Positions 1 to 64,000 of a stretch of DNA of 64,000 bases are shown here, piece by piece. The stretch is from Brevibacterium sediminis (GTDB lineage Bacteria > Actinomycetota > Actinomycetes > Actinomycetales > Brevibacteriaceae). Every line of letters begins with the position of its first letter. Position 1 is the stretch's first letter. The position numbers were made by a program, and so were the translations under genes. Below the pieces are notes generated by a model. The model made no database searches. It was not told the DNA's origin and saw only the letters and a program-made list of their open reading frames with translations. Where the stretch lies: positions 1-64,000 of the forward strand of contig NZ_JABKDD010000015.1 in NCBI RefSeq assembly GCF_013623905.1, in the 5' to 3' direction.

Positions 1-104
1 AAGGGAAGTCGAAGAAGGACGTTATCCGGTGCATCAAGCGGTATGTGGCCCGAGAGGTGTATCGGATTCTCGAAGCGACGAACGTGAGGTGCGAGGCCGC
101 TTGA
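1..104 (+). CDS. Transposase C-terminus (IS110-like), partial at window edge
   Basis: Only the last 33 codons are inside the window; the frame begins at base 3 and ends at a TGA at 102-104. The readable tail GKSKKDVIRCIKRYVAREVY is rich in Lys/Arg and resembles the C-terminal end of IS110-family transposases (DEDD catalytic domain followed by a Transposase_20 domain), which often end in a GK(S/T)K-x-(D/E)-A-x-RCLKR-type sequence. This match is from memory. No terminal inverted repeats can be judged because the element lies mostly outside. It points toward the DUF3566/gyrA operon and is separated from it only by a long palindrome. Confidence 0.55.
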   Translation, partial: GKSKKDVIRCIKRYVAREVYRILEATNVRCEAA

Positions 105-122
105 CAAGCATAGAAGGATCCC

Positions 123-166
123 GACGGCGGCCCAGCCACCTCGCGCGAGGTTGCTGAGCCGCCGTC
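123..166. terminator. Bidirectional rho-independent-like terminator
   Basis: A 44-nt nearly perfect palindrome with arms starting GACGGCGGC and ending GCCGCCGTC and only two mismatched positions. It lies between the stop of the transposase (104) and the stop of the convergent DUF3566 gene (176), so it can terminate transcription from both sides. There is no clear T tract, as is common in high-GC actinobacteria. Confidence 0.7.
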
Positions 167-175
167 AGGTAGCAA

Positions 176-1036
176 TTAGTCGTCGGTGAGGGTGAGGCTG
201 AATCCGCCGGCGATGAGGGAGCCGATGTTGTAGATGAAGGCCGCAAGCGTCGACAGCGCCGTCATCAGCACGATGTTGATGACCGCGATGATGAAGCCGG
301 CCGCGACGACCCGGCCGAAGCCGAAGATGCCGACGATCCGCTCGGCCGACTCTGCGCCGGCGAGCTCGCTCATCGTCGATTCGAGGCCGCTCATCACACC
401 GGTCGCCTGCAGCACGACCCACAGGACGATGAAGGCGACGATCGTGGCGATGCCGATCGCCACGGACATGAGGAACGACATCTTCATGACCGACCACGGA
501 TCGACCGCGGAGACGGTGAGGCGGACGGTGCGGGGGCCTTTCTTCTTCTTGCCCTTCCCGCTGTCGACCATGTTCTTCACACCCATCTTCACGCTGCCGG
601 AGCTCGCGCGGACGGTGTTCGCGGCATTTCCCATCACCGAGGTGGCGCCGCGGTTGCCGCCGCCCGATCCCTGGGAGCCCGATCCCTGTGAACCGGAAGT
701 CGGTGCGCCGGATCCCTGCGAACCGGTCTGAGCACCCGATCCCTGAGATCCGGTGTGTGCCGACGGCGTCGAGCCCGCCGAGGGTGCCCGGTTGGGCTTC
801 GGCGAGGCCTTCGGAGCGGGAGGTGCGACGACGGTGGCGTTCTGGCTGTTCGGTCCCGAAGAGCCGCGACCGGGGCCGGATCCCTGTTTCGCGCCGGTTC
901 CCGACCCGGAGTTCGAGCCTGAACCGCTTGCCGCAGCCGACTTGTCGTCCGACTTCGACGATCCGGCCGTCAGACGGGTCGAGCCGCTCGACGTGCGTAT
1001 GATCTTGCCTGAGCCTGGCTGTTTGCTATCGCTCAC
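176..1036 (-). CDS. DUF3566 domain membrane protein downstream of gyrA
   Basis: The 286-residue protein has two parts. Residues 1-165 are a low-complexity, Ser/Gly/Ala/Pro-rich cytoplasmic segment with a repeated GSQGSG unit at about 96-125. Residues 165-283 form the DUF3566 domain, with the motif around AVDPWSV (177-183) and two membrane helices at about 186-212 and 243-275. The ATG overlaps the gyrA stop by 4 bases (ATGA), so the two genes are translationally coupled. The same neighbour follows gyrA in mycobacteria (Rv0007 position). Its biochemical function is unknown; the conserved position suggests a link to growth or the cell envelope, which is inference only. Confidence 0.85.
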
Positions 1037-3600
1037 TCTTCCACATCCTCGTTGCCGGTCTGAGGCTCTGCGACCTCACCTTCCGGGACTTCGGCATCGT
1101 CTTCGCTTTCGATCTCGTCTTCGACCTCGGCTTCGGGCCCACGGGTCACTGCGATAATACGATCTTTCTTATCCGGTTTCGCGAACACCACACCCATGGT
1201 GTTGCGTCCCTTCGCCGGAACTTCATCGATGCTCGACCGAACGATCTTACCGCGCTCCATGACCACGAGGACCTCCTCACCGTCTTCGACGATGAGTCCG
1301 CCTACCAAGTCTCCGCGCTGTTCGGTGATCTTCGCAACCCGGATTCCCAGACCGCCGCGCCCCTGCAGACGGTACTCGTCGACCGGGGTGCGCTTGGCGA
1401 ACCCGGCTTCCGTGACGACGAAGACGTAGGTGTCCGGCCGAACGACGTCCATCGTGAGCAGCTCGTCGTCGTCCTTGAACTTCATACCTGTGACGCCACC
1501 GGTGACTCGGCCCAGGGGACGGATCGACTCGTCATCGGCGGCGAAGCGGATCGACATGCCCTTGCGCGAGATCAGCAGCAGGTGATCCTCAGCACCGACG
1601 ATGCGGGCCGAGACCAGCTCATCGGGCTGACCCTTGTATTCGCGCAGGTTTATGGCGATGACACCGCCGGTGCGGTTCGAGTCGTACTCGCTCAGGCGGG
1701 TCTTCTTCACCACACCGGAACGGGTGGCGAGGATGAGGAAGTCGGCTACGTCGTAGTCCCGGATCGACAGCACCTGTGCGATCGTCTCACCTGGTTGGAG
1801 GGCGAGCAGGTTCGCTACGTGCTGGCCCTTGGCATCCCGTGAGCCTTCGGGCAGCTCATAGGCCTTCGCCCGGTACACGCGACCGGTGTTCGTGAAGAAC
1901 AGCAGCCAGTTGTGGGTCGAGGTGACGAAGAACTGTTCGACGACGTCGTCGCCGCGCAGTGCCGCGCCCTTGATGCCCTTGCCGCCACGGTGCTGGGCCC
2001 GGTAGAGGTGAGTCTGGGTCCGCTTCGCGTAACCGCCGCGGGTGATCGTGACGACGACCTCTTCCTCGGGGATGAGGTCCTCCATGGACACGTCTCCGTC
2101 GAATCCGGCGAGGATCTTCGTCCGGCGATCGTCACCGTAGCGCTCGACGATCTCGTCGAGTTCCTCGGACACGATCTCACGCTGGCGAGCCGGGGTTGCC
2201 AGGATGTGGTTGTACTCGGCGATCTGCTGCTCGATCTTCTCGGCCTCTTCCTGGATCTTCAGTCGCTCCAGTGCGGCCAGTCGGCGCAGCTGCAGGTCGA
2301 GGATCGCATTGGCCTGGAGTTCGTCGACCTCGAGCAGCTCCATCAGTCCGCTCCGCGCCTCGTCCGAGGACGGGGAGCGGCGGATCAGGGCGATGACCTC
2401 GTCGAGGGCGTCGAGGGCCTTGAGGTAGCCGCGCAGGATATGCGCGCGTTCCTCGGCCTTGCGCAGACGGAACTGCGTGCGACGGACGATCACTTCGATC
2501 TGGTGCTTGACCCACAGACGCAGGAAGGAGTCGATGCTCAGTGTGCGCGGCACGCTGTCGACGAGGGCCAGCATGTTCGCGGAGAAGTTCTCCTGCAGCG
2601 ACGTGTGCTTGTACAGGTTGTTGAGCACGACCTTGGCCACGGCATCGCGCTTGAGCACGATGACCAGGCGCTGACCGGTGCGGCCGGAGGACTCGTCGCG
2701 CAGGTCGGCGATGCCGGCGACCTTGCCGTCCTTGACGTAGGAGGCGATCTTCGCGGCCAGTGTGTCCGGGTTGACCATGTACGGCAGCTGGGTGACGACG
2801 AGGCAGGTCCGGCCCTGGATCTCTTCGACTTCGACGACTGCCCGCTGGGTGATCGATCCGCGACCGGTGCGGTAGGTGTCCTCGATGCCCTTGCGACCGA
2901 GGACCGTCGCGCCCATCGGGAAGTCGGGTCCCTTGACGATGCCGAGGAGGGCCTCGAGCGCCTCTTCCTTGCTCGCCTCCGGGTGGGACAGCAGCCACTG
3001 TGCGCCCTGGGCGACCTCACGCAGGTTGTGGGGAGGAATGTTCGTGGCCATACCCACGGCGATGCCTGCCGAGCCGTTGACCAGCAGGTTCGGGAACCTG
3101 GAGGGCAGGACCATGGGTTCCTGGTTGCGGCCGTCGTAGTTGTCCTGGAAGTCGACGGTGCCTTCTTCGATGTCCCGGACCATCTCCATGGCCAGGGGCG
3201 CCATCTTGCACTCGGTATAACGCGGTGCGGCCGCTCCGTCGTCGCCCGGGGAGCCGAAGTTGCCCTGACCGGCCACGAGCGGGTAGCGCATCGTCCACGG
3301 CTGCACGAGGCGGACCATGGCATCGTAGATCGCCGTGTCACCGTGCGGATGGTACTGGCCCATCACGTCGCCGACGACGCGCGAGCACTTGGAGAAGTTG
3401 CGGTCGGGGCGGTACCCGCCGTCGAACATCGCGTAGAGCACGCGGCGGTGGACGGGCTTGAGTCCGTCACGGACGTCGGGCAGGGCACGTCCGACGATCA
3501 CGCTCATCGCGTAATCGAGGTACGACCTCTGCATCTCGAGGTTGAGATCAACCTGTTCGATCCGGTTGATTTCTGTTCCGATATCGTTCTCGTCGGCCAA
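1033..3600 (-). CDS. gyrA: DNA gyrase subunit A
   Basis: The protein is 855 residues and makes, with GyrB, the A2B2 type II topoisomerase that introduces negative supercoils. The breakage-reunion domain contains the active-site Tyr128 in APRYTE and the quinolone-resistance region GDTAIYD at 87-93. The C-terminal beta-pinwheel contains a GyrA-box variant, QHRGGKG. The last ~35 residues are strongly acidic, a tail seen in many GyrA proteins. The start is a TTG (3598-3600) giving MADEND; no upstream in-frame start looks better. It lies 142 bases after gyrB and overlaps the DUF3566 gene, so gyrB-gyrA-DUF3566 is probably one leftward transcript running away from the origin. Confidence 0.97.
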
Positions 3601-3706
3601 TGTGGGCTCTTCCCTTGTGTTCGAACCGTGTCCGGCTGGATCTCAGCCGTGTGCGGCGGCGATTGGTGCGTGCAAAGAATGGGGGGCGGTGCATCCGGTC
3701 TCCCAC

Positions 3707-3734
3707 CCTCACCGAGGCGGCTGCCCCGGTGAGG
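3707..3734. terminator. Short hairpin between gyrB and gyrA
   Basis: CCTCACCG (3707-3714) pairs with CGGTGAGG (3727-3734) around a 12-nt loop, immediately after the gyrB stop on the minus strand. No T tract follows, so it may be an attenuator or mRNA-processing hairpin rather than a full terminator. Confidence 0.4.
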
Positions 3735-3742
3735 ACGGACGA

Positions 3743-5782
<2,040 letters not shown>

Positions 5783-5912
5783 CCGCGCCGCACGCTGAAA
5801 TGCCCGTAAGCGGCCTGTGAAGGCATATTTCCCGAATTTTCGTGCCGCAGATGTACCCCCGGACAGGTGAGGTAGCGGCTATGGCCGTTTAAGGCCCTCT
5901 GTGTTCTTCTCA

Positions 5913-5940
5913 GAAATACAGGGATTCTTCCCGGAATTTC
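5913..5940. terminator. Hairpin downstream of dciA
   Basis: GAAAT-N3-GGGA-TTCT-TCCC-N3-ATTTC forms an interrupted stem with a 4-base loop, about 20 bases after the dciA stop on the minus strand. It is the only structure seen in the dciA-gyrB gap (5741-5959) apart from the candidate gyrB -10; the rest of that gap is unremarkable. Confidence 0.4.
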
Positions 5941-5959
5941 GCCGAGGCGGCTGCCCACT

Positions 5960-6472
5960 TCACCCGAATGTGTCCCGGGGTCCGCGGCCGGCCACCGATC
6001 GTCGACCGCGTTTGAAGCTGCGTCCCTGTGGCCCCTTGATCTCGATCTCGGTGATCGTCGCCGAACCCAGCCCTTCCTCGAGTCTGCGCAGGATCGTCGG
6101 TTTGAGCACCCGCAGCTGGGTCGCCCAGGTCGTCGAGTCTGCGGCGATGACGAGCAGGGGAGGAGAGAAGTCGACGGGCGTCGCGTGCTGGGCCACCTGG
6201 GGTCCGACGAGGTCGGGCCACCGGCCGAGCACCTTGCCGATGTCGAGTGAGGACGACCAGCCGCGTTCCGTGATGAGCGACCCGAGCACGGATGACACGG
6301 TCTTCGGGTCGCGGCCGTCACGACCCGATCCGGAGTAGACGGCTTCGCCGCGCAGGCGGGAACGGCGACGGCTGCGGACGAACTTCGCTTCGGTGACCTC
6401 CATCCGTCGGACTCGGTCGAGGGCTTCGAGTGCGGCGACGGGAGTGGAGTAGTCCCGGTCGATGCCGCTCAT
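5960..6472 (-). CDS. dciA: DciA/DUF721 family protein (helicase-loader type)
   Basis: The 170-residue protein carries the DUF721 core with W-x2-LVGPQVAQHATPV and the following LxVxADSTTWATQLRVLKP pattern. A basic N-terminal stretch (SRRRSRLRG) precedes it. DciA proteins interact with the replicative helicase DnaB in bacteria lacking DnaC/DnaI, and this gene occupies the Rv0004 position between recF and gyrB. Its ATG overlaps the recF stop (ATGA), indicating coupled translation in the dnaN-recF-dciA operon. The family match is clear; the helicase-loading role is known for the family and inferred here. The dnaB gene it would serve is also in this window. Confidence 0.85.
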   Translation of the reverse strand: MSGIDRDYSTPVAALEALDRVRRMEVTEAKFVRSRRRSRLRGEAVYSGSGRDGRDPKTVSSVLGSLITERGWSSSLDIGKVLGRWPDLVGPQVAQHATPVDFSPPLLVIAADSTTWATQLRVLKPTILRRLEEGLGSATITEIEIKGPQGRSFKRGRRSVAGRGPRDTFG

Positions 6473-7605
6473 GATGCGCCGCTCTGCAGAAGTCGGGACT
6501 GGTCGATCCGGATTCCTTCGAGACCATCGGGCAGATCGGAGTCGACGGCCGCGGTGATGAAGACCTGTTCGGCCGATGTCACTCTGGACGCCAGACGCTG
6601 ACGCCGACCGGTGTCGAGTTCGGCGAAGACGTCATCGAGGACGAGGATCGGCTGTTCAGCGGCGCTTCCGGCATCGGCGGAGAGCAGATCCCACCCTGCC
6701 AGCTGCATGGCCAACGCCAGCGACCAGGTCTCTCCGTGAGAGGCATAGCCTTTCGCCGGATGGGTTCCGATCATCAGGGACAGATCATCGCGACCGGGTC
6801 CGTGCAGGGTCAGTCCGCGCTCGATCTCAGTCGTGCGGCGACGATCGAGGGCCGCCAGCAGCAGCTCCTTGCAGTCGGCAGCGGATGCTGCCTGCGAGTA
6901 GTCGATGCGCGAATCGTAGGCGATGTGGGCGCCTTGCCGTTCCAGTCGGGCATCGGCTGCGATATAGGCGAAGTTCGTCTGCAGCGGCTCGACGATATCG
7001 GCGAGGATCCGCTGTCGCCCGAAGACGAGTTCGGCAGCGGAGTCCGCGTAGGCCATATTCCAGATGTCGAGTGTCGCCTCGAGGCCGGGATCGCGGTCCT
7101 CGCGGAGCCGTTTGAGCAGAGCATTGCGCTGTTTGAGTGCCCGTTCGAAGTCCGTGATGATCGAAGCGAAGCGCGGATTTCGCGCCACGACGAGCGTGTC
7201 GATCCACGACCGGCGTTCGGCCGGTTCACCGCGGACCAGACTGAGATCCTCGGGAGCGAAGACGACGCAGGAGACGAGGCCGAGGATGTCCTTGAGCTTC
7301 ACCGCATTGCGGTTGACCCGGGCCCGGTTGGCACCTTTGGCCTGGATAGTCACCTCGACGGTGGCATGCCGCTGATCCCGGTTGACCAGTGCGGACACCG
7401 TCGCAGCCGGTCGCCCCTCGTGGACGAGCGGAGCGTCGAAGGCCACCCGATGGGAGCGCTGATGAGCGAGGTACCCGATCGCCTCGACGATATTGGTCTT
7501 CCCGGTCCCATTGTCGGCCACGAATGTGGTGACTCCGGGTGAGAACTCGAGGTCGAGTTCCGGATACGACCGATAGTCACGCAGGGAGAGTCGGGATATC
7601 CACAT
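6469..7605 (-). CDS. recF: DNA replication/repair protein RecF
   Basis: The 378-residue SMC/ABC-like ATPase binds gapped DNA and helps load RecA. It shows the Walker A ADNGTGKTN (30-38), an ABC-type signature region near LALAMQLAGWDLL, and Walker B with D-loop ILVLDDVFAELD. The first Walker A glycine is replaced by Ala30, a minor difference. The ATG starts one base after the TGA of dnaN (TGAATG), and the end overlaps dciA, so dnaN-recF-dciA is translated as a tightly coupled set. Confidence 0.95.
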   Translation of the reverse strand: MWISRLSLRDYRSYPELDLEFSPGVTTFVADNGTGKTNIVEAIGYLAHQRSHRVAFDAPLVHEGRPAATVSALVNRDQRHATVEVTIQAKGANRARVNRNAVKLKDILGLVSCVVFAPEDLSLVRGEPAERRSWIDTLVVARNPRFASIITDFERALKQRNALLKRLREDRDPGLEATLDIWNMAYADSAAELVFGRQRILADIVEPLQTNFAYIAADARLERQGAHIAYDSRIDYSQAASAADCKELLLAALDRRRTTEIERGLTLHGPGRDDLSLMIGTHPAKGYASHGETWSLALAMQLAGWDLLSADAGSAAEQPILVLDDVFAELDTGRRQRLASRVTSAEQVFITAAVDSDLPDGLEGIRIDQSRLLQSGAS

Positions 7606-8745
7606 TCAGATGCGCGTGGGCATGAGCAGATAGCGATAGGACTCGTCGGCAGGACCGTCGAGTTCCTTCTGCCCGGAGATGATGACCGGCTTCATCGGCT
7701 GTGTGAAGGAGAAGTTCACGTACGGGCTCTCGACAGCGGCGAGACCTTCGGCGATGTAGTGCGGGTTGAAGCCGACGGTGATCTCGTCGCCCTGGAGGGT
7801 GGCTTCGACGGCTTCGGAGGCCTGAGCGTCGTCACCGGTGCCGGCGTGGAGGGTGAGCATGCCGTCGGTGACCTCGAAGCGCAGCGGGGTGTTGCGTTCT
7901 GCCACGAGTGAGACGCGGCGAACGGCTTCGCGCAGCACGGCGGTCTCGACGATGGCATGGATCGGAACCGAATCCGGGAACAGCGACCGGACCTTCGGGT
8001 ACTCGCCCTCGATGAGCAGCGAGGTGGTGACTCGACCCGCCGAGGTGAAGGAGATGAGGTCCTTGCCGGCATCGGTGCTCAGGCCGATCGTGACATCGCC
8101 GCCGAGGGACTTCGAGACATCGGAGAGCGTGCGTCCGCGCAGCAGAGCCACGGCCGAGACGTCGGGGCGTCCCGGGTTCCAAGTGAACTCGCGAACGGCC
8201 AGACGATAGCGGTCGGTGGCGAGCATCGTGACTTTCTCGCCCTCGATCTCGACTCTCACGCTGGTGAGGATCGGCAGGGTGTCGTCCTTCGAGGTCGCGA
8301 TCGTGACCTGTGAGACGGCGTTCTGGAACTCACCGGCCGAAACGGTGCCCGAGTCGTCGGGGATCTGCGGCAGCGCGGGGTATTCGGCCACGGGCATCGT
8401 CATGAGTGAGAAGCGCGAGGATCCGCAGGTCACGTCGACCTTCGCATCGATCTGTTCGAGGGTGACCTCTTGGTTCGGCAGAGCCTTGGAGATGTCGGCG
8501 AGCAGACGTCCGGAGACGAGGACCGTTCCTGCGGAGGCGACGTCGGCAACGATCTCGACGCGGGATGAGACTTCGTAGTCGAAGACGGCCAGACGCACTG
8601 TGCCGCCGGCTTCGGCGGTGATGAGAATACCGGTGAGGACCGGAGCGGAAGGACGGTTGGGCAGAGTCTTGGTCGCCCAGGCAACAGCGTCAGCGAGAAC
8701 GTCGCGATTGACTTTGAACTTCAAGGGGGATGCTTCCGCGTTCAC
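7606..8745 (-). CDS. dnaN: DNA polymerase III sliding clamp (beta subunit)
   Basis: The protein is 379 residues from the GTG at 8743-8745 and forms the ring-shaped processivity clamp. The three-domain beta-clamp pattern is present from KFKVNRDVLADAVAWATKTLP to the C-terminal LLMPTRI, the normal clamp ending (LMP.R). An upstream in-frame ATG at 8812-8814 would add 23 residues unlike any clamp. The GTG is preferred because AAGGAG lies four bases before it (8750-8755) and the resulting length is standard. First gene of the leftward operon from oriC. Confidence 0.95.
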   Translation of the reverse strand: MNAEASPLKFKVNRDVLADAVAWATKTLPNRPSAPVLTGILITAEAGGTVRLAVFDYEVSSRVEIVADVASAGTVLVSGRLLADISKALPNQEVTLEQIDAKVDVTCGSSRFSLMTMPVAEYPALPQIPDDSGTVSAGEFQNAVSQVTIATSKDDTLPILTSVRVEIEGEKVTMLATDRYRLAVREFTWNPGRPDVSAVALLRGRTLSDVSKSLGGDVTIGLSTDAGKDLISFTSAGRVTTSLLIEGEYPKVRSLFPDSVPIHAIVETAVLREAVRRVSLVAERNTPLRFEVTDGMLTLHAGTGDDAQASEAVEATLQGDEITVGFNPHYIAEGLAAVESPYVNFSFTQPMKPVIISGQKELDGPADESYRYLLMPTRI

Positions 8746-9083
8746 TTTACTCCTTCGGGGTGGCCACCCGACCTGCACTGGGCATCTGGCACGAGATTCC
8801 GGGTTGCGAGTCACAGGCTCGATACTGCTCGGAAAACTTTACACAGCCTATCCGATTTGTGCCCACCTCAGGAGTGCCGGCCGAAAAGGGATGCCAGGGG
8901 TGCTCAGCGAGCGAATCTCGCATTCGAGAATCAGCCGAGATCCTGTGTTCGAATATTCTGCAGGTCCATGACTCTCTCGACCTCGAGCTTGTGAGCTCGA
9001 AGCTCATCCACCGCAGCAGTCGGTGGCGGTCGCCCTCTTAAGAGTTGAATTCACTTGGTAGAAGTATCAGCACATGTGGAGAC

Positions 9084-9092
9084 TGTGGACAA
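9084..9092 (-). promoter_or_regulatory. DnaA box
   Basis: TGTGGACAA on the plus strand, that is TTGTCCACA on the minus strand, the form preferred in high-GC actinobacteria. Confidence 0.7.
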
Positions 9093-9276
9093 GTGCCGCT
9101 TACCCCAGAGTAATCAAGGGTTCTGAGCCATTATGAGCTTGTGGATGCCATGTGCACCGCGACCGAGGCGTCGGTGGGCGCTTGGGTAAACACAAGCATG
9201 TAGTTCACATCTTTCCACCCGTGGAGCAGTTCTGTCCACCGTTCTGTCCCCAAGCTGTGAGCAATTGTCCCCAGGG

Positions 9277-9285
9277 TTATCCACA
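9277..9285 (+). promoter_or_regulatory. DnaA box, perfect consensus
   Basis: TTATCCACA, exact match to the bacterial DnaA-box consensus, 18 bases from the end of dnaA. Confidence 0.85.
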
Positions 9286-9302
9286 GATGTGTATGACGTC
9301 TT

Positions 9303-10994
9303 CTATAGGCGGTGCTGTTGTTTAATGCGGTTTGTGAGTTCGGTGACCTGGGTGTAGACGGCCCGTCGTTCGGCCATCTGAGTTCGAATCTTCTTGTTCG
9401 CGTGCATCACGGTGGTGTGATCGCGTCCACCGAACGCCTGTCCGATCTTCGGCAGGGAGAGGTCGGTGAGCTCGCGGCACAGGTACATGGCGATCTGCCT
9501 GGCCGTCGTCAGCGTCCTGGACCGGGAGGTTCCGCACAGGTCATCGAGGGTGAGGCTGAAGTAGGCAGCGGTCTGGCCCATGATGTCCGCGGCCGTGACC
9601 GCAGGGGTGTCATCGGGGGTGATGAAGTCCTTGAGCACGGTCTCGGCCAAGGAGACGTCGATCTGCTGATCGTTGAGGTTGGCGAATGCCGTGACCCGGA
9701 TGAGAGCGCCTTCGAGTTCGCGGATGTTCGAGGACACACGGGAGGCGATGTATTCGAGGACATCGTCGGGAACATCGAGCTGCTCGGCTGCGGCCTTGCG
9801 GCGTAGAATCGCGAACCGAGTCTCCATATCCGGCGGCTGCACGTCCGTGAGCAGACCCCATTCGAATCGGGAGCGCAGCCGCTCTTCGAAGCCCTTGAGC
9901 ATCTTCGGCGGCTGATCGGAGGTGATGACGACCTGTTTGGCCTCATTGTGCAGAGCGTTGAACGTATGGAAGAACTCTTCGACGGTCGCATCCTTGCCCT
10001 GCAGGAACTGGATGTCGTCGATCATGAGGATGTCGACCTCACGGTAGCGGCGCTGGAATGCCGGACGCAGAGCATTCGAGGTTTTCGATGAGCCGATCGT
10101 ATTGATGAAGTCGTTGACGAACTCTTCGCTGGAGACGTACTTCACTCGGATCTCCGGGAACAGCTGAGTCGCGTAGTAGCCGATCGCATGGAGCAGATGG
10201 GTCTTGCCCAATCCCGAGTCCCCATAGATGAACAGAGGATTGTAGGCCTTGGCCGGTGCCTCGGCGACAGCGAAGGCCGCTGCATGGGCGAACCTGTTGG
10301 AAGCGCCGATGACGAAGGTATCGAAGGTGTACTTCGGATTGAGCTGAGCGACGCCGGGAGCATCGACGGGCGGGCCCATCGGGGCGGCGGTCGCCTCGGC
10401 GATCTTCATCTCACGGTCGGTCATCCCGGAATCGTCGGGAGCCTGAGGCTGCGAGGCGGGCGTCTGCGCTGCCGGCGGTGCCGATGCCTGCGCCTGCGGC
10501 ATCTGGGTGTCCGAGGTCTGCGCGGCCGGCTGGCCCTGGTTTGGCTGGGCGGATTCGGGCGTCGAATGATCGGCGGGGACCGGTCGGACCGGTTCGGCCG
10601 CCTCGGTGGGGATGGGTTCCGGCGATTCCGTCGCCGAGGTGGAGGTGGCCGGATCGATGGGAACCTGAGTTCCCGGTGTCGGCTCTCCGATGAGTTCTTC
10701 GAAGCGGATCGGCACGTCGAGCTCGGGATCGACGACGAAGCCGAATGTCACTTCGAACCCGAGGACCTTGGAGAACTCCCTGGTCAGGGGGCCGAGCAGT
10801 CGAGTCTCGATGGTGCGGCGGGTGTGTTCTTCGCGCACGGCGAGAAGGATGAGGGCATTGTCGACGAGGGCCTTCGGCACGGCGAGGGAGAGGAATCCCT
10901 TCTGGTGCGACGAGAGGTCCGGGTCCTTTTCCAGGTTTGAGACCACCGTGTGCCAGCGGCTGATGAGCTCATTCTTGGAATTCGACACCGTCAC
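9303..10994 (-). CDS. dnaA: Chromosomal replication initiator DnaA
   Basis: The 563-residue initiator has the usual four domains. Domain I is residues 1-~95. Domain II (~100-205) is a long Pro/Gln/Ala-rich linker. Domain III is AAA+ with Walker [10 protein letters not shown] (258-266) and Walker B DILMIDD (321-327). Domain IV holds the DNA-binding signature [15 protein letters not shown] starting near 522. The start is GTG (10992-10994), preceded by a weak GAGG site. DnaA-box clusters lie on both sides: the downstream gap is the probable oriC and the upstream one may allow autoregulation. Confidence 0.97.
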
Positions 10995-11028
10995 ATTTCC
11001 TCAGCTTTCAAAAAAATTCGTTCTGGCG

Positions 11029-11157
11029 TGATCCACACCTGTGCATGACTTCCACATAGTTTTCCACAGAATGTGGATCAGTGCCGACTCAGCCCAGTGA
11101 ATCTCCACACTCGTGGATAAGCTTGTGGAAAACTACATGGGTGTGACTTGTGGACGA
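11029..11157. promoter_or_regulatory. DnaA-box cluster in dnaA-rpmH gap
   Basis: Within 130 bases there are six near-consensus boxes, each with one mismatch to TTATCCACA or TTGTCCACA on one strand or the other: TGATCCACA (11029), TTTTCCACA (11060), TGTGGATCA (11072), CGTGGATAA (11112), TGTGGAAAA (11124) and TGTGGACGA (11149). No exact consensus copy is present. The cluster covers the region just upstream of dnaA, so it may autoregulate dnaA or belong to a bipartite origin. The rest of the 10995-11404 gap holds the rpmH promoter. Confidence 0.65.
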
Positions 11158-11226
11158 GGGTTGGTGACGGAAACGCGAACGGCGATGAATTTCGGGCGAG
11201 CGTGACGTGAAACATGCGGATCCCGT

Positions 11227-11256
11227 TTGACCGCTCGGATAGCGCCTCGCTAAGAT
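11227..11256 (+). promoter_or_regulatory. rpmH promoter
   Basis: TTGACC (11227-11232) and TAAGAT (11251-11256) are separated by 18 bases, a good sigma-70-type promoter. It would give an mRNA leader of about 140 bases before rpmH and could drive the rpmH-rnpA-yidD genes. Confidence 0.65.
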
Positions 11257-11404
11257 GGAGTGTCCTGTGTACCGGGCTTCATCCGATTATCCTGATTATC
11301 TTTTGGCTCTTATGCACAGGAGTGCTCGGCGGTCGAGACTCGTACCGCCGTTTTTTGTGAGAACGCACCGGCGTTCACCCGCAACCTAGAAATCGGAGAC
11401 TGAA

Positions 11405-11542
11405 GTGAGCAAGCGTACATTCCAGCCCAATAACCGTAAGCGCGCCAAGAAGCACGGCTTCCGTCTGCGTATGCGCACCCGCGCGGGCCGCTCGATCCTG
11501 GCTGCACGTCGTCGCAAGGGACGTTCCGACATTTCGGCCTGA
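11405..11542 (+). CDS. rpmH: 50S ribosomal protein L34
   Basis: The gene encodes 45 residues, starting [19 protein letters not shown] and ending GRSDISA, the standard bL34 sequence. The start is GTG with GGAG (11395-11398) six bases upstream. It is the first gene to the right of the dnaA gap and is followed after two bases by rnpA, the universal bacterial arrangement. Confidence 0.97.
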
Positions 11543-11544
11543 GC

Positions 11545-11910
11545 ATGCTTGACGCGGCACATCGGATCCGCAGCGGCGAAGACTTCAGACGAATCTTCAG
11601 AGCCGGGGTCCGGGTGCGCACAGAGCATCTCATGGCGCACAGCCTGAGAGACACCGATGATACCCACGCTGCACGCGTGGGTTTCATCGTATCCAAGGCC
11701 GTCGGCAACGCCGTGGTGCGCAACCGCACCAAACGTCGGCTGCGCGAGATCATGCGTGCGCGACTCGGAGAGCTGAGAGCAGGAGATCTGTTCGTCATCC
11801 GGGCACTGCCGCATGCCGGACAGGCCGACTTCAGCGTTCTGTCCGCCGAGGTCGACGAGCTGCTGGTCAAGGCAGAGAAGAAGCTGGAACGTCGTGGACG
11901 CCGAGCATGA
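11545..11910 (+). CDS. rnpA: Ribonuclease P protein component
   Basis: The 121-residue basic protein binds RNase P RNA and assists 5' maturation of tRNAs. It carries the family signature [17 protein letters not shown] (the RNR motif) in the middle and FIVSK before it. The ATG lies two bases after the rpmH stop, so translation is coupled. The 3' end overlaps the yidD start. Confidence 0.95.
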
Positions 11911-12250
11911 TTTGAAGCATGTCTCCGAGGTGCCCCACCGGCCGGCAGGTTTCTGGCCGACACTCGGCTGGATCGTCCTGATCGGACCGAGGATGCCGTT
12001 CGTCTGGTTCATCCGCGCCTATCGGATCGTGATCTCACCTCTCTACGGCCAAGTGTGTCGCTACTATCCCAGCTGCTCCATGTACGGTCTCGAGGCGTTC
12101 GAGATACACGGAGTTCTCAAGGGCGTGGTGTTAACTGGGTGGCGCATACTGCGGTGCAATCCGTGGTCGCACGGAGGTGTCGACCATGTGCCGGGCTCGG
12201 CGCGGGAGGCCAGGTCGAAGACCATCCACCGCGGTCAGGCACACACCTGA
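11894..12250 (+). CDS. yidD: Membrane protein insertion efficiency factor YidD
   Basis: The protein is 118 residues if it starts at the GTG at 11894-11896, giving [12 protein letters not shown]; the start overlaps rnpA by 17 bases. The core is typical Yid[34 protein letters not shown] and [15 protein letters not shown], with the conserved Cys and His residues. YidD is a small membrane-associated helper of YidC-dependent insertion. An ATG at 11813 in the same frame would add residues that only translate rnpA in another frame, so it was rejected. The yidC gene follows after 132 bases. Confidence 0.9.
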
Positions 12251-12263
12251 ATATATTGAACTT

Positions 12264-12297
12264 GCAGTCCGCGCACGAGCGTGAAGAAGCGGACTGC
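12264..12297 (+). terminator. Hairpin between yidD and yidC
   Basis: GCAGTCCGC (12264-12272) pairs perfectly with GCGGACTGC (12289-12297) around a 16-base loop, 14 bases after the yidD stop. No T tract follows, so partial termination or processing between the two genes is as likely as full termination. Confidence 0.45.
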
Positions 12298-12382
12298 CTC
12301 GGGGCACACGTCGTGTCGCGCAGACCTGTGAACAATGGCAAAATGAACTTCGCGCAAGAATCGGTGTAACGAGGAGAACTGA

Positions 12383-13336
12383 ATGGACTGGATGGACAAG
12401 CTGCTCTACCCGCTGCAGTGGGTAGTTGCTTGGATCCTCGCGATCTTCCACGAGATCTTCACCGCAATCGGTCTCCCGGCCGACAGCGGTTGGACCTGGG
12501 TGCTTTCGATCGCCGGACTGACCGTGGTCATCCGTGCTCTCCTCATCCCTCTCTTCGTCTACCAGATCAAGTCGCAGCGCAAGATGCAGCTGCTGCAGCC
12601 GGAGATCCAGCGCCTGCAGGCGAAGTACAAGGGCAAGAAGGACCAGTACTCCCGTCAGGCCATGGCCGAAGAGCAGATGGCGCTGTTCCGTGACAACAAG
12701 ACGAGCCCGTGGGCATCATGTCTGCCGCTGCTCGTGCAGATGCCGATCTTCTTCTCGCTTTTCCGCGTCATCCACAACATGCCGAAAGTCGCTTCCGGTG
12801 ATGTGGGAGCCATCGGCGGTTTCACACAGCAGCTGGCGATCCAGGCTGAGAATTCGTCGATCTTCGGCATCAGCCTTTCGGCGGTCTTCACCGACCCGGG
12901 CTTTGCGGTCAAGCTGCTGACAGGTGTCCTCATCGTCATCATGGCCGCCACCATGTTCATCACGCAGAAGCAGATGATGGCGAAGAACATGTCGGAGTCG
13001 GCGATGGCCAATCCGATGATGCAGTCGCAGAAGATGCTGCTCTACGTGATGCCTCTCGTCTTCGGCATCGGCGGCATCTACTTCCCGCTCGGTGTCCTCA
13101 TCTACTGGTTGGTCTCGAACACCTGGACGATGGCCCAGCAGCACATGGTCATCCGCAATATGCCCGCTCCCGGCTCGAAGGCCGAGAAGGAGATGCTTGA
13201 GCGCAAGGCTCGCAAGGGCAAGACTCTGAAGCAGGATGAGCTCAAGGAATCGACCGTCACCGAGGAGGCCCCGAAGAAGAGCGGCCAGCGGCAGCAGCCC
13301 GTGAGCAAGAACCGTAAGAAGAACAAGAAGCGCTGA
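12383..13336 (+). CDS. yidC: Membrane protein insertase YidC
   Basis: The 317-residue integral membrane protein inserts and folds membrane proteins, alone or with SecYEG. It is the short Gram-positive type without the large periplasmic domain. The conserved hydrophilic-groove arginine is in VVIRALLIPLF (Arg51). A cytoplasmic coiled region follows at 65-105, then the SPWASCLPLLVQMPIFFSLF helix and three more helices to about residue 245. The C-terminal tail is Lys-rich. A strong site (GAGGAG) precedes the ATG. Confidence 0.96.
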   Translation: MDWMDKLLYPLQWVVAWILAIFHEIFTAIGLPADSGWTWVLSIAGLTVVIRALLIPLFVYQIKSQRKMQLLQPEIQRLQAKYKGKKDQYSRQAMAEEQMALFRDNKTSPWASCLPLLVQMPIFFSLFRVIHNMPKVASGDVGAIGGFTQQLAIQAENSSIFGISLSAVFTDPGFAVKLLTGVLIVIMAATMFITQKQMMAKNMSESAMANPMMQSQKMLLYVMPLVFGIGGIYFPLGVLIYWLVSNTWTMAQQHMVIRNMPAPGSKAEKEMLERKARKGKTLKQDELKESTVTEEAPKKSGQRQQPVSKNRKKNKKR

Positions 13337-13344
13337 GGACAGAC

Positions 13345-13902
13345 ATGACCGAAGAGAAGATCGACGAGACCTCCGAACAGACACCGGAAGAGACTCCGGA
13401 GGAGACCTCGCCGAAGCCGAGCCGTGCCGAACTCCTCGAAGAAGAGGGCGAGATCGCTGCGGACTACCTCGAAGAGCTGATGGATCTGGCCGACATCGAT
13501 GGCGATATCGATATCGATGTCGCCGACGGCCGTGCGCAGCTGTCCATCGTCTGCGAGGACGACGAGGACTCTAACCTGAGCACCCTGGTCGGCCGCGAGG
13601 GCCGCACCCTCGGTGCGCTGCAGGAACTCAGTCGTCTGGCGGTGCAGACCCAGACCGGTCAGCGCTCGTGGCTGATGCTCGATATCGACGGTTTCCGCAA
13701 CAGCCGTCGCGAAGAGCTGATCAAGAAGGCCAAGCGCGCGATCGCCGAAGTCAAGGACGGCGGCGAGGAGTTCGCGTTCAAGCCGATGAACAGCTTCGAG
13801 CGCAAGATCATCCATGACCAAGCAGCTCGTGCCGGCCTGGTCTCGGAGTCCGAGGGTGAGGGCGACGGTCGTCACGTCGTCATCCGGCTCGCCGATGACT
13901 GA
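13345..13902 (+). CDS. jag: Jag/KhpB-type RNA-binding protein (KH and R3H domains)
   Basis: The 185-residue protein begins with an acidic Glu/Thr/Pro-rich stretch (1-30). It continues with a KH-like domain containing the GREG loop (83-86, a GxxG variant) and ends with an R3H domain in which Arg153 and His157 (FERKIIHD) form the R-x3-H motif. The N-terminal Jag domain of Firmicutes homologues is absent, as in other actinobacteria. It sits eight bases after yidC and overlaps rsmG. The family binds RNA and affects cell elongation in other bacteria; the role here is inferred. Confidence 0.9.
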   Translation: MTEEKIDETSEQTPEETPEETSPKPSRAELLEEEGEIAADYLEELMDLADIDGDIDIDVADGRAQLSIVCEDDEDSNLSTLVGREGRTLGALQELSRLAVQTQTGQRSWLMLDIDGFRNSRREELIKKAKRAIAEVKDGGEEFAFKPMNSFERKIIHDQAARAGLVSESEGEGDGRHVVIRLADD

Positions 13903-14593
13903 TCAGCCCGAGAACGACCCCGAGCTTTCGACCGAGGCAGAGCTCTCGACCGAGTCGACGACAGCGGAGATCGAGACGCCTCCGGCTGGCACTGAAGAGT
14001 ACTTCGGTACGGCTTACCCTGCCGCGCAGCGGTATGCCGAGCACCTGGCCACGACCGGAATCGAGTGGGGTCTCATCGGACCGCGCGAGGTCGATCGACT
14101 GTGGACCCGGCATATTCTCAACTGCGCTGTGGTTGCCGAACACATCAATGATGATGATGTCGTCGGTGATGTCGGCAGCGGTGCCGGATTGCCGGGTATT
14201 CCGATCGCACTGATGCGCCCCGAGGCGAAGATCGTCCTCATCGAGCCGATGGAACGCCGCGTCGAATGGCTGACCATGGTCGTCGACGATCTGGGCCTGA
14301 AGAATGTGCGAATCGTGCGAGCACGCGTCGAGGAACTCGTCGACGAGGAGATGTTCACGGTCGTCACCGCACGCGCTGTCAAGGCGATGACGACTCTCAT
14401 CGAATGGACCCGCGAGGTGATCAGCCCCGGGGGCCGGATCCTCGCCCTCAAAGGAGCTTCCGTCGAAGGCGAGCTGGTCAAAGCGAAGAAACTGATCAAG
14501 CGGTATCGACTGTCCCAACCTCAGATCCACGTCGTTGATGGCGGCGGCATCCTCGAGGCCCCGAGTCGTGTCGTCGAGATCGTCAAGAAATAG
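13895..14593 (+). CDS. rsmG: 16S rRNA m7G527 methyltransferase
   Basis: The protein is 232 residues from the ATG at 13895, which overlaps the end of jag by 8 bases. It methylates G527 of 16S rRNA using S-adenosylmethionine; loss of this enzyme causes low-level streptomycin resistance in several bacteria. The SAM-binding loop GDVGSGAGLPGIPIA is at 91-105, and RHILNCAVV and VTARAVKAM are typical. An acidic Glu/Ser/Thr-rich extension (about 1-35) precedes the conserved fold. Confidence 0.95.
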   Translation: MTDQPENDPELSTEAELSTESTTAEIETPPAGTEEYFGTAYPAAQRYAEHLATTGIEWGLIGPREVDRLWTRHILNCAVVAEHINDDDVVGDVGSGAGLPGIPIALMRPEAKIVLIEPMERRVEWLTMVVDDLGLKNVRIVRARVEELVDEEMFTVVTARAVKAMTTLIEWTREVISPGGRILALKGASVEGELVKAKKLIKRYRLSQPQIHVVDGGGILEAPSRVVEIVKK

Positions 14594-14630
14594 TACGAAG
14601 TAGAGTTGGTCTAGGCTGGATGAGAGCCTT

Positions 14631-15557
14631 GTGAAACCGATGGATGATGGAGTGCGCCCTATGCCGATCATGGATGAGTCGTCTCCCATTGGTGCCGCGA
14701 TTGCACGGGACAACCGGCGAGCGGATCGACTGTCGCAGACAACCTTTCCACGGCCGGACTCGACCCGTATCTTCACGATCGCGAACCAGAAGGGTGGCGT
14801 CGGAAAGACCACGACGGCGGTGAACATCGCAGCGGCCCTGGCCAATCAGGGGCTCAATGTGCTGCTCATCGACATCGATCCGCAGGGAAACGCGAGCACC
14901 GCCCTGGGCATCGACCACTATTCCGAGGTCACGAGCATCTATGACGTCCTCATCGATGACGTTCCCATGCGCGAGGCGGTGGCGCAGTGTCCGGACTTCG
15001 ACACTCTCAAATGCGTACCGGCCACCATCGACCTCGCCGGCGCGGAGATCGAACTCGTGTCTCTCGTCGCACGTGAACAGCGACTGCAGCGTGCCTTGGG
15101 CATCTACCTCAAGGAGGAGGAAGCAGCGGGAGACCGCGTCGACTACATCATCATCGACTGCCCGCCCAGCCTCGGTCTGCTGACGGTGAACGCTTTCGTG
15201 GCCGCTCGCGAGGTCCTCATCCCGATCCAGTGTGAATACTACGCACTCGAGGGCCTCAGCCAGCTGCTGAAGAACATCCAGCTCATCCAGAAGCACCTCA
15301 ATCCCGAATTGGCAATCACGACGATTCTGCTGACGATGTATGACGGACGGACGAACCTCAGTGCTCAGGTCGCCGAGGATGTGCGCACTCACTTCCCGGA
15401 GCAGGTCCTCGGTACTGCCATTCCACGTTCGGTGAGGATCTCCGAAGCACCGAGCTATGGCCAGACCGTGATCTCATATGACCCACATTCCAGCGGTGCC
15501 CTGTCCTATCGGGAAGCCGCCGAAGAAATTGCGAATCGAGGAGTAAGTCGTGGCTGA
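14631..15557 (+). CDS. parA: Chromosome-partitioning ATPase ParA
   Basis: The 308-residue Walker-type ATPase (Soj/ParA) binds DNA non-specifically and moves ParB-parS complexes. The deviant Walker A KGGVGKTT is at 54-61, DIDPQGNAS follows as motif A', and [11 protein letters not shown] is Walker B. A non-conserved N-terminal extension of about 45 residues precedes the fold. The GTG at 14631 or the ATG at 14640 could start it; GTG is listed. Its 3' end overlaps parB by 8 bases, so the pair is co-translated. Confidence 0.95.
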
Positions 15558-17559
15558 ACGCAAAAAGAGGGGCCTGGGGCGCGGACTCGGAGCATTGATC
15601 CCCGACGCGAACTCCAATGATCGTCCGGTCGATGTCTTCTTCTCCGGCGGGAACTCGGAAGACGGCAAACGCGAGAGCGAGACGAAGACGTCACGCACTG
15701 CGCGCACGGACCCAGCGGCGTCGATGCAGTCGTCCCGACGACGCAAGCCGAAGGCATCCGGGACAACTCGATCGCCGTCCACGACTTCCGGGGCAGATAC
15801 TGAGACTGAGGCGGCTGCCTCGAAGACAGCATCTTCGAAGGCCGGGTCGGCGAAGGCCGAGGCGACAAAATCGGGAACGACCAAGGCTGCGTCGTCCAAG
15901 GCCTCTGCGTCCAAGGCCGCAGGTTCGAAGTCCACCGCCGCTGAACCGACCGCTTCTAAGTCCACTGCGTCTAAGTCGACAGGGACGAAGACGGCGACCT
16001 CCAAGACGTCGGGAACGAAGGCATCGACGGTGAAGTCGAACGCATCGAAGGCGACTGCACAGAAGGCGACCGGGAGCGGTTCCTCCAGAACTTCTGCTGG
16101 CGCCAAATCGACGTCAACGAAGACGAAGGCTGGGTCTTCTTCTGCTCGGCCGGCGTCCGGTCCGTCCTCTGCTTCCTCAGTTGAGAGCGCACAGAAGGCG
16201 TCTGCAGCGCCGAAGAATACGACGCGGAAGACATCGTCCTCCGCCTCGGTCTCTGACTCAGCAACGGGCTCAGGCGAAGTTGAGACTCCAGCGGCGAGCT
16301 CGTCTGCTGATTCCACTTCGGTTCAAGTGGCTGACAATGAAGCTGTTGACGTGAGTTCTGACCTCGTCAATGACCCTCAGGTCCCAGAGGCCACTTCGGC
16401 AACTGCATCGGCATCGTCGGCCGAGGATGATGTTCGAGAAACGCATCCCGGCGTATACACGTCATCTGGGCGAAGCCATGCTGACAACGAGGCGGATGAA
16501 GAAGGCCAGTCCGGTGTCAGCGGAGTTGACGAACATGTTGCTACTACGAATATAGTCGAATCAGAGGCAGTGGATGCCCTAGACGAGACCCGTCCGGCGG
16601 CGGCCTCGGAATCAGAACCTTCGACAGCTTCCGAATCCGATAACGGGACGAGCCGTTCAGCTTCAATCGGACAGCCGGGTGACTCCGACACCGTAGTGAC
16701 TGCCGATGAGGGCGAACTCGACGATTTCGAAGGTGTCGAGTCGATTCCGGATACCGAATTCGGTGAGATCGATGTCGATCTCATCGATGCGAACCCCAGG
16801 CAGCCGCGAACGGTCTTCGATGAAGATCTGCTGGCGGAATTGGTCCACAGCATTCGTGAGATCGGTGTCCTTCAGCCTGTCGTAGTCAGGCAGAAGCCGA
16901 GCGACCGCTCGCGCTTCGAGCTCATCATGGGTGAGAGGCGTCTTCGCGCGACGAAGGACGCTGGTCTGTCGACGATTCCGGCAATCATCCGGTATGTCGA
17001 AGATACAGACCTTCTCCGTGATGCGCTTTTGGAGAACCTGCATCGTGCAGAGCTCAATCCGCTTGAAGAGGCAGCGGCTTATGGCCAGCTGCTCGAGGAC
17101 TTCGGGTGTACGCAGGAAGAACTCTCCGAGCGCATCGGGCGTTCTCGTCCTCAGATCTCTAATACCCTGCGTCTGCTGCGTCTTCCTCCTCTGGTGCAGA
17201 GGCGGGTCGCTGCCGGCGTCATCTCGGCCGGTCACGCTCGAGCGATTCTCGGACTGCGCGATCCGGAGCATATGGAAGTGCTGGCGCAGCGGATCGTTGC
17301 TGAGGGTCTGTCCGTCAGGGCATCGGAAGAAGCTGTCGTGCTGCTCAACCGAGGCGACTCCATCAATGTTTCACGTGCAACGACCAAGGTGTCCCCTGAG
17401 TTCATCGCTGTAGCTGAACGTTTGGGTGATCGACTCGACACTAAGGTGAACATCTCCGTTGGCAAACGCAAGGGCAAGCTGAGTGTGGAGTTCGCGAACC
17501 AAGAGGACCTCGACCGTATTCTCGGTCTTTTGGGTATCCCGAACGAGGACGCGCTGTGA
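15550..17559 (+). CDS. parB: Centromere-binding CTPase ParB with a giant bipolar linker
   Basis: This 669-residue ParB is about twice the usual 330-380. Residues 1-18 are the ParA-stimulating peptide ([14 protein letters not shown]). Residues ~55-235 are almost only Lys, Ala, Ser, Thr and Gly, in repeated SK/TK units resembling histone-H1 or AlgP tails. Residues ~240-400 are acidic and Ser/Ala-rich. Residues 402-669 are the normal core: NPRQPR (415-420), the CTP-binding GERRLRA (461-467), [17 protein letters not shown] (495-511), the parS-binding helix-turn-helix [18 protein letters not shown] (521-538) and the C-terminal dimerisation domain. Start is GTG, overlapping parA. Codon use becomes noticeably T-rich at third positions toward the 3' half. 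A near-consensus parS lies inside the gene at 17368-17381. Confidence 0.95.
17368..17381. promoter_or_regulatory. parS site 1 (one mismatch), inside parB
   Basis: GTTTCACGTGCAAC differs from the palindromic parS 14-mer at one position. It lies within the parB coding sequence (codons for NVSRAT). Confidence 0.75.
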
Positions 17560-17579
17560 GCGGCTTGCTATAGGCGAAG

Positions 17580-17611
17580 ATGGGCTTCGGGGTGTTCGCC
17601 CCGAAGCCCAT
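17580..17611 (+). terminator. parAB operon terminator
   Basis: A perfect 13-bp stem, ATGGGCTTCGGGG and its complement, around a 6-base loop (TGTTCG), followed by TTTCC. It begins 20 bases after the parB stop and marks the end of the rightward run from rpmH. Confidence 0.9.
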
Positions 17612-17726
17612 TTCCATTATGCGGAACTCGGTTGAGGCTGTCGTATCAATTCAACGCGCCGGTATCCACAAGTTCGCTATTGACGGTATTAGGCCACTCT
17701 CTCGCTTGTGCAATGGCGTTCACACC

Positions 17727-17740
17727 GTTTCACGTGAAAC
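17727..17740. promoter_or_regulatory. parS site 2 (exact)
   Basis: GTTTCACGTGAAAC, perfect 14-bp palindrome, first site after the parB terminator. Confidence 0.95.
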
Positions 17741-18022
17741 GGCGCGACTGCAGGTTCGTTCGGCGTCGACTCTCCATCCGTTGAACGCGGTTGTTGATGG
17801 AATTCGAGCTTCTTCTGGCAAACAGACGAAATGCATTCAGAAGAAGCCTAGTATGAAGGTCCACAGGGGTGGCTCTTGCAGCTGCTATGTGCGCCCTGCT
17901 GAGCGAGCATGTTCCGCTGTCAAGAGGTGGACTCCAGGAATCCATAGCCTCATTGATGTGGGCAGGTGGCCCGATACCGTGGGATGTGGTCTTCATTGCG
18001 AGAGGAATTTTCCTGAAGTCTT

Positions 18023-18036
18023 GTTTCACGTGAGAC
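18023..18036. promoter_or_regulatory. parS site 3 (one mismatch)
   Basis: GTTTCACGTGAGAC, one change in the right half; flanking T and A extend the palindrome to 16 bases. Confidence 0.8.
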
Positions 18037-18144
18037 AGACGAGACGGATCGGTTGTCGGAACTTCCCCTGGAGTAGCCAGGTCCTGGTTTCGGACGGCTT
18101 GGATTACTTGTTGGAGGGTAGGCATGGCGCGTGGACCGGTCCCT

Positions 18145-18158
18145 GTTTCACGTGAAAC
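18145..18158. promoter_or_regulatory. parS site 4 (exact, 16-mer)
   Basis: GTTTCACGTGAAAC flanked by T and A, so the full TGTTTCACGTGAAACA is present at 18144-18159. Confidence 0.95.
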
Positions 18159-18301
18159 AGGTCGGTGCTATGGCTGTGCAACAGGCAGCGCGGCTTTCCA
18201 CAACCACATCTGGACCCTACTGAGCCTCCTTAGACTCAAACGCGGTATGTTGGTTCTCAAGCGTCTGCGTCACTCCCCGAAGACGCACGGGCTGAATCTC
18301 T

Positions 18302-18315
18302 GTTTCACGTGAAAC
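18302..18315. promoter_or_regulatory. parS site 5 (exact)
   Basis: GTTTCACGTGAAAC, 157 bases after site 4. Confidence 0.95.
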
Positions 18316-18690
18316 CATGTTTGATGCGTCCGGGAGTCTCAGGTGACTAGGTAGGTGACGTGCGATCTGGAGCTCTGCTAGGACTCTGATCGCATCAATC
18401 GTCTGACGGTGAATCGAGTGGTGATTTGGGGTTCTCAGTCAACGCATGTCTCTTCCTGAGAGAATGTATGTCGGAAGTATAGAGAGGCATTCAAAGCTTC
18501 CCTTCCGCTTCCACCAGCTCCTTTTCCGGCTGTTGGAGTGCCGGTAGCAGGCAGAGTATGGACCACTGTAGCCGCATATTCCGGTTGCGCGGGATGGAGA
18601 ATCAGCGTGAATACGGATCCGACGGGGCGTTGGATATGAGCCGGCAAGGTGTTCGCGGGTATAGAGCGCCAGGGGCAACGTGCGAGTGGT

Positions 18691-18704
18691 GTTTCACGTG
18701 AAAC
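18691..18704. promoter_or_regulatory. parS site 6 (exact, 16-mer)
   Basis: TGTTTCACGTGAAACA in full at 18690-18705. Confidence 0.95.
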
Positions 18705-19026
18705 AGCTGTCAGTCGAATGGCATTCATCAAAACACACCGTGTCTTCGGGCTCGTTTGTTCACACAAACACTTCTATAGTTCAAGGTTGCCGCGCGCGGT
18801 TTAGTCGCGAATCAATAGCTGCCCACCGGTGGTCACCGCTCCACAAGACACTGAAATACATCAACGGGATCTCTCCTCGGGGGCCCACGTAGCCTCTATT
18901 CGCGGGAGCAGATGAGAGCAAATGGCGGGATTCGCTGAACTCAGGGGTTGTGACTTGGCGAGTATTTTCAACGATCTTCACGGAACCAGAGCACTTCGTC
19001 TCATGAGGAACTGGGTATATGGCGAT

Positions 19027-19040
19027 GTTTCACGTGCAAC
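19027..19040. promoter_or_regulatory. parS site 7 (one mismatch)
   Basis: GTTTCACGTGCAAC, the same variant as the site inside parB. Confidence 0.8.
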
Positions 19041-19328
19041 CTCGTTTCAAGCGATTGAGATGCAACGAGCTGCCTCTCGAAGTGCACCGAAAGAAGTAGT
19101 CGGAGTCAGGATCATTGATACAACGTTCGGGTTGCCCATTCTTTGCCGGTGTCGAGTGTGTCGTAATTGCCCAAAGTTGGCATCATGCGAGCGCCGGTGC
19201 TGGTTCGCTTTGTGTTGCGTGGGAAGGCTTCGTCTGGCTCGTGCGTGCTCAGTCCACTATCGGTGCGCTTGCGAGATGATCACCCCCTACCGGTGATCTG
19301 CTGACGACTAGTTTCCGGTGTAGCGTGC

Positions 19329-19342
19329 GTTTCACGTGAAAC
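19329..19342. promoter_or_regulatory. parS site 8 (exact)
   Basis: GTTTCACGTGAAAC within a longer imperfect palindrome (GCGTGCGTTT and AAACACGCGC flanks). Confidence 0.95.
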
Positions 19343-19554
19343 ACGCGCTGGCGAGTACCATCGCACGGTTGGTGAGCGCATCTACTCGACGCGAAGATAG
19401 CTGTTCTCCGCGTATTGAGGCGTATGCGGGTGGGATAGAACTTCTGGTTGTTTCAGTCTGCTGGGCTGAGGCGGGAACTAGATCATGTTCTGCGCACAGG
19501 TCATATCCCCAACTCAGGGGGTCATCGTCGAAACTACGGCCTCTTCGCTTCGTT

Positions 19555-19568
19555 GTTTCACGTGAAAC
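19555..19568. promoter_or_regulatory. parS site 9 (exact, 16-mer)
   Basis: TGTTTCACGTGAAACA in full at 19554-19569. Confidence 0.95.
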
Positions 19569-19918
19569 AACCGAGCACTGATAAGAGACGCGCTGCTATT
19601 CAACACACGTCTTTGAGCTGAACGAACAGCCCTAGTAGTACTGGATGTAATGAGTATAGGGTCGGGGACTCTCAGCGCCCCGATACCTGATATTTCTCTG
19701 TGCCGAACGCGAATACTGTCGACTACCGTCTCTGACTGGTCCAGTGAATCGCCCGTTCGCAATGATGGCGCTGTCGAAGTGATTAGAGCCGGTGTCCCCG
19801 AAAATGCATGGGCAGTGAAGGCCGGGTTAGCTCGACGTCATAAGGATGCTGTGATGTCAGCCGGGGTTTCTGGGTGTTGTTATAGTCATTGGTCTTGCGC
19901 CATCGGAAAGGTCGTATG

Positions 19919-19932
19919 GTTTCACGTGGAAC
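19919..19932. promoter_or_regulatory. parS site 10 (one mismatch)
   Basis: GTTTCACGTGGAAC, one change in the right half. Confidence 0.8.
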
Positions 19933-20122
19933 GACGGAACTGGACTAGCCTTTTTCGTTGTCGTGTGAGAGCAACTCAGTTCGTGTGTATGGTCGCTGCG
20001 AAGCTACGCGAGGTTGTGGCCGAGAGTTTCAATGAGCAGGCAGTCGTCCAGATGGCTTCGCGCCTCAAAGGAGGGCCCTTGTTGCTCGGGCGATTCGTCG
20101 ATTGAAGTCTACCCAGGCTGTC

Positions 20123-20136
20123 GTTTCACGTGAAAC
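20123..20136. promoter_or_regulatory. parS site 11 (exact)
   Basis: GTTTCACGTGAAAC, the last site; 260 bases without visible features follow before the cwlM-like stop. Confidence 0.95.
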
Positions 20137-20396
20137 ATATCTCTCCCGAGCCCATGCTGGGAGGTCGGTAGGGTTCGGTGCGCGCGCTGCGCGGGGTTAG
20201 TGCGGGTCGACCGTTGTCCGTTGTAGGTGTTGTCCCTGAGTTGTATCAACCCGTCTTCGGTTCTTGAAGAGAGCACCTGTTATCTGTGGTTAGTCGTCTG
20301 GTGCTTTGTCTCCAGAGGGCCAAGACTGAGGCGAGAAGAGCCGTGCTCCTATTCAAGAAGCATGACTCTGGAGGCAGCGAGGTTGAAGCTGGGTGA

Positions 20397-21533
20397 CTAG
20401 TTCAGCGCCTTGATGGCATCGAGACTGAGTGTGCCGGTCTGCGGATCCTTGTCCTCCAGAATGTAGAGCCGCTGGAGCGCGGCGGCTATTCCGTCGGCGA
20501 TCGCGTCCCTGACGTGCGGATCCTTGAGATTCTCGAGATCGTCAGGGTTGGTGAGGTAACCGCTGACGACATGCACCTTCGGAGTCTTCAGTCGCTTGAG
20601 TGATGACCATGTGCGCGCATGCGTGCGGCAGTCCAGCATTCCGGTCCGTGCGACCAATTCGCCTTGGATGAGCTCCGCCAGCTTCTGCCCCGTGGGCGAG
20701 TTGAGGTCCGCCTGACGTTCATGACCGAAGTAGAAAGTTGCCAGTCCGTTGGCATCCTTGGATTTGCTGACATCTGCCGTGACGGTGATGACCGCAGATG
20801 CGCCGAGTGTATCTGCGCGATTGACCTCGACAGCATCGCCTTCGAGGAGAAGAGCCCCCGCTCCGATGGCCTCCAAACGACCGACAAGGCGACTTGCTAT
20901 GTCTGAAGTGATCTGACGTTCGAGGGCAGATTGCTCGTCGGTCATCGGCAACGTTTGGAAATCTACAACTGTAGTCGCCGCCTCGATGACAAAAGTGCGG
21001 CCGACGAGGGACGTGCCCGAGGCTGCCACACGTGCACGTTCCTGAAGCGCGAAGAGATTGCCGGTGTCCTGGTTGCGGTCGATCGCGTTGAGTCCGCGCA
21101 GAGTCTGTGGTCCCGTGACACCGTCGACCTTCGTACCCAAACTCATCTGCAGTTCCTTGACCGCTGCCTCGGTCAGAGACGCGTACTCGGAATCGATACG
21201 ACCTGGATAGAACCCCAGGCCGGCGAGTTTGGTCTGGAGGTCGACGACATCATCGCCTGTCAGCACCCTGACGGGGTCGAATCGGAGCACACGGTCACCC
21301 AACTGATATCGGGCCTGTTCCAGCGCAGAAAACGTCTCAGGACCCAACACACCGTCGCAGAGGATTCCTCGATCCTGCTGGAACTGGCGGACCCCCAGCT
21401 CAAAGGCTCGATCGAAGTCCGCGGTCTCGGTATCACCGACATGGAGCCCCAAACGGGCCATCTGAGCTTTGATATTGGGCAGCATCTCGGAAATGTCGCC
21501 ACGCGAATAGCGCGGTAAGTTCGTGTTCGTCAA
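20397..21533 (-). CDS. cwlM: CwlM-type peptidoglycan-binding amidase homologue, probably non-catalytic
   Basis: The 378-residue protein has two peptidoglycan-binding domains (~12-75 and ~88-150) and an Amidase_3-like fold (~178-357). The location next to trxA-trxB and parB is exactly that of mycobacterial cwlM, whose product is a cytoplasmic regulator of MurA. The zinc-ligand motifs are missing: DPGHGG is replaced by EAATTV (184-189), the SIHAD histidine by TVTAD (250-254), and the catalytic Glu before GFLSN by Val/Ser before GYLTNP (325-330). The retained DCRTHARTW (301-309) is, as I recall, typical of CwlM proteins. No signal peptide is visible, in line with a cytosolic role. The start is TTG with no strong ribosome site. 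Regulation of peptidoglycan synthesis is inferred from the family. Confidence 0.8.
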   Translation of the reverse strand: MTNTNLPRYSRGDISEMLPNIKAQMARLGLHVGDTETADFDRAFELGVRQFQQDRGILCDGVLGPETFSALEQARYQLGDRVLRFDPVRVLTGDDVVDLQTKLAGLGFYPGRIDSEYASLTEAAVKELQMSLGTKVDGVTGPQTLRGLNAIDRNQDTGNLFALQERARVAASGTSLVGRTFVIEAATTVVDFQTLPMTDEQSALERQITSDIASRLVGRLEAIGAGALLLEGDAVEVNRADTLGASAVITVTADVSKSKDANGLATFYFGHERQADLNSPTGQKLAELIQGELVARTGMLDCRTHARTWSSLKRLKTPKVHVVSGYLTNPDDLENLKDPHVRDAIADGIAAALQRLYILEDKDPQTGTLSLDAIKALN

Positions 21534-21594
21534 TGCGTTGCCAATCGTAGGTGATGCGTTTCGAGGGTCAGTGTTCAGCGGCGCTCAGAAATGC

Positions 21595-21630
21595 CTAAGG
21601 CGCCCGTTGATACTACAACAGGCGCCTTAG
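21595..21630 (-). terminator. trxB-trxA terminator
   Basis: CTAAGGCGCC-x-GTTG pairs with CAAC-x-GGCGCCTTAG around a 6-base loop, a 15-position stem with one mismatch. It starts 8 bases after the trxA stop on the minus strand. Confidence 0.85.
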
Positions 21631-21637
21631 AACTCGA

Positions 21638-21955
21638 TCAGATGAAGTCGGAGAGCTCATCCTCGAGAGCGGGCTTCGGACGTGCGCCGATGATGGTCTT
21701 GGCGACTTCGCCGTCCTTGAAGACGTAGAGCGCCGGAATCGAGGTGATTCCATAGGTGCTTGCGGTCTCGAGATTCTCGTCAGTGTTGACCTTGACCACG
21801 TTGAGCTTGTCTCCGTGCTCTTCGGCGATCTGGTCGACGATGGGGCTGACCATACGGCAGGGGCCGCACCAAGGAGCCCAGAAATCGACGAGTACGGGCT
21901 TATCGGACTTCAGTACGTTCTCTTCGAACGTGGCATCAGTGACTTCTGTCGACAT
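21638..21955 (-). CDS. trxA: Thioredoxin
   Basis: The 105-residue thioredoxin has the active site WCGPC (Cys30 and Cys33) and the cis-Pro segment GITSIPALYVF. It reduces protein disulfides in the cytoplasm and is itself reduced by the TrxB encoded just upstream, 123 bases away on the same strand. Length and sequence are fully standard. The strong hairpin after the stop ends the transcript. Confidence 0.96.
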   Translation of the reverse strand: MSTEVTDATFEENVLKSDKPVLVDFWAPWCGPCRMVSPIVDQIAEEHGDKLNVVKVNTDENLETASTYGITSIPALYVFKDGEVAKTIIGARPKPALEDELSDFI

Positions 21956-22078
21956 GAGTAACCTTCCTTCACAACGAATGTCTCTATCAGAACAGTGGAG
22001 CTGGATCTTTCATTCCCGGGCCTATTCGCTCGGCCCGCTGTGCTGTCAAGCGCAGCGATACGAGCGGGCGTTTCGGGA

Positions 22079-23065
22079 TCAGGAAGCGACTGAGGCTTCG
22101 GCCACTGCTGCTTCCGCCATGGCGGGCTTTGAAGCAGCTTCGAGGTCGCCGAGGTAATGTTCGGCGTCGAGGGCGGCCGAGCAGCCCGAACCGGCAGCAG
22201 TGATGGCCTGACGATAGACCGAGTCGATGACGTCGCCTGCTGCGAAGACGCCCTCGACAGACGTCTTCGAGGTGCGACCGTCGACGCTGAGGTACCCGTC
22301 GGCGCGCATCTCGAGCTGATCGGCGAACAGGCTTGTGCGCGGGTCGGAACCGATAGCCACGAACATGCCGGTCACCGGCAGTTCTGAGGTCTCCCCAGTG
22401 ACGGTGTTGCGGATGGTCAGCCCGGTGAGGGAATCTTCACCGTGGACTTCGGCGACCTCGGAGTCGAGGAGGAACTCGAGCTTCTCATCGGCGTTCGCGC
22501 GGTCCTGCATGGCCTGCGAAGCACGCATCTCCTGCCGACGGTGGACCAGCGTGACCTTGGACGCGAAACGGGTGAGGAAGGTGGCCTCCTCGAGTGCGGA
22601 GTCGCCGCCGCCGATGACAGCGATGTGCTGATCACGGAAGAAGAATCCGTCACAGGTGGCGCACCAGCTGACTCCGTGCCCGGAGAGCTTCTTCTCGTTG
22701 GGCAGTCCGAGCTCGCGGTATGCCGAACCTGTTGCCAGGATCACGGCCTTGGCTGTGTAACGCGACCCCAGAGCGGTCTCGATCTCGTGAGCACCCGGGT
22801 TGAGTTTGAGGGTCTCGACATCGTCGTAGATGACCTCGGCACCGAACTTCTCAGCCTGCTCTCGCATGCTCTCCATGAGTTCGGGCCCCTGCACACCGGC
22901 GGGGAATCCAGGGAAGTTCTCGACGTCGGTGGTGTTCATCAGTTCGCCGCCTGCGGTCACCGATCCTGCGATGACGACCGGCGAGAGGTTCGCACGGGCC
23001 GCGTAGACGGCCGCGGTGTAGCCGGCTGGCCCCGATCCGATGATCACCAGTTGAGTATCAGTCAT
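22079..23065 (-). CDS. trxB: Thioredoxin reductase (NADPH)
   Basis: The 328-residue FAD enzyme transfers electrons from NADPH to thioredoxin. It has the FAD-binding GSGPAGYTAAVYAARA (10-25), the redox-active CATC (135-138), the NADPH-binding GGGDSALEEA (152-161) and the C-terminal FAD motif GVFAAGDV. A short C-terminal Ala/Glu-rich tail (EAASKPAMAEAAVAEASVAS) extends beyond the usual end. The mycobacterial sigM and anti-sigma genes that lie upstream of trxB are not present. Confidence 0.96.
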   Translation of the reverse strand: MTDTQLVIIGSGPAGYTAAVYAARANLSPVVIAGSVTAGGELMNTTDVENFPGFPAGVQGPELMESMREQAEKFGAEVIYDDVETLKLNPGAHEIETALGSRYTAKAVILATGSAYRELGLPNEKKLSGHGVSWCATCDGFFFRDQHIAVIGGGDSALEEATFLTRFASKVTLVHRRQEMRASQAMQDRANADEKLEFLLDSEVAEVHGEDSLTGLTIRNTVTGETSELPVTGMFVAIGSDPRTSLFADQLEMRADGYLSVDGRTSKTSVEGVFAAGDVIDSVYRQAITAAGSGCSAALDAEHYLGDLEAASKPAMAEAAVAEASVAS

Positions 23066-23214
23066 GTGAAAAGTTCCCTGCTTCTATCTGCTGTGCTCAG
23101 CGCGCCGCGGAGTGCCGCGCGAATTGACGTTCGTATCTATAACGGTACGGTGCCGCGGACTATTCCGCACCCGCATCCTGTCCGGCATCAGGGTACGAGG
23201 AACTGCTGGTCGGT

Positions 23215-25743
23215 TCAGAAGAACTTCACAGAGCTGATGGTGGCCTTATAGCCGCCATCGGTCTGCGGAAGTTCAGTGACCCAGAGGATGAGCTTGTCCG
23301 TCTCGACGTCTTCATCGAACTCCACGGTGACGGCGCCGTCCGCATCGAAGACGCCTTCGCCGATGACCTTCGCGTCCTCGGGGTCGTCCCCGTCACGGAT
23401 CTCGAACTTGCCTCCGGAGTTCCCCGACGCCACCTTCACCTTGCTGATGGTGGACTCGTCCTCGAACTCGAAGAGCAGACCGACACCGGATTTGAGATTG
23501 CCGAAGCTCGCCGAGTTGTACCGGTCGGTGTTCCAGGATCCTTCGGCCTTGGGAATGACGTTCTCGGTTTCACTGTCGTGTTCCGATCCGTCGCCTTCGG
23601 GGTCGAGGGATTCGACCGTCTTGATCTTCGGAGGATCGGCTTTCGGAGTCTTCTTCTCTTCCTTCTTCGTCGGCTGCTCGCTCGCTGCGGACGTCTCGGA
23701 GACCGGAGTGGACTCCTCGTCTCCCGAGTTGAAGCCGATGATGACGATGCCGAGCACGATTGCGGCAACGACCGCGAGGCCGAGAACCAGCCACAGGAAG
23801 GGTTTCCGAGTGGAGGCTGGATCCCGCTCGTCGGGGCCTGCTCCACCCGAACCGCTGCCAGCACCGCCGGAAGCCGCGCTACCGCCAGCACCACCGGTGC
23901 CGGCACCCCCTGCCGTGGCTGAGGCAGCTGCGGGTGCGGAGCTCGAAGCCGCTGAACCGGAGGACTTGGCTGCAGCGCCCGCCGCCGCGGCAGCACCGGC
24001 AACGCCTGCTGCCGCGGCACCTGCTGTCCCGGCAGCCTTGTTTCGGTTCTTCACAGACCCAGCCTGGGCTGCACCGGTCGAATCGCTGTGCTGTTGGCGC
24101 GGTTTCCCGGCCTTGCGCTCAGCAGGGCGCACAGATTCGGAGCCCTCAGCCGCCTCGGCGCGGGACTCACCACCGGTGTTCCGGTTGTCGACTGCACTGC
24201 GATCGTCAACGGAGTCCGGGGACAGCCGGCGCATCTCGTTCGGCGGTGCGGCAGCATTGGCTTCCTGCTGACGGGCAGTCGAACTCGCCTCGAAGGCAGC
24301 AAGCCGCCTGCGCGCTTCGTCTTCCTTGGCCTTCGCGATCCGCCGTTCGCGTTCATACTCGCGTCGCTGATGCTCGCGCTGCTGTTCGTTGGTTTCGAAC
24401 ATGCCGCCGAGGAACCAGGAACCGTCGTCCTCGTCCTCGCCGTCCATGATCACGCGAGTATCGTTCTCATCGCCTTCGTCGTCGTTCTCGGGGACGATCT
24501 CAAGTGCCTGAGTGTCAGGATCCGAATCGTCTTCCCGGCTCATGATCGGGGTCGTGAGGTTCTCGTCGTATTCGTGCTCCGCATACTCCGAATACTCCGA
24601 GTACGTCTGCTCCGGCTGCCATTCCTCCCAGTCCTGAGCGGCGCTGTCGAGTTGTTCCTTCGCAATCGGGAAGCTCGAGGCCTCGCGCATCTGCATCCTG
24701 TCGGCATACCGGCCCGTGGTGCTTCCGACCACTCCGGCCGCCAGTCCCCGCGTTCCCGGACGAGTGATTCCGATGCGCACCAGGGCGGCCTGCACCTGAT
24801 CTTCGCTGGCGCTGGTCGAACCGCCGGGACCGGGCCCGATGGTCTTCGAACGTGGAGCGGGCAGGCTGGTGGCCTCATCAAAGCTGCGCGGCGACTGATC
24901 GAACAGATTCTCGTTCTCCGCCACCGGAGCGCGATTGACGTAGCGCAGCAGTTCCGGGTCCCACTTGTCGATATAGCCGAGAACCTCGGCGACCGAACCC
25001 GGACCGGGATCCGAACCTGTGATGATTCCACTGACGAAATCATCGAGTCTGTCAGGGACCTCGGGGTTGAGCGCCTGCGCCCGGGCGATCCGGGCGTTCT
25101 CTTTCTCCGCAGGTGGAATGCCGTCGAATGCCTCTTCGCCGGGCCAGTATCCGGTCAGAGCCGTGTAGAAGAGCTGGACGAGCGCGAGGGCGTCTCGACG
25201 TGAGGCCTTTGTCGGCGTGTAGTCCTTCTGCTCGACGAGCCCGGTGTCCAGCGCCAGTGCCGCATCGATGCCGATGCCTGCGATGACCACCGCACCCTTC
25301 GACGTCAGACCGACCAGACTCGGACGCAGGAACATGTGGAACAGTCCCCGCCTGGCGGAGGTCACTAGCGCCGAGCCGACCTCGCCGATGAGTGCGCAGG
25401 CGGCGTCGACGGGCAACGGCGAACGGGGCAGGATCTGGTTGAACGGCGTCACCGCGATGCGCTTGATGACGATGTAGTCCAGTCCGTTGGAATGGCCGAC
25501 GTCGAGGGTCGGGGCGATGCGCGGGTCACCGAGGATCGACACACGACGGGCGGCTTCGAGGACGTCGTTGGAACCGTCGGCATCGGCGACGAGGATGAGC
25601 ACGGGTTCATCGAGGATCGCATCGAGTCCGGTACAGACGGCACCGACCTCGGGCTTTTCGGGAAGCCATCGGCGGTCGACGGTCGATACGACATAACGGC
25701 CGGCCACCACCATGCCGGGTTCGATATCGATCAGGGCGACCAC
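23215..25743 (-). CDS. Membrane-anchored pseudokinase (MurJ-associated)
   Basis: The 842-residue protein has four parts. Residues ~5-270 are a protein-kinase-like domain without the catalytic residues: no lysine in the strand EPVLILVADAD, and the catalytic-loop region FHMFLRPSLVGL lacks the HRD aspartate. Residues ~275-645 are a disordered, charged then Ala/Gly/Ser-rich linker. One membrane helix lies at ~650-671. Residues ~730-842 form an extracellular beta-rich domain resembling a discoidin/F5-8C fold. In Mycobacterium tuberculosis the same pseudokinase and ectodomain are fused to MviN/MurJ and bind FhaA; here they are a separate gene 22 bases after murJ. A GTG at 25743 overlaps its own GGAGG, so the true start may be the ATG at 25711-25713. 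Confidence 0.8.
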   Translation of the reverse strand: MVALIDIEPGMVVAGRYVVSTVDRRWLPEKPEVGAVCTGLDAILDEPVLILVADADGSNDVLEAARRVSILGDPRIAPTLDVGHSNGLDYIVIKRIAVTPFNQILPRSPLPVDAACALIGEVGSALVTSARRGLFHMFLRPSLVGLTSKGAVVIAGIGIDAALALDTGLVEQKDYTPTKASRRDALALVQLFYTALTGYWPGEEAFDGIPPAEKENARIARAQALNPEVPDRLDDFVSGIITGSDPGPGSVAEVLGYIDKWDPELLRYVNRAPVAENENLFDQSPRSFDEATSLPAPRSKTIGPGPGGSTSASEDQVQAALVRIGITRPGTRGLAAGVVGSTTGRYADRMQMREASSFPIAKEQLDSAAQDWEEWQPEQTYSEYSEYAEHEYDENLTTPIMSREDDSDPDTQALEIVPENDDEGDENDTRVIMDGEDEDDGSWFLGGMFETNEQQREHQRREYERERRIAKAKEDEARRRLAAFEASSTARQQEANAAAPPNEMRRLSPDSVDDRSAVDNRNTGGESRAEAAEGSESVRPAERKAGKPRQQHSDSTGAAQAGSVKNRNKAAGTAGAAAAGVAGAAAAAGAAAKSSGSAASSSAPAAASATAGGAGTGGAGGSAASGGAGSGSGGAGPDERDPASTRKPFLWLVLGLAVVAAIVLGIVIIGFNSGDEESTPVSETSAASEQPTKKEEKKTPKADPPKIKTVESLDPEGDGSEHDSETENVIPKAEGSWNTDRYNSASFGNLKSGVGLLFEFEDESTISKVKVASGNSGGKFEIRDGDDPEDAKVIGEGVFDADGAVTVEFDEDVETDKLILWVTELPQTDGGYKATISSVKFF

Positions 25744-25765
25744 CTCCGGTGGGGATTGACGGGGC

Positions 25766-27385
25766 TCAGGCTGTTTTCCTTAGTTTTCCAGCTACCACGC
25801 CAATAATCGAATGCAACTCTCTGACTCTGAGCAAATAACAAGCTCCGATGAAGAACAGGAGCATCACGGTGCCGACGGCAGCCGTGGTGATGAACGCCTG
25901 CCAGCGTCCTGCCAAGGCGAAGTCCGGGAAGAAGTAGAGCAGACCGAACCCAGCGCCTGCGGCGACGATCGCAGCGAGTAGGAACTTCACATGCGAGGTG
26001 AGGATTCCGCGCAGGTCGATGGCGCCGAGGCGCTTCTTCAGGACCGCAAACGAGATGATCATCGCCATCAGATAGCCGAGGCTCATGACGAGACCGATGA
26101 TCGCCACCGTCACCGACTTCGGGAAGATCGATACCGAGAGCACCGCCAGGGACTGGAAGATGATCTGCGGCAGCTGGATGAGGAACGGGGTCTTCGCATC
26201 CCCGTAGGCGTAGAACACCCGCTGCGCGAGATAGTTCGCGCTGAAGGGAACGAGGCCGAAGACCATCGTGATGATGACCAGACCGATGGCCATGGCCTGT
26301 TCGCGACCAGGACCGGCAATGATCATCGCCACCGGTGAGGCGAGGACGACGAGGGCGGCGAGGGCGAAGGTGTTGACCATCCCGACCATCCGCACACCCA
26401 TCGAGAAGTCGCCGACGACAGCCTCGGTGTCCTCCTCGGCCGCGTTCTTGGCCAGAGAGGTGAACAGCGCCGTGGCCAGGGACACCGCGATGAGCGAATG
26501 CGGGAGCATGAACACGAGGTAGGCGTTCGTATAAGCGGCGTTCGAGGCGTTTCCGTCGCCGGGGATCGACGCCCCCGAGGCGACGCGGGAGATGATGAGG
26601 AAACCGATCTGGCCGATGAGCATGGCTGCGAACGTCCAGAAGGCGACCTTGCCTGCCGAGCCGAGACCGACTCCCCGGAATCCGAACGTCGGCTTGTACC
26701 TGAAGCCGATGCGCTTGAGCGGCCAGATGAGGATGAGCGCCTGAGCCGCGACGCCGAGGGTCGCCGTTCCGGCGATGAGGGCGATCTTGTCCGGGGTCCA
26801 GGTGTCGAGCCCGTGCGGAGACGCATTGTTCGTGCCGAAGATGAGGATGAAGACGGCAAGTCCTGCGATCGCGACGACGTTGTTGAGCACCGGTGCCCAC
26901 ATATAGGGACCGAACGACGACTTCGCATTGAGCACCTGGCCCAGCAGCGTGTAGAGGCCGTAGAAGAACAGCTGCGGCAGACACCAGAAGGCGAAAGCCG
27001 TAGCCAGCGCCATCTGCTCCTCGCTCCACCCCGAAGAATAGAGCCAGACGAGCAGCGGGGCAGCAGCGGTGGCGATGATGCTCACACCGGCAAGGAGCAG
27101 GAACGACAGCGTCAACAGTCGGTTCGTGAAGTCGGCACCGCCGTCTTCCCGTTTGGAGGCACGCACGATCTGCGGGACGAGGACAGCATTGACCACACCG
27201 CCGGCCAGCAGCATGTAAAGGGTGTTCGGCACCTTGTTGGCTATATCGAAGGCATCGGCCTGGACCGCCGTGACTCCGATCGCCATGGCCAGCATCGAGG
27301 CTTTGACGAAACCGAGCACACGCGAGGTCATGGTGCCGGCGGTCATGATCGCCGAGGACCGGGCCAGGGATGAGAAGCTGGACAC
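25766..27385 (-). CDS. murJ: Lipid II flippase MurJ
   Basis: The 539-residue polytopic MOP-superfamily protein moves lipid II across the membrane for cell-wall synthesis. The MurJ/MviN pattern is clear: SRVLGFVKASMLA at the first helix, AFDIANKVPNTLYMLLAGGVVNAVLVP, and the later LPHSLIAVSLATALFTSLA and YGDAKTPFLIQLP. About 14 hydrophobic helices are visible, with almost no extra C-terminal domain. The start is GTG; its ribosome site AAGAGG overlaps the end of the DUF6049 gene, only three bases separating the genes. The pseudokinase gene follows, so lipid II export and its regulator are co-expressed. Confidence 0.95.
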   Translation of the reverse strand: MSSFSSLARSSAIMTAGTMTSRVLGFVKASMLAMAIGVTAVQADAFDIANKVPNTLYMLLAGGVVNAVLVPQIVRASKREDGGADFTNRLLTLSFLLLAGVSIIATAAAPLLVWLYSSGWSEEQMALATAFAFWCLPQLFFYGLYTLLGQVLNAKSSFGPYMWAPVLNNVVAIAGLAVFILIFGTNNASPHGLDTWTPDKIALIAGTATLGVAAQALILIWPLKRIGFRYKPTFGFRGVGLGSAGKVAFWTFAAMLIGQIGFLIISRVASGASIPGDGNASNAAYTNAYLVFMLPHSLIAVSLATALFTSLAKNAAEEDTEAVVGDFSMGVRMVGMVNTFALAALVVLASPVAMIIAGPGREQAMAIGLVIITMVFGLVPFSANYLAQRVFYAYGDAKTPFLIQLPQIIFQSLAVLSVSIFPKSVTVAIIGLVMSLGYLMAMIISFAVLKKRLGAIDLRGILTSHVKFLLAAIVAAGAGFGLLYFFPDFALAGRWQAFITTAAVGTVMLLFFIGACYLLRVRELHSIIGVVAGKLRKTA

Positions 27386-27388
27386 GCT

Positions 27389-29701
27389 CTACCTCTTTTC
27401 GGGGTCGTCGGTCTTGGCGCGGGCCATCGCATCGGCCAGCTGCTGTTCGGGGATCTTCGGTCGCCCCCGAGAAATGGTCTTGATCAAGCCGATCACGAAC
27501 ACCACGGCCAGTGCCAATCCGATCACAGCGGTGCCGATGTTCTCCCAATCGGCGCGGACCCGAACCATGAGTGATTCCTGCTTGGGCAGGACCACCTCGT
27601 CGGCGGTGACCATCTCGATCGTCGTCGGCACATCGGCGTTGGCGAGGCCCTCGACGGGCACGTCCACACGCATCGTCTCCGCGGCAGGCACCTTCACGGT
27701 CTCCGTCTCCTGCGCCCGCAGCTGCGGAGTGTTCGGCTTCATCCGGATCCGCAACGTCGCCTCGGCGGGGGAATCATTGACGATCGTGACCGGAATCGTC
27801 GTCTTCTCGCCGGTGACGAGGAGGACGGACGATCCCTTGCGCAGGTGCAGGCTGTCCATGAGATTCTCGCTCTGCTCGCGGGCCTGACCGGCGCAGATGT
27901 TCGCGTTCCGGCCCAGGGTCCACGCCGCCGAGGTGCAGGTGAGGAGTTCGCGGTCGAGTCGGATATCGGCGCTGTCACGGTCACTGAAGACGCTGTTGAA
28001 GTCCGCTTGGTTCTCCCGGGTCATGGCCAGCGATTCCACGGCCCTCTTGCGGATGTGCGGAGCGTCGGCCTCCGTCCGCAGCAGCCCGCGCGCCTCGGAA
28101 CCGGAATCGAGGATCTTGTCGACTCCGGTGGGAGCGATCCACGGTGCCGAGCTCAGTTCCTCGACGGTCTGCTCCCAATTCGCCGAGGCGGCCGCGCGTG
28201 GGAGCGGAACGAACAGGCTGCGAGTGCGGTAGGGCGCCTCGGATTGGATCACCGCGGACTCCGCGACGAGCTCCGACAGTGCCCCGGCCGGGTTGTCCTC
28301 GGCGATCGCCTCGGCGCTCATGTCCGTGAGCTTCGTATCCGAGATGAGAGTGTCGATCGTCGACTCCCCGTCATCGGTGATCGTCGTCTGAGAATGCGCA
28401 TCATCGTGGATGCCGGTGATCGAGGGCTGCTGACCATCGCTGAGGATCGCGGTGGAATTTCCGGACTTCTTCAGTGCCCGCAGCCCGTTCTTCGTCGCAC
28501 TTCCGGCAACCGGCCAAGCGATGTCCGTGCGGGCATCGGGGAAGACGTCCTTGACGATCTCGCGCTGCTTCTGAGCGAAGGAGCTCAGTCGGTCTATCTT
28601 CGTCCCGCGCAGAGCACTGAGATCGGGATCGCCATAGGGCAGAGCGACGACCGTGTGCTTCTGTGCCGCCTCCACGAAGTCCTGATACCAGGAATCGAGG
28701 CGTTTGCGCTGCTTCTCTGCGGCTTCGAGTTCGGCACCGCTGGAATCGGCGTCATCGTTCTCCGGTGCTCCGACCGGTGGCGACTGAGTCTCCTCACCGC
28801 TTCCCCCGTCGGGCTCTTCGGTCTCCTCCGGTGCGTCGGCGGGAGTCGGTTCGGCGATGGCGGCTTCGAAGGATGCGATGATTCGGGGGTCGATCGCCAG
28901 AGCGAGCTCTTTGTGTTCCAGCAGCTTTGCGATCGTGTCGAGCGAACCGCCTTCGGCGATGGCGGCATCGAGCCGGTCGGAAGGGATGAGCCCGCCCTCG
29001 GAATGGCCGGGCAGAGTGACGGGAGCGAGCAGGCTGATCTTCGTCTGATCGAACTCCGGATCCGGGTACCACGTGGTGAAGCCGAGCGCAGAGGCTCGCA
29101 GACCGGTGTCGTCGCCGAGCTGAACCGCCAGCCCCCGCGGGCCCCAGGAACTTACGGGTGAGGACTTGCTCAGGTCGAGGTCATCGGCGGGCACGCGGAA
29201 GGTGAATTCCGCGGAGGTGCCGGGATCGATGGTGTCGTCGAACGAGGTGTCGAGGGTGATTCCCGAGCTGTCATCGGAATCGGCGTCCTTGTCCTTCTTC
29301 GCCTTCTTCCTCGCTTCGGTTCCATCATGTTCGAGATCGGCGACGGTGCGGTGCTGTGCCTGTCCCTGCTTCCAGGCGGTCAGGCGGGATTCGGAATCGA
29401 GCTTGCGAGTCGACATCTGCAGGCTCAGGCTCGGCTTCTCGACCGCCTTCTTCGTCGTGTTCGAGATCGTTCCCCGCACGGTCAGCGTGCCCTTGTCATC
29501 GATCCACGGAGTCACCTCGTCGAGGGTGATCGAGACCTCATCCTTCTTCGCATCGGTGTCCGCGTCGGTATTCGCATCGGTGCTGGCTGCGGCCGGGGCG
29601 GCATCGAGCAGCGGATATGCGAAAACCGGCCCTGCGAGCAGCAGGAGCGTGCTCAGCAGGGCGGTGAGGAATCGCAGTCGGCGGATGGGAATGGGTTTCA
29701 C
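27389..29701 (-). CDS. DUF6049 family secreted/membrane-anchored protein
   Basis: The 770-residue protein has a signal peptide (FLTALLSTLLLLAGPVFA, about 10-28), an Asp/Ala/Thr-rich linker, an extracellular body and one C-terminal membrane helix (ENIGTAVIGLALAVVFVIGL) followed by a short basic tail. It matches the DUF6049 family by position and layout and is the counterpart of Rv3909 between a MutT-like gene and murJ. No enzymatic motif is visible. Immunoglobulin-like beta regions near 55-110 and 640-730 are suggested by the strand pattern. GTG start overlaps the Nudix stop by 4 bases. Its conserved neighbours point to a role in envelope assembly, which is inference. Confidence 0.8.
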   Translation of the reverse strand: MKPIPIRRLRFLTALLSTLLLLAGPVFAYPLLDAAPAAASTDANTDADTDAKKDEVSITLDEVTPWIDDKGTLTVRGTISNTTKKAVEKPSLSLQMSTRKLDSESRLTAWKQGQAQHRTVADLEHDGTEARKKAKKDKDADSDDSSGITLDTSFDDTIDPGTSAEFTFRVPADDLDLSKSSPVSSWGPRGLAVQLGDDTGLRASALGFTTWYPDPEFDQTKISLLAPVTLPGHSEGGLIPSDRLDAAIAEGGSLDTIAKLLEHKELALAIDPRIIASFEAAIAEPTPADAPEETEEPDGGSGEETQSPPVGAPENDDADSSGAELEAAEKQRKRLDSWYQDFVEAAQKHTVVALPYGDPDLSALRGTKIDRLSSFAQKQREIVKDVFPDARTDIAWPVAGSATKNGLRALKKSGNSTAILSDGQQPSITGIHDDAHSQTTITDDGESTIDTLISDTKLTDMSAEAIAEDNPAGALSELVAESAVIQSEAPYRTRSLFVPLPRAAASANWEQTVEELSSAPWIAPTGVDKILDSGSEARGLLRTEADAPHIRKRAVESLAMTRENQADFNSVFSDRDSADIRLDRELLTCTSAAWTLGRNANICAGQAREQSENLMDSLHLRKGSSVLLVTGEKTTIPVTIVNDSPAEATLRIRMKPNTPQLRAQETETVKVPAAETMRVDVPVEGLANADVPTTIEMVTADEVVLPKQESLMVRVRADWENIGTAVIGLALAVVFVIGLIKTISRGRPKIPEQQLADAMARAKTDDPEKR

Positions 29702-30186
29702 TGCTCCAGTCGGGACACCATCGGTCGGGCGGCGGCGACGATTCGGCGCTCATTGGCGAACGACAGTCGCGAACGCAGGTCATTGAAGGGCACCCACGCC
29801 GCATCGATCGCTTCTTGGTCAGGATCATTATCCACTGTCAGAGTCCCCGACTGTGCACGCAGCAGGAAATGGTGGACGAGTTTGTGGATCCGGATTCCGG
29901 TCACGGTGAACCAGTAGTCGACGGTTCCCAGCGGGCAGATGATCTGCCCCGCGATCCCGGTCTCCTCTTCGACCTCACGGCGGGCCGCCTCGGCGGGGGT
30001 CTCCGTTCCTTCGAGATGCCCCTTGGGGAGGCACCATTCGATCCGGCCGGCGCGATTGATGCGCGCGATGACGGCCACGGTCAGCAACGGGTGAGAGAAG
30101 TCGACAACGATGCCACCGGCGGAGATCTCCTCCACTGTGGTGCGGCGGGACGTGCGGGGTCCCGGCTTGGGCATCGGTGTGGTCAT
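29698..30186 (-). CDS. Nudix hydrolase (MutT4-like)
   Basis: The 162-residue protein has a complete Nudix box at 56-78 (G-x5-E-x7-REVEEETGI), so metal-dependent hydrolysis of a nucleoside diphosphate-linked substrate is expected. The substrate cannot be told from the sequence. The position next to pcnB and the DUF6049 gene is that of mycobacterial mutT4 (Rv3908). The ATG is preceded by TAGGAG at short spacing. First gene of the leftward five-gene block to the pseudokinase and divergent from pcnB, with a 140-base shared promoter region. Confidence 0.9.
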   Translation of the reverse strand: MTTPMPKPGPRTSRRTTVEEISAGGIVVDFSHPLLTVAVIARINRAGRIEWCLPKGHLEGTETPAEAARREVEEETGIAGQIICPLGTVDYWFTVTGIRIHKLVHHFLLRAQSGTLTVDNDPDQEAIDAAWVPFNDLRSRLSFANERRIVAAARPMVSRLEQ

Positions 30187-30326
30187 TCTCCTACCTTAGT
30201 AGGCGAAGCTTGGAAGTTTCGTGTCATCTGCTCCCGGTAGGCTTATGGAGATCGGAACTCACGCCTGGACGCGGGAGACGAGTTCCCATGGGCAAGAGCA
30301 GAGATCTGAAGAATTGAAGGAGCTCG

Positions 30327-31802
30327 GTGGATCCGCAGACCGCGCACAACCGACTGCACGACAAGCTCGACGAACTCGAGCACATCATCGGCCCGCTGGG
30401 TCAGAGGTTCTCCTCAGCCGGTTTCGAACTCGCCCTCGTCGGCGGTTCCGTCCGTGACGCGCTGCTCGGTCGCCCCATGCCCGACCTTGACTTCACCACC
30501 GATGCCCACCCCGACGACATCCTCGGACTGATCTCCGATTGGGTCGACACACATTGGGACATCGGACGCGAATTCGGCACCATCGGGGCCGTGAAGTCCG
30601 GTGTGCAGATCGAGATCACGACCTACCGCGCAGAAGCCTATGAAGAGGACTCGCGCAAACCTGTGGTCGCCTTCGGCACGGACCTCGACGCCGACCTCGT
30701 CCGCCGCGACTTCACGATCGGGGCGATGGCGATCCGGCTGCCCTCGAAGACGTTCGTCGACCCGCATCATGGATTCGACGACCTCATCGCCGGTCGCATC
30801 CGCACCCCCGGGGCCGCCGCGGACTCGTTCTCCGATGATCCGCTGCGGATGATGCGCGCGGCCCGGTTCACCTCTCAGCTCGGGCTCGACCCAGTGCCTG
30901 AGGTGGAAGAGGCGATGACGGCGATGGCCGATCGGATCGAGATCATCTCCGCCGAACGCGTCCAGGTCGAACTCGTCAAGCTCATCACCGGCATCGATCC
31001 GGTCGCCGGAATCGACCTGCTCGTGCGCACCGGAATCGCCGACCATGTCCTCCCCGAGGTGTCCGGACTGCAGCTCGAGACCGATGAGCATCATCGGCAC
31101 AAGGACGTCTACCAGCATTCGCTGACCGTGCTGCGTCAGGCAGTCGAACTCGAGAGGCGATATGCCGCGGCTCAAGAGGAGGCCGGAATGGCCGACGAGG
31201 ATCCGCAGCGCCTGCGCGTGCCGGACTTCGTCGTGCGTTTCGCCGCGCTCATGCACGATGTCGGCAAACCCGCCACTCGGCGTTTCCAGCCCGGCGGTGC
31301 CGTGACGTTCTACCATCACGACGCGGTCGGTGCGAAGCTCACGGCCAAGCGGATGAAGGCGCTGCGCTTCGACAAGGACACGACGAAGGCGGTCGGCCGC
31401 CTCGTCGAACTGCATCTGCGCTTCTACGGCTACGGCGATGCCGGGTGGACGGATTCGGCGGTGCGCCGCTATGTCACCGACGCGGGACGGCTGCTCTCGC
31501 GGCTGCACATTCTCACCCGTGCGGACGTGACCACCCGGAACAAGCGGAAGGCCGATCGGCTCGCGTTCGCCTATGACGACCTGGAAGAGCGCATCGAGGC
31601 CCTGGCGAAACAGGAAGAACTCGATTCGATCCGCCCGGACCTCGACGGCAAGCAGATCATGGCGATCCTCGATATCGAACCATCACCGCTGGTGGGCAAG
31701 GCGTACAAGCATCTGCTCGAGCTGCGGATGGAGCACGGGCCGCTCGGACGCGAACGCGCCGAGGCGGAGCTGCGCTCCTGGTGGGAATCCCACGGTCAGT
31801 GA
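30327..31802 (+). CDS. pcnB: CCA tRNA nucleotidyltransferase
   Basis: The 491-residue class II nucleotidyltransferase adds or repairs the 3' CCA of tRNAs. It shows LVGGSVRDALLG (38-48) with the catalytic DLD (53-55), the RRDFTIGAMAI motif, the DPLRMMRAARF motif and the template region EISAERVQVEL-like sequence (here EIISAERVQVEL). A C-terminal HD phosphohydrolase domain is present with LMHDVGKP, as in the bacterial HD-type CCA enzymes. The start is GTG with GAAGGAG six bases upstream. Mycobacteria carry the gene at the same place (Rv3907c). Confidence 0.93.
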   Translation: MDPQTAHNRLHDKLDELEHIIGPLGQRFSSAGFELALVGGSVRDALLGRPMPDLDFTTDAHPDDILGLISDWVDTHWDIGREFGTIGAVKSGVQIEITTYRAEAYEEDSRKPVVAFGTDLDADLVRRDFTIGAMAIRLPSKTFVDPHHGFDDLIAGRIRTPGAAADSFSDDPLRMMRAARFTSQLGLDPVPEVEEAMTAMADRIEIISAERVQVELVKLITGIDPVAGIDLLVRTGIADHVLPEVSGLQLETDEHHRHKDVYQHSLTVLRQAVELERRYAAAQEEAGMADEDPQRLRVPDFVVRFAALMHDVGKPATRRFQPGGAVTFYHHDAVGAKLTAKRMKALRFDKDTTKAVGRLVELHLRFYGYGDAGWTDSAVRRYVTDAGRLLSRLHILTRADVTTRNKRKADRLAFAYDDLEERIEALAKQEELDSIRPDLDGKQIMAILDIEPSPLVGKAYKHLLELRMEHGPLGRERAEAELRSWWESHGQ

Positions 31803-31870
31803 CCGACCCCCGCCTGCTCACCGGCTGATCAGTGCTGATAGCTTCGTAATCGTTTAGATTTGTGTGTGAC

Positions 31871-31885
31871 GTCACATGATGTGAC
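31871..31885. promoter_or_regulatory. Palindromic operator before acyl-CoA ligase
   Basis: GTCACAT-G-ATGTGAC is a perfect inverted repeat with one central base, 25 bases before the ligase ATG. A plausible -10 (TAGATT, 31855-31860) lies 10 bases upstream, so a bound repressor would cover the transcription start. The overlapping TGACGTCA (31867-31874) is also palindromic. The regulator is not in view. Confidence 0.5.
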
Positions 31886-31910
31886 GGTGGCGAAAGGTGA
31901 GGAGACCACA

Positions 31911-33617
31911 ATGACAGTGACCGAGGAGTTCCGCGCTGCCCGAGACAAGCTGATCGAGCTCCGCAGCGATTACGAGGCCGCGCGTGAACAGTTCGAATGG
32001 CCGCGTCTCACGCACTTCAACTTCGCACTCGACTGGTTCGACAAGATCGCCGAGAACAACGACAAGCCGGCTCTGTGGATCGTCGAACAGGACGGAACTG
32101 AGGGCAAGTGGAGCTTCGCGGAGCTCTCCGCTCGGTCGAACCAGGTGGCGAATCACTTCCGCCGCGCCGGGATCAAGCGCGGCGACCATGTCATGGTCAT
32201 GCTCAACAACCAGGTCGAGCTGTGGGAGACGATGCTCGCCGGCATCAAGCTCGGTGCCGTGCTCATGCCGGCCACCACGCAGCTGGGCCCCATCGATCTC
32301 ACCGACCGTGCCGAGCGCGGTCAGGCCGAGTTCGTCGTCGCCGGCGCCGAGGATGCCGCGAAGTTCGATGACGTCGATGTCGAAGTCGTCCGCATCGTCG
32401 TCGGCGGCGAGCCCACCCGCCAGCAGGACTACAGCTACTCCGATGCTGATGATGAGAGCACCGAGTTCGACCCTCAGGGCAGCTCGCGCGCCGATGACCT
32501 GATGCTCCTCTACTTCACCTCGGGCACCACCTCGAAGGCGAAGATGGTCGCCCACACTCATGTCTCCTACCCGGTCGGTCATCTCTCGACGATGTACTGG
32601 ATGGGACTGACACCCGGCGACGTCCACCTCAATGTCGCATCGCCCGGCTGGGCCAAGCACGCCTGGTCGAACATCTTCACCCCGTGGATCGCCGAAGCCT
32701 GCGTCTTCCTCTACAACTACTCGCGCTTCGACGCCAACGCCCTCATGGAGACCATGGACCGCGTGGGAGTGACGAGCTTCTGCGCCCCGCCGACAGTGTG
32801 GCGCATGCTCATCCAGGCCGACCTCAGCCACCTGAAGAATCCCCCGACGAAAGCTCTCGGTGCCGGTGAACCCCTCAACCCCGAGATCATCGACCGCGTT
32901 CACAGCGAATGGGGTGTGCTCATCCGCGACGGCTTCGGTCAGACCGAGTCGACCCTGCAGATCGGCAACTCGCCCGATCAGGAGCTCAAATACGGTTCGA
33001 TGGGCAAGGCCCTGCCCGGATTCGACGTCGTGCTCATCGACCCGGCGACCGGTGAGGAAGGCGACGAGGGCGAGATCTGCCTGCGCCTCGATCCTCGCCC
33101 CGTCGGATTGACCACCGGATACTGGAGCAACCCGGAGAAGACCGCAGAGGCCTTCGAAGGCGGTGTCTATCACACCGGCGATGTGGCCTCCCGTGACGAG
33201 GACGGATACATCACCTACGTCGGTCGCGCCGATGACGTGTTCAAGGCCAGCGACTACCGGCTCTCCCCCTTCGAACTCGAAAGCGTGCTCATCGAACACG
33301 AGGCCGTCGCCGAGGCGGCCGTCGTGCCCTCGCCGGATCCTGTGCGACTGGCTGTGCCCAAGGCGTATGTCGTGGTGTCGAGCAAGTTCGAGGCCGATGC
33401 CGAGACGGCCCGGTCGATCCTCGCCTACTGCCGTGAGAATCTGGCTCCGTACAAGCGCATCCGCCGACTCGAGTTCGCCGAGCTACCGAAGACGATCTCC
33501 GGAAAGATCCGTCGCGTCGAGCTGCGCGCCCGCGAAGACCAGCTGCATCCGTTCAGCGGCGAACCCGTCGTCGAGGGCAACGAGTACGCCGACACGGACT
33601 TCAACCTCAAGAGCTGA
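31911..33617 (+). CDS. AMP-dependent acyl-CoA synthetase (ACSM-like)
   Basis: The 568-residue ANL-superfamily enzyme activates a carboxylic acid to its adenylate and then the CoA thioester. The ATP-binding P-loop reads TSGTTSKAK (~202-210). Downstream are the GAGEPLNPE motif, DGFGQTEST (A5), YHTGDVASRDEDGYITYVGRADDVFKASDYRLSP (A7-A8, broken here only by description) and the catalytic lysine in KTISGKIRR. The opening RLTHFNFALDWFD and GWAKHAW segments resemble medium-chain acyl-CoA synthetases; the true substrate is unknown. ATG at 31911 has GGTGAGGAG upstream. It stands alone between pcnB and ponA. Confidence 0.85.
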   Translation: MTVTEEFRAARDKLIELRSDYEAAREQFEWPRLTHFNFALDWFDKIAENNDKPALWIVEQDGTEGKWSFAELSARSNQVANHFRRAGIKRGDHVMVMLNNQVELWETMLAGIKLGAVLMPATTQLGPIDLTDRAERGQAEFVVAGAEDAAKFDDVDVEVVRIVVGGEPTRQQDYSYSDADDESTEFDPQGSSRADDLMLLYFTSGTTSKAKMVAHTHVSYPVGHLSTMYWMGLTPGDVHLNVASPGWAKHAWSNIFTPWIAEACVFLYNYSRFDANALMETMDRVGVTSFCAPPTVWRMLIQADLSHLKNPPTKALGAGEPLNPEIIDRVHSEWGVLIRDGFGQTESTLQIGNSPDQELKYGSMGKALPGFDVVLIDPATGEEGDEGEICLRLDPRPVGLTTGYWSNPEKTAEAFEGGVYHTGDVASRDEDGYITYVGRADDVFKASDYRLSPFELESVLIEHEAVAEAAVVPSPDPVRLAVPKAYVVVSSKFEADAETARSILAYCRENLAPYKRIRRLEFAELPKTISGKIRRVELRAREDQLHPFSGEPVVEGNEYADTDFNLKS

Positions 33618-33630
33618 GCGGCGCCGCGAC

Positions 33631-33750
33631 TCTCGTTCAAGCGGCCCAGCACTTTTCAGCCCGTATACCTGTGGCAAAGCGCTGGGCGGCTTGAACGAGG
33701 CGTCGCGGCTGGCGGCATCTGCGGAAAAGTGCGGGCACGCTTGAACGAGA
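33631..33750. repeat. Compound inverted repeat, REP-like
   Basis: Three related copies of a GCTTGAACGAG unit lie in 120 bases. CTCGTTCAAGCGGCCCAGC (33632-33650) pairs with 33681-33699, one mismatch in 19. The 30 bases 33631-33660 also match the complement of 33721-33750 in 26 of 30 positions. It starts 14 bases after the acyl-CoA ligase stop. Part of a 445-base gap (33618-34062) with no gene; the rest holds a weak promoter and leader for ponA. Confidence 0.75.
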
Positions 33751-33846
33751 AGGTACGCGCGCATGGTCGAGGTGCCCCGGCTGGCGACGCCGAGCACTGA
33801 TCTGCGGGCAGACGTTTGAATGTGAGCAAACACGCACTCGTCATGG

Positions 33847-33872
33847 TTGATTCTCCCGCAGTGAAGTAAAAT
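33847..33872 (+). promoter_or_regulatory. Candidate ponA promoter
   Basis: TTGATT (33847-33852) and TAAAAT (33867-33872) with a 14-base spacer, shorter than ideal. It would give a ~185-base leader containing an inverted repeat GGTTAC/GTAACC (33896-33901 and 33917-33922). Confidence 0.35.
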
Positions 33873-34062
33873 GCCTGGTGAGATGCCGAATGCGGGGTTA
33901 CTCAGAGAACGGTTCGGTAACCTGGCGTGTCTGCAGGGCGTCAGGCTCAGCACTTTTTCATCCTCTACTAATGAATGCGTGCGAGACTGATTGGCGTCTT
34001 TGACCTTTTTCGGACCTCGTCGCCACGCATTGCGGCAGGCTGACTGACCTGGAGGACCTTGG

Positions 34063-36432
34063 GTGGCTAAGGGACAACACACAGCCAAGAACATCGGCAG
34101 GAATACGAAGAACCTGCTCAACTACCCGCGAGCGGGTGTGAGCGGATGGACCCGTTTCCTGCCGAGCATCCGCGTACTCGTCGTCGGCGGGCTCAGCCTC
34201 GTCATCGCCCTGTGCGTGGCGTTCGCCATCGGCTATGCCGCAACGGACATCCCCGAGCCGAACCTCGAGGCCACCGGTCAGACCTCGACGATCTACTACA
34301 GCGACGGCAAGACGCCGATCGGTCAGTACAAGGTCGAGGACCGCAAGTCAGTGGAGATCGACGAGATCTCCGAACCCATGCAGAAGGCCGCGATCGCCGC
34401 CGAGGACACCTCGTTCTACGAGAACCGCGGCATCTCGATCAAGGGTCTCTCCCGCGCTGTCGTCGGCGTGGCCACGAATAAGTACGCGGGTGGCGGTTCG
34501 ACGATCACCCAGCAGTACGTGAAGAACTTCTACCTCACGAACGAGCATTCGCTTGATCGTAAGGTCAAGGAGATGTTCATCTCGCTCAAGATCGACCAGC
34601 AGCAGTCGAAGGACGAGATCCTCGCGAACTACCTCAACACCATCTACCTCGGCCGTCGTTCCTACGGCATCGAAGTGGCATCTCAGAACTATTTCGACAA
34701 GCCGGCCTCGGAGCTCAATGTCAGCGAGTCCGCTCTGCTTGCCGCGATGATCCAGCGCCCGGGTGCCGCCGATCCTTCGGACAACCCCGAGGCCTATCAG
34801 GACCGCTTCGACTACGTGGTCAAGAACATGGTCGACGAAGGCTTCATCACCGAGGAGCAGGCCGCCAAGGTCGAGATGCCCGAAGTGAAGAAGCAGAACA
34901 AGGAATCCTCGCTGTCCGGGCAGAAGGGCTACATGTGGGATTTCGTCCGTCGTGAAGCCCTGCGCAAGCTCGATATCGATGAGGCTCAGCTCGACCGCGG
35001 TGGCTACAACATCGTCACCACCTTCGACAAGGATCGTATGAAGGCAGCCGAGCAGGCCATCAAGACGCTTCCCCAGGACCAGCCCGAAGGAATGCAGGCC
35101 GGACTCGTCTCGATCGACCCCGACAACGGCGGAATCGAAGCTTTCTACGGTGGTAAGAACTACCTCGATCAGGCGTTCAATGCCTCGACCCAGAGCCATG
35201 TGCAGGCCGGATCGACGTTCAAGCCATTCGCGCTCGTCGCAGGTCTGGAGAACGGTGTCAGGCTGACCGATTCCTATCCCGGTGCCAGCCCGACGGTGCT
35301 CAACAACGACGGCACGCCGTGGCCGGTGCGCAACTTCGGCGGCTCGAGCTATGGCCCGGTGAGCCTGCTCAAGGCGACGCAGTCCTCGATCAATACAGCC
35401 TATGCGGCACTCAACGTGCAGGTCGGGCCCGACAAGACTGTCGACGTCGCCGAACGTGCGGGTCTGAGCGAGAACTGCACCGACAAGGAGATGAAGACCG
35501 GGGATACCGGCGGCTGCTCGATCGGTCTGACCCCGAACCCCTCCAATGTGCTCGGTACGCCCAGCGTCAAGCCCATCGACATGGCTTCGGCGTACGCGAC
35601 CTTTGCGGCAAACGGCGTGCACCACGAGACGCACTCGATCAAGAAGGTCACGAAGGGTGCCGAGGACGAGGAAGTGTACAAGGCCGAAACCAAGGGCAAG
35701 CGCGTCTTCGACAAGGCAGTTGGTGCCGAGACCTCGTACGCCCTGAGCCAGGTCGTTCAGGGTGGTTCGGGCAGCTACGCCCAAAACCTCGGTCGTCCTG
35801 CTGCCGGCAAGACCGGTACGACGAACGAGAACAAGGCCGCATGGTTCTCCGGTTACACACCGAACCTCGCCACCTCGGTCGTGCTCTATCGTGAGGTCGA
35901 CGGAAAGTCCGTGTCTATCGGCTCCTTCGGCGGTCGCGGTGAGGTCACCGGTGGTTCGTTCCCCGTTCAGGTGTGGACCGACTACATGCAGAAGGCCCTC
36001 CAGGGTGAGAAGGTCGAACAGTTCCCGGCTCGCGGCGAGCTTCCCGATAAGCCGAAGCCGAAGAACTCCAACCCGGCCCCGGCTCCGAAGCCCGAGCCGA
36101 AAGCACCGTCGGGCAGCAACGACGGCAGCGACGGGGACAAGGAGAAGGAAGAGCCCAAGGCTCCGATCGAGACTCCGAAGGACGACGAGGACAAGAACAA
36201 GGACTCCGACGGCGACGAGAAGGGCAAGGAAGAAGGCTCTGAAGACGGCACCGACGGTGACGGCGGCTCCAAGGAAGATCCGCCGAAGACTAAGAAGCCG
36301 GCTCCGTTGCCTGTAGATCCTCCCGGTGACTCGGACAATGAGGGTGATGGCGGCGGCTCCGGAAGCGATTCGAAGAACGGCAGCGACGATGGCGGATCGG
36401 AGAACGGCGGTGGATCCAACTCGGACGATTGA
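34063..36432 (+). CDS. ponA: Bifunctional penicillin-binding protein (class A PBP)
   Basis: The 789-residue protein polymerises and crosslinks peptidoglycan. A short cytoplasmic N-terminus is followed by a membrane helix (~37-60). The GT51 domain has the catalytic Glu114 in AAEDTSFYE, GGGSTITQQYVKN (143-155) and LNTIYLGRRSYGIE. The transpeptidase has STFK (384-387), SIN (442-444) and KTGT (583-586). The last ~120 residues are a low-complexity tail: Lys/Pro/Glu-rich, then Asp/Ser/Gly-rich. GTG start with GGAGG upstream. A GT87-like gene follows after 35 bases, as in mycobacterial Rv0050-Rv0051. Confidence 0.95.
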   Translation: MAKGQHTAKNIGRNTKNLLNYPRAGVSGWTRFLPSIRVLVVGGLSLVIALCVAFAIGYAATDIPEPNLEATGQTSTIYYSDGKTPIGQYKVEDRKSVEIDEISEPMQKAAIAAEDTSFYENRGISIKGLSRAVVGVATNKYAGGGSTITQQYVKNFYLTNEHSLDRKVKEMFISLKIDQQQSKDEILANYLNTIYLGRRSYGIEVASQNYFDKPASELNVSESALLAAMIQRPGAADPSDNPEAYQDRFDYVVKNMVDEGFITEEQAAKVEMPEVKKQNKESSLSGQKGYMWDFVRREALRKLDIDEAQLDRGGYNIVTTFDKDRMKAAEQAIKTLPQDQPEGMQAGLVSIDPDNGGIEAFYGGKNYLDQAFNASTQSHVQAGSTFKPFALVAGLENGVRLTDSYPGASPTVLNNDGTPWPVRNFGGSSYGPVSLLKATQSSINTAYAALNVQVGPDKTVDVAERAGLSENCTDKEMKTGDTGGCSIGLTPNPSNVLGTPSVKPIDMASAYATFAANGVHHETHSIKKVTKGAEDEEVYKAETKGKRVFDKAVGAETSYALSQVVQGGSGSYAQNLGRPAAGKTGTTNENKAAWFSGYTPNLATSVVLYREVDGKSVSIGSFGGRGEVTGGSFPVQVWTDYMQKALQGEKVEQFPARGELPDKPKPKNSNPAPAPKPEPKAPSGSNDGSDGDKEKEEPKAPIETPKDDEDKNKDSDGDEKGKEEGSEDGTDGDGGSKEDPPKTKKPAPLPVDPPGDSDNEGDGGGSGSDSKNGSDDGGSENGGGSNSDD

Positions 36433-36467
36433 CAGCAACAATGGCGGCTGACCGGTAACCTCGAGTC

Positions 36468-37841
36468 ATGCCCTCGAAGTCCAGCACCCGGATCGCCGAG
36501 CCTCTGCTCGGCGGTCCGGTCGGCATTCACCTCGGTGCAGCCGGTCGCCGGTTCCGCAGCGCGCAGGCCTCTGCGCTGGCTGCGGTCCTCGGCGTCACCA
36601 CCTTCCTCGCTCTGGCTCTGCAGGGCCCGTGTCTGAGCTCGGGATACGAACAGCCGTCCGCCTCGGCGAGGATGTGCGCAGGGCCGCTGTCCACGGCCTT
36701 TATCGGTGACACCAACCCCGACGTGCTCGGGCGCGCGCACGGCGGAGCGGCGGCCCTGGCCCCGCTGGAAGCTCGCCTGGTCGACCTGTTCCAGCTGTTC
36801 ACCAACGACGTCTCCCTCTTCATGGTCGTCGTGCTCCTGCTCAACACGGCAGGCATCGCGGCACTCGGCGCCGGACTCCTCGTCCTCGCCCGCTTCCGGG
36901 GGTGGCTGGTCGCGGTCTACGTCTCCCCGCTCATCCTCTTCACCCTCGGCTCCACTCTCGACCCGATTGCCCTCGCGCTGGCGGTGTGGGCGATGGTCAT
37001 CTTCTTCGGAAGCCCACCGCTGCGCCCGCGCGGGTGGTTGGCCGGAGTGCTGTTGGGCATCGCGACGTTCATCAATCCGCTCGCCCTCCTCGTGCTCCTC
37101 GCCATGACTGTGACCGGGCCGAACCCGGCACGGGGACTGAAGCCGCGCAATCCGCGGATGATGCTCGCCGCGGCCACGGTCACCTCGGCGGTGCTGCTCG
37201 TCGTCGATCTCAGCGCGATCGACCGGATCATCCACTGGTACTCCGATGCCGTCGACGGCGGATCCTTCGCCTCGATCCTGCTCATGGCCGAACTCGGCGA
37301 CGTGTCCGTCTGGGCCCCGCTGTGGATCATCGTCAGCGCCGGAGTGGTCCTCGCCGTCACCGTCTCCCTCTACATGGTCCGCCGCACGGGTCTCGACCCG
37401 GCCGTAGCCGCATGCCTGCTCATCGGCGGCTGCCTGCTGCTTGCGCCGGGACTCATGCCCTGGGACAGCCTGTGGCTGCTGCCCTTCATCGCCCTGTCCG
37501 TCCGCCGCTGGTGGGTGCTCATCGTCTGGACCCTCGCCGAGGCGGTCTTCGCCGTCGCCGTCCAACTCGGCGATGTGTCGGGGTTCGAAGTCGATGAGGG
37601 ACTCGACTCCACCTTCGTCGCCCTGTTCACCCTGCTGCGGCTGCTCGCTCTCGTCCTCGTCGTGATCATGGCCGGTGAGAACCTCTACCGGCGAGGTATC
37701 CGCGGTCGCATGGCTGCGTCGGCGCCGCCTCGGCGAGAAGAGATCGACGATCCTGGCGACGCACTGGAACATCGGGCTGCCGGACGTAAGGAAGAGCACG
37801 AATCCGGACATGACAGTCAGCGCACCGGTCGATTAGACTAG
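36468..37841 (+). CDS. Polytopic membrane protein, GT87/DUF2029-like
   Basis: The 457-residue protein has about ten hydrophobic helices between residues 35 and 405 and a hydrophilic, His/Glu/Arg-rich tail (~410-457). The position between ponA and rpsF is that of Rv0051, a family related to GT87 alpha-mannosyltransferases that use polyprenol-phosphate sugars. Usual GT-C acidic residues in the first extracytoplasmic loop (GDTNPDV, about 80-86) are compatible with this. The exact sugar and acceptor cannot be told. The rpsF promoter overlaps its 3' end. Confidence 0.65.
   Translation: MPSKSSTRIAEPLLGGPVGIHLGAAGRRFRSAQASALAAVLGVTTFLALALQGPCLSSGYEQPSASARMCAGPLSTAFIGDTNPDVLGRAHGGAAALAPLEARLVDLFQLFTNDVSLFMVVVLLLNTAGIAALGAGLLVLARFRGWLVAVYVSPLILFTLGSTLDPIALALAVWAMVIFFGSPPLRPRGWLAGVLLGIATFINPLALLVLLAMTVTGPNPARGLKPRNPRMMLAAATVTSAVLLVVDLSAIDRIIHWYSDAVDGGSFASILLMAELGDVSVWAPLWIIVSAGVVLAVTVSLYMVRRTGLDPAVAACLLIGGCLLLAPGLMPWDSLWLLPFIALSVRRWWVLIVWTLAEAVFAVAVQLGDVSGFEVDEGLDSTFVALFTLLRLLALVLVVIMAGENLYRRGIRGRMAASAPPRREEIDDPGDALEHRAAGRKEEHESGHDSQRTGRLD
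37810..37839 (+). promoter_or_regulatory. rpsF operon promoter
   Basis: ATGACA (37810-37815) and TAGACT (37834-37839) with an 18-base spacer, overlapping the end of the GT87-like gene. Leaves a leader of about 105 bases before rpsF. Confidence 0.55.
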
Positions 37842-37903
37842 TGAGGTCTGTTCCCATTTCGTGACGATCACGAGACGGGGAGCGGGCGTGCATATACCCT
37901 CCT

Positions 37904-37922
37904 GCCATGGACCGACCATGGC
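37904..37922 (+). promoter_or_regulatory. Leader hairpin before rpsF, possible S6:S18 site
   Basis: GCCATGG pairs with CCATGGC around the loop ACCGA. Known S6:S18-binding leaders of rpsF operons present a CCG in an unpaired part of a hairpin; the loop here contains CCG. Autoregulation is inferred. Confidence 0.45.
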
Positions 37923-37950
37923 CGCAAAGACCAGAGGAGGTGGGTGACAT

Positions 37951-38241
37951 ATGCGTAAGTACGAGCTCATGCTCATTCTTGATAACGACCTCGAAGAGCG
38001 GACGCTGGCTGACACCGTGAACAACCTGATCAAGGTTGTCCCGGCTGAGAACGGCACCGTCGACAACGTGGATATCTGGGGACGTCGTCGCTTCGCGTAC
38101 GAGATCCAGAAGAAGTCCGAAGGCTACTACGTCGTGGTTGATTTCCACGCCGAGCCTGCAACGACCAAGGAACTCGATCGTCAGCTCGGACTCAACGAGT
38201 CCGTTCTGCGTACGAAGATCCTCCGCCCGGACGCCAAGTAA
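37951..38241 (+). CDS. rpsF: 30S ribosomal protein S6
   Basis: The 96-residue protein opens with [19 protein letters not shown] and shows [20 protein letters not shown], the typical bS6 core that pairs with S18. A strong ribosome site (GAGGAGGTG) precedes the ATG. First gene of the rpsF-ssb-rpsR-rplI operon. Confidence 0.97.
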
Positions 38242-38275
38242 GGCATCTTAAGCTACCTCGCTTCTAGGAGATTCA

Positions 38276-38905
38276 ATGGCAGGCGAAACAGTCATCACGG
38301 TCGTCGGGAACCTCACCAGCGATCCCGAACTGCGCTTCACACCGAACGGTGCGGCAGTCGCTAACTTCACCGTGGCCTCGACGCCGCGTATCTTCGACCG
38401 TCAGGCCAACGAGTTCAAGGACGGAGAGACTCTCTTCCTCCGCTGCTCGGTGTGGCGTGAAATGGGAGAGAACGTCGCCGAATCTCTGCAGCGCGGTACT
38501 CGGGTCATCGTTCAGGGCCGACTGAAGTCCCGGTCCTTCGAAACCAAGGAAGGCGAGAAGCGCACGGTCATGGAGCTGGATGTCGACGAAGTCGGCCCCA
38601 GCCTGCGACGCGCCACCGCCCAGGTCTCGAAGAACAGCCCCAGCGGCGGAGGAAACTTCGGCGGTGGCGGCGGCAACTTCGGTGGCGGCAGCCAGGGCGG
38701 GGGCGGCCAGCAGGGCGGCTTCGGCAACCAGCAGTCCTCCGGCTGGGGCAACAATCCTCAGCAGGGCGGCCAGCAGGGCGGTCAGCGCCAGGGCTACAGC
38801 CAGGGCGGCAACAACGCACCCGCCAATGACCCGTGGGCATCATCGAACCCGCAGAGCGGCAACGGCGGCTGGGGCAACCCCGGCGCCGATGAACCCCCGT
38901 TCTGA
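38276..38905 (+). CDS. ssb: Single-stranded DNA-binding protein
   Basis: The 209-residue protein has an OB fold at 1-~110 ([44 protein letters not shown]), then a Gly/Gln/Asn-rich flexible linker (~120-195) and the acidic protein-interaction tip ending DEPPF. Co-transcribed with rpsF and rpsR, the standard arrangement. The last residues resemble the canonical DDIPF tip, so binding of replication and repair partners is expected. Confidence 0.97.
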
Positions 38906-38952
38906 TCCACGTCTTCACGACATTTCGAGACATTCGTTAACAGGAGATACTC

Positions 38953-39192
38953 ATGGCAAAGCCAGAGATCCGGAAGCCTATCAAGAAGAAGGCTAATCCG
39001 CTCAAGAAGGGCGAAGCGGCGAACATCCACTACAAGGACACCGCTACGCTCCGTAAGTTCATTTCCGACCGCGGCAAGATCCGTGCACGTCGCGTCACCG
39101 GTGTGACCGTGCAGGAACAGCGCGTCATCGCAAAGGCCGTCAAGAACGCCCGCGAGATGGCACTTCTGCCCTACTCGAGCTCAGCTCGCTGA
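38953..39192 (+). CDS. rpsR: 30S ribosomal protein S18
   Basis: The 79-residue bS18 has the family core [21 protein letters not shown] and [19 protein letters not shown]. No cysteine zinc motif is visible at the N-terminus, so this is the Zn-independent type. The ATG follows CAGGAGA. Part of the rpsF operon. Confidence 0.96.
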
Positions 39193-39208
39193 TCGGAGGG
39201 AAAGAATA

Positions 39209-39667
39209 ATGCCTAACCGCAAAGTGATTCTGAACCAGGAAGTCGACGGCCTCGGTGCCGCCGGCGACGTCGTCGAGGTTCGTGCCGGATACGCACGCAA
39301 CCTGCTTCTGCCTCGTGGCTGGGCTTCGGCCTGGTCCGCCGGCGCTGAGAAGCACATCGAGTCTCTGCGCAAGGCCCGTCAGGCCAAGCAGATCGCTGAT
39401 CACGACGAAGCCATCAAGGTCAAGGGCGAACTCGAGTCGACCACGGCTCGCATCGACATGAAGGCCGGCAAGAACGGTCGCCTCTTCGGCGCCGTCACCC
39501 CCGCCCTCGTGGCCGAGGCCCTGCAGACCGCGACCGGACGCGAGTTCGATCGCCGTCAGGTCGCCCTGACCGGTCACGTCAAGACCCCCGGCAGCTACAA
39601 CGCTGTTGTGCGCGTCGGCGACGAGATCACCGCGAAGATCAAGTTCGAGGTCATCGGCAAGGCCTGA
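39209..39667 (+). CDS. rplI: 50S ribosomal protein L9
   Basis: The 152-residue bL9 has the N-terminal signature GLGAAGDVVEVRAGYARNLL (residues ~12-31), a central connecting helix (~45-75) and the C-terminal domain KNGRLFGAVT. Last gene of the operon; a strong terminator follows after about 75 bases. Confidence 0.96.
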   Translation: MPNRKVILNQEVDGLGAAGDVVEVRAGYARNLLLPRGWASAWSAGAEKHIESLRKARQAKQIADHDEAIKVKGELESTTARIDMKAGKNGRLFGAVTPALVAEALQTATGREFDRRQVALTGHVKTPGSYNAVVRVGDEITAKIKFEVIGKA

Positions 39668-39741
39668 TCAAGGCCTTGTCCGGGCGTCCCAGTCCGGATG
39701 ATTCGGACGTGGTGAGGGCCTGAACGGCCCCACCGCACCAC

Positions 39742-39785
39742 CGCCGAGGCGGCACCTGGGTTCAGGTGCCGCCTCGGCGTTATTC
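39742..39785 (+). terminator. Strong rho-independent terminator after rplI
   Basis: A perfect 17-bp stem, CGCCGAGGCGGCACCTG and its complement, closes a 4-base loop (GGTT) and is followed by TTATTC. The arms contain the over-represented CGCCGAGGCGG word. Confidence 0.92.
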
Positions 39786-40121
39786 ATGGGGTTGGCTGGG
39801 CGTTGCGGCGGGGTTGGGCGCCGCAGTGGGTGTCAAATGACGCAGGCGGCGTGCATCCGCACGGAAGCGGGCGAGGTGCCACGTCGCGGCAGTGGTGTGC
39901 GTTGGGCCGGCGGGATGGGCCGGTGCGATGGGCGCCTCTGTGTGGAGACATCCCTACGCGTTCGTGGCTTCACGGCTCGTTGCTCCCAAAACGTCGCGGG
40001 AGTCGCACACCCTCTCGTTGCACTGGTTCGGTGTGGCACTCACGGTGAAGGATGCTGCGGGGTGCGACGGCGGGATGCTGCGATGCGGTCCGGACGCTGC
40101 GGGACGATGGGAAGGTATGGG
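39786..40121. other. Intergenic gap with no recognised feature
   Basis: The 336 bases between the rplI terminator and the end of efeB are G-rich on the plus strand, with short repeats such as GCGGGATGG. No convincing gene, hairpin or regulatory site is seen. The frames that cross it are chance extensions over efeB. Confidence 0.6.
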
Positions 40122-41462
40122 TCAGGTGAAGAGCTTCTGGCCGATCATCGTGTCGCCGGTGCCGATGCCGGGCGGGATGGCGAACAGCGCCGAGGCCTGA
40201 TGCTGCAGGTACTCGGTGAGCAGGTCCTTCTGTGCCATGGTCTTGAGGATCGGATAGAAGTTCGTCCGCGGGTCCCGCACATAGGCGATGAAGAACAGCC
40301 CCGCATCGAGGCGGCCGAGCGAATCATTGCCATCGGTGAAGTTGTATCCTCGACGCAGCATCTTCGCCCCCTTGTGGTGTTCGGGAGCGACAATGGCGAT
40401 GTGCGACCGCGCATCGATCGCCGGTGCGCCCTCCGCGTTCTTCGCAGAGAAGTCGATGGTGGTGAACTCTTCATCCGCGGTGGGTTCTGCCACGGACTGC
40501 GGGGCGCCATAGCGTTTGTCGCGGCCGATGATGTCTTCCTGTTCAGCCAAGGACACTCGGTCCCAGATCTCCAAGTACATGTGGATCTTGCGAGCCATGA
40601 AGTAGGTGCCACCGGCCAGCCAGCCATCGGAAGCCGGATCATCACCAGACTGTACCCACAGGTGCTTGTCGAGTTCGCCGTCGGCGTCCTCGCTCTTGAT
40701 GTTGTTCGTCCCGTCCTTGAACCCGAACAGGTTGCGCGGCGTCTCCTGCTCAGTCGACGTCGAAGAGGTGCGGCCGTAGCCGATCTGCCCCCACTTGAGC
40801 TTCGCAGTGCCGAAAGCGATGCGAGTGAGGTTGCGGATCGCATGGACGGCGACCTGCGGATCGTTCGCGCAGGCCTGGACGAGCAGATCCCCATTGCTTT
40901 CAGAGGCATGGATGGCTTCATTCGCGAACTTCGGCACACCGTCCTTGAGCACCTGCGGCATCTTGCCCTTCAGGCCGAAACGATCCTTGCCCGACTCATC
41001 GACGAACAAGGTGGCACCGAAGCCGAAGGTGATCGTCAGCCCGCTGGCCGGATAGCCCCACACCTCACCGGAATCCTTCGGCGGCAGTTCGGTATTCGCG
41101 TCCGGAGCGCCACCAACCAGGTCACCGGCACTCATCTGTTCCGCCGCCACCGTCCAATCCTCGAGGAGGCTGATGAGCGCTTGACGGTCCGAGGTCGTGA
41201 CATCGAAGGCCACCGTGTACATATTGTCCTGAGCGGGAGTGAGGATGCCCTGCTGCTTCTCAGCCCGGAAGGGATAGCTTAGATGGACGGCGGACTGCTT
41301 CTTCTCCTGCGTTCCGCGCACGGCATAACCGACCGCACCGCCCCCGACACCAGCGATGCCGAGAGCACCTGCGGCCCCACCGAGGGCAAAGAGCCGACGC
41401 CTCGGAATCCCGCGCACCTTGCCTTCGGTGGAACCCGCCTCGATGGGTTCGTCATTGCTCAT
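40122..41462 (-). CDS. efeB: Dyp-type heme peroxidase EfeB, Tat-exported
   Basis: The 446-residue protein begins with a twin-arginine signal (RRRLFALGG, Arg at 21-23, then a hydrophobic stretch to ~48). The Dyp signature GFKDG with catalytic Asp250 is present, as are the proximal heme ligand His354 (ARSHIA) and the distal Arg371 region RRGYNF. EfeB oxidises ferrous iron, or heme substrates, to support EfeUO iron uptake. It is the last gene of the efeU-efeO-efeB operon, 19 bases after efeO. Confidence 0.93.
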   Translation of the reverse strand: MSNDEPIEAGSTEGKVRGIPRRRLFALGGAAGALGIAGVGGGAVGYAVRGTQEKKQSAVHLSYPFRAEKQQGILTPAQDNMYTVAFDVTTSDRQALISLLEDWTVAAEQMSAGDLVGGAPDANTELPPKDSGEVWGYPASGLTITFGFGATLFVDESGKDRFGLKGKMPQVLKDGVPKFANEAIHASESNGDLLVQACANDPQVAVHAIRNLTRIAFGTAKLKWGQIGYGRTSSTSTEQETPRNLFGFKDGTNNIKSEDADGELDKHLWVQSGDDPASDGWLAGGTYFMARKIHMYLEIWDRVSLAEQEDIIGRDKRYGAPQSVAEPTADEEFTTIDFSAKNAEGAPAIDARSHIAIVAPEHHKGAKMLRRGYNFTDGNDSLGRLDAGLFFIAYVRDPRTNFYPILKTMAQKDLLTEYLQHQASALFAIPPGIGTGDTMIGQKLFT

Positions 41463-41481
41463 GCTCGTACTCCGACAGACT

Positions 41482-42795
41482 TCAGCGCAGGATCGTGCCG
41501 CTGACCTGCGACAGGGGTTCGCTCAGGGCATTGACTGCGTCTGAGAGTTCCTGCTGGGCTTTGGTGTAGTCGGTGTCCTTCGGAGCTTCGCCGGCGTCCT
41601 TTTGCACTGCCGCGACCTTCGAATAGTCCTTGTAGAGGATATTGCCCTCATCGTCCTTGCCGGTCTGGTACTTCTTGAGCACCGTCTTCACACCGTCGAG
41701 GTTCGTTGTGATCTTCTTCGCGAGCTCGGGATCCTGGGCTTCGACGAGCTTTTCGACATTGCCGTAGGCCACCTCGGCGCCTTCGATATTCGCGTGGAAG
41801 TCAAAGAGGTCGGTGTGTGAGAAGGTCTCCTCTTCGCCGCCGATCTTCGACAGTGCGACCTCTTCGAGCAGCGCGGATGCACCCGTGGCGACATCGGAGA
41901 GTTTGAGTTCGAACGTACCGCTGGCGCCGTCGACCTTGCCGTAGACGAGGTCGTAGAGGGTCTTCGTGTCCTCGTTGAGTTTGTCTGCGACCTTTTTCCG
42001 TTCGGCCCCGGACTCGAACTTATAGCCTTCGGACTTGTCCGTGAACAGATCGGCTTCGATCCGGTGCCAACCGGTCCAGTCGGCCAACACCTCGGGGTCG
42101 TTGGGCTTCTTCCCGGCATCAGCCGAGAGGTCCTGGACTCGGGCGTCGAGCGCACCGTCGAGGTCTCCGGCCTTTTTGATGCCGAAGGACTCGGCGGTCG
42201 GTTCGATGCGTTCATAGTGCTGACGCGCCAACGGATAGAGGGCCTTCGCCTTCTCGGTATCACCCGAGGTGTAAGCATCGCTGAAGTCCTTCGTGGCATC
42301 GACGAGCTGACCGACCTGGTCCTTGACGTAGCCGGTGTAGTTCGTGATCGCCTTGTCCTCGGCGGCTTGGGTGTCGCTGTCGACGGAGACGTCTTCGCCC
42401 TTCGTTACGGCGAACTTCGCCAGTCCCACGAAATCGCCGACCATATTCGGCTTGCATGCCGTGTAGTACGTGCCTTCTTCGAGTGCTGTGGTCACCGTAG
42501 TCGTCGTGCCCGGGCCGATGTTCTCCTTCTCGGATTCGATCTGGAGTTTGTTCTCGGCGAGGATCTCGAACTCGTTCGGCTTCGTGCCGTTGTTCGTCAC
42601 GGAGAAGCTCACCTTGCCCGAAGGCAGTGTGGCGGGGCTGACCTCACAGGTGTCATCGGTGATGGTCACCGTGACAGTGTCGCCGGAGGCAGAGGCATCG
42701 TCCTTCTTGTTCTGCGGATTGTCGGTGCAGGCTGCTAGCGACAGGGCGAGCAGAGTGACCGTGGGCAGAGCGATGAGAGCGGAATGGCGATTCAT
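41482..42795 (-). CDS. efeO: Iron uptake lipoprotein EfeO (cupredoxin and M75)
   Basis: The protein is 437 residues from the ATG at 42795, preceded by AAGGA. The signal peptide ends in lipobox LAAC (Cys23). A cupredoxin-like domain (~38-130) carries Cys50, Cys114 and Met118 as candidate metal ligands. The M75/imelysin domain (~145-435) has the HxxE motif at 244-247 (GWHRIE). EfeO binds iron outside the membrane and hands it to EfeU. A frame that continues upstream to 43170 reads through efeU in another frame and is not part of the protein. Confidence 0.93.
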   Translation of the reverse strand: MNRHSALIALPTVTLLALSLAACTDNPQNKKDDASASGDTVTVTITDDTCEVSPATLPSGKVSFSVTNNGTKPNEFEILAENKLQIESEKENIGPGTTTTVTTALEEGTYYTACKPNMVGDFVGLAKFAVTKGEDVSVDSDTQAAEDKAITNYTGYVKDQVGQLVDATKDFSDAYTSGDTEKAKALYPLARQHYERIEPTAESFGIKKAGDLDGALDARVQDLSADAGKKPNDPEVLADWTGWHRIEADLFTDKSEGYKFESGAERKKVADKLNEDTKTLYDLVYGKVDGASGTFELKLSDVATGASALLEEVALSKIGGEEETFSHTDLFDFHANIEGAEVAYGNVEKLVEAQDPELAKKITTNLDGVKTVLKKYQTGKDDEGNILYKDYSKVAAVQKDAGEAPKDTDYTKAQQELSDAVNALSEPLSQVSGTILR

Positions 42796-42874
42796 GGATG
42801 TCCTTGCAGATGAGACTGGTGAATGAGGATGGTGCTCTGGTGCGGCCGGGCCGCACCAGGGGCGGTGTGGCAGA

Positions 42875-43822
42875 TCAGGGATGGGGCGTGGTCGCCGATG
42901 ATCTCGCCTCGACCGCCGCCGAGGTGGGGCCCGCCTCGGCGAGGGTGTGCCCTTCCGTCGGGGCGGGGGTCGTCCCGCCCTTCTTGCGTGGCGACTTCCC
43001 GTGGACCTGGCGGAAGAAGATGATGGCCACGGGAACGATGTAGATGATCCAGCCGATGGTCTGGAGCACCGTGGGTTGGACGTTGACCTGGAAGATCGCC
43101 TGTCCGAGGACGTAGAGCCAGTAGATCGGCGACGTGGGTTCCGGCAGCAGGTGGCTGAAGTCCCACGCATGGTTCATGATGCCGGGCAGGACTCCGGCTT
43201 CCTGCAGATCGCTGATGCCGTAGGCGAAGATTCCGGCGGCGACGAGGATGAGGAAGTAACCGGTGACGGAGAAGAACAGCTTCATGTTGATCTTGCGCGA
43301 ACCGCGGTAGATGAGCCAGCCGAGGATGAGCGAGAGCAGCAGCCCGGTGACGACGCCGGCGGTGGTGGCGATGACGTTGTTCTCCACCGAGGAGCGGACC
43401 GTGGCCCAGATGAACAGCGCGGATTCCGCGCCTTCCCTGCCGACGGCGAGCACGGCGAGCCAGACCAGACCCCAGCCGGACGAGCGCTTGTCCAACGAGG
43501 CGGCCATCGACGATTCGAGTTCACCTTTGAGTGCGCGTGCGTGCTTGCCCATCCAGAAGATCATTCCGGTCACCAGGGCAACGGTGATGATGGAGAGCAC
43601 GCCGCCGATGATCTCCTGCGCCTGATAGGTCAGGGTCTTCGGCCCCCAGGTCAGCAGGGCGCCGATGCCGAAGGGGATGAGTGCGGCGAGACCGACGCCG
43701 AGCCAGAGTTTGGGCAAGACGTCTCGTCGACCGGTCTTGACCAGGTAGCCCACGAGGATGCCGATGACCAAGGTGGCCTCGAGACCTTCGCGCAAGGCGA
43801 TGAGGAGGTTCGCGACGAACAT
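42875..43822 (-). CDS. efeU: Ferrous iron permease EfeU (Ftr1 family)
   Basis: The 315-residue integral membrane protein has seven or so helices and the two iron-binding REGxE motifs of the Ftr1/oxidase-dependent iron transporter family: REGLE at 11-15 and REGAE at 129-133. It imports iron oxidised by EfeB and delivered by EfeO. The C-terminal ~40 residues are a hydrophilic Ala/Thr/Pro tail. First gene of the operon, with an iron box about 60 bases upstream. Confidence 0.94.
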   Translation of the reverse strand: MFVANLLIALREGLEATLVIGILVGYLVKTGRRDVLPKLWLGVGLAALIPFGIGALLTWGPKTLTYQAQEIIGGVLSIITVALVTGMIFWMGKHARALKGELESSMAASLDKRSSGWGLVWLAVLAVGREGAESALFIWATVRSSVENNVIATTAGVVTGLLLSLILGWLIYRGSRKINMKLFFSVTGYFLILVAAGIFAYGISDLQEAGVLPGIMNHAWDFSHLLPEPTSPIYWLYVLGQAIFQVNVQPTVLQTIGWIIYIVPVAIIFFRQVHGKSPRKKGGTTPAPTEGHTLAEAGPTSAAVEARSSATTPHP

Positions 43823-43882
43823 CTGACTCGCTCTCGTCAGTTCGTCGAGGCGGGTGTTCGGGCCGTCTCGAAAGGGGATGAA

Positions 43883-43901
43883 CGAATTTAGCCTAACCTA
43901 A
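43883..43901 (-). promoter_or_regulatory. DtxR/IdeR-type iron box of efeUOB
   Basis: The last 14 bases are an exact match to the TTAGCCTAACCTAA part of the 19-base IdeR/DtxR consensus; overall 15 of 19 match. Located 61 bases before the efeU start on the minus strand, it implies iron-dependent repression of the operon. The rest of the 43823-44016 gap shows nothing else. Confidence 0.75.
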
Positions 43902-44016
43902 GGTCGGCTGATTCAGTGTACATCCAGTTTCGTGGTGCTGCGGACGCGAGAAATCACGCGAATTTCAGCGGCGGCAGGGGTGATTGTCGGATTCGACAGG
44001 TGGATCGGAATCAGGA

Positions 44017-44637
44017 TCAGAGGTCGAGAGGATCCTCGGCGGGGTAGGTGAGGTTCCCATCGTCGCCAAGTCGTGCACCCTCGCTGAGCTTCGCCGCATC
44101 GACATGTCCCGCGCCGAGGATGTGTGAGACCGCGAGGCCGCGGGCAAGCAGCTGGTCGGCGATGATCCTGCGGTGGCAGCGCCACCACACCGCCTCTGAG
44201 CACATGAGGACGCAGCGTTGGGTCGTCGACCATTCGATGAGGATGTCGAGGTCGGTGTGGAACTCTTCGGAGAGGCAGTGGTCGGCGTAGTTGTGGAAGC
44301 TGCGGTTCTGCCACCAGGCATTCGTCTCAAACGGCACGGTACGGCTGACGGGGCGGCGTCCGGTCAGTCCCTCGAGACGGCGCAGTTCGATCCCCGCCTC
44401 GGCGAGGTCGGTCTCAAGGGTATCGGCGTTGAACCAGGGGTACTTGTTCGAACCGGGCAGTTTCCGGACGTCGAAGACCGCCTCGGTGCCGGTATCGGTG
44501 AGCAGTTCGATGAGTTCGTTCAACTCTCGGTTCGAATGCCCGACCGTGAGGACGGCCGGCAGGTCGGACTTGGCGGTACCGGCAGGACCGGTGGCCGCCT
44601 CGGTGGAAGCGACGCGACCGGTCCAGCTGGCGTTCAT
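44017..44637 (-). CDS. DUF488 family protein
   Basis: The 206-residue protein matches DUF488: TVGHSNRELNELIELL (31-46), FDVRKLPGSNKYPWFN (55-70) and the cysteine motif CSEAVWWRCHRR (146-157). Function is not established; a thiol-based or nucleic-acid role has been suggested for the family. The ATG at 44635-44637 is chosen because longer frames overlap the argE-like gene in another frame. It lies 10 bases after that gene and is probably co-transcribed with it. Confidence 0.8.
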   Translation of the reverse strand: MNASWTGRVASTEAATGPAGTAKSDLPAVLTVGHSNRELNELIELLTDTGTEAVFDVRKLPGSNKYPWFNADTLETDLAEAGIELRRLEGLTGRRPVSRTVPFETNAWWQNRSFHNYADHCLSEEFHTDLDILIEWSTTQRCVLMCSEAVWWRCHRRIIADQLLARGLAVSHILGAGHVDAAKLSEGARLGDDGNLTYPAEDPLDL

Positions 44638-44647
44638 ATCCGGTCGA

Positions 44648-45823
44648 TCAACCCTCGGAGAGGTCGGCGATGAGGGCGTCGATGAAGGATTCGCAGGCGG
44701 CGATCTGGTCGAGTTCGATGAACTCGTCGGGTGCGTGAGCCTGGGCGATGTCTCCGGGACCGCAGACGACGGTCGGGATGCCGGCTTCGGAGAACAGCCC
44801 CGCCTCGGTGCCGTACGTGACCTTGTCATCGGTGGCGATGGCGCCCCAGTTCGCGGCGAGCGAGACGATGTCCGCATCGGCCGGAGTCTCGCAGCCGGGA
44901 GCTTCGGCTTCGATCGTGAAGTCGACACCGGCGGTCTCGTTCTCGGCCGCCATGGCTCGACCGAGGCGTTCGGCTTCGGCGCGGAAGCGTTCGATGAGGG
45001 CCTCGCGGTCCACGGAACCGAGCGATCGGAACTCGAACTGGACGGTCGCCTCGGCGGGGATGGTGTTGACGGCGATGCCGCCGGTGAACGTGTTCGCCGT
45101 GACCGAGGTGAAGGGCACGACATAGGCCTCGTCGAAGGGCCCTTCGGTGCGGAATTCGGCTGCGACGGCGTGGACGAAGGCGACGAATTCGGAGGCATAG
45201 GCGATGGCATTGACGCCTTCGGGGGTGAGCGAGGAGTGGGCGGCGACGCCATGGAAGTCGACGCGGAAGACGTTCATCGATTTGTGGCCGCGGATGGCGC
45301 GCATGCTCGAGGGTTCGCCGACGATGCAGCCGCGGGGCGCCAGGCCCTCCTCTGTGATGGCTTCGACGAGGGAGATGGCGCCCACGCAGCCGATCTCTTC
45401 GTCATAGGAGAATGCGAGGTGGATGGGTTCGCTGAGTTTCGCGGACTTGAGCGCTTCGAGGCGCGAGAGGATGACGCCGATGAAGGACTTCATGTCGGCA
45501 CTGCCGCGGGCAAAGTACTTTCCGTCGCGGATCTCGGGAGTGAATGGGTCGGAGGACCAGTCCTGGCCGTCGACGGGGACGACGTCGGTATGTCCGGACA
45601 GGACGATGCCTCCGCTGGTCGTGCCGTCGGCTGCGGGGATGGTTGCGAGCAGGTTCGCCTTCGTGCCCTCCGGGTTCGGGATCCGGCGTGATTCGATGCC
45701 GGCGGCCTGGAGGCGGGCTTCGACGTGGTCGATGAGCGGGAGGTTCGTGTCCCGGCTCGTCGTGTCGAAGGTGATGAGATTCGTGATCTCGGTGATGGTG
45801 GCCTCGGCGGGTGTCGATGGCAC
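44648..45823 (-). CDS. argE: Acetylornithine deacetylase-like M20 peptidase
   Basis: The 391-residue M20A enzyme shows the metal-binding and catalytic motifs SGHTDVVPVDGQDWSSDPF, GSADMK, YDEEIGCVGA and GPGDIAQAHAPDEF. These and the length fit ArgE (acetylornithine deacetylase) better than DapE or a carboxypeptidase. Substrate preference is inferred. Start GTG preceded by CAGGAG. No arginine-biosynthesis neighbours, so the role may be salvage rather than biosynthesis. Confidence 0.8.
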   Translation of the reverse strand: MPSTPAEATITEITNLITFDTTSRDTNLPLIDHVEARLQAAGIESRRIPNPEGTKANLLATIPAADGTTSGGIVLSGHTDVVPVDGQDWSSDPFTPEIRDGKYFARGSADMKSFIGVILSRLEALKSAKLSEPIHLAFSYDEEIGCVGAISLVEAITEEGLAPRGCIVGEPSSMRAIRGHKSMNVFRVDFHGVAAHSSLTPEGVNAIAYASEFVAFVHAVAAEFRTEGPFDEAYVVPFTSVTANTFTGGIAVNTIPAEATVQFEFRSLGSVDREALIERFRAEAERLGRAMAAENETAGVDFTIEAEAPGCETPADADIVSLAANWGAIATDDKVTYGTEAGLFSEAGIPTVVCGPGDIAQAHAPDEFIELDQIAACESFIDALIADLSEG

Positions 45824-46024
45824 GACTGCTCCTGACTCTCGGATGCGGGTGGTCTCGGTTCGGTCAGATCGCTGCGTCTGCGGGAGGGCCGCGGCCCCGG
45901 GCAGGACAGCGGTGACCAGACGACTTCACTCTACGGGGCGGACGCGTGCCGTGTGGGACCGGCCCAGTGGGTGGGCACTGTTCAGCCTTGAGCGCGCAGC
46001 TTTTGAACCATGAGGGTCCCATAT

Positions 46025-46903
46025 TCAGGCCCCAGCGAGGACGAGAAGTGCCTCGTTCCGCGCATCGAGACCGTCGTCGGGGATTTCGGCGGACATCTCT
46101 TCGCGCATGACCGCTCTCTTCACTGGATCCATCGTCAGCTGAGCCGAATAGGTGAAGACCATCGACAGCCAATCGTGCTTCGAATAGTGAAGGTCCTCGA
46201 CGAAAGTGGTCTCATTCGGGGTGAAACCGGCGTCCTGCAGTTTTGTGAGCGCCGGATGTTCGACGGGTTCGACCTCCCGCGTGGACTCAGCTGTACCGCT
46301 GCCCGCCCTCGCCTCTTGGCTCGCTTCGGTGCCCCGGCTTGCTCTCGAACCGAGACTCGCGGTCCTGCCGTCGGCATGAAAGCGAGCGATGACCGCATCG
46401 AGCCGGGTCTTCAGCTCACTGATGGATTCGATATCGTTCCAGGCCAGAGCCAGGATTCCACCGGGGCGGAGCACCGTGCGAACTTTCGGCAGAGCAGCCA
46501 GAGGATCGAGCCAGTGGAAGGACTGACCGAAGCTGACGAGATCGAAGGTCCGGCCCTGCGGGTCCCAGTTCTCGAACGCCGAGACTTCCACATCGAGGCC
46601 TTTGGCTTGAGCGATTGCGGCCATCGCGGGATCTGGTTCGACGGCTAGTATCTCAGCGCCTGCTGACCGGAGCTGGGACGCGAGAATGCCGGTACCGGAA
46701 CCGACGTCGAGGATGCGCGGAGCACCCGAGGTTCGATCGCCGGTGGACGGCAGTGAGGCATCCGTTCGAGAGCCGGTGCCAACTGCGGCTGCTTGCATAA
46801 TCGCTGTGACGAGGGCGGATGGGTACTTCGGTCGGAAGACGTCGTAGTCCTGGGCCACCTCGCCGAAGGATTCTGCACGTTCACGATTCTCGAAGTACTC
46901 CAT
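46025..46903 (-). CDS. Class I SAM-dependent methyltransferase
   Basis: The 292-residue protein has the Rossmann-type SAM site ILDVGSGTG (64-72), the acidic residue in AVEPD, and FDLVSFGQSFHWLD, typical of the Methyltransf_11/25 group (YcgJ or SmtA-like). The region ~185-215 is Ser/Glu/Arg-rich and looks inserted. The substrate is not predictable. It stands between argE-like and DUF445 genes and has its own 286-base upstream region. Confidence 0.8.
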   Translation of the reverse strand: MEYFENRERAESFGEVAQDYDVFRPKYPSALVTAIMQAAAVGTGSRTDASLPSTGDRTSGAPRILDVGSGTGILASQLRSAGAEILAVEPDPAMAAIAQAKGLDVEVSAFENWDPQGRTFDLVSFGQSFHWLDPLAALPKVRTVLRPGGILALAWNDIESISELKTRLDAVIARFHADGRTASLGSRASRGTEASQEARAGSGTAESTREVEPVEHPALTKLQDAGFTPNETTFVEDLHYSKHDWLSMVFTYSAQLTMDPVKRAVMREEMSAEIPDDGLDARNEALLVLAGA

Positions 46904-47189
46904 CCACGTAGCCTAACGTTCCACGGTCGGGCAGGGCCGCCTCGGCGACTGTCACGAAGGCGCATCTCTCATGAGTCGTGGCGTCTCCACCCGGTGCACC
47001 GGGGAGATATGGGATCGGCGAGGTGGATAGCAGGGAGCGCGGGGAAGTAGGAGCAACGGTGAGGGATGCTCGCGGGAAATGGGGCGGCCCGAGCGGCGGG
47101 GCTCTCCGCGGAATTCCCAGGTGCGAACCCGCCTGCGGATGCGTGTGGAGGGGCAGGGTTTCGCTAAAGTCGTGGAGCAGGGGGTAACG

Positions 47190-48506
47190 ATGTCGATCGA
47201 GAAGACACCATCCGTACCGCGCTTCGGCGCCGGCAGCGGAAACGGCGGGCCGGCCGAGCTCACGCCGGAGGATCAAGAGCGCGCTCGCGGGCTGAAGAAG
47301 ATGCGCACGCTCGCGCTCTCGCTGCTCATCCTCGCCACGCTCATCTTCCTCTCCACCCACCTCTTCACCGACAACACCGGCGTCTGGGGGTTCGTCTCCC
47401 GCGCCTCGGAGGCCGCGATGATCGGCGCCATCGCCGACTGGTTCGCTGTCACCGCGCTGTTCCGCCACCCTCTCGGGCTGCCGATTCCGCACACCGCGAT
47501 CATCCCGCGCAAGAAGGACACCCTCGGTGCGAGTCTGTCGGCCTTCGTCGCCGCGAACTTCCTCCACGCCGAGGCGGTGTCGACGAAGATCCGATCCGCC
47601 GAGATTTCCCATCGTGCCGGGAAATGGCTGGCCAAGCCCGCCAACCGAGACATCGTCGTCGACCGTGCTGCAGGAGGACTCGAATATGTGCTCGCGCGTA
47701 TCGATGACGACTCCATCAAGGCGCTGACCAGGAACGTCATCATTCCACGGCTCGTGGCCACCCGAAAGACACCGGTGCTCGCTCAGCTGCTGCGTCAGAT
47801 CGTGCTCGACGGTGCTCACCACAGACTCGTCGACCTCATCGTCGCGGAGGCCTACAGCTGGCTGGGTGACAATCCGCAGGTCATCGATGAGATCGTCCAC
47901 AACCGGGCACCGTCCTGGGTCCCCGATTTCGTCAACGAACAGCTGGCCAACCGCCTGCAGCGCGAAGTGCTCGGCTGGGTCGCAGACGTCCGCGACAATG
48001 AATACCACAGGGCCCGACAGGCGCTGGATGCGTGGCTCGTCGACCTCTCCGACGACCTCGAATCAGACTCATCCCTGTCCCAGCGGGCCGAAGAGATCTT
48101 CAACGACCTGCTCAGTCAGGACGGCGTCGTCGACTCCGTCCTCGAGATCTGGGGTTCGCTCAAACAGCTGCTGCGCGAGGCCATCATCGACGAAGGCGGC
48201 GAAGTCCGCGCCCGCATCTGGCAGCTCATCGGCGAATTCGCCGACCGGCTGCAGGCGGACTCGGAATTCTCCCGCCGCATCGACGACCGGATCGCCACCA
48301 CCGCCGGTGATCTGGCCGAAAGCTTCGGCCCCGAGATCGCCAGCGTCATCTCCGACACCATCGAGCGCTGGGATGCGAAGGAAGCCGCCGAGCGCATCGA
48401 GCTCTACGTCGGCCGCGACCTCCAGTACATCCGCATCAACGGCACTGTCATCGGTGCGCTGGTCGGTCTCGTGATCCACACCGTCATCGTGCTCCTGCCG
48501 GGATGA
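47190..48506 (+). CDS. DUF445 family membrane protein
   Basis: The 438-residue protein has an N-terminal membrane helix (~42-60), the DUF445 signature AMIGAIADWFAVTALFRHP (~75-93) followed by HTAIIPRKKD, a long helical cytoplasmic or periplasmic region and a C-terminal membrane anchor (LVGLVIHTVIVLLPG). The function is unknown. The ATG at 47190 is preferred over upstream in-frame starts because those translate a region without family similarity. Confidence 0.85.
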   Translation: MSIEKTPSVPRFGAGSGNGGPAELTPEDQERARGLKKMRTLALSLLILATLIFLSTHLFTDNTGVWGFVSRASEAAMIGAIADWFAVTALFRHPLGLPIPHTAIIPRKKDTLGASLSAFVAANFLHAEAVSTKIRSAEISHRAGKWLAKPANRDIVVDRAAGGLEYVLARIDDDSIKALTRNVIIPRLVATRKTPVLAQLLRQIVLDGAHHRLVDLIVAEAYSWLGDNPQVIDEIVHNRAPSWVPDFVNEQLANRLQREVLGWVADVRDNEYHRARQALDAWLVDLSDDLESDSSLSQRAEEIFNDLLSQDGVVDSVLEIWGSLKQLLREAIIDEGGEVRARIWQLIGEFADRLQADSEFSRRIDDRIATTAGDLAESFGPEIASVISDTIERWDAKEAAERIELYVGRDLQYIRINGTVIGALVGLVIHTVIVLLPG

Positions 48507-48574
48507 GCCTCACGCTGAGCCGATGAGGTCGGCCGCGTTCTCGTTCCCGCCGAGTGAGAGTCGAGACTGCGAGA

Positions 48575-49228
48575 TCAGGCGGACTCAGTCTCCACGGGTT
48601 GTGAACACAGTGCCGGGATCAGTGTGGCGATCTGCTTCCTGATCCATTCGACCGCTCCTGCACGACCGGCGATGTGGTCGCGGAGCGCACTTTCGAAGAT
48701 GCCGTCGAACATCGTGTAGGCCGCACGCGACTCGACCAGCGGTCGATTCCCAGCAAGGTCGGCATACTGGCTGACCACGCGCCAGATCATATCCTCGAGC
48801 CCACGGTCGATGTCGTAGACGTCCTCGCGAAGCACTTCCTGGAACATGCTCTGAGAGCGCAGGTCGTACCACAGGCGATGCATCGACGACTCCTCCGTCA
48901 GCGTCTGCACGAGCTTGTCCGCGAAGCCGGTGAGCAGATTCTCGGCGGTAGTCGACTCCTCGACGACCGAGTCGTAGCGGTGCATGCACTGGGTCTTGTA
49001 GTGCTTGACGCAGAAGACGATGAGTTCTGTCTTGTCACGGAAGTAGTAGTGGACGACCCCGTGACTGAACTCCGAATTGGCCGCGATCTCACGCAGGCTC
49101 GTTCGGGCATAGCCGAGCTCGCCGAGCGTCTGCAACGCGGATTCCGCGAGCTTGATCCGACGCTCGTCGTAGCTGCCCGTGCCCCGTCTGCTGCGGGCGG
49201 GCTTCTGCTGAGACTCGGTACTGGCCAC
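48575..49228 (-). CDS. TetR/AcrR family regulator
   Basis: The 217-residue protein has the TetR helix-turn-helix at ~23-68 (LAESALQTLGELGYARTSLREIAANSEFSHGVVHYYFRDK, described here in shortened form: ARTSLREIA and HYYF are the key parts). The C-terminal domain is divergent and likely binds an acyl-CoA or lipophilic ligand. It is transcribed divergently from the SDR operon with a 121-base gap that contains a palindrome and tandem repeats, so it is the likely repressor of that operon. GTG start. Confidence 0.87.
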   Translation of the reverse strand: MASTESQQKPARSRRGTGSYDERRIKLAESALQTLGELGYARTSLREIAANSEFSHGVVHYYFRDKTELIVFCVKHYKTQCMHRYDSVVEESTTAENLLTGFADKLVQTLTEESSMHRLWYDLRSQSMFQEVLREDVYDIDRGLEDMIWRVVSQYADLAGNRPLVESRAAYTMFDGIFESALRDHIAGRAGAVEWIRKQIATLIPALCSQPVETESA

Positions 49229-49252
49229 ATTTCGATGCTAGCTTCTCCGTCT

Positions 49253-49291
49253 GGTCTGGGCAATCGGTCTGGACAATTGGTCTTGACAGGT
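49253..49291. repeat. Three 13-bp tandem repeats in TetR-SDR promoter gap
   Basis: GGTCTGGGCAATC, GGTCTGGACAATT and GGTCTTGACAGGT stand side by side (consensus GGTCTKGRCARYY). The last unit runs into the CTTGACAGG palindrome at 49282. Confidence 0.7.
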
Positions 49292-49297
49292 GTCAAG
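49282..49297. promoter_or_regulatory. Palindromic operator with embedded -35
   Basis: CTTGACAGGTGTCAAG is a perfect 16-base palindrome containing TTGACA. It lies in the gap between tetR and the SDR gene, 53 bases before the SDR ATG, and is the best candidate TetR-family operator here. Confidence 0.7.
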
Positions 49298-49349
49298 AAT
49301 GAATGTGACGCTGAACACCCAGCATGGAAACGACGGCAAAGGAGCCGCA

Positions 49350-50141
49350 ATGTCTATCTATGATCTGACCGGACGTCGAGCATTGGTAACAGGTGGGGCG
49401 CAGGGACTCGGAGAGTCCTACGCCCGTGCACTGTCCGCCTCGGGGGCTAAGGTCGCGATTGCTGACCTGCAGGAACGCGGCGCAGAGGTGGCTGCCGACC
49501 TCGGTGCCGGTCATCATTTCGCCAAGCTCGACGTCACCGACGACGCATCCTGGCAGACGGCGATCGAATCGACCGTCGGCGCACTGGGCGGTCTGGACAT
49601 CATCGTCAACAACGCCGGAGTCGAGATCACCAGTCTGATCACCGATATCGACCCGACCGATGCGAGGACGATGCTCGATGTCAATGTTCTCGGTACGGTG
49701 CTCGGTCTCAAGCACGGATTGCGTGCGATGCGCCCTGGAGGTCCCGCCGAAGGCGGTGGAACGATCATCAACGTCGCTTCGGTGGCCGCCACGATCGCTT
49801 TTCCTGGCATCTCTGTGTACTCGGCAACGAAGTCGGCGATCGACCGGCTCACGCGGGTCGCAGCGATGGAGAGCGGAAAGCTCGGCTACGGGGTTCGTGT
49901 GAACTGCATCTTCCCCGGTCTTGTTCCCAACCAGATGGGTGCGGGGCTGGCCAACGATGTCTCCGAACTCGGTCTTTTCGAGAACCCCGAGGCGGCCGTC
50001 GCGGCAGTCATCGACCTCACCCCGTCGGGTCGCCTCGCCGAGGAGAAAGACATCACCGATGCCCTGCTCTTCCTCGCCTCGGACCAGTCTCGATTCGTCA
50101 ACGGCGCCGCACTCCAGGTCGACGGCGGCATGGGCATGTGA
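49350..50141 (+). CDS. Short-chain dehydrogenase/reductase
   Basis: The 263-residue classical SDR has the cofactor motif TGGAQGLG (14-21), an acidic residue after strand 2 (Asp39) that favours NAD(H), NNAG (87-90), catalytic Ser144, and YSATK with Tyr157 and Lys161. AAGGAG (49338-49343) precedes the ATG at 49350. First gene of a three-gene operon with the saccharopine-DH-like and acyl-CoA ligase genes. Substrate unknown; alcohol or keto intermediates of a degradation pathway are likely. Confidence 0.9.
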   Translation: MSIYDLTGRRALVTGGAQGLGESYARALSASGAKVAIADLQERGAEVAADLGAGHHFAKLDVTDDASWQTAIESTVGALGGLDIIVNNAGVEITSLITDIDPTDARTMLDVNVLGTVLGLKHGLRAMRPGGPAEGGGTIINVASVAATIAFPGISVYSATKSAIDRLTRVAAMESGKLGYGVRVNCIFPGLVPNQMGAGLANDVSELGLFENPEAAVAAVIDLTPSGRLAEEKDITDALLFLASDQSRFVNGAALQVDGGMGM

Positions 50142-50231
50142 AGTCTGCCGAGGCGAGACCCGGTGACCGTCCCGCCACCCCGAATACCCGAACACTCGAA
50201 ACAACGAAGAACTGCGAAAAAGGAGACAGAG

Positions 50232-51365
50232 ATGTCAGCATCGAACAAACCCGTCATCGTCTACGGCGCCAGCGGCTTCACGGGCCGGATCGTCTGCGAA
50301 TACCTCCGACAATATGGTGTTCCATTCATTGCCGCCGGACGCAATGAGCAGCGGCTGAAGGACTCGATGGCCACAAACGTCCCCGGAATCGAGACCGCCG
50401 ACTTCGAGGTCAGGGCCGTTGAGAACGAAGTGGCAGCGCTCACCGAGCTCTTCTCCGGAGCCGAGGTCGTCATCAACACCGTCGGCCCCTTCAGCAAGTA
50501 CGGACCCACAGTCGTCCAGGCGGCTCTCGACGCCAAAGTCCACTACTCCGATACCTCGGGTGAGCAGGACTGGCTGATCACCTGCCAAGAGCGGTTCGGT
50601 GAGCAGTTCGCCGCAAAGGACAGGCTGCTCTCGCCCGGTCTGGCCCAGATGTACACGATCGGCGAGATCGCGGCGAACCTCTGCCTCGACAAACCCGGCC
50701 TCGATACCTTGGATATCGCGGTGTTCTGGGGCGGCAGTCCGACGATCGCATCGACGCAGACGATCCTCGTCAACGCAGCGACCTCGAAGGCGTACTACCT
50801 CGAGCGCAATGCCTACACCGAATTCGACCCGAATGAAGGGCTCGTCCCGCTCGTCGTTCCCGGCCAGCACGAACTCGCGCAGTCGCTTCCCTGGGGCGGC
50901 ACGAGCCACCCAGTGTGGTTCAAGAACGATCCGCGGGTTGCCAATGTCAAGGCACAGGGCGGGGTCTTCAACACGCCGCTCATGCGGGGTGTCCCGGTCA
51001 TCGTGGCCAATGCCCTCGAGCAGACGAAGGACATGTCCGATGACGAACGTGACGCGGTCCTCACCGAGATGGCTGCGCAGGTGATGAGCGAGATGCCGCC
51101 GCGGGAGAATCCACTGGTGAACAAGTCACTCGACTCGGTCCACGCGAGCGGACCGCTCGGCAGAGCGCACTGCGTCATCCATGGCAACAGCAACTATCAG
51201 CAGACCGGGCTGCTCCAGGCCTACTTCGCGTATCACCTGCTTCAGCAGCCACCTCGGCGAGTGGGCTTCGCTTCGGGATGCCAGGCATTCGGGCACAAGG
51301 AGCTCCTCGGGGTGCTGAGGGAGTTCGGCCTCGTCGCCGAACCGGTGCTCACGGTGCAGAACTGA
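50232..51365 (+). CDS. Saccharopine dehydrogenase-like NAD(P)-binding protein
   Basis: The 377-residue protein begins with a Rossmann dinucleotide motif GASGFTG (12-18) in the pattern VYGASGFTGR seen in saccharopine-DH-related oxidoreductases, including trans-acting enoyl reductases. The C-terminal two thirds look like the DUF5938 group I remember alongside such domains; that link is tentative. The start ATG at 50232 follows AAGGAG. It is the middle gene of the SDR-ligase operon. The true lysine-pathway role is unlikely because no lysine genes are near and the operon is TetR-type controlled. Confidence 0.75.
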   Translation: MSASNKPVIVYGASGFTGRIVCEYLRQYGVPFIAAGRNEQRLKDSMATNVPGIETADFEVRAVENEVAALTELFSGAEVVINTVGPFSKYGPTVVQAALDAKVHYSDTSGEQDWLITCQERFGEQFAAKDRLLSPGLAQMYTIGEIAANLCLDKPGLDTLDIAVFWGGSPTIASTQTILVNAATSKAYYLERNAYTEFDPNEGLVPLVVPGQHELAQSLPWGGTSHPVWFKNDPRVANVKAQGGVFNTPLMRGVPVIVANALEQTKDMSDDERDAVLTEMAAQVMSEMPPRENPLVNKSLDSVHASGPLGRAHCVIHGNSNYQQTGLLQAYFAYHLLQQPPRRVGFASGCQAFGHKELLGVLREFGLVAEPVLTVQN

Positions 51366-51383
51366 GTCAGGGGATCGAGAATC

Positions 51384-52952
51384 ATGAGACTCGCGGACTT
51401 CCTCGACAAGGGAGCGACCATCGACCCCGAAGCTGCGTGTCTAACCACGGACGGTCAGACACGCAGCTATGCGCAGGTACAGGAGCTGTCGTACGAGATC
51501 GCCGCCGGGCTCGCTGCGAGACACGTGGCGCCCGGTGACAAGGTGGCCATCATCTCGAGTAACGATCCCACGGCCTTCACCTGCGTATTCGGCATCAGCC
51601 GCCTCGGTGCGGTGTGGTGTCCGATCAACCCGCGCAACGAAGCTGCAGAGAATCGCGAGCTGTTGGAGCTTTCTGACTGTCGGGTCGTCATTTTCGCCGG
51701 TGCGTATGCGCAGCTCGTCGAGAAGATCAGAGCCGACCTGCCACTCGTCCACACCTGGGTGTGCCTCGATGGGGCAGCGGACGGGGCGCTGACATGGGAA
51801 GCCTTTCTCGGCAGCGGTGGAGACACTGCGGCCGAGACAGAGCCTGTCGACGATCTCGCGATGGTCGTCGGCACCGGAGGCACGACGGGGCGGCCGAAGG
51901 GCGTCATGCTGTCCAATCGCAGTCTTGAGACGATGACGGCACTGACCCTGATGTCCTATCCGTTTACCGCGCGACCGGTGTATCTGGCGATGGCTCCGCT
52001 CACCCACGCCGCGGGAGTGCTGTGCTTCCCGATTCTGGCGCTTGGTGGGGAGATCGTCATCATGCGTACTGCCGACGTCGGGCAGTTCCTCACGAACGTC
52101 GAGTCGCACCGGGTGACTCATTCGTTCCTGCCGCCGACGATCGTGTACATGATCCTCGCCGAGGAAGGACTCGATTCCACGGACCTCAGTTCGCTGGAAT
52201 GCCTGTGGTACGGAGCCGCTCCGATGTCTCCCGTGCGGCTGGAGGAAGCACTCGAGCGAATAGGCCCCGTCATGGCGCAGCTGTTCGGGCAGACGGAGGC
52301 TCCGATGATGGTCTCCACCCTGGCGCCACAGGACCACTTTCTCCCTGATGGGTCGGTGGCCACGGGCCGTCTGCGTTCTGCGGGCAGGCCCACGCCGCTG
52401 TGCACGGTGGCGATCATGGATGTCGACGGCGCACTCCTGCCTCGCCGTGAGCGCGGCGAGATCGTCGTCCGCGGCTCACTCGTCATGGACGGCTACTATA
52501 AGAATCCCGCAGCCACCGAGGAGGCCTCTCGCTTCGGATGGCACCACACCGGTGACATCGGTTACCTCGATGACGATGACTTCCTCTACGTCGTGGACCG
52601 GGCCAAGGACATGATCATCACCGGCGGGTTCAACGTCTACTCCACCGAAGTGGAGCAGGCACTGCTCTCGCACTCGGAGGTGCAGGACTGTGCCGTCATT
52701 GGTCTTCCCGATGACCACTGGGGTGAGAAGGTCGCCGCTGTCGTCCAGTTGCGCCGAGGCGGTGAGGTGACGATGGAGGAGCTGCGTGCCCACGTCAAAG
52801 CCCGGATCGGCAGTGTGAAGACCCCGAAGCACATCGAGGCCTGGTCGGATCTGCCGAGGTCCAAGGTCGGGAAGGTACTCAAGGTCGATATCCGCGACGA
52901 GCTGCTTCAGGAGGGTCAGCCGGTCACCCGTCCTGGTGGACGAGCTGAATGA
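51384..52952 (+). CDS. Acyl-CoA ligase (ANL superfamily)
   Basis: The 522-residue AMP-forming ligase has the P-loop GTGGTTGRPKG (~164-174), LWYGAAPMSP, LFGQTE (A5), YVVDRAKDMIITGGFNVYS (A8) and the catalytic lysine in RSKVGKVLK. Resembles FadD/long-chain or aromatic acid CoA ligases. Last gene of the operon, 18 bases after the saccharopine-DH-like gene. CoA activation plus two dehydrogenase-type enzymes suggests catabolism of a carboxylated compound. The end overlaps the convergent VOC remnant by 29 bases. Confidence 0.88.
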   Translation: MRLADFLDKGATIDPEAACLTTDGQTRSYAQVQELSYEIAAGLAARHVAPGDKVAIISSNDPTAFTCVFGISRLGAVWCPINPRNEAAENRELLELSDCRVVIFAGAYAQLVEKIRADLPLVHTWVCLDGAADGALTWEAFLGSGGDTAAETEPVDDLAMVVGTGGTTGRPKGVMLSNRSLETMTALTLMSYPFTARPVYLAMAPLTHAAGVLCFPILALGGEIVIMRTADVGQFLTNVESHRVTHSFLPPTIVYMILAEEGLDSTDLSSLECLWYGAAPMSPVRLEEALERIGPVMAQLFGQTEAPMMVSTLAPQDHFLPDGSVATGRLRSAGRPTPLCTVAIMDVDGALLPRRERGEIVVRGSLVMDGYYKNPAATEEASRFGWHHTGDIGYLDDDDFLYVVDRAKDMIITGGFNVYSTEVEQALLSHSEVQDCAVIGLPDDHWGEKVAAVVQLRRGGEVTMEELRAHVKARIGSVKTPKHIEAWSDLPRSKVGKVLKVDIRDELLQEGQPVTRPGGRAE

Positions 52953-53223
52953 GGTTGCCGACGGTCTCGTCGAGCACCGCCGTGGTGATCGGTCCCATCG
53001 TCGTGGGTACCTGAGTGAAGGTGACGCCGAGGCGGCTCAGCCGCTCATACTCGGCTTGGACGTCATCGATGGTGAACTGATGCATCGGGATCCCGTCGGC
53101 CACGAGCGCCTCGGTGAAGGGAACCACTGCGGGATGCGAATTGGGCTCGAGGACGATCTCTACGCCGTCGGGATCCTCCGGGGAGACCACAGTGTCGATG
53201 AGGTGGTGTCGGAAGACTGTCAA
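52924..53223 (-). pseudogene. VOC (glyoxalase/bleomycin-resistance) family remnant, 5' truncated
   Basis: Only 99 residues remain, starting at a poor TTG. The sequence from SPEDPDGVEIVLEP through HPA, HQFTIDD, and DETVGNLIQLVHQ matches the C-terminal two thirds of a VOC-fold protein, but the first beta-alpha-beta unit (about 40-50 residues) is absent. The upstream bases do not encode it in any frame. Convergent overlap with the acyl-CoA ligase. A short functional half-domain cannot be excluded, but a truncated remnant is more likely. Confidence 0.7.
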
Positions 53224-53331
53224 GCCCGGTGCCCCGAACTCGGTTTTTCGTCAACGGAGGTTGGGAAATCCCGCACCGGCTGACGGGCTGACTGCATAGT
53301 GCCAGGGCCCGTTGGGCGAAAACATAGAGAC

Positions 53332-54087
53332 ATGACTTCTTCACAGCATCCTGCCGCAGCGCAGCAGCCCGCCCACCAGCACCCTGCCATCATCACCGCC
53401 GGCAACGTCACGAAGCACTTCAACCAGACGTATGCTCTCGCCGGAGTCGACCTCACGATCGGTCTCGGCGATTCCCTGGCCATCATGGGACCCTCCGGCT
53501 CCGGCAAGACGACTCTTCTGCACTGCCTGGCCGGCATCATCAGTCCCGACAGCGGCCGCATCCGACTCTCGCCGACCGACCGCAGCGCCGCCGCCGAGAT
53601 CACCTCCCTCAAGGAATCCGGCCGCACCGCTCTGCGCCGCGAGGTCTTCGGCTTCGTCTTCCAACAGGGACTGCTCCTGCCCGAACTCACCGCCATCGAC
53701 AATGTCGCGCTCGCCGCCATGCTCGCAGGCATGAACCGCTCGGACGCCACCCAGCACGCCAGGGCCTGGCTCGACCGTCTCGGCCTGAGCGAGCACGGAC
53801 ACAAGCGGATCGGACAGCTCTCCGGCGGCCAGGCTCAGCGCGTGGCTATCGCCCGCGCCCAGGTCACCCAACCTGTCGTCACCTTCGCCGACGAACCGAC
53901 CGGCGCCCTCGACTCGCGCACCTCGAATGAGGTCCTCACCGAGCTGCTGGGCTCCACTGTCGGCCGCGGCTCCACTCTCGTCGTCGTCACCCACGATGAG
54001 AACGTCGCCGCCCGCTGCTCCCGTGTCGTCAGACTCGCCGACGGCCGCATCGTCGCCGACTCGGCAATGCAGGAAGCCGCACACTGA
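53332..54087 (+). CDS. ABC transporter ATP-binding protein (LolD/MacB-like)
   Basis: The 251-residue ATPase has Walker A GPSGSGKT (53-60), Q-loop FVFQQG, signature LSGGQAQR, Walker B VVTFADEP with TGALD, and the H-loop THDE. It groups with the FtsE/MacB/BceA class that pairs with FtsX-type permeases; two such permeases follow at once. The ATG at 53332 is preferred over an earlier in-frame ATG (53299) because the family begins about here. Its TGA overlaps the next ATG by one base. The transported substrate is not predictable; antimicrobial-peptide or lipid export is typical. Confidence 0.9.
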   Translation: MTSSQHPAAAQQPAHQHPAIITAGNVTKHFNQTYALAGVDLTIGLGDSLAIMGPSGSGKTTLLHCLAGIISPDSGRIRLSPTDRSAAAEITSLKESGRTALRREVFGFVFQQGLLLPELTAIDNVALAAMLAGMNRSDATQHARAWLDRLGLSEHGHKRIGQLSGGQAQRVAIARAQVTQPVVTFADEPTGALDSRTSNEVLTELLGSTVGRGSTLVVVTHDENVAARCSRVVRLADGRIVADSAMQEAAH

Positions 54088-55505
54088 TGAATATCCTTCC
54101 CGTCCTCCTGTCCAAACAGTCCCTGACCTCGACGACCTCGCGGCTCGTCGGGATCGCCTTCTTCTCCTGCTCGACGATCTTCCTCACCGTGGCCGCCGGC
54201 GCCTGGGCATTCATCGACCGCCCCGACGTCTCCGGATACGCCGAGGTGGCCGAGCTGTACCAGCTCCTCGCCGTCCTCGCCACGGTCTTCCTCATCGTGC
54301 CCGCGACCAGCCTCGGGGTCGCCTCGGCGAAATTGAGCGCCCGCCGTCAGGACGAGCGACTCTCGACCCTGTCCCTGCTCGGGGCGCAACGCGGCACGAT
54401 CCGCCTCATCGCCGTCGCCGAACCCTTCGTCCCCGCCTCACTGGGCATCCTCGCCGGAATCGGCGGCTACCTGCTGGTCGCCTGGCCGCTGAGCTTCATC
54501 ACGTTCGTCGGTGAACCACTGGGCTACCAGGCACTGCTCATGCCGGTCTGGCTGCTCGCCGCGGTCGTCGCCGGCCTCCTTGCCGTCTGTCTGATCGCCT
54601 CGCTCATCGGCCTGCGCAAGATCACCATCTCCCCGCTGGGCGTGCGCACCCGGTCGCTGCCCCGGAGATTCCCCTTGGCCCGCATCATCACGGCGATCGT
54701 GCTCATCCTCATCGTGGCCATCGCCACCTACGTCTCCACCCAGATGGAGCTGCCGATGGCGGTGACGATCATGTACAGCATCGCCACGATCGGCATCACC
54801 CTGCTGCTCATCAGCGTCCTCGGCGTCCTGTGCATCCGCGTCCACGCCGGCATCGCCGGCAGAATCGCCCGCGGTCCCGCCTCGGTGATGGCGGCGGGAA
54901 TGATCGCCGATGCCCCCGGACAGTACTGGCGCCGGGTCGCCGGGCTGGCGATGATCACCTTCATCGCCGTCGTCGGCGGGGCGGGAACGGCGATGATGCG
55001 CAGCGGTCAGGAGGACTTCTCCGCCGAGGACCGCGCGGTCATGGGTCCGTACGTCCACCTCGGCGACGATATCTTCACCGGACTCATCCTCACCCTGGTC
55101 ATCGCCTTCGTCCTCGTCATCGTCTCGGCCACGATCAACCAGGCCGCTGACATCCTCGACCGGGCGACGACCTACCGCGAGCTCCACGCCGCCGGAATGA
55201 CCCAGCAGATGATGCACCGGGTGACCGTCAACGCCGTGATGTCGCCGATCCTGTTGGTCACCGTCGTCTCCCTGTTCCTCGGCGGAATCCTCGCCTGGCT
55301 CATGGCTTCGGTGAGCGACCTCGGAGATCCGTTCACCGTCGGAACCGTCGCCGCCGTTCTCGTGGCCGGGGTTGCGATGGTGTGGCTGGGGCTGCAGGTC
55401 ACCCGGCCGCTCGTCCGCCGGGTCACCGAGATCGATCCCCACAACCGCACCCTCGCCGAGGCGGCACCCGAGAACCGGGCCACCGCCGAGGCGACCATGG
55501 CCTGA
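54087..55505 (+). CDS. FtsX-like ABC permease, copy 1
   Basis: The 472-residue permease has about eight helices and the SLxxRRQ-ERLSTLSLLGA signature in the second-helix region (KLSARRQDERLSTLS), typical for the FtsX domain of BceB-like permeases. One large gap between helices contains extracellular loops. Coupled to the ATPase by a one-base overlap and followed 11 bases later by a related permease, giving a heterodimeric transporter. Confidence 0.85.
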   Translation: MNILPVLLSKQSLTSTTSRLVGIAFFSCSTIFLTVAAGAWAFIDRPDVSGYAEVAELYQLLAVLATVFLIVPATSLGVASAKLSARRQDERLSTLSLLGAQRGTIRLIAVAEPFVPASLGILAGIGGYLLVAWPLSFITFVGEPLGYQALLMPVWLLAAVVAGLLAVCLIASLIGLRKITISPLGVRTRSLPRRFPLARIITAIVLILIVAIATYVSTQMELPMAVTIMYSIATIGITLLLISVLGVLCIRVHAGIAGRIARGPASVMAAGMIADAPGQYWRRVAGLAMITFIAVVGGAGTAMMRSGQEDFSAEDRAVMGPYVHLGDDIFTGLILTLVIAFVLVIVSATINQAADILDRATTYRELHAAGMTQQMMHRVTVNAVMSPILLVTVVSLFLGGILAWLMASVSDLGDPFTVGTVAAVLVAGVAMVWLGLQVTRPLVRRVTEIDPHNRTLAEAAPENRATAEATMA

Positions 55506-55516
55506 GAGGAGACCCG

Positions 55517-56899
55517 ATGTCCACGTCCTTCGCAGCAGTTCCCCTCGTCCTCGGACGGAGATCGCTGACCTCGGCGAGCTCCGTGCTCGTGGCCGCCGCG
55601 TTCTTCGCGTGTGCCACGCTGTTCCTCACCGTGGCGGCCGGGGCCTGGATGTTCTTCCAGATCCCACCGAGCCCCGATCCCGCGGACGAGGGCCTCGACA
55701 TCATGTACAAGACCCTCGCGGGCCTGGCCACGGCTCTGCTGATCATCCCCGCCTCCACTCTGGCATCGGCCTCGGCGACCCTGTCGGCACGCCGGCAGGA
55801 CGAACGGCTGTCGACGATGTCGCTGCTCGGGGCCCGGCGCTCCCAGATCACTGCGCTCGCCGTGGCCGAACCGCTGATCCCGGCCCTGGTCGGCATCGTC
55901 CTCGGGGTGTTCGGGTATCTCGGATTGGCGCTGCCGGTCAGCGTCATCCACTTCATGGGCGAACCCATCGGGTACGCGAACATGCTCATGCCCGCGTGGC
56001 TCATCCTCGTCGTGGTCGTCTTCCTCGCCCTGGTCTGCGCGGGCTCTGCCCTGCTGGGTCTGCGCAAGGTCGCGGTCTCTCCGTTGGGCGTGCGGACGAA
56101 GAGTCTGGAGCGGAAGTTCCCCGTGGCCAAGGTCATCGTCACGGTGCTCGTGATCTGCCTGCTGCCGGTCGTGTACGCGCTCACCCAGAGCGGCGGCCTC
56201 GGCGTGGGGATCGTGCTCGGCGCGATGGTCGGATTCTTCGCTCTCGGGCTGGTCGTCGTCGACCTCCTCGGCGGGCTCCTCGTCCGCTGGTTCGCTCACC
56301 TGTCCGGTCGGCGGGCCGCCACCCCGGAGCGCCTCATCGCGGCTCGCCTGGTCTCCGACGAACCCAAACGGTTCTGGCGACGCGTTTCCGGACTCGTGAT
56401 GGCCTCGTTCACCGCGGCCGTCTGCGGGTCGGGGGTGGCACTGATGCAGCTCGGCCTCGACGCCGCCGAGGACGACCCGGCAACGATGGGCACCTCCGAT
56501 GTCAACCTCTTCCACGACATGTTCACCGGGGTGCTGCTCGTCATGGGCATCGCTATCGTGCTCATCGCCGTGTCCGCGGTGATCAACCAGGTCGCCGACA
56601 TCTACGACCGAGCCGACACCTTCTCCGACCTCTATGCCGCGGGCGCCGATACCCGGCTGCTGCACCGAGCGCTGGTGCGGGCCGTCATGGCCCCAGCGAT
56701 CTGGGTGTCCCTGCTGGCCGGAGGGCTCGGGCTGCTGCTCGTCCTGCCCCTGGCCGGAGCGGCGCTCGTGTTCAAGCCGGTCACCTTCCTCACGATCCTG
56801 CTCACAGTGGTCGTCGGCATCGGCATCATCCGCGTCGGGCTGCAGCTGACGAAGCCGATTGTGCACTCCGTGGCCACGGCCGGGAGGACGCGGGACTGA
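55517..56899 (+). CDS. FtsX-like ABC permease, copy 2
   Basis: The 460-residue permease shares the layout and the SARRQDERLSTMSLLGARR motif with copy 1, as well as the LGLRKVAVSPLGVRTKSLERKF type loop (shortened here: LLGLRK and SPLGVRT). The two clearly arose by tandem duplication and have diverged. A ribosome site (GAGGAG) precedes the ATG at 55517. Last gene of the ABC operon. Confidence 0.85.
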   Translation: MSTSFAAVPLVLGRRSLTSASSVLVAAAFFACATLFLTVAAGAWMFFQIPPSPDPADEGLDIMYKTLAGLATALLIIPASTLASASATLSARRQDERLSTMSLLGARRSQITALAVAEPLIPALVGIVLGVFGYLGLALPVSVIHFMGEPIGYANMLMPAWLILVVVVFLALVCAGSALLGLRKVAVSPLGVRTKSLERKFPVAKVIVTVLVICLLPVVYALTQSGGLGVGIVLGAMVGFFALGLVVVDLLGGLLVRWFAHLSGRRAATPERLIAARLVSDEPKRFWRRVSGLVMASFTAAVCGSGVALMQLGLDAAEDDPATMGTSDVNLFHDMFTGVLLVMGIAIVLIAVSAVINQVADIYDRADTFSDLYAAGADTRLLHRALVRAVMAPAIWVSLLAGGLGLLLVLPLAGAALVFKPVTFLTILLTVVVGIGIIRVGLQLTKPIVHSVATAGRTRD

Positions 56900-57051
56900 A
56901 GCTTCTGCGTCAGTGCCGCGTCCTAGGATGGTCGGCACCGGTTCGGCGGGGGTGATCGGGCCGGTGGGACCCTCCGCGGGTCTCCGGGTACAGTTGGAGC
57001 GCACCATCTGCGGGTGCGTGTCGACGCGGCTGTGTAGGAAGAGGAACTGAA

Positions 57052-58389
57052 GTGAGCAACGACCAGGGCTATGACGGTCTGAGGACCCCTCCGCAGGACG
57101 TCGAAGCCGAGCAGAGCGTGCTCGGTGCGATGCTTCTGTCAAAGGACGCCATCGCCGACTGCGTCGAGACGATGAAGGGCGACGACTTCTACAAGCCCGC
57201 TCACGAAACCATCTACGAGGCGGTACTCGACCTCTACTCCCGGGGTGAGCCCGCGGACTCGGTGACGGTGGCGAACTACCTGACGAAGACCGGTGACCTC
57301 GCCCGCGTCGGCGGTGCCGCTTACCTGCACACCCTCATCTCGTCGGTCCCGACCGCCGCCAACGCCGGCTACTATGCCGCGATCGTCAGCGAACAGGCCG
57401 TGCTGCGCCGCCTCGTCGAGGCCGGCACCCGCATCGTGCAGATGGGCTACGACGCCGAAGGCGATACCGATGACGTCGTGAACTCCGCTCAGGCGGAGAT
57501 CTACAAGGTCACCGAACGCCATACGACAGAGGATTACGTCATCCTCTCCGACATCCTCGGCGAGGTGGCCCAGGAGATCGAACGCAACGGCAACACCGAT
57601 GGGCAGACCGCGGGTGTGCCCACCGGTTTCACCGAGTTCGACAACCTCACCAACGGTCTGCATCCGGGCACGATGATCGTCATCGCCGCGCGTCCCGGTG
57701 TCGGCAAGTCGACTCTGGCGCTCGACTTCATCCGTTCGGCTGCGATCCACAATGATGCGGCCGCTGTGTTCTTCTCGCTCGAGATGGGCAAGAACGAACT
57801 CGTCATGCGTCTGCTCTCGGCCGAGTCGGAGATTCCGCTGCAGAACCTGCGCCGCGGCGAGCTCAGTCCGCACGACTGGACGACGCTGGCCGCGACCGAG
57901 GCCCGGATCAACAATGCGCCGCTGTTCGTCGACGATTCGCCGAACATGGCGCTGACCGAGATCCGCGCGAAGTGCCGCCGGCTCAAGCAGCAGCACAATC
58001 TGCAGATGGTCTGCGTCGACTACCTGCAGCTGATGTCCTCGGGCAAGCGCGTGGAGTCCCGTCAGCAGGAGGTCTCGGAGTTCTCCCGTTCGCTCAAGCT
58101 GCTGGCCAAGGAGCTCGAGGTGCCGGTCATCGCACTGTCTCAGCTCAACCGAGGCAGCGAGCAGCGCACGGACAAGCGGCCGATGATCTCGGATCTGCGT
58201 GAGTCCGGTTCGATCGAGCAGGACGCGGATATGGTCCTCCTCATCCACCGTGAGGACATGTACGACAAGGAACACGAACGCGCCGGTGAGGCCGACATCA
58301 TCGTCGCCAAGCACCGTGCCGGTCCGACGATGGACATCCCCGTGGCGTTCCAGGGCGCGAAGTCCCGATTCGTCAACATGCCGCAGTGA
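57052..58389 (+). CDS. dnaB: Replicative DNA helicase DnaB
   Basis: The 445-residue hexameric helicase has an N-terminal domain (~15-115), a linker helix and a RecA-like domain with Walker A ARPGVGKS (213-220), Walker B MVCVDYLQLM, and ELEVPVIALSQLNRGSEQR. It has no intein. GTG start, preceded by GAAGAGG. In mycobacteria it is separated from rplI by one gene; here 17 kb intervene. DciA, its probable loader, is encoded near the origin. Confidence 0.97.
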   Translation: MSNDQGYDGLRTPPQDVEAEQSVLGAMLLSKDAIADCVETMKGDDFYKPAHETIYEAVLDLYSRGEPADSVTVANYLTKTGDLARVGGAAYLHTLISSVPTAANAGYYAAIVSEQAVLRRLVEAGTRIVQMGYDAEGDTDDVVNSAQAEIYKVTERHTTEDYVILSDILGEVAQEIERNGNTDGQTAGVPTGFTEFDNLTNGLHPGTMIVIAARPGVGKSTLALDFIRSAAIHNDAAAVFFSLEMGKNELVMRLLSAESEIPLQNLRRGELSPHDWTTLAATEARINNAPLFVDDSPNMALTEIRAKCRRLKQQHNLQMVCVDYLQLMSSGKRVESRQQEVSEFSRSLKLLAKELEVPVIALSQLNRGSEQRTDKRPMISDLRESGSIEQDADMVLLIHREDMYDKEHERAGEADIIVAKHRAGPTMDIPVAFQGAKSRFVNMPQ

Positions 58390-58403
58390 CGAACGGGGCT
58401 TGA

Positions 58404-59105
58404 ATGGACGCCTACTGGATGCGCGGCAAGTGGGGTGACGGCGGGAAGAGTGAGCGCCGCTGGAACCAGGGCAGCAGGAATCCGCTGACCATCATCATCA
58501 CCGGTGCTGTCTTCTTCGTCGGCACGGGTGCGGTCTTCACGATCGGATACCTGTATCCGGATCAACTGCTGTTCACGATCATCCTCGGATGCTTCGTGTT
58601 CCTCGGCGTCACTCTGGCGATGCGCAGGTTCATGGGACACACGCCGGCGTATTGGTACACCGGACCGTTCGTGGCCATTGCACTCATCGGCACTGTGATG
58701 CTCGGCGAGGATCTTGCTTTGTCTCAGGCTGGCGAACTCACCGAGGTGGTCGTCGCCGATCACAAAGTCGAACAGAAGACCGTGCACAGTTCCAATCCGC
58801 CCAGGTCGCGGCAGGTCTATGTTCATACCTACAGCCTCGAACGCACCGACGGCACCCCCGTCGCCGAACCGCTGATCTACCGCGGCAAGGACGGATACGA
58901 CGACTTCGATGAGGGCGACACGATCTCCGTCCTCATCGATCCGGAGGGGAAGGCACCGACCAAACCGGCCGAAGACGTGGATCTGCCTGCCGATATCGGC
59001 ATCCTCGTCACCGGACTGGTCACCTCGGGGATCGTGTTCCTCATCTGTCTGATCGTCGTGCTGCTGCGCTGGACGCGCTCGCCGTCGCAGCAGCACGTGC
59101 GCTGA
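58404..59105 (+). CDS. Membrane protein with DUF3592-like domain
   Basis: The 233-residue protein has three N-terminal helices (~27-48, 55-70, 83-100), a small soluble domain with VHTYSLERTDG and GDTISVLIDPEGKAP, and a C-terminal helix (~205-225). The central domain resembles DUF3592. No function is known. It follows dnaB after 14 bases and may share its transcript. Confidence 0.6.
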   Translation: MDAYWMRGKWGDGGKSERRWNQGSRNPLTIIITGAVFFVGTGAVFTIGYLYPDQLLFTIILGCFVFLGVTLAMRRFMGHTPAYWYTGPFVAIALIGTVMLGEDLALSQAGELTEVVVADHKVEQKTVHSSNPPRSRQVYVHTYSLERTDGTPVAEPLIYRGKDGYDDFDEGDTISVLIDPEGKAPTKPAEDVDLPADIGILVTGLVTSGIVFLICLIVVLLRWTRSPSQQHVR

Positions 59106-59135
59106 CGAGGCCGCACTTGTTGCAGGTGTGCCACC

Positions 59136-60050
59136 ATGGCAGGCATGGACACCAATCCTAACGATCTGCTCGTGCTGCTGGCCGTCTCCCGCACCGCCAA
59201 ATTCACGACGGCGGCACACAACCTCGGGCTCACCCACTCGACGGTCTCCCGCCGCATCGCCGCCTTGGAGAAGTCCTTGGGCGGACGCGTGCTGGCTCGC
59301 TCGGATGACGGATGGGAGCTGACCGACCTCGGGGAACGAGCCGTTGCGGTGGCCGAACAGATGGAGAACGCGGTTGCCGAACTCGAGAGTCCCGGCCAGG
59401 GCCCGGAGACGGTGTCCGGAGTGGTGCGGATGACCGCGACGGATGGGTTCAGCGCCTATGTCGCCTCCCCGGCGGTCGCGAAGCTGCGACGTCGGCATCC
59501 CGGGCTGAGTGTCGAGATCGTCACCGTCACCAGGCAGGCCCTGCAGCAGCGGTCCGGTCTCGATATCGAGGTCGTCGTCGGCGAACCGCGCGTGCACCGA
59601 GCAGAGGCGATCGAGCTCGGTGACTACGAACTCGGTCTCTACGCCTCGCGTGACTATCTCGCGGCCAGCGGCACCCCCTCCTCGGTGGAGGAAGTCAGCG
59701 ACCACCGGCTTGTCTATTTCGTCGATTCCATGCTCCAGGTCGACGACCTCGATGCGCCGAGGCGGCTGTTTCCCGAGATGAAGGATGCACTGACCTCGAC
59801 GAACGTTTTCGTTCACGTCGAAGCGACTCGTGCGGGTGCCGGAATCGGCTTCCTCCCGTGTTTCATGGCCGACCGTCACCCCGACCTCGTGCGACTCTTC
59901 CCAGAATCGGTGGCCGAGCGACTGCCCTACTGGCTGGTGCTCAGACCCGATTCGATGCGGCGACCGGCGATCGCCGCCGTCGTCCAGGGACTCAAGGATG
60001 AGATGCTCGCCCACCAGGCTGCTCTCGAAGGCCGGAAGTTGCCCCGGTGA
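59136..60050 (+). CDS. LysR family transcriptional regulator
   Basis: The 304-residue protein has the LysR helix-turn-helix at ~8-65 (LAVSRTAKFTTAAHNLGLTHSTVSRRI region) and a periplasmic-binding-type effector domain from ~95. The ATG at 59136 or the one at 59145 could start it; neither has a strong ribosome site. Its stop overlaps the HemD-like gene by 4 bases (GTGA). Co-translation of a regulator with its downstream gene suggests the two act together; most LysR genes are instead divergent from targets. Confidence 0.88.
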   Translation: MAGMDTNPNDLLVLLAVSRTAKFTTAAHNLGLTHSTVSRRIAALEKSLGGRVLARSDDGWELTDLGERAVAVAEQMENAVAELESPGQGPETVSGVVRMTATDGFSAYVASPAVAKLRRRHPGLSVEIVTVTRQALQQRSGLDIEVVVGEPRVHRAEAIELGDYELGLYASRDYLAASGTPSSVEEVSDHRLVYFVDSMLQVDDLDAPRRLFPEMKDALTSTNVFVHVEATRAGAGIGFLPCFMADRHPDLVRLFPESVAERLPYWLVLRPDSMRRPAIAAVVQGLKDEMLAHQAALEGRKLPR

Positions 60051-60904
60051 GACTGCGCGACCAGGATATGAGCATGAACCAGCCCCAAACTGACATCGGC
60101 GACGAGCTGGTCGGACGTCGCATCGTGCTCACAGCTCAGCGGCGCGCGGAACAGCTCGCCTCCGCCCTCGAGCGTCACGGTGCCAAGATCGTGCACGCCC
60201 CGACCCTTTCCGTCATTCCTCACATCGATGACCCTGAACTCGTCACACGCACCCGTGAACTCATCGAGGCCCGGCCGGACATCGTCGTGGTCACGACCGG
60301 CGTCGGATTCACCGGCTGGGGTGACGTGGCTGAAGCCGCGGGTCTGCGCGAGGAGTGGCACTCGATGCTCGCCGGAGCACGGATATACGCTCGCGGCCCC
60401 AAGGCACGCGGAGCGATTCAAGCGGCCGGACTGAGGGCTCACTGGGTCGCCGAATCCGAGACGAGCGCAGAGATCCAGCAGGTCCTCCTCGGCGAGGGCG
60501 TGGACGGTCAGCGCATTGCCGTACAGCATCACGGTGCAGGAGCCGACGGACTTGATGAGGCCTTCGCCGCAGCAGGCGCCGATGTCCGTTCCCTCGTCAT
60601 CTACCGGTGGGGCCCGGCCCCCGATCCGGCGGCCGTGGTCGACGCGGTCCGACTCGTCGCGGAGCGCAGGTGCGATGCCGTGGCCTTCACCTCAGCACCC
60701 GGGGCGGCAGCATTTCTCACCGCGGCCGAGGAACACGGACTGCTGTCGGCCGTGATCGAGGCGTTCAACGAATCGGTGGTGGCGGCAGCAGTCGGCGACG
60801 TCACCGCGGCACCGCTGCATGAACAGGGCATCAGAACCGTGATTCCCGAGCGATTCCGACTCGGAGCCCTCGCTCGCGTGCTGATCAGCGAACTCGCCGA
60901 ATGA
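60047..60904 (+). CDS. Uroporphyrinogen-III synthase-like protein
   Basis: The 285-residue protein shows the HemD pattern GRRIVLTAQRRAEQLASALERHG, VVTTGVGFTGW, YARGPKARGAIQAAGL and AVAFTSAPGAAAFL. It would cyclise hydroxymethylbilane to uroporphyrinogen III for heme/siroheme. No hemC, hemB or hemE is nearby, so this may be a paralogue of the biosynthetic HemD. Its GTG overlaps the LysR stop; an ATG at 60068 is an alternative start with a better N-terminus. Confidence 0.75.
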   Translation: MRLRDQDMSMNQPQTDIGDELVGRRIVLTAQRRAEQLASALERHGAKIVHAPTLSVIPHIDDPELVTRTRELIEARPDIVVVTTGVGFTGWGDVAEAAGLREEWHSMLAGARIYARGPKARGAIQAAGLRAHWVAESETSAEIQQVLLGEGVDGQRIAVQHHGAGADGLDEAFAAAGADVRSLVIYRWGPAPDPAAVVDAVRLVAERRCDAVAFTSAPGAAAFLTAAEEHGLLSAVIEAFNESVVAAAVGDVTAAPLHEQGIRTVIPERFRLGALARVLISELAE

Positions 60905-60906
60905 TC

Positions 60907-62115
60907 TCAGTCTGACGCGAATTCGATGTCGACGGCGTCTGCCTCGCGCAGTGCGCCGATCGCCTCTGCCTCAGCGGTCAGTGCGCTCTTTACCGACTTC
61001 GGGACGGTGCCGAAGGTTGCGATCGTCATGCTCAGTCGTCGATTCCGCTTCCGCGCCCTCCAGGTCCCCGCGATCCTGCCATCGACCAGCAGCGCTCCTG
61101 GATCGCCCACGGTCTTCCAGATCTCCCGATGGAACTCCTTGGACGCGATCGTCTCCCGATCCCGCATCTGCGTATAGGGATCGTGTGGGGGAAGCAGACG
61201 CACGCCGTGCGGAAGCTGCGCGCGATGCAGCTGATCGACATCCTCGGCGAGCATCCAGGTCCGTCGCCCGCGCTCGATTTCGGTGATCTCTCCGGCGATC
61301 AGGTCCCACCATGGTGTCGCCTCCGTGGACCGGATTCCGATCCACGCGGCGAAGTCGGCGCGTGTCGACGGTCCATAGCAGTGCAGATAACGCCGCAATA
61401 GTTCGGACCTGGCCCGGTCGCGTTTGCCCTCGTCGGATGCGGTCGAGGGCAGCGAACGCGGATCGACCCATTCGTCGAGCAGAACGAACGGAGCCGTGTT
61501 TCCCTCGCGCGGGGCGAAGCAGAGGATCTGCCGCAGAGTGAGCAGTCGAATGCAGAAGTGGATCACGCCGGCACCGAGGCTCTGGCCCTTCGCATACGGG
61601 CCCTGAGATTCCCATGTGCTTCGCTGTTTCGTCGTCAGGGAGTCTGCGAGCACGTCGGCGAGTTCCTCGCCGAGCTCGGTGATCGTCATCCTCCGCCCTC
61701 TGAGCACCCCGGCGACCTCCTGCTCGACCCGATCGAGGATCTGGCTCAGCGGGATCCCGAGCGAATCGACCGACTGTTCGACTCCGAGGACGAAATGGCG
61801 CATCGCCTTCTCATTCGTCGGTTCGACCCCGGTGGTGAAGACCGGGAGATCCGCAGCGGGAAAGAAATGGGGCGCCCCTCGCATGCACCAGCTCTGCAGC
61901 AGCGACTTCTCCTCTTCGACGGCCGAAGCAAACGCTGTCGCACTCATGTCCTCGACCCGCGCATGGAGTGCGGTCAGCGCGGATCCCGGTGGGCTGTTCT
62001 GGATGCCGCAGGCTCCCGCGGCCTCAGTGAGTGAGTTGCGGCTGAGTCGCTCATCGAGATGATGAGCGCGGAGGCGGAAGGCGATGATCTCGTCGTTCGT
62101 CGCGGAGTCGGCCAT
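60907..62115 (-). CDS. Winged-helix DNA-binding protein (HTH_42/YcaQ-AlkZ-like)
   Basis: The 402-residue protein matches the winged-helix family related to YcaQ and AlkZ DNA glycosylases: WCMRGAPHFFPAADL (~76-90), LLRRYLHCYGPSTRADFAAWIG, LLPPHDPYTQMRDRE and VDGRIAGTWRARK. Members act on crosslinked or alkylated DNA, some in antibiotic self-protection; whether this one is active is unknown. The catalytic residues known for AlkZ are not clearly visible to me. It converges on the HemD-like gene with 2 bases between the stops. Confidence 0.72.
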   Translation of the reverse strand: MADSATNDEIIAFRLRAHHLDERLSRNSLTEAAGACGIQNSPPGSALTALHARVEDMSATAFASAVEEEKSLLQSWCMRGAPHFFPAADLPVFTTGVEPTNEKAMRHFVLGVEQSVDSLGIPLSQILDRVEQEVAGVLRGRRMTITELGEELADVLADSLTTKQRSTWESQGPYAKGQSLGAGVIHFCIRLLTLRQILCFAPREGNTAPFVLLDEWVDPRSLPSTASDEGKRDRARSELLRRYLHCYGPSTRADFAAWIGIRSTEATPWWDLIAGEITEIERGRRTWMLAEDVDQLHRAQLPHGVRLLPPHDPYTQMRDRETIASKEFHREIWKTVGDPGALLVDGRIAGTWRARKRNRRLSMTIATFGTVPKSVKSALTAEAEAIGALREADAVDIEFASD

Positions 62116-62207
62116 GTGCCCAGGCTAGCTCAGGACCCGTGTTTGAATAGGGCCACGTGCTCGGCCGGCATCTGGTGCGTGCACGACCACAATGAGAAGG
62201 GACGACG

Positions 62208-62711
62208 ATGACGCGAACGATGCAGGTCAGCGACAGCATGGTGATCAAGGCCGACGCCGCCGCACTCTGGGAGCAGATCGCCGATCCGACCCAGATGGCC
62301 CGATGGAGCCCGGAGAACACCGGCGCAAGCACGCGCACGACTGCAGGTCCGCTGCAGACAGGCGACGTCTTCGAAGGGACGAACCGTCGCGGGCCGGCGA
62401 CGTGGGTGACCGAATGCGTCGTCACCGAATCTGTGCCCGGCAAACGGTTCGCCTTCACCGTGCGCCGGATCGGACCCCGAACTCCGAGCATCGAAGGAGC
62501 GAACGCGAGTTGGGCATACGAGTTCGAGGACCTCGGTGAGGCGACTCGAGTGACGGAGTCGTGGACAGACGATCGTCGCGGTTGGCCCGACTGGCTGGCC
62601 TGGGTCTTCGACCACATCGTCACACGTGGGCGGAGCTTCGCGGACTTCCAGCGATTGAACATTCGGCGGACGCTCACGACCATGAAGGACGATTTCGAAC
62701 GCGAAGGATGA
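62208..62711 (+). CDS. SRPBCC/polyketide-cyclase-like protein
   Basis: The 167-residue protein has the START-like helix-grip fold pattern: KADAAALWEQIADPTQMARWSPEN near the start, then TNRRGPATWVTECVVTE and a C-terminal helix (FDHIVTRGRSFADFQRLNIRRTLTTM region). Ligand unknown. Divergent from the winged-helix gene with a 92-base shared gap; followed 81 bases later by the thioesterase gene. Confidence 0.8.
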   Translation: MTRTMQVSDSMVIKADAAALWEQIADPTQMARWSPENTGASTRTTAGPLQTGDVFEGTNRRGPATWVTECVVTESVPGKRFAFTVRRIGPRTPSIEGANASWAYEFEDLGEATRVTESWTDDRRGWPDWLAWVFDHIVTRGRSFADFQRLNIRRTLTTMKDDFEREG

Positions 62712-62792
62712 CTTCGACAATTGAAAGACGACGTCGCACAGCGGTGACGTGATCGAAACGAGGGCGAAACAACTCCTCGCTACTCTGATCGC

Positions 62793-63245
62793 ATGACAGC
62801 GACGGCACAGCCCACAGAGAGCTCCGCCCGCCACGATGCGGACGGGATGAACTTCTATACCCGCAAATGGGTGCGGCCTGAGGACCTCAACGCCAACGGC
62901 TCCCTCTTCGGCGGCAGCCTGCTGAGGTGGATCGACGAGGAGGCCGCGATCTACGCGATCATCCAGCTCGGCAACCATCGAGTTGTCACGAAACTGATCT
63001 CGGAGATCGACTTTCAGGCTTCGGCGAGGGAAGGCGATCTCATCGAGATGGGGCTCATCGCAACCCAGTTCGGGCGTACGTCGCTGTCGATGAAGGCGAG
63101 GGTGCGCAATATGATCACCCGGAAGACGATCCTCAGCATCGAGAAGATCGTATTCGTCGGAGTCGACGAGGACGGCACACCGGTTCCACACGGGTACACG
63201 ACGATCACCTATGATCGCGACCGAATGCCCCACCCGCAGCCGTAG
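62793..63245 (+). CDS. Acyl-CoA thioesterase (hotdog fold, YciA-like)
   Basis: The 150-residue protein has the YciA/acyl-CoA hydrolase signature LNANGSLFGGSLLRWIDEEAA (catalytic-region Asp in WIDE) and the SEIDFQASAREGDLIEMG strand. It hydrolyses acyl-CoA thioesters in the cytoplasm; chain length unknown. Standard length. It stands alone before the XRE pseudogene. Confidence 0.85.
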   Translation: MTATAQPTESSARHDADGMNFYTRKWVRPEDLNANGSLFGGSLLRWIDEEAAIYAIIQLGNHRVVTKLISEIDFQASAREGDLIEMGLIATQFGRTSLSMKARVRNMITRKTILSIEKIVFVGVDEDGTPVPHGYTTITYDRDRMPHPQP

Positions 63246-63330
63246 ACACGCTCGGTGCTGCAGAAGTGATGGGCAGAGGTGCCCTGACAGGGTATCCCTC
63301 TCAGATGAGAACGCGTCTAGCCTGGAGAAT

Positions 63331-63908
63331 ATGGACAACCGGGCCGAAGTACGCGAATTCCTCATGTCACGGCGGGCGAAGATCACCCCTGATCGGGTCG
63401 GCCTTCCCACCCACGGCACGAGGCGAGTGCCGGGCCTGCGTCGCAGCGAGGTCGCGGCCCTGGCCGGACTGAGCGTCGAGTACTACTCGAAACTCGAACG
63501 GGGCGCGATCGGAGGGGCTTCCGCGGCTGTCCTCGAAGCGCTCGCCGAGGCTCTGCTGCTCAACGACACCGAGCGGGGCCTCCCCACAATCGCGGAATCC
63601 AGGACCTCGTCGGCGAACTCTCGACACAGAGCGAGACGTTCCGAACCCTGTGGGCCCAACATGATGTCCGCACGCACGGGACGGGGATGAAGCGCTTCAA
63701 CCATCCGGTCGTGGGCGAGCTCGTCCTCGCCTTCGAGGAGCTGCGGATCACCGCCGAAGACGGCCTCGCCCTCCTCATCTACACAGCAGAACCTGGCTCG
63801 GAATCGGAGCAGAAGCTGCGTCTGCTCGCCTCGTGGGCGGCGCCGACGACCGAGACCGAACGACCACCCGAGAACCAACTTCCTGAGAACAGAGGACACC
63901 GTTCATGA
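63331..63908 (+). pseudogene. XRE-family regulator (MmyB-like) with internal deletion and frameshift
   Basis: From the ATG at 63331 the frame encodes an intact helix-turn-helix domain (MDNRAEVREFL, RRVPGLRRSEVAALAGLSVEYYSKLERG, residues 1-~80), then nonsense to a stop at 63690. The true C-terminal part continues in another frame: DLVGELSTQSETFR, then MKRFNHPVVGELVLAFEEL and LLIYTAEPGSESEQKLRLLASWA up to 63908, typical of the ligand-binding domain. About 100 residues between the two parts are missing, with the junction near 63580. So the gene is broken by an internal deletion plus frameshift. The stop overlaps the next gene. Confidence 0.85.
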
Positions 63909-64000
63909 GCCACCGCATTCTCCCAACGACACCGACAGCGAAGAACCCGCCCGAGCAATTCAGCGGCGATGTGTGGGTCGACCCCATCGCCTCCCCGCAG
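63905..64000 (+). CDS. Cupin-domain protein, partial at window edge
   Basis: Thirty-two codons from an ATG that overlaps the pseudogene stop (ATGA). The start, with EQFSGDVWVDPIASP near residues 18-32, resembles small cupin oxidoreductase-like proteins that often follow MmyB-type regulators. The barrel itself is outside the window. Confidence 0.55.
   Translation, partial: MSHRILPTTPTAKNPPEQFSGDVWVDPIASPQ

Follow-up and report, generated by a model that had tools for sequence, protein, structure and literature searches.

Chromosomal ParB (Spo0J) proteins, such as those of B. subtilis, C. crescentus and M. xanthus, share the ParB_N, HTH and C-terminal domains and the GERRxRA patch, carry a ParA peptide at the N-terminus, and are accompanied by a neighbouring parA gene and by parS sites in the oriC region. 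What makes ParB clamps gather into a single focus, and what keeps that focus on the nucleoid, are still matters of debate. The B. subtilis ParB lacks a long arm of the kind described below. It has been reported to phase-separate via its N-terminal domain (PMC11317135), and an arm is therefore not needed for condensation in general. The ParB studied here has the same domains, peptide, gene neighbour and parS setting, but between its ParA peptide and its core it has, unlike these proteins, a disordered stretch of about 380 residues with two oppositely charged parts. No title or abstract among the listed open-licence PubMed Central papers concerned an in-frame VSRET parS, the ParB of a Brevibacterium or a ParB linker with two charge blocks, which does not prove that none exists.

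The window, which is the whole stretch of 64,000 nucleotides of Brevibacterium sediminis DNA that was analysed, carries gyrA, gyrB, recF, dnaN, dnaA, yidC, jag, gidB, parA and parB, and it is the oriC region. A tree built from four proteins placed it closest, among named entries, to B. permense (VKM Ac-2280, Ln26) and B. iodinum ATCC 49514. The parA-parB locus has the following features:

14631..15557, forward strand: parA, ParA ATPase (Pfam AAA_31, 1.3e-59 on 14667-15554)
15550..17559, forward strand: parB, GTG start, open reading frame of 669 aa
15550..15603, forward strand: RGLGRGL N-terminal motif, residues 1-18, kept across the 37 clade-1 ParBs
15622..15651, forward strand: conserved motif, residues 25-34 (clade-1 ParB alignment)
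15709..15753, forward strand: conserved motif, residues 54-68 (alignment; short helix predicted at 55-58)
15757..16230, forward strand: basic S/A/T/K-rich disordered block, residues 70-227, net +20 (cumulative charge, AlphaFold2)
16231..16743, forward strand: acidic disordered block, residues 228-398, net -35 (cumulative charge, AlphaFold2)
16444..16458, forward strand: HPGVY motif in the acidic block, residues 299-303 (clade-1 conservation)
16756..17043, forward strand: ParB_N CTPase domain, residues 403-498 (Pfam; PDB matches 6sdk and 6t1f)
17050..17337, forward strand: HTH_ParB, parS-binding domain, residues 501-596 (Pfam)
17392..17532, forward strand: ParB_C dimerisation domain, residues 615-661 (Pfam)

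Judged from its sequence, the product of 15550-17559 is the chromosomal ParB (ParABS) of Brevibacterium, as it combines ParB_N, HTH_ParB and ParB_C with the CTP-binding patch GERRxRA (GERRLRA at 461-467, in ParB_N), a neighbouring parA and parS sites. Across 32 ParB sequences, L9, G10, R11 and G12 of the N-terminal motif and G461-R464, R466 and A467 of the patch are invariant, and residues 1-18 are presumably the ParA-activating peptide. According to the ORF list of the window, the parB start overlaps the 3' end of parA, whose own true start may lie slightly downstream of 14631.

About 380 residues separate the RGLGRGL motif from ParB_N, which starts at residue 403, and an earlier note made from the sequence had described this interval as a histone-like linker, first basic and then acidic. 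The interval itself is real and its disorder and charge blocks are borne out by structure prediction and by the charge profile: cumulative charge divides it into a basic block of 158 aa (residues 70-227, net +20) and an acidic block of 171 aa (residues 228-398, net -35), while AlphaFold2, run with 32 sequences, gave a mean pLDDT of 35-50 per ten-residue block over residues 1-400, with a single short helix predicted at 55-58. Such segregated charge blocks are one of the marks of a phase-separating polyampholyte. The word linker suits the length of the interval and not its makeup, since the arm is not uniform: conserved motifs flank a fast-evolving basic-then-acidic stretch, and in the alignment of clade 1 (the 37 closest same-genus ParBs, the window's included) strong conservation is confined to residues 1-19, 25-34, about 52-68, near 299-303 (HPGVY), and from about 395 on. 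As for the comparison with histones, the basic block (S 25%, A 22%, T 18%, K 14%) resembles the histone H1 C-terminal tail in its disorder and its richness in Lys, Ala, Ser and Thr, but the wording is loose: the Lys content of histone H1 exceeds 14%, the basic block is paired with an acidic one, and a 350-aa piece of the linker had no Pfam match at E up to 10, on which ground histone homology was rejected. The same note had put typical linkers at 30-100 residues, which is too short for the order, where the N-terminal region spans 61-263 aa in the resolved ParBs of other families, mostly chosen for their long open frames. A single HU was found in this genome (L184), short and without a tail, and the idea that the arm compensates for a Lys-tailed HU, a form known from some other actinobacteria, was rejected for this reason.

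The basic block had one other match in the genome (150 of 629 candidates scored), namely the Lys tail of TopA, topoisomerase I (E=1.3e-4; 81 query residues aligned at 47% identity, with an 11-letter string in common). This TopA gene lies at L183:1507-3255 on the reverse strand, and in Pfam its tail scores below the cut-off against HC2, a histone H1-like protein (E=1.2e-4; 22.7 bits, cut-off 40). Actinobacterial TopA Lys-repeat tails consist of K/A/S/T repeats as the ParB arm does, and the basic block shows the Lys-rich low complexity of TopA-type tails; unlike the TopA tail, however, the ParB basic stretch is internal, lying N-terminal to a folded core with an acidic block after it. Lys tails were reported to raise processivity in actinobacterial TopA (PMC7398561), and the basic N-terminal tail of FrzCD to bind the nucleoid (PMC5716589). 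By analogy with the TopA Lys tails and with a Lys-rich surface of B. subtilis ParB, the basic half of the arm might contact DNA.

In mycobacteria, the segregation protein FtsK likewise has at its N-terminus a disordered extension that is basic (net +23), lineage-specific and unrelated to the ParB arm; in an EMSA it was reported not to bind DNA, and it associates with anionic lipids (PMC13277299), so that charge alone is no proof of DNA binding. Unlike the ParB arm, this extension is Arg-rich and about 95-121 aa long, and no acidic half is described for it (PMC13277299). The FtsK case lends support to an alternative in which the arm would tether ParB to a partner, the membrane or the pole: the basic block would attach to anionic lipid or to a scaffold at the pole, HPGVY would bind a partner such as DivIVA or SMC, and the arm would not act on DNA directly. 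The reported colocalisation of C. glutamicum ParB with DivIVA (PMC9298525) agrees with it, as do the lineage-specific motifs of the acidic block, HPGVY in 37/37 clade-1 ParBs and [AV]V[DE]V, mostly SPVVDV, in 21/26 ParBs of a second genus. Since the similarity to the TopA Lys tail and the parS-array association described below both point to DNA, we consider this alternative unlikely.

A same-genus survey of 57 genomes gave a ParB match in 56, and the region before the core measures 320-432 aa in 37 of them (clade 1), 245-352 aa in eight (clade 2) and 114-201 aa in 11. The earlier note had proposed an alignment across relatives and had counted absence of the arm from close relatives against it; the arm is present in all 37 close relatives, and its bipolar charge is maintained between species. 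The charge order lies beyond chance in every clade-1 ParB (permutation p <0.001 each, 2000 permutations), with a basic block of +9 to +23 in front of an acidic block of -22 to -51, and the same layout occurs in 7/8 clade-2 and 0/11 short-linker ParBs.

The sequence beneath this layout has largely been lost. Seventeen relatives, 15 of them from clade 1, were compared with the window ParB: core identity is 0.87-0.99 in clade 1, and in 13 of the 15 clade-1 relatives identity falls to 0.32-0.54 in the basic block (shuffled partners, 0.33-0.38) and to 0.30-0.45 in the acidic block (shuffled partners, 0.27-0.31), with 0.62-0.83 in the two nearest. Distant clade-1 relatives are thus at or slightly above the shuffle level, and the acidic block remains slightly above it, indicating that some sequence memory is left. 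In four close pairs, dN/dS was 0.62 for the basic block, 0.73 for the acidic block, 0.24 for the N-terminal part and 0.02 for the core, and a depletion of charge-changing substitutions was not clear in the basic block of these pairs (13/53 single nonsynonymous changes, about 15 expected).

The retention of charge was compared with a neutral simulation from the window DNA down to 40% identity (300 runs, position-specific base frequencies, no indels or duplications). From a window start of +20, the simulated basic block ended at a net charge of 3.5 +/- 5.1, with a maximum of 17, against an observed mean of 17.7; given this decay, the basic block is unlikely to have stayed positive over long times unless selection acted or basic units were copied again and again. 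The acidic charge, which started at -35 and ended at -23.6 +/- 5.4 against an observed mean of -32.4, departs far less from neutral drift and is the weaker result.

These figures bear on two further explanations. According to the first, the arm is an entropic spacer of which only length and disorder matter, giving the ParA-activating peptide a longer reach with any soluble composition. The freely varying length of the N-terminal region in clade 1 (320-432 aa) and the dN/dS of 0.62-0.73 in both blocks would suit such a spacer, but the charge order outlasts a near-complete loss of similarity in 37/37 ParBs and recurs in a second genus, and its probability is, in our judgement, low. According to the second, the arm is a mutational by-product whose SK/TK units multiply through slippage or duplication and stay in place without serving a function. 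The S/A/T/K-rich low complexity and the different lengths among close relatives fit this explanation; moreover, the simulation contained no indels or duplications, so that copying of basic units could also maintain the charge. Against it, the window gene contains only a single, short tandem array (15 bp x 2.7), and composition differs between the halves in 37/37 species; we regard a by-product as quite improbable. A tandem-repeat origin of the arm was rejected, that one array being all that was found.

The acidic block also contains a short motif. HPG[VIL][YF] is present in 37/37 clade-1 ParBs (HPGVF in one) and in 0/19 other Brevibacterium, whereas G[VI]YVSRET occupies the corresponding region in 6/8 clade-2 ParBs, and G[VIL]Y was found there in 0/11 short-linker ParBs. 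The GVY core may thus be common to clades 1 and 2, of which only clade 2 would have preserved the parS-coded VSRET that follows it, and HPGVY probably docks a partner.

A similar arm was found in a second family of the order, which was surveyed with a sample of 139 genomes. Within this sample, the resolved non-Brevibacterium genomes with regions of at least 300 aa all belong to family f11, in which eight of nine genomes have such a region and the ninth has 261 aa. Outside both groups, 28 genomes had open frames of at least 500 aa; the 22 that were resolved have regions of 61-250 aa, and the other six, all of family f4, were unresolved or partly resolved. The remaining listed genomes of the order have shorter frames, with a region of at most about 245 aa; outside these, two genomes (G109 and G177) gave weak matches only, and one locus (L211) yielded no ParB core. 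In an Actinomycetaceae MAG (L171), the ParB region before the core is about 293 aa, and 16 parS lie within 6 kb upstream of parB.

In the f11 genus g14, which we guess to be Brachybacterium, the basic-then-acidic layout is present in 26/26 ParBs (permutation p at most 0.004). These proteins carry RGLGRGL, a counterpart of the residues 25-34 motif (RPxDMFFSG, in 26/26), a basic block of +10 to +25 and an acidic block of -12 to -37, and their cores start at residues 300-488. Of three further f11 ParBs, the layout is clear in one (p=0.002) and weak in two (p about 0.04). In a tree of 58 ParB cores, the long-arm state needs two changes by parsimony, and a single long-arm clade, a group chosen after inspection, is weakly rejected (AU p=0.033); the f11 layout therefore probably arose independently of that in Brevibacterium. 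A single expansion for clades 1 and 2 was also considered and not adopted, the support of 34/12 settling the matter neither way.

Behind parB lies a non-coding gap with the following features:

17560..20396, no strand: non-coding parS array of 2.84 kb, between parB and a convergent gene (ORFs, motif scan)
17726..17741, no strand: parS, 2 mismatches of 16, with a perfect 14-base core (motif scan)
18022..18037, no strand: parS, 1 mismatch (motif scan)
18144..18159, no strand: parS, perfect (motif scan)
18301..18316, no strand: parS, 1 mismatch (motif scan)
18690..18705, no strand: parS, perfect (motif scan)
19026..19041, no strand: parS variant, 2 mismatches of 16 (motif scan)
19328..19343, no strand: parS, 1 mismatch (motif scan)
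19554..19569, no strand: parS, perfect (motif scan)
19918..19933, no strand: parS variant, 3 mismatches of 16 (motif scan)
20122..20137, no strand: parS, 1 mismatch (motif scan)

The genome has 11 sites with at most one mismatch to the 14-mer, all at 17367-20137, ten of them in the gap and one inside parB. The G+C content of the gap is 54% at 18001-20000, below most of the window. In clade 1, the gap is 2.3-4.1 kb long and holds 7-12 sites in 25/25 named loci (L107 was left out, its locus being incomplete there). Among the 11 short-linker Brevibacterium, the gap measures 79-850 bp and contains 0-2 sites in nine; in the other two it measures 1.7-2.3 kb and contains five sites, so that these two possess an array without an arm. 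One short-linker genome (G023, locus L056) has 16 genomic parS (at most one mismatch); only one of them is in parB, and the first 3 kb downstream of the gene are free of them. In f11 g14, where the sites are degenerate, each of the 10/10 genomes has its 2-9 sites (at most one mismatch) no farther than 3 kb downstream of parB. The f11 loci L215-L220 have 12-15 degenerate sites (at most two mismatches, e.g. GTTTCCCGTGAAAC) within about 2.7 kb downstream, and their ParB specificity may be relaxed or shifted.

Arm and array were compared across 98 actinobacterial loci with at least 2 kb of downstream sequence, many of them close Brevibacterium and most others being those most similar to the query. 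At least four parS lie within 3.5 kb downstream of parB in 39/42 loci with a long region (at least 240 aa, classed by length and not by charge) and in 7/56 with a short one. The Fisher p of 1e-16 ignores relatedness and is not to be taken at face value, and few independent origins underlie the association. L048, L053, L107 and six other loci were excluded for having less than 2 kb downstream; L159, where the N-terminal motif was not found and the value of 387 is that of the whole open frame, also stands outside the 98. L171, a long-region locus outside both groups, has zero parS downstream. Over the 56 Brevibacterium genomes, region length correlates with the number of parS outside parB (rho +0.43, p=0.0009) because the clades differ; in clade 1 by itself the correlation is negative (rho -0.34, p=0.04), and arm length tracking parS number in this clade was accordingly rejected. 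An independent-pairs test within the genus had one usable pair and no power. The interpretation in the earlier note is partly supported: the bipolar charge is maintained and long regions accompany dense downstream parS clusters, while the non-specific DNA bridging, phase separation or ParA tethering that it suggested would be possible consequences of the charge.

One further site lies inside the gene:

17367..17382, forward strand: intragenic parS variant, in frame as VSRAT, in the linker before ParB_C (codon conservation)

Its codons GTT, TCA, CGT and GCA are kept in 36, 36, 37 and 35 of the 37 species, and of the 207 columns of the core whose degenerate residue is conserved, only 9 are codon-fixed, the six besides GTT, TCA and CGT being Gln or His. 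The site is thus conserved at the DNA level and is probably a functional intragenic parS. In clade 1, a site with at least one mismatch remains before ParB_C, mostly coding VSRAT. Outside clade 1, a perfect in-frame parS (VSRET in frame 0) lies before the core in 17/19 Brevibacterium, with L042 and L053 as the exceptions, and the same holds for the three other genera of the family, each represented by one genome. In 8/11 short-linker species, 3-4 parS lie inside parB and 1-3 elsewhere, at least half of the genome's parS being inside the gene. The in-frame codings in Brevibacterium parB (the window and L039-L057) are VSRET, VSRAT or VSRGT.

These intragenic sites raise a DNA-level explanation, in which the linker coding region houses in-frame parS and its length reflects the centromere and not the protein. 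The VSRET sites before the core in 17/19 Brevibacterium outside clade 1 and the weight of intragenic sites in 8/11 short-linker species are in its favour. However, at up to one mismatch, a parS before the core was found in 0/37 clade-1 parB genes and a parS anywhere inside the gene in 0/26 f11 g14 parB genes, and we give this explanation a very slight chance.

We tentatively prefer, at somewhat short of even confidence, to read the arm as a charge-coded tether that would grip nucleoid DNA and work together with the dense non-coding parS array, DNA binding being the inferred part. Selection would keep the charge layout of a disordered polyampholyte and a few short motifs, not its sequence. The basic half, beside the ParA-activating peptide, might touch nucleoid DNA outside the clamp weakly and without sequence specificity, while the acidic half, beside the DNA-entrapping core, might prevent the basic half from binding the DNA of its own clamp and might pair with basic halves on adjacent ParB dimers. 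Loaded at high density from the nearby array, ParB could then form a cohesive, nucleoid-gripping partition complex, which would hold the ParA-activating peptides against nucleoid-bound ParA.

A broader proposal, which we find rather doubtful, is that regional centromeres co-evolved in two families, each combining an array of about 10 or more parS or parS-like sites behind parB with a charge-coded arm that would cohere the array-bound clamps and grip the nucleoid, and that in Brevibacterium this arrangement replaced an older layout with parS inside parB. The contrast between parS inside parB and a non-coding array behind parB is a small example of centromere evolution. As one genus offers natural ParBs with and without the bipolar arm, and with arrayed or gene-embedded parS, what disordered charge contributes to the cohesion of a centromere can be tested directly.
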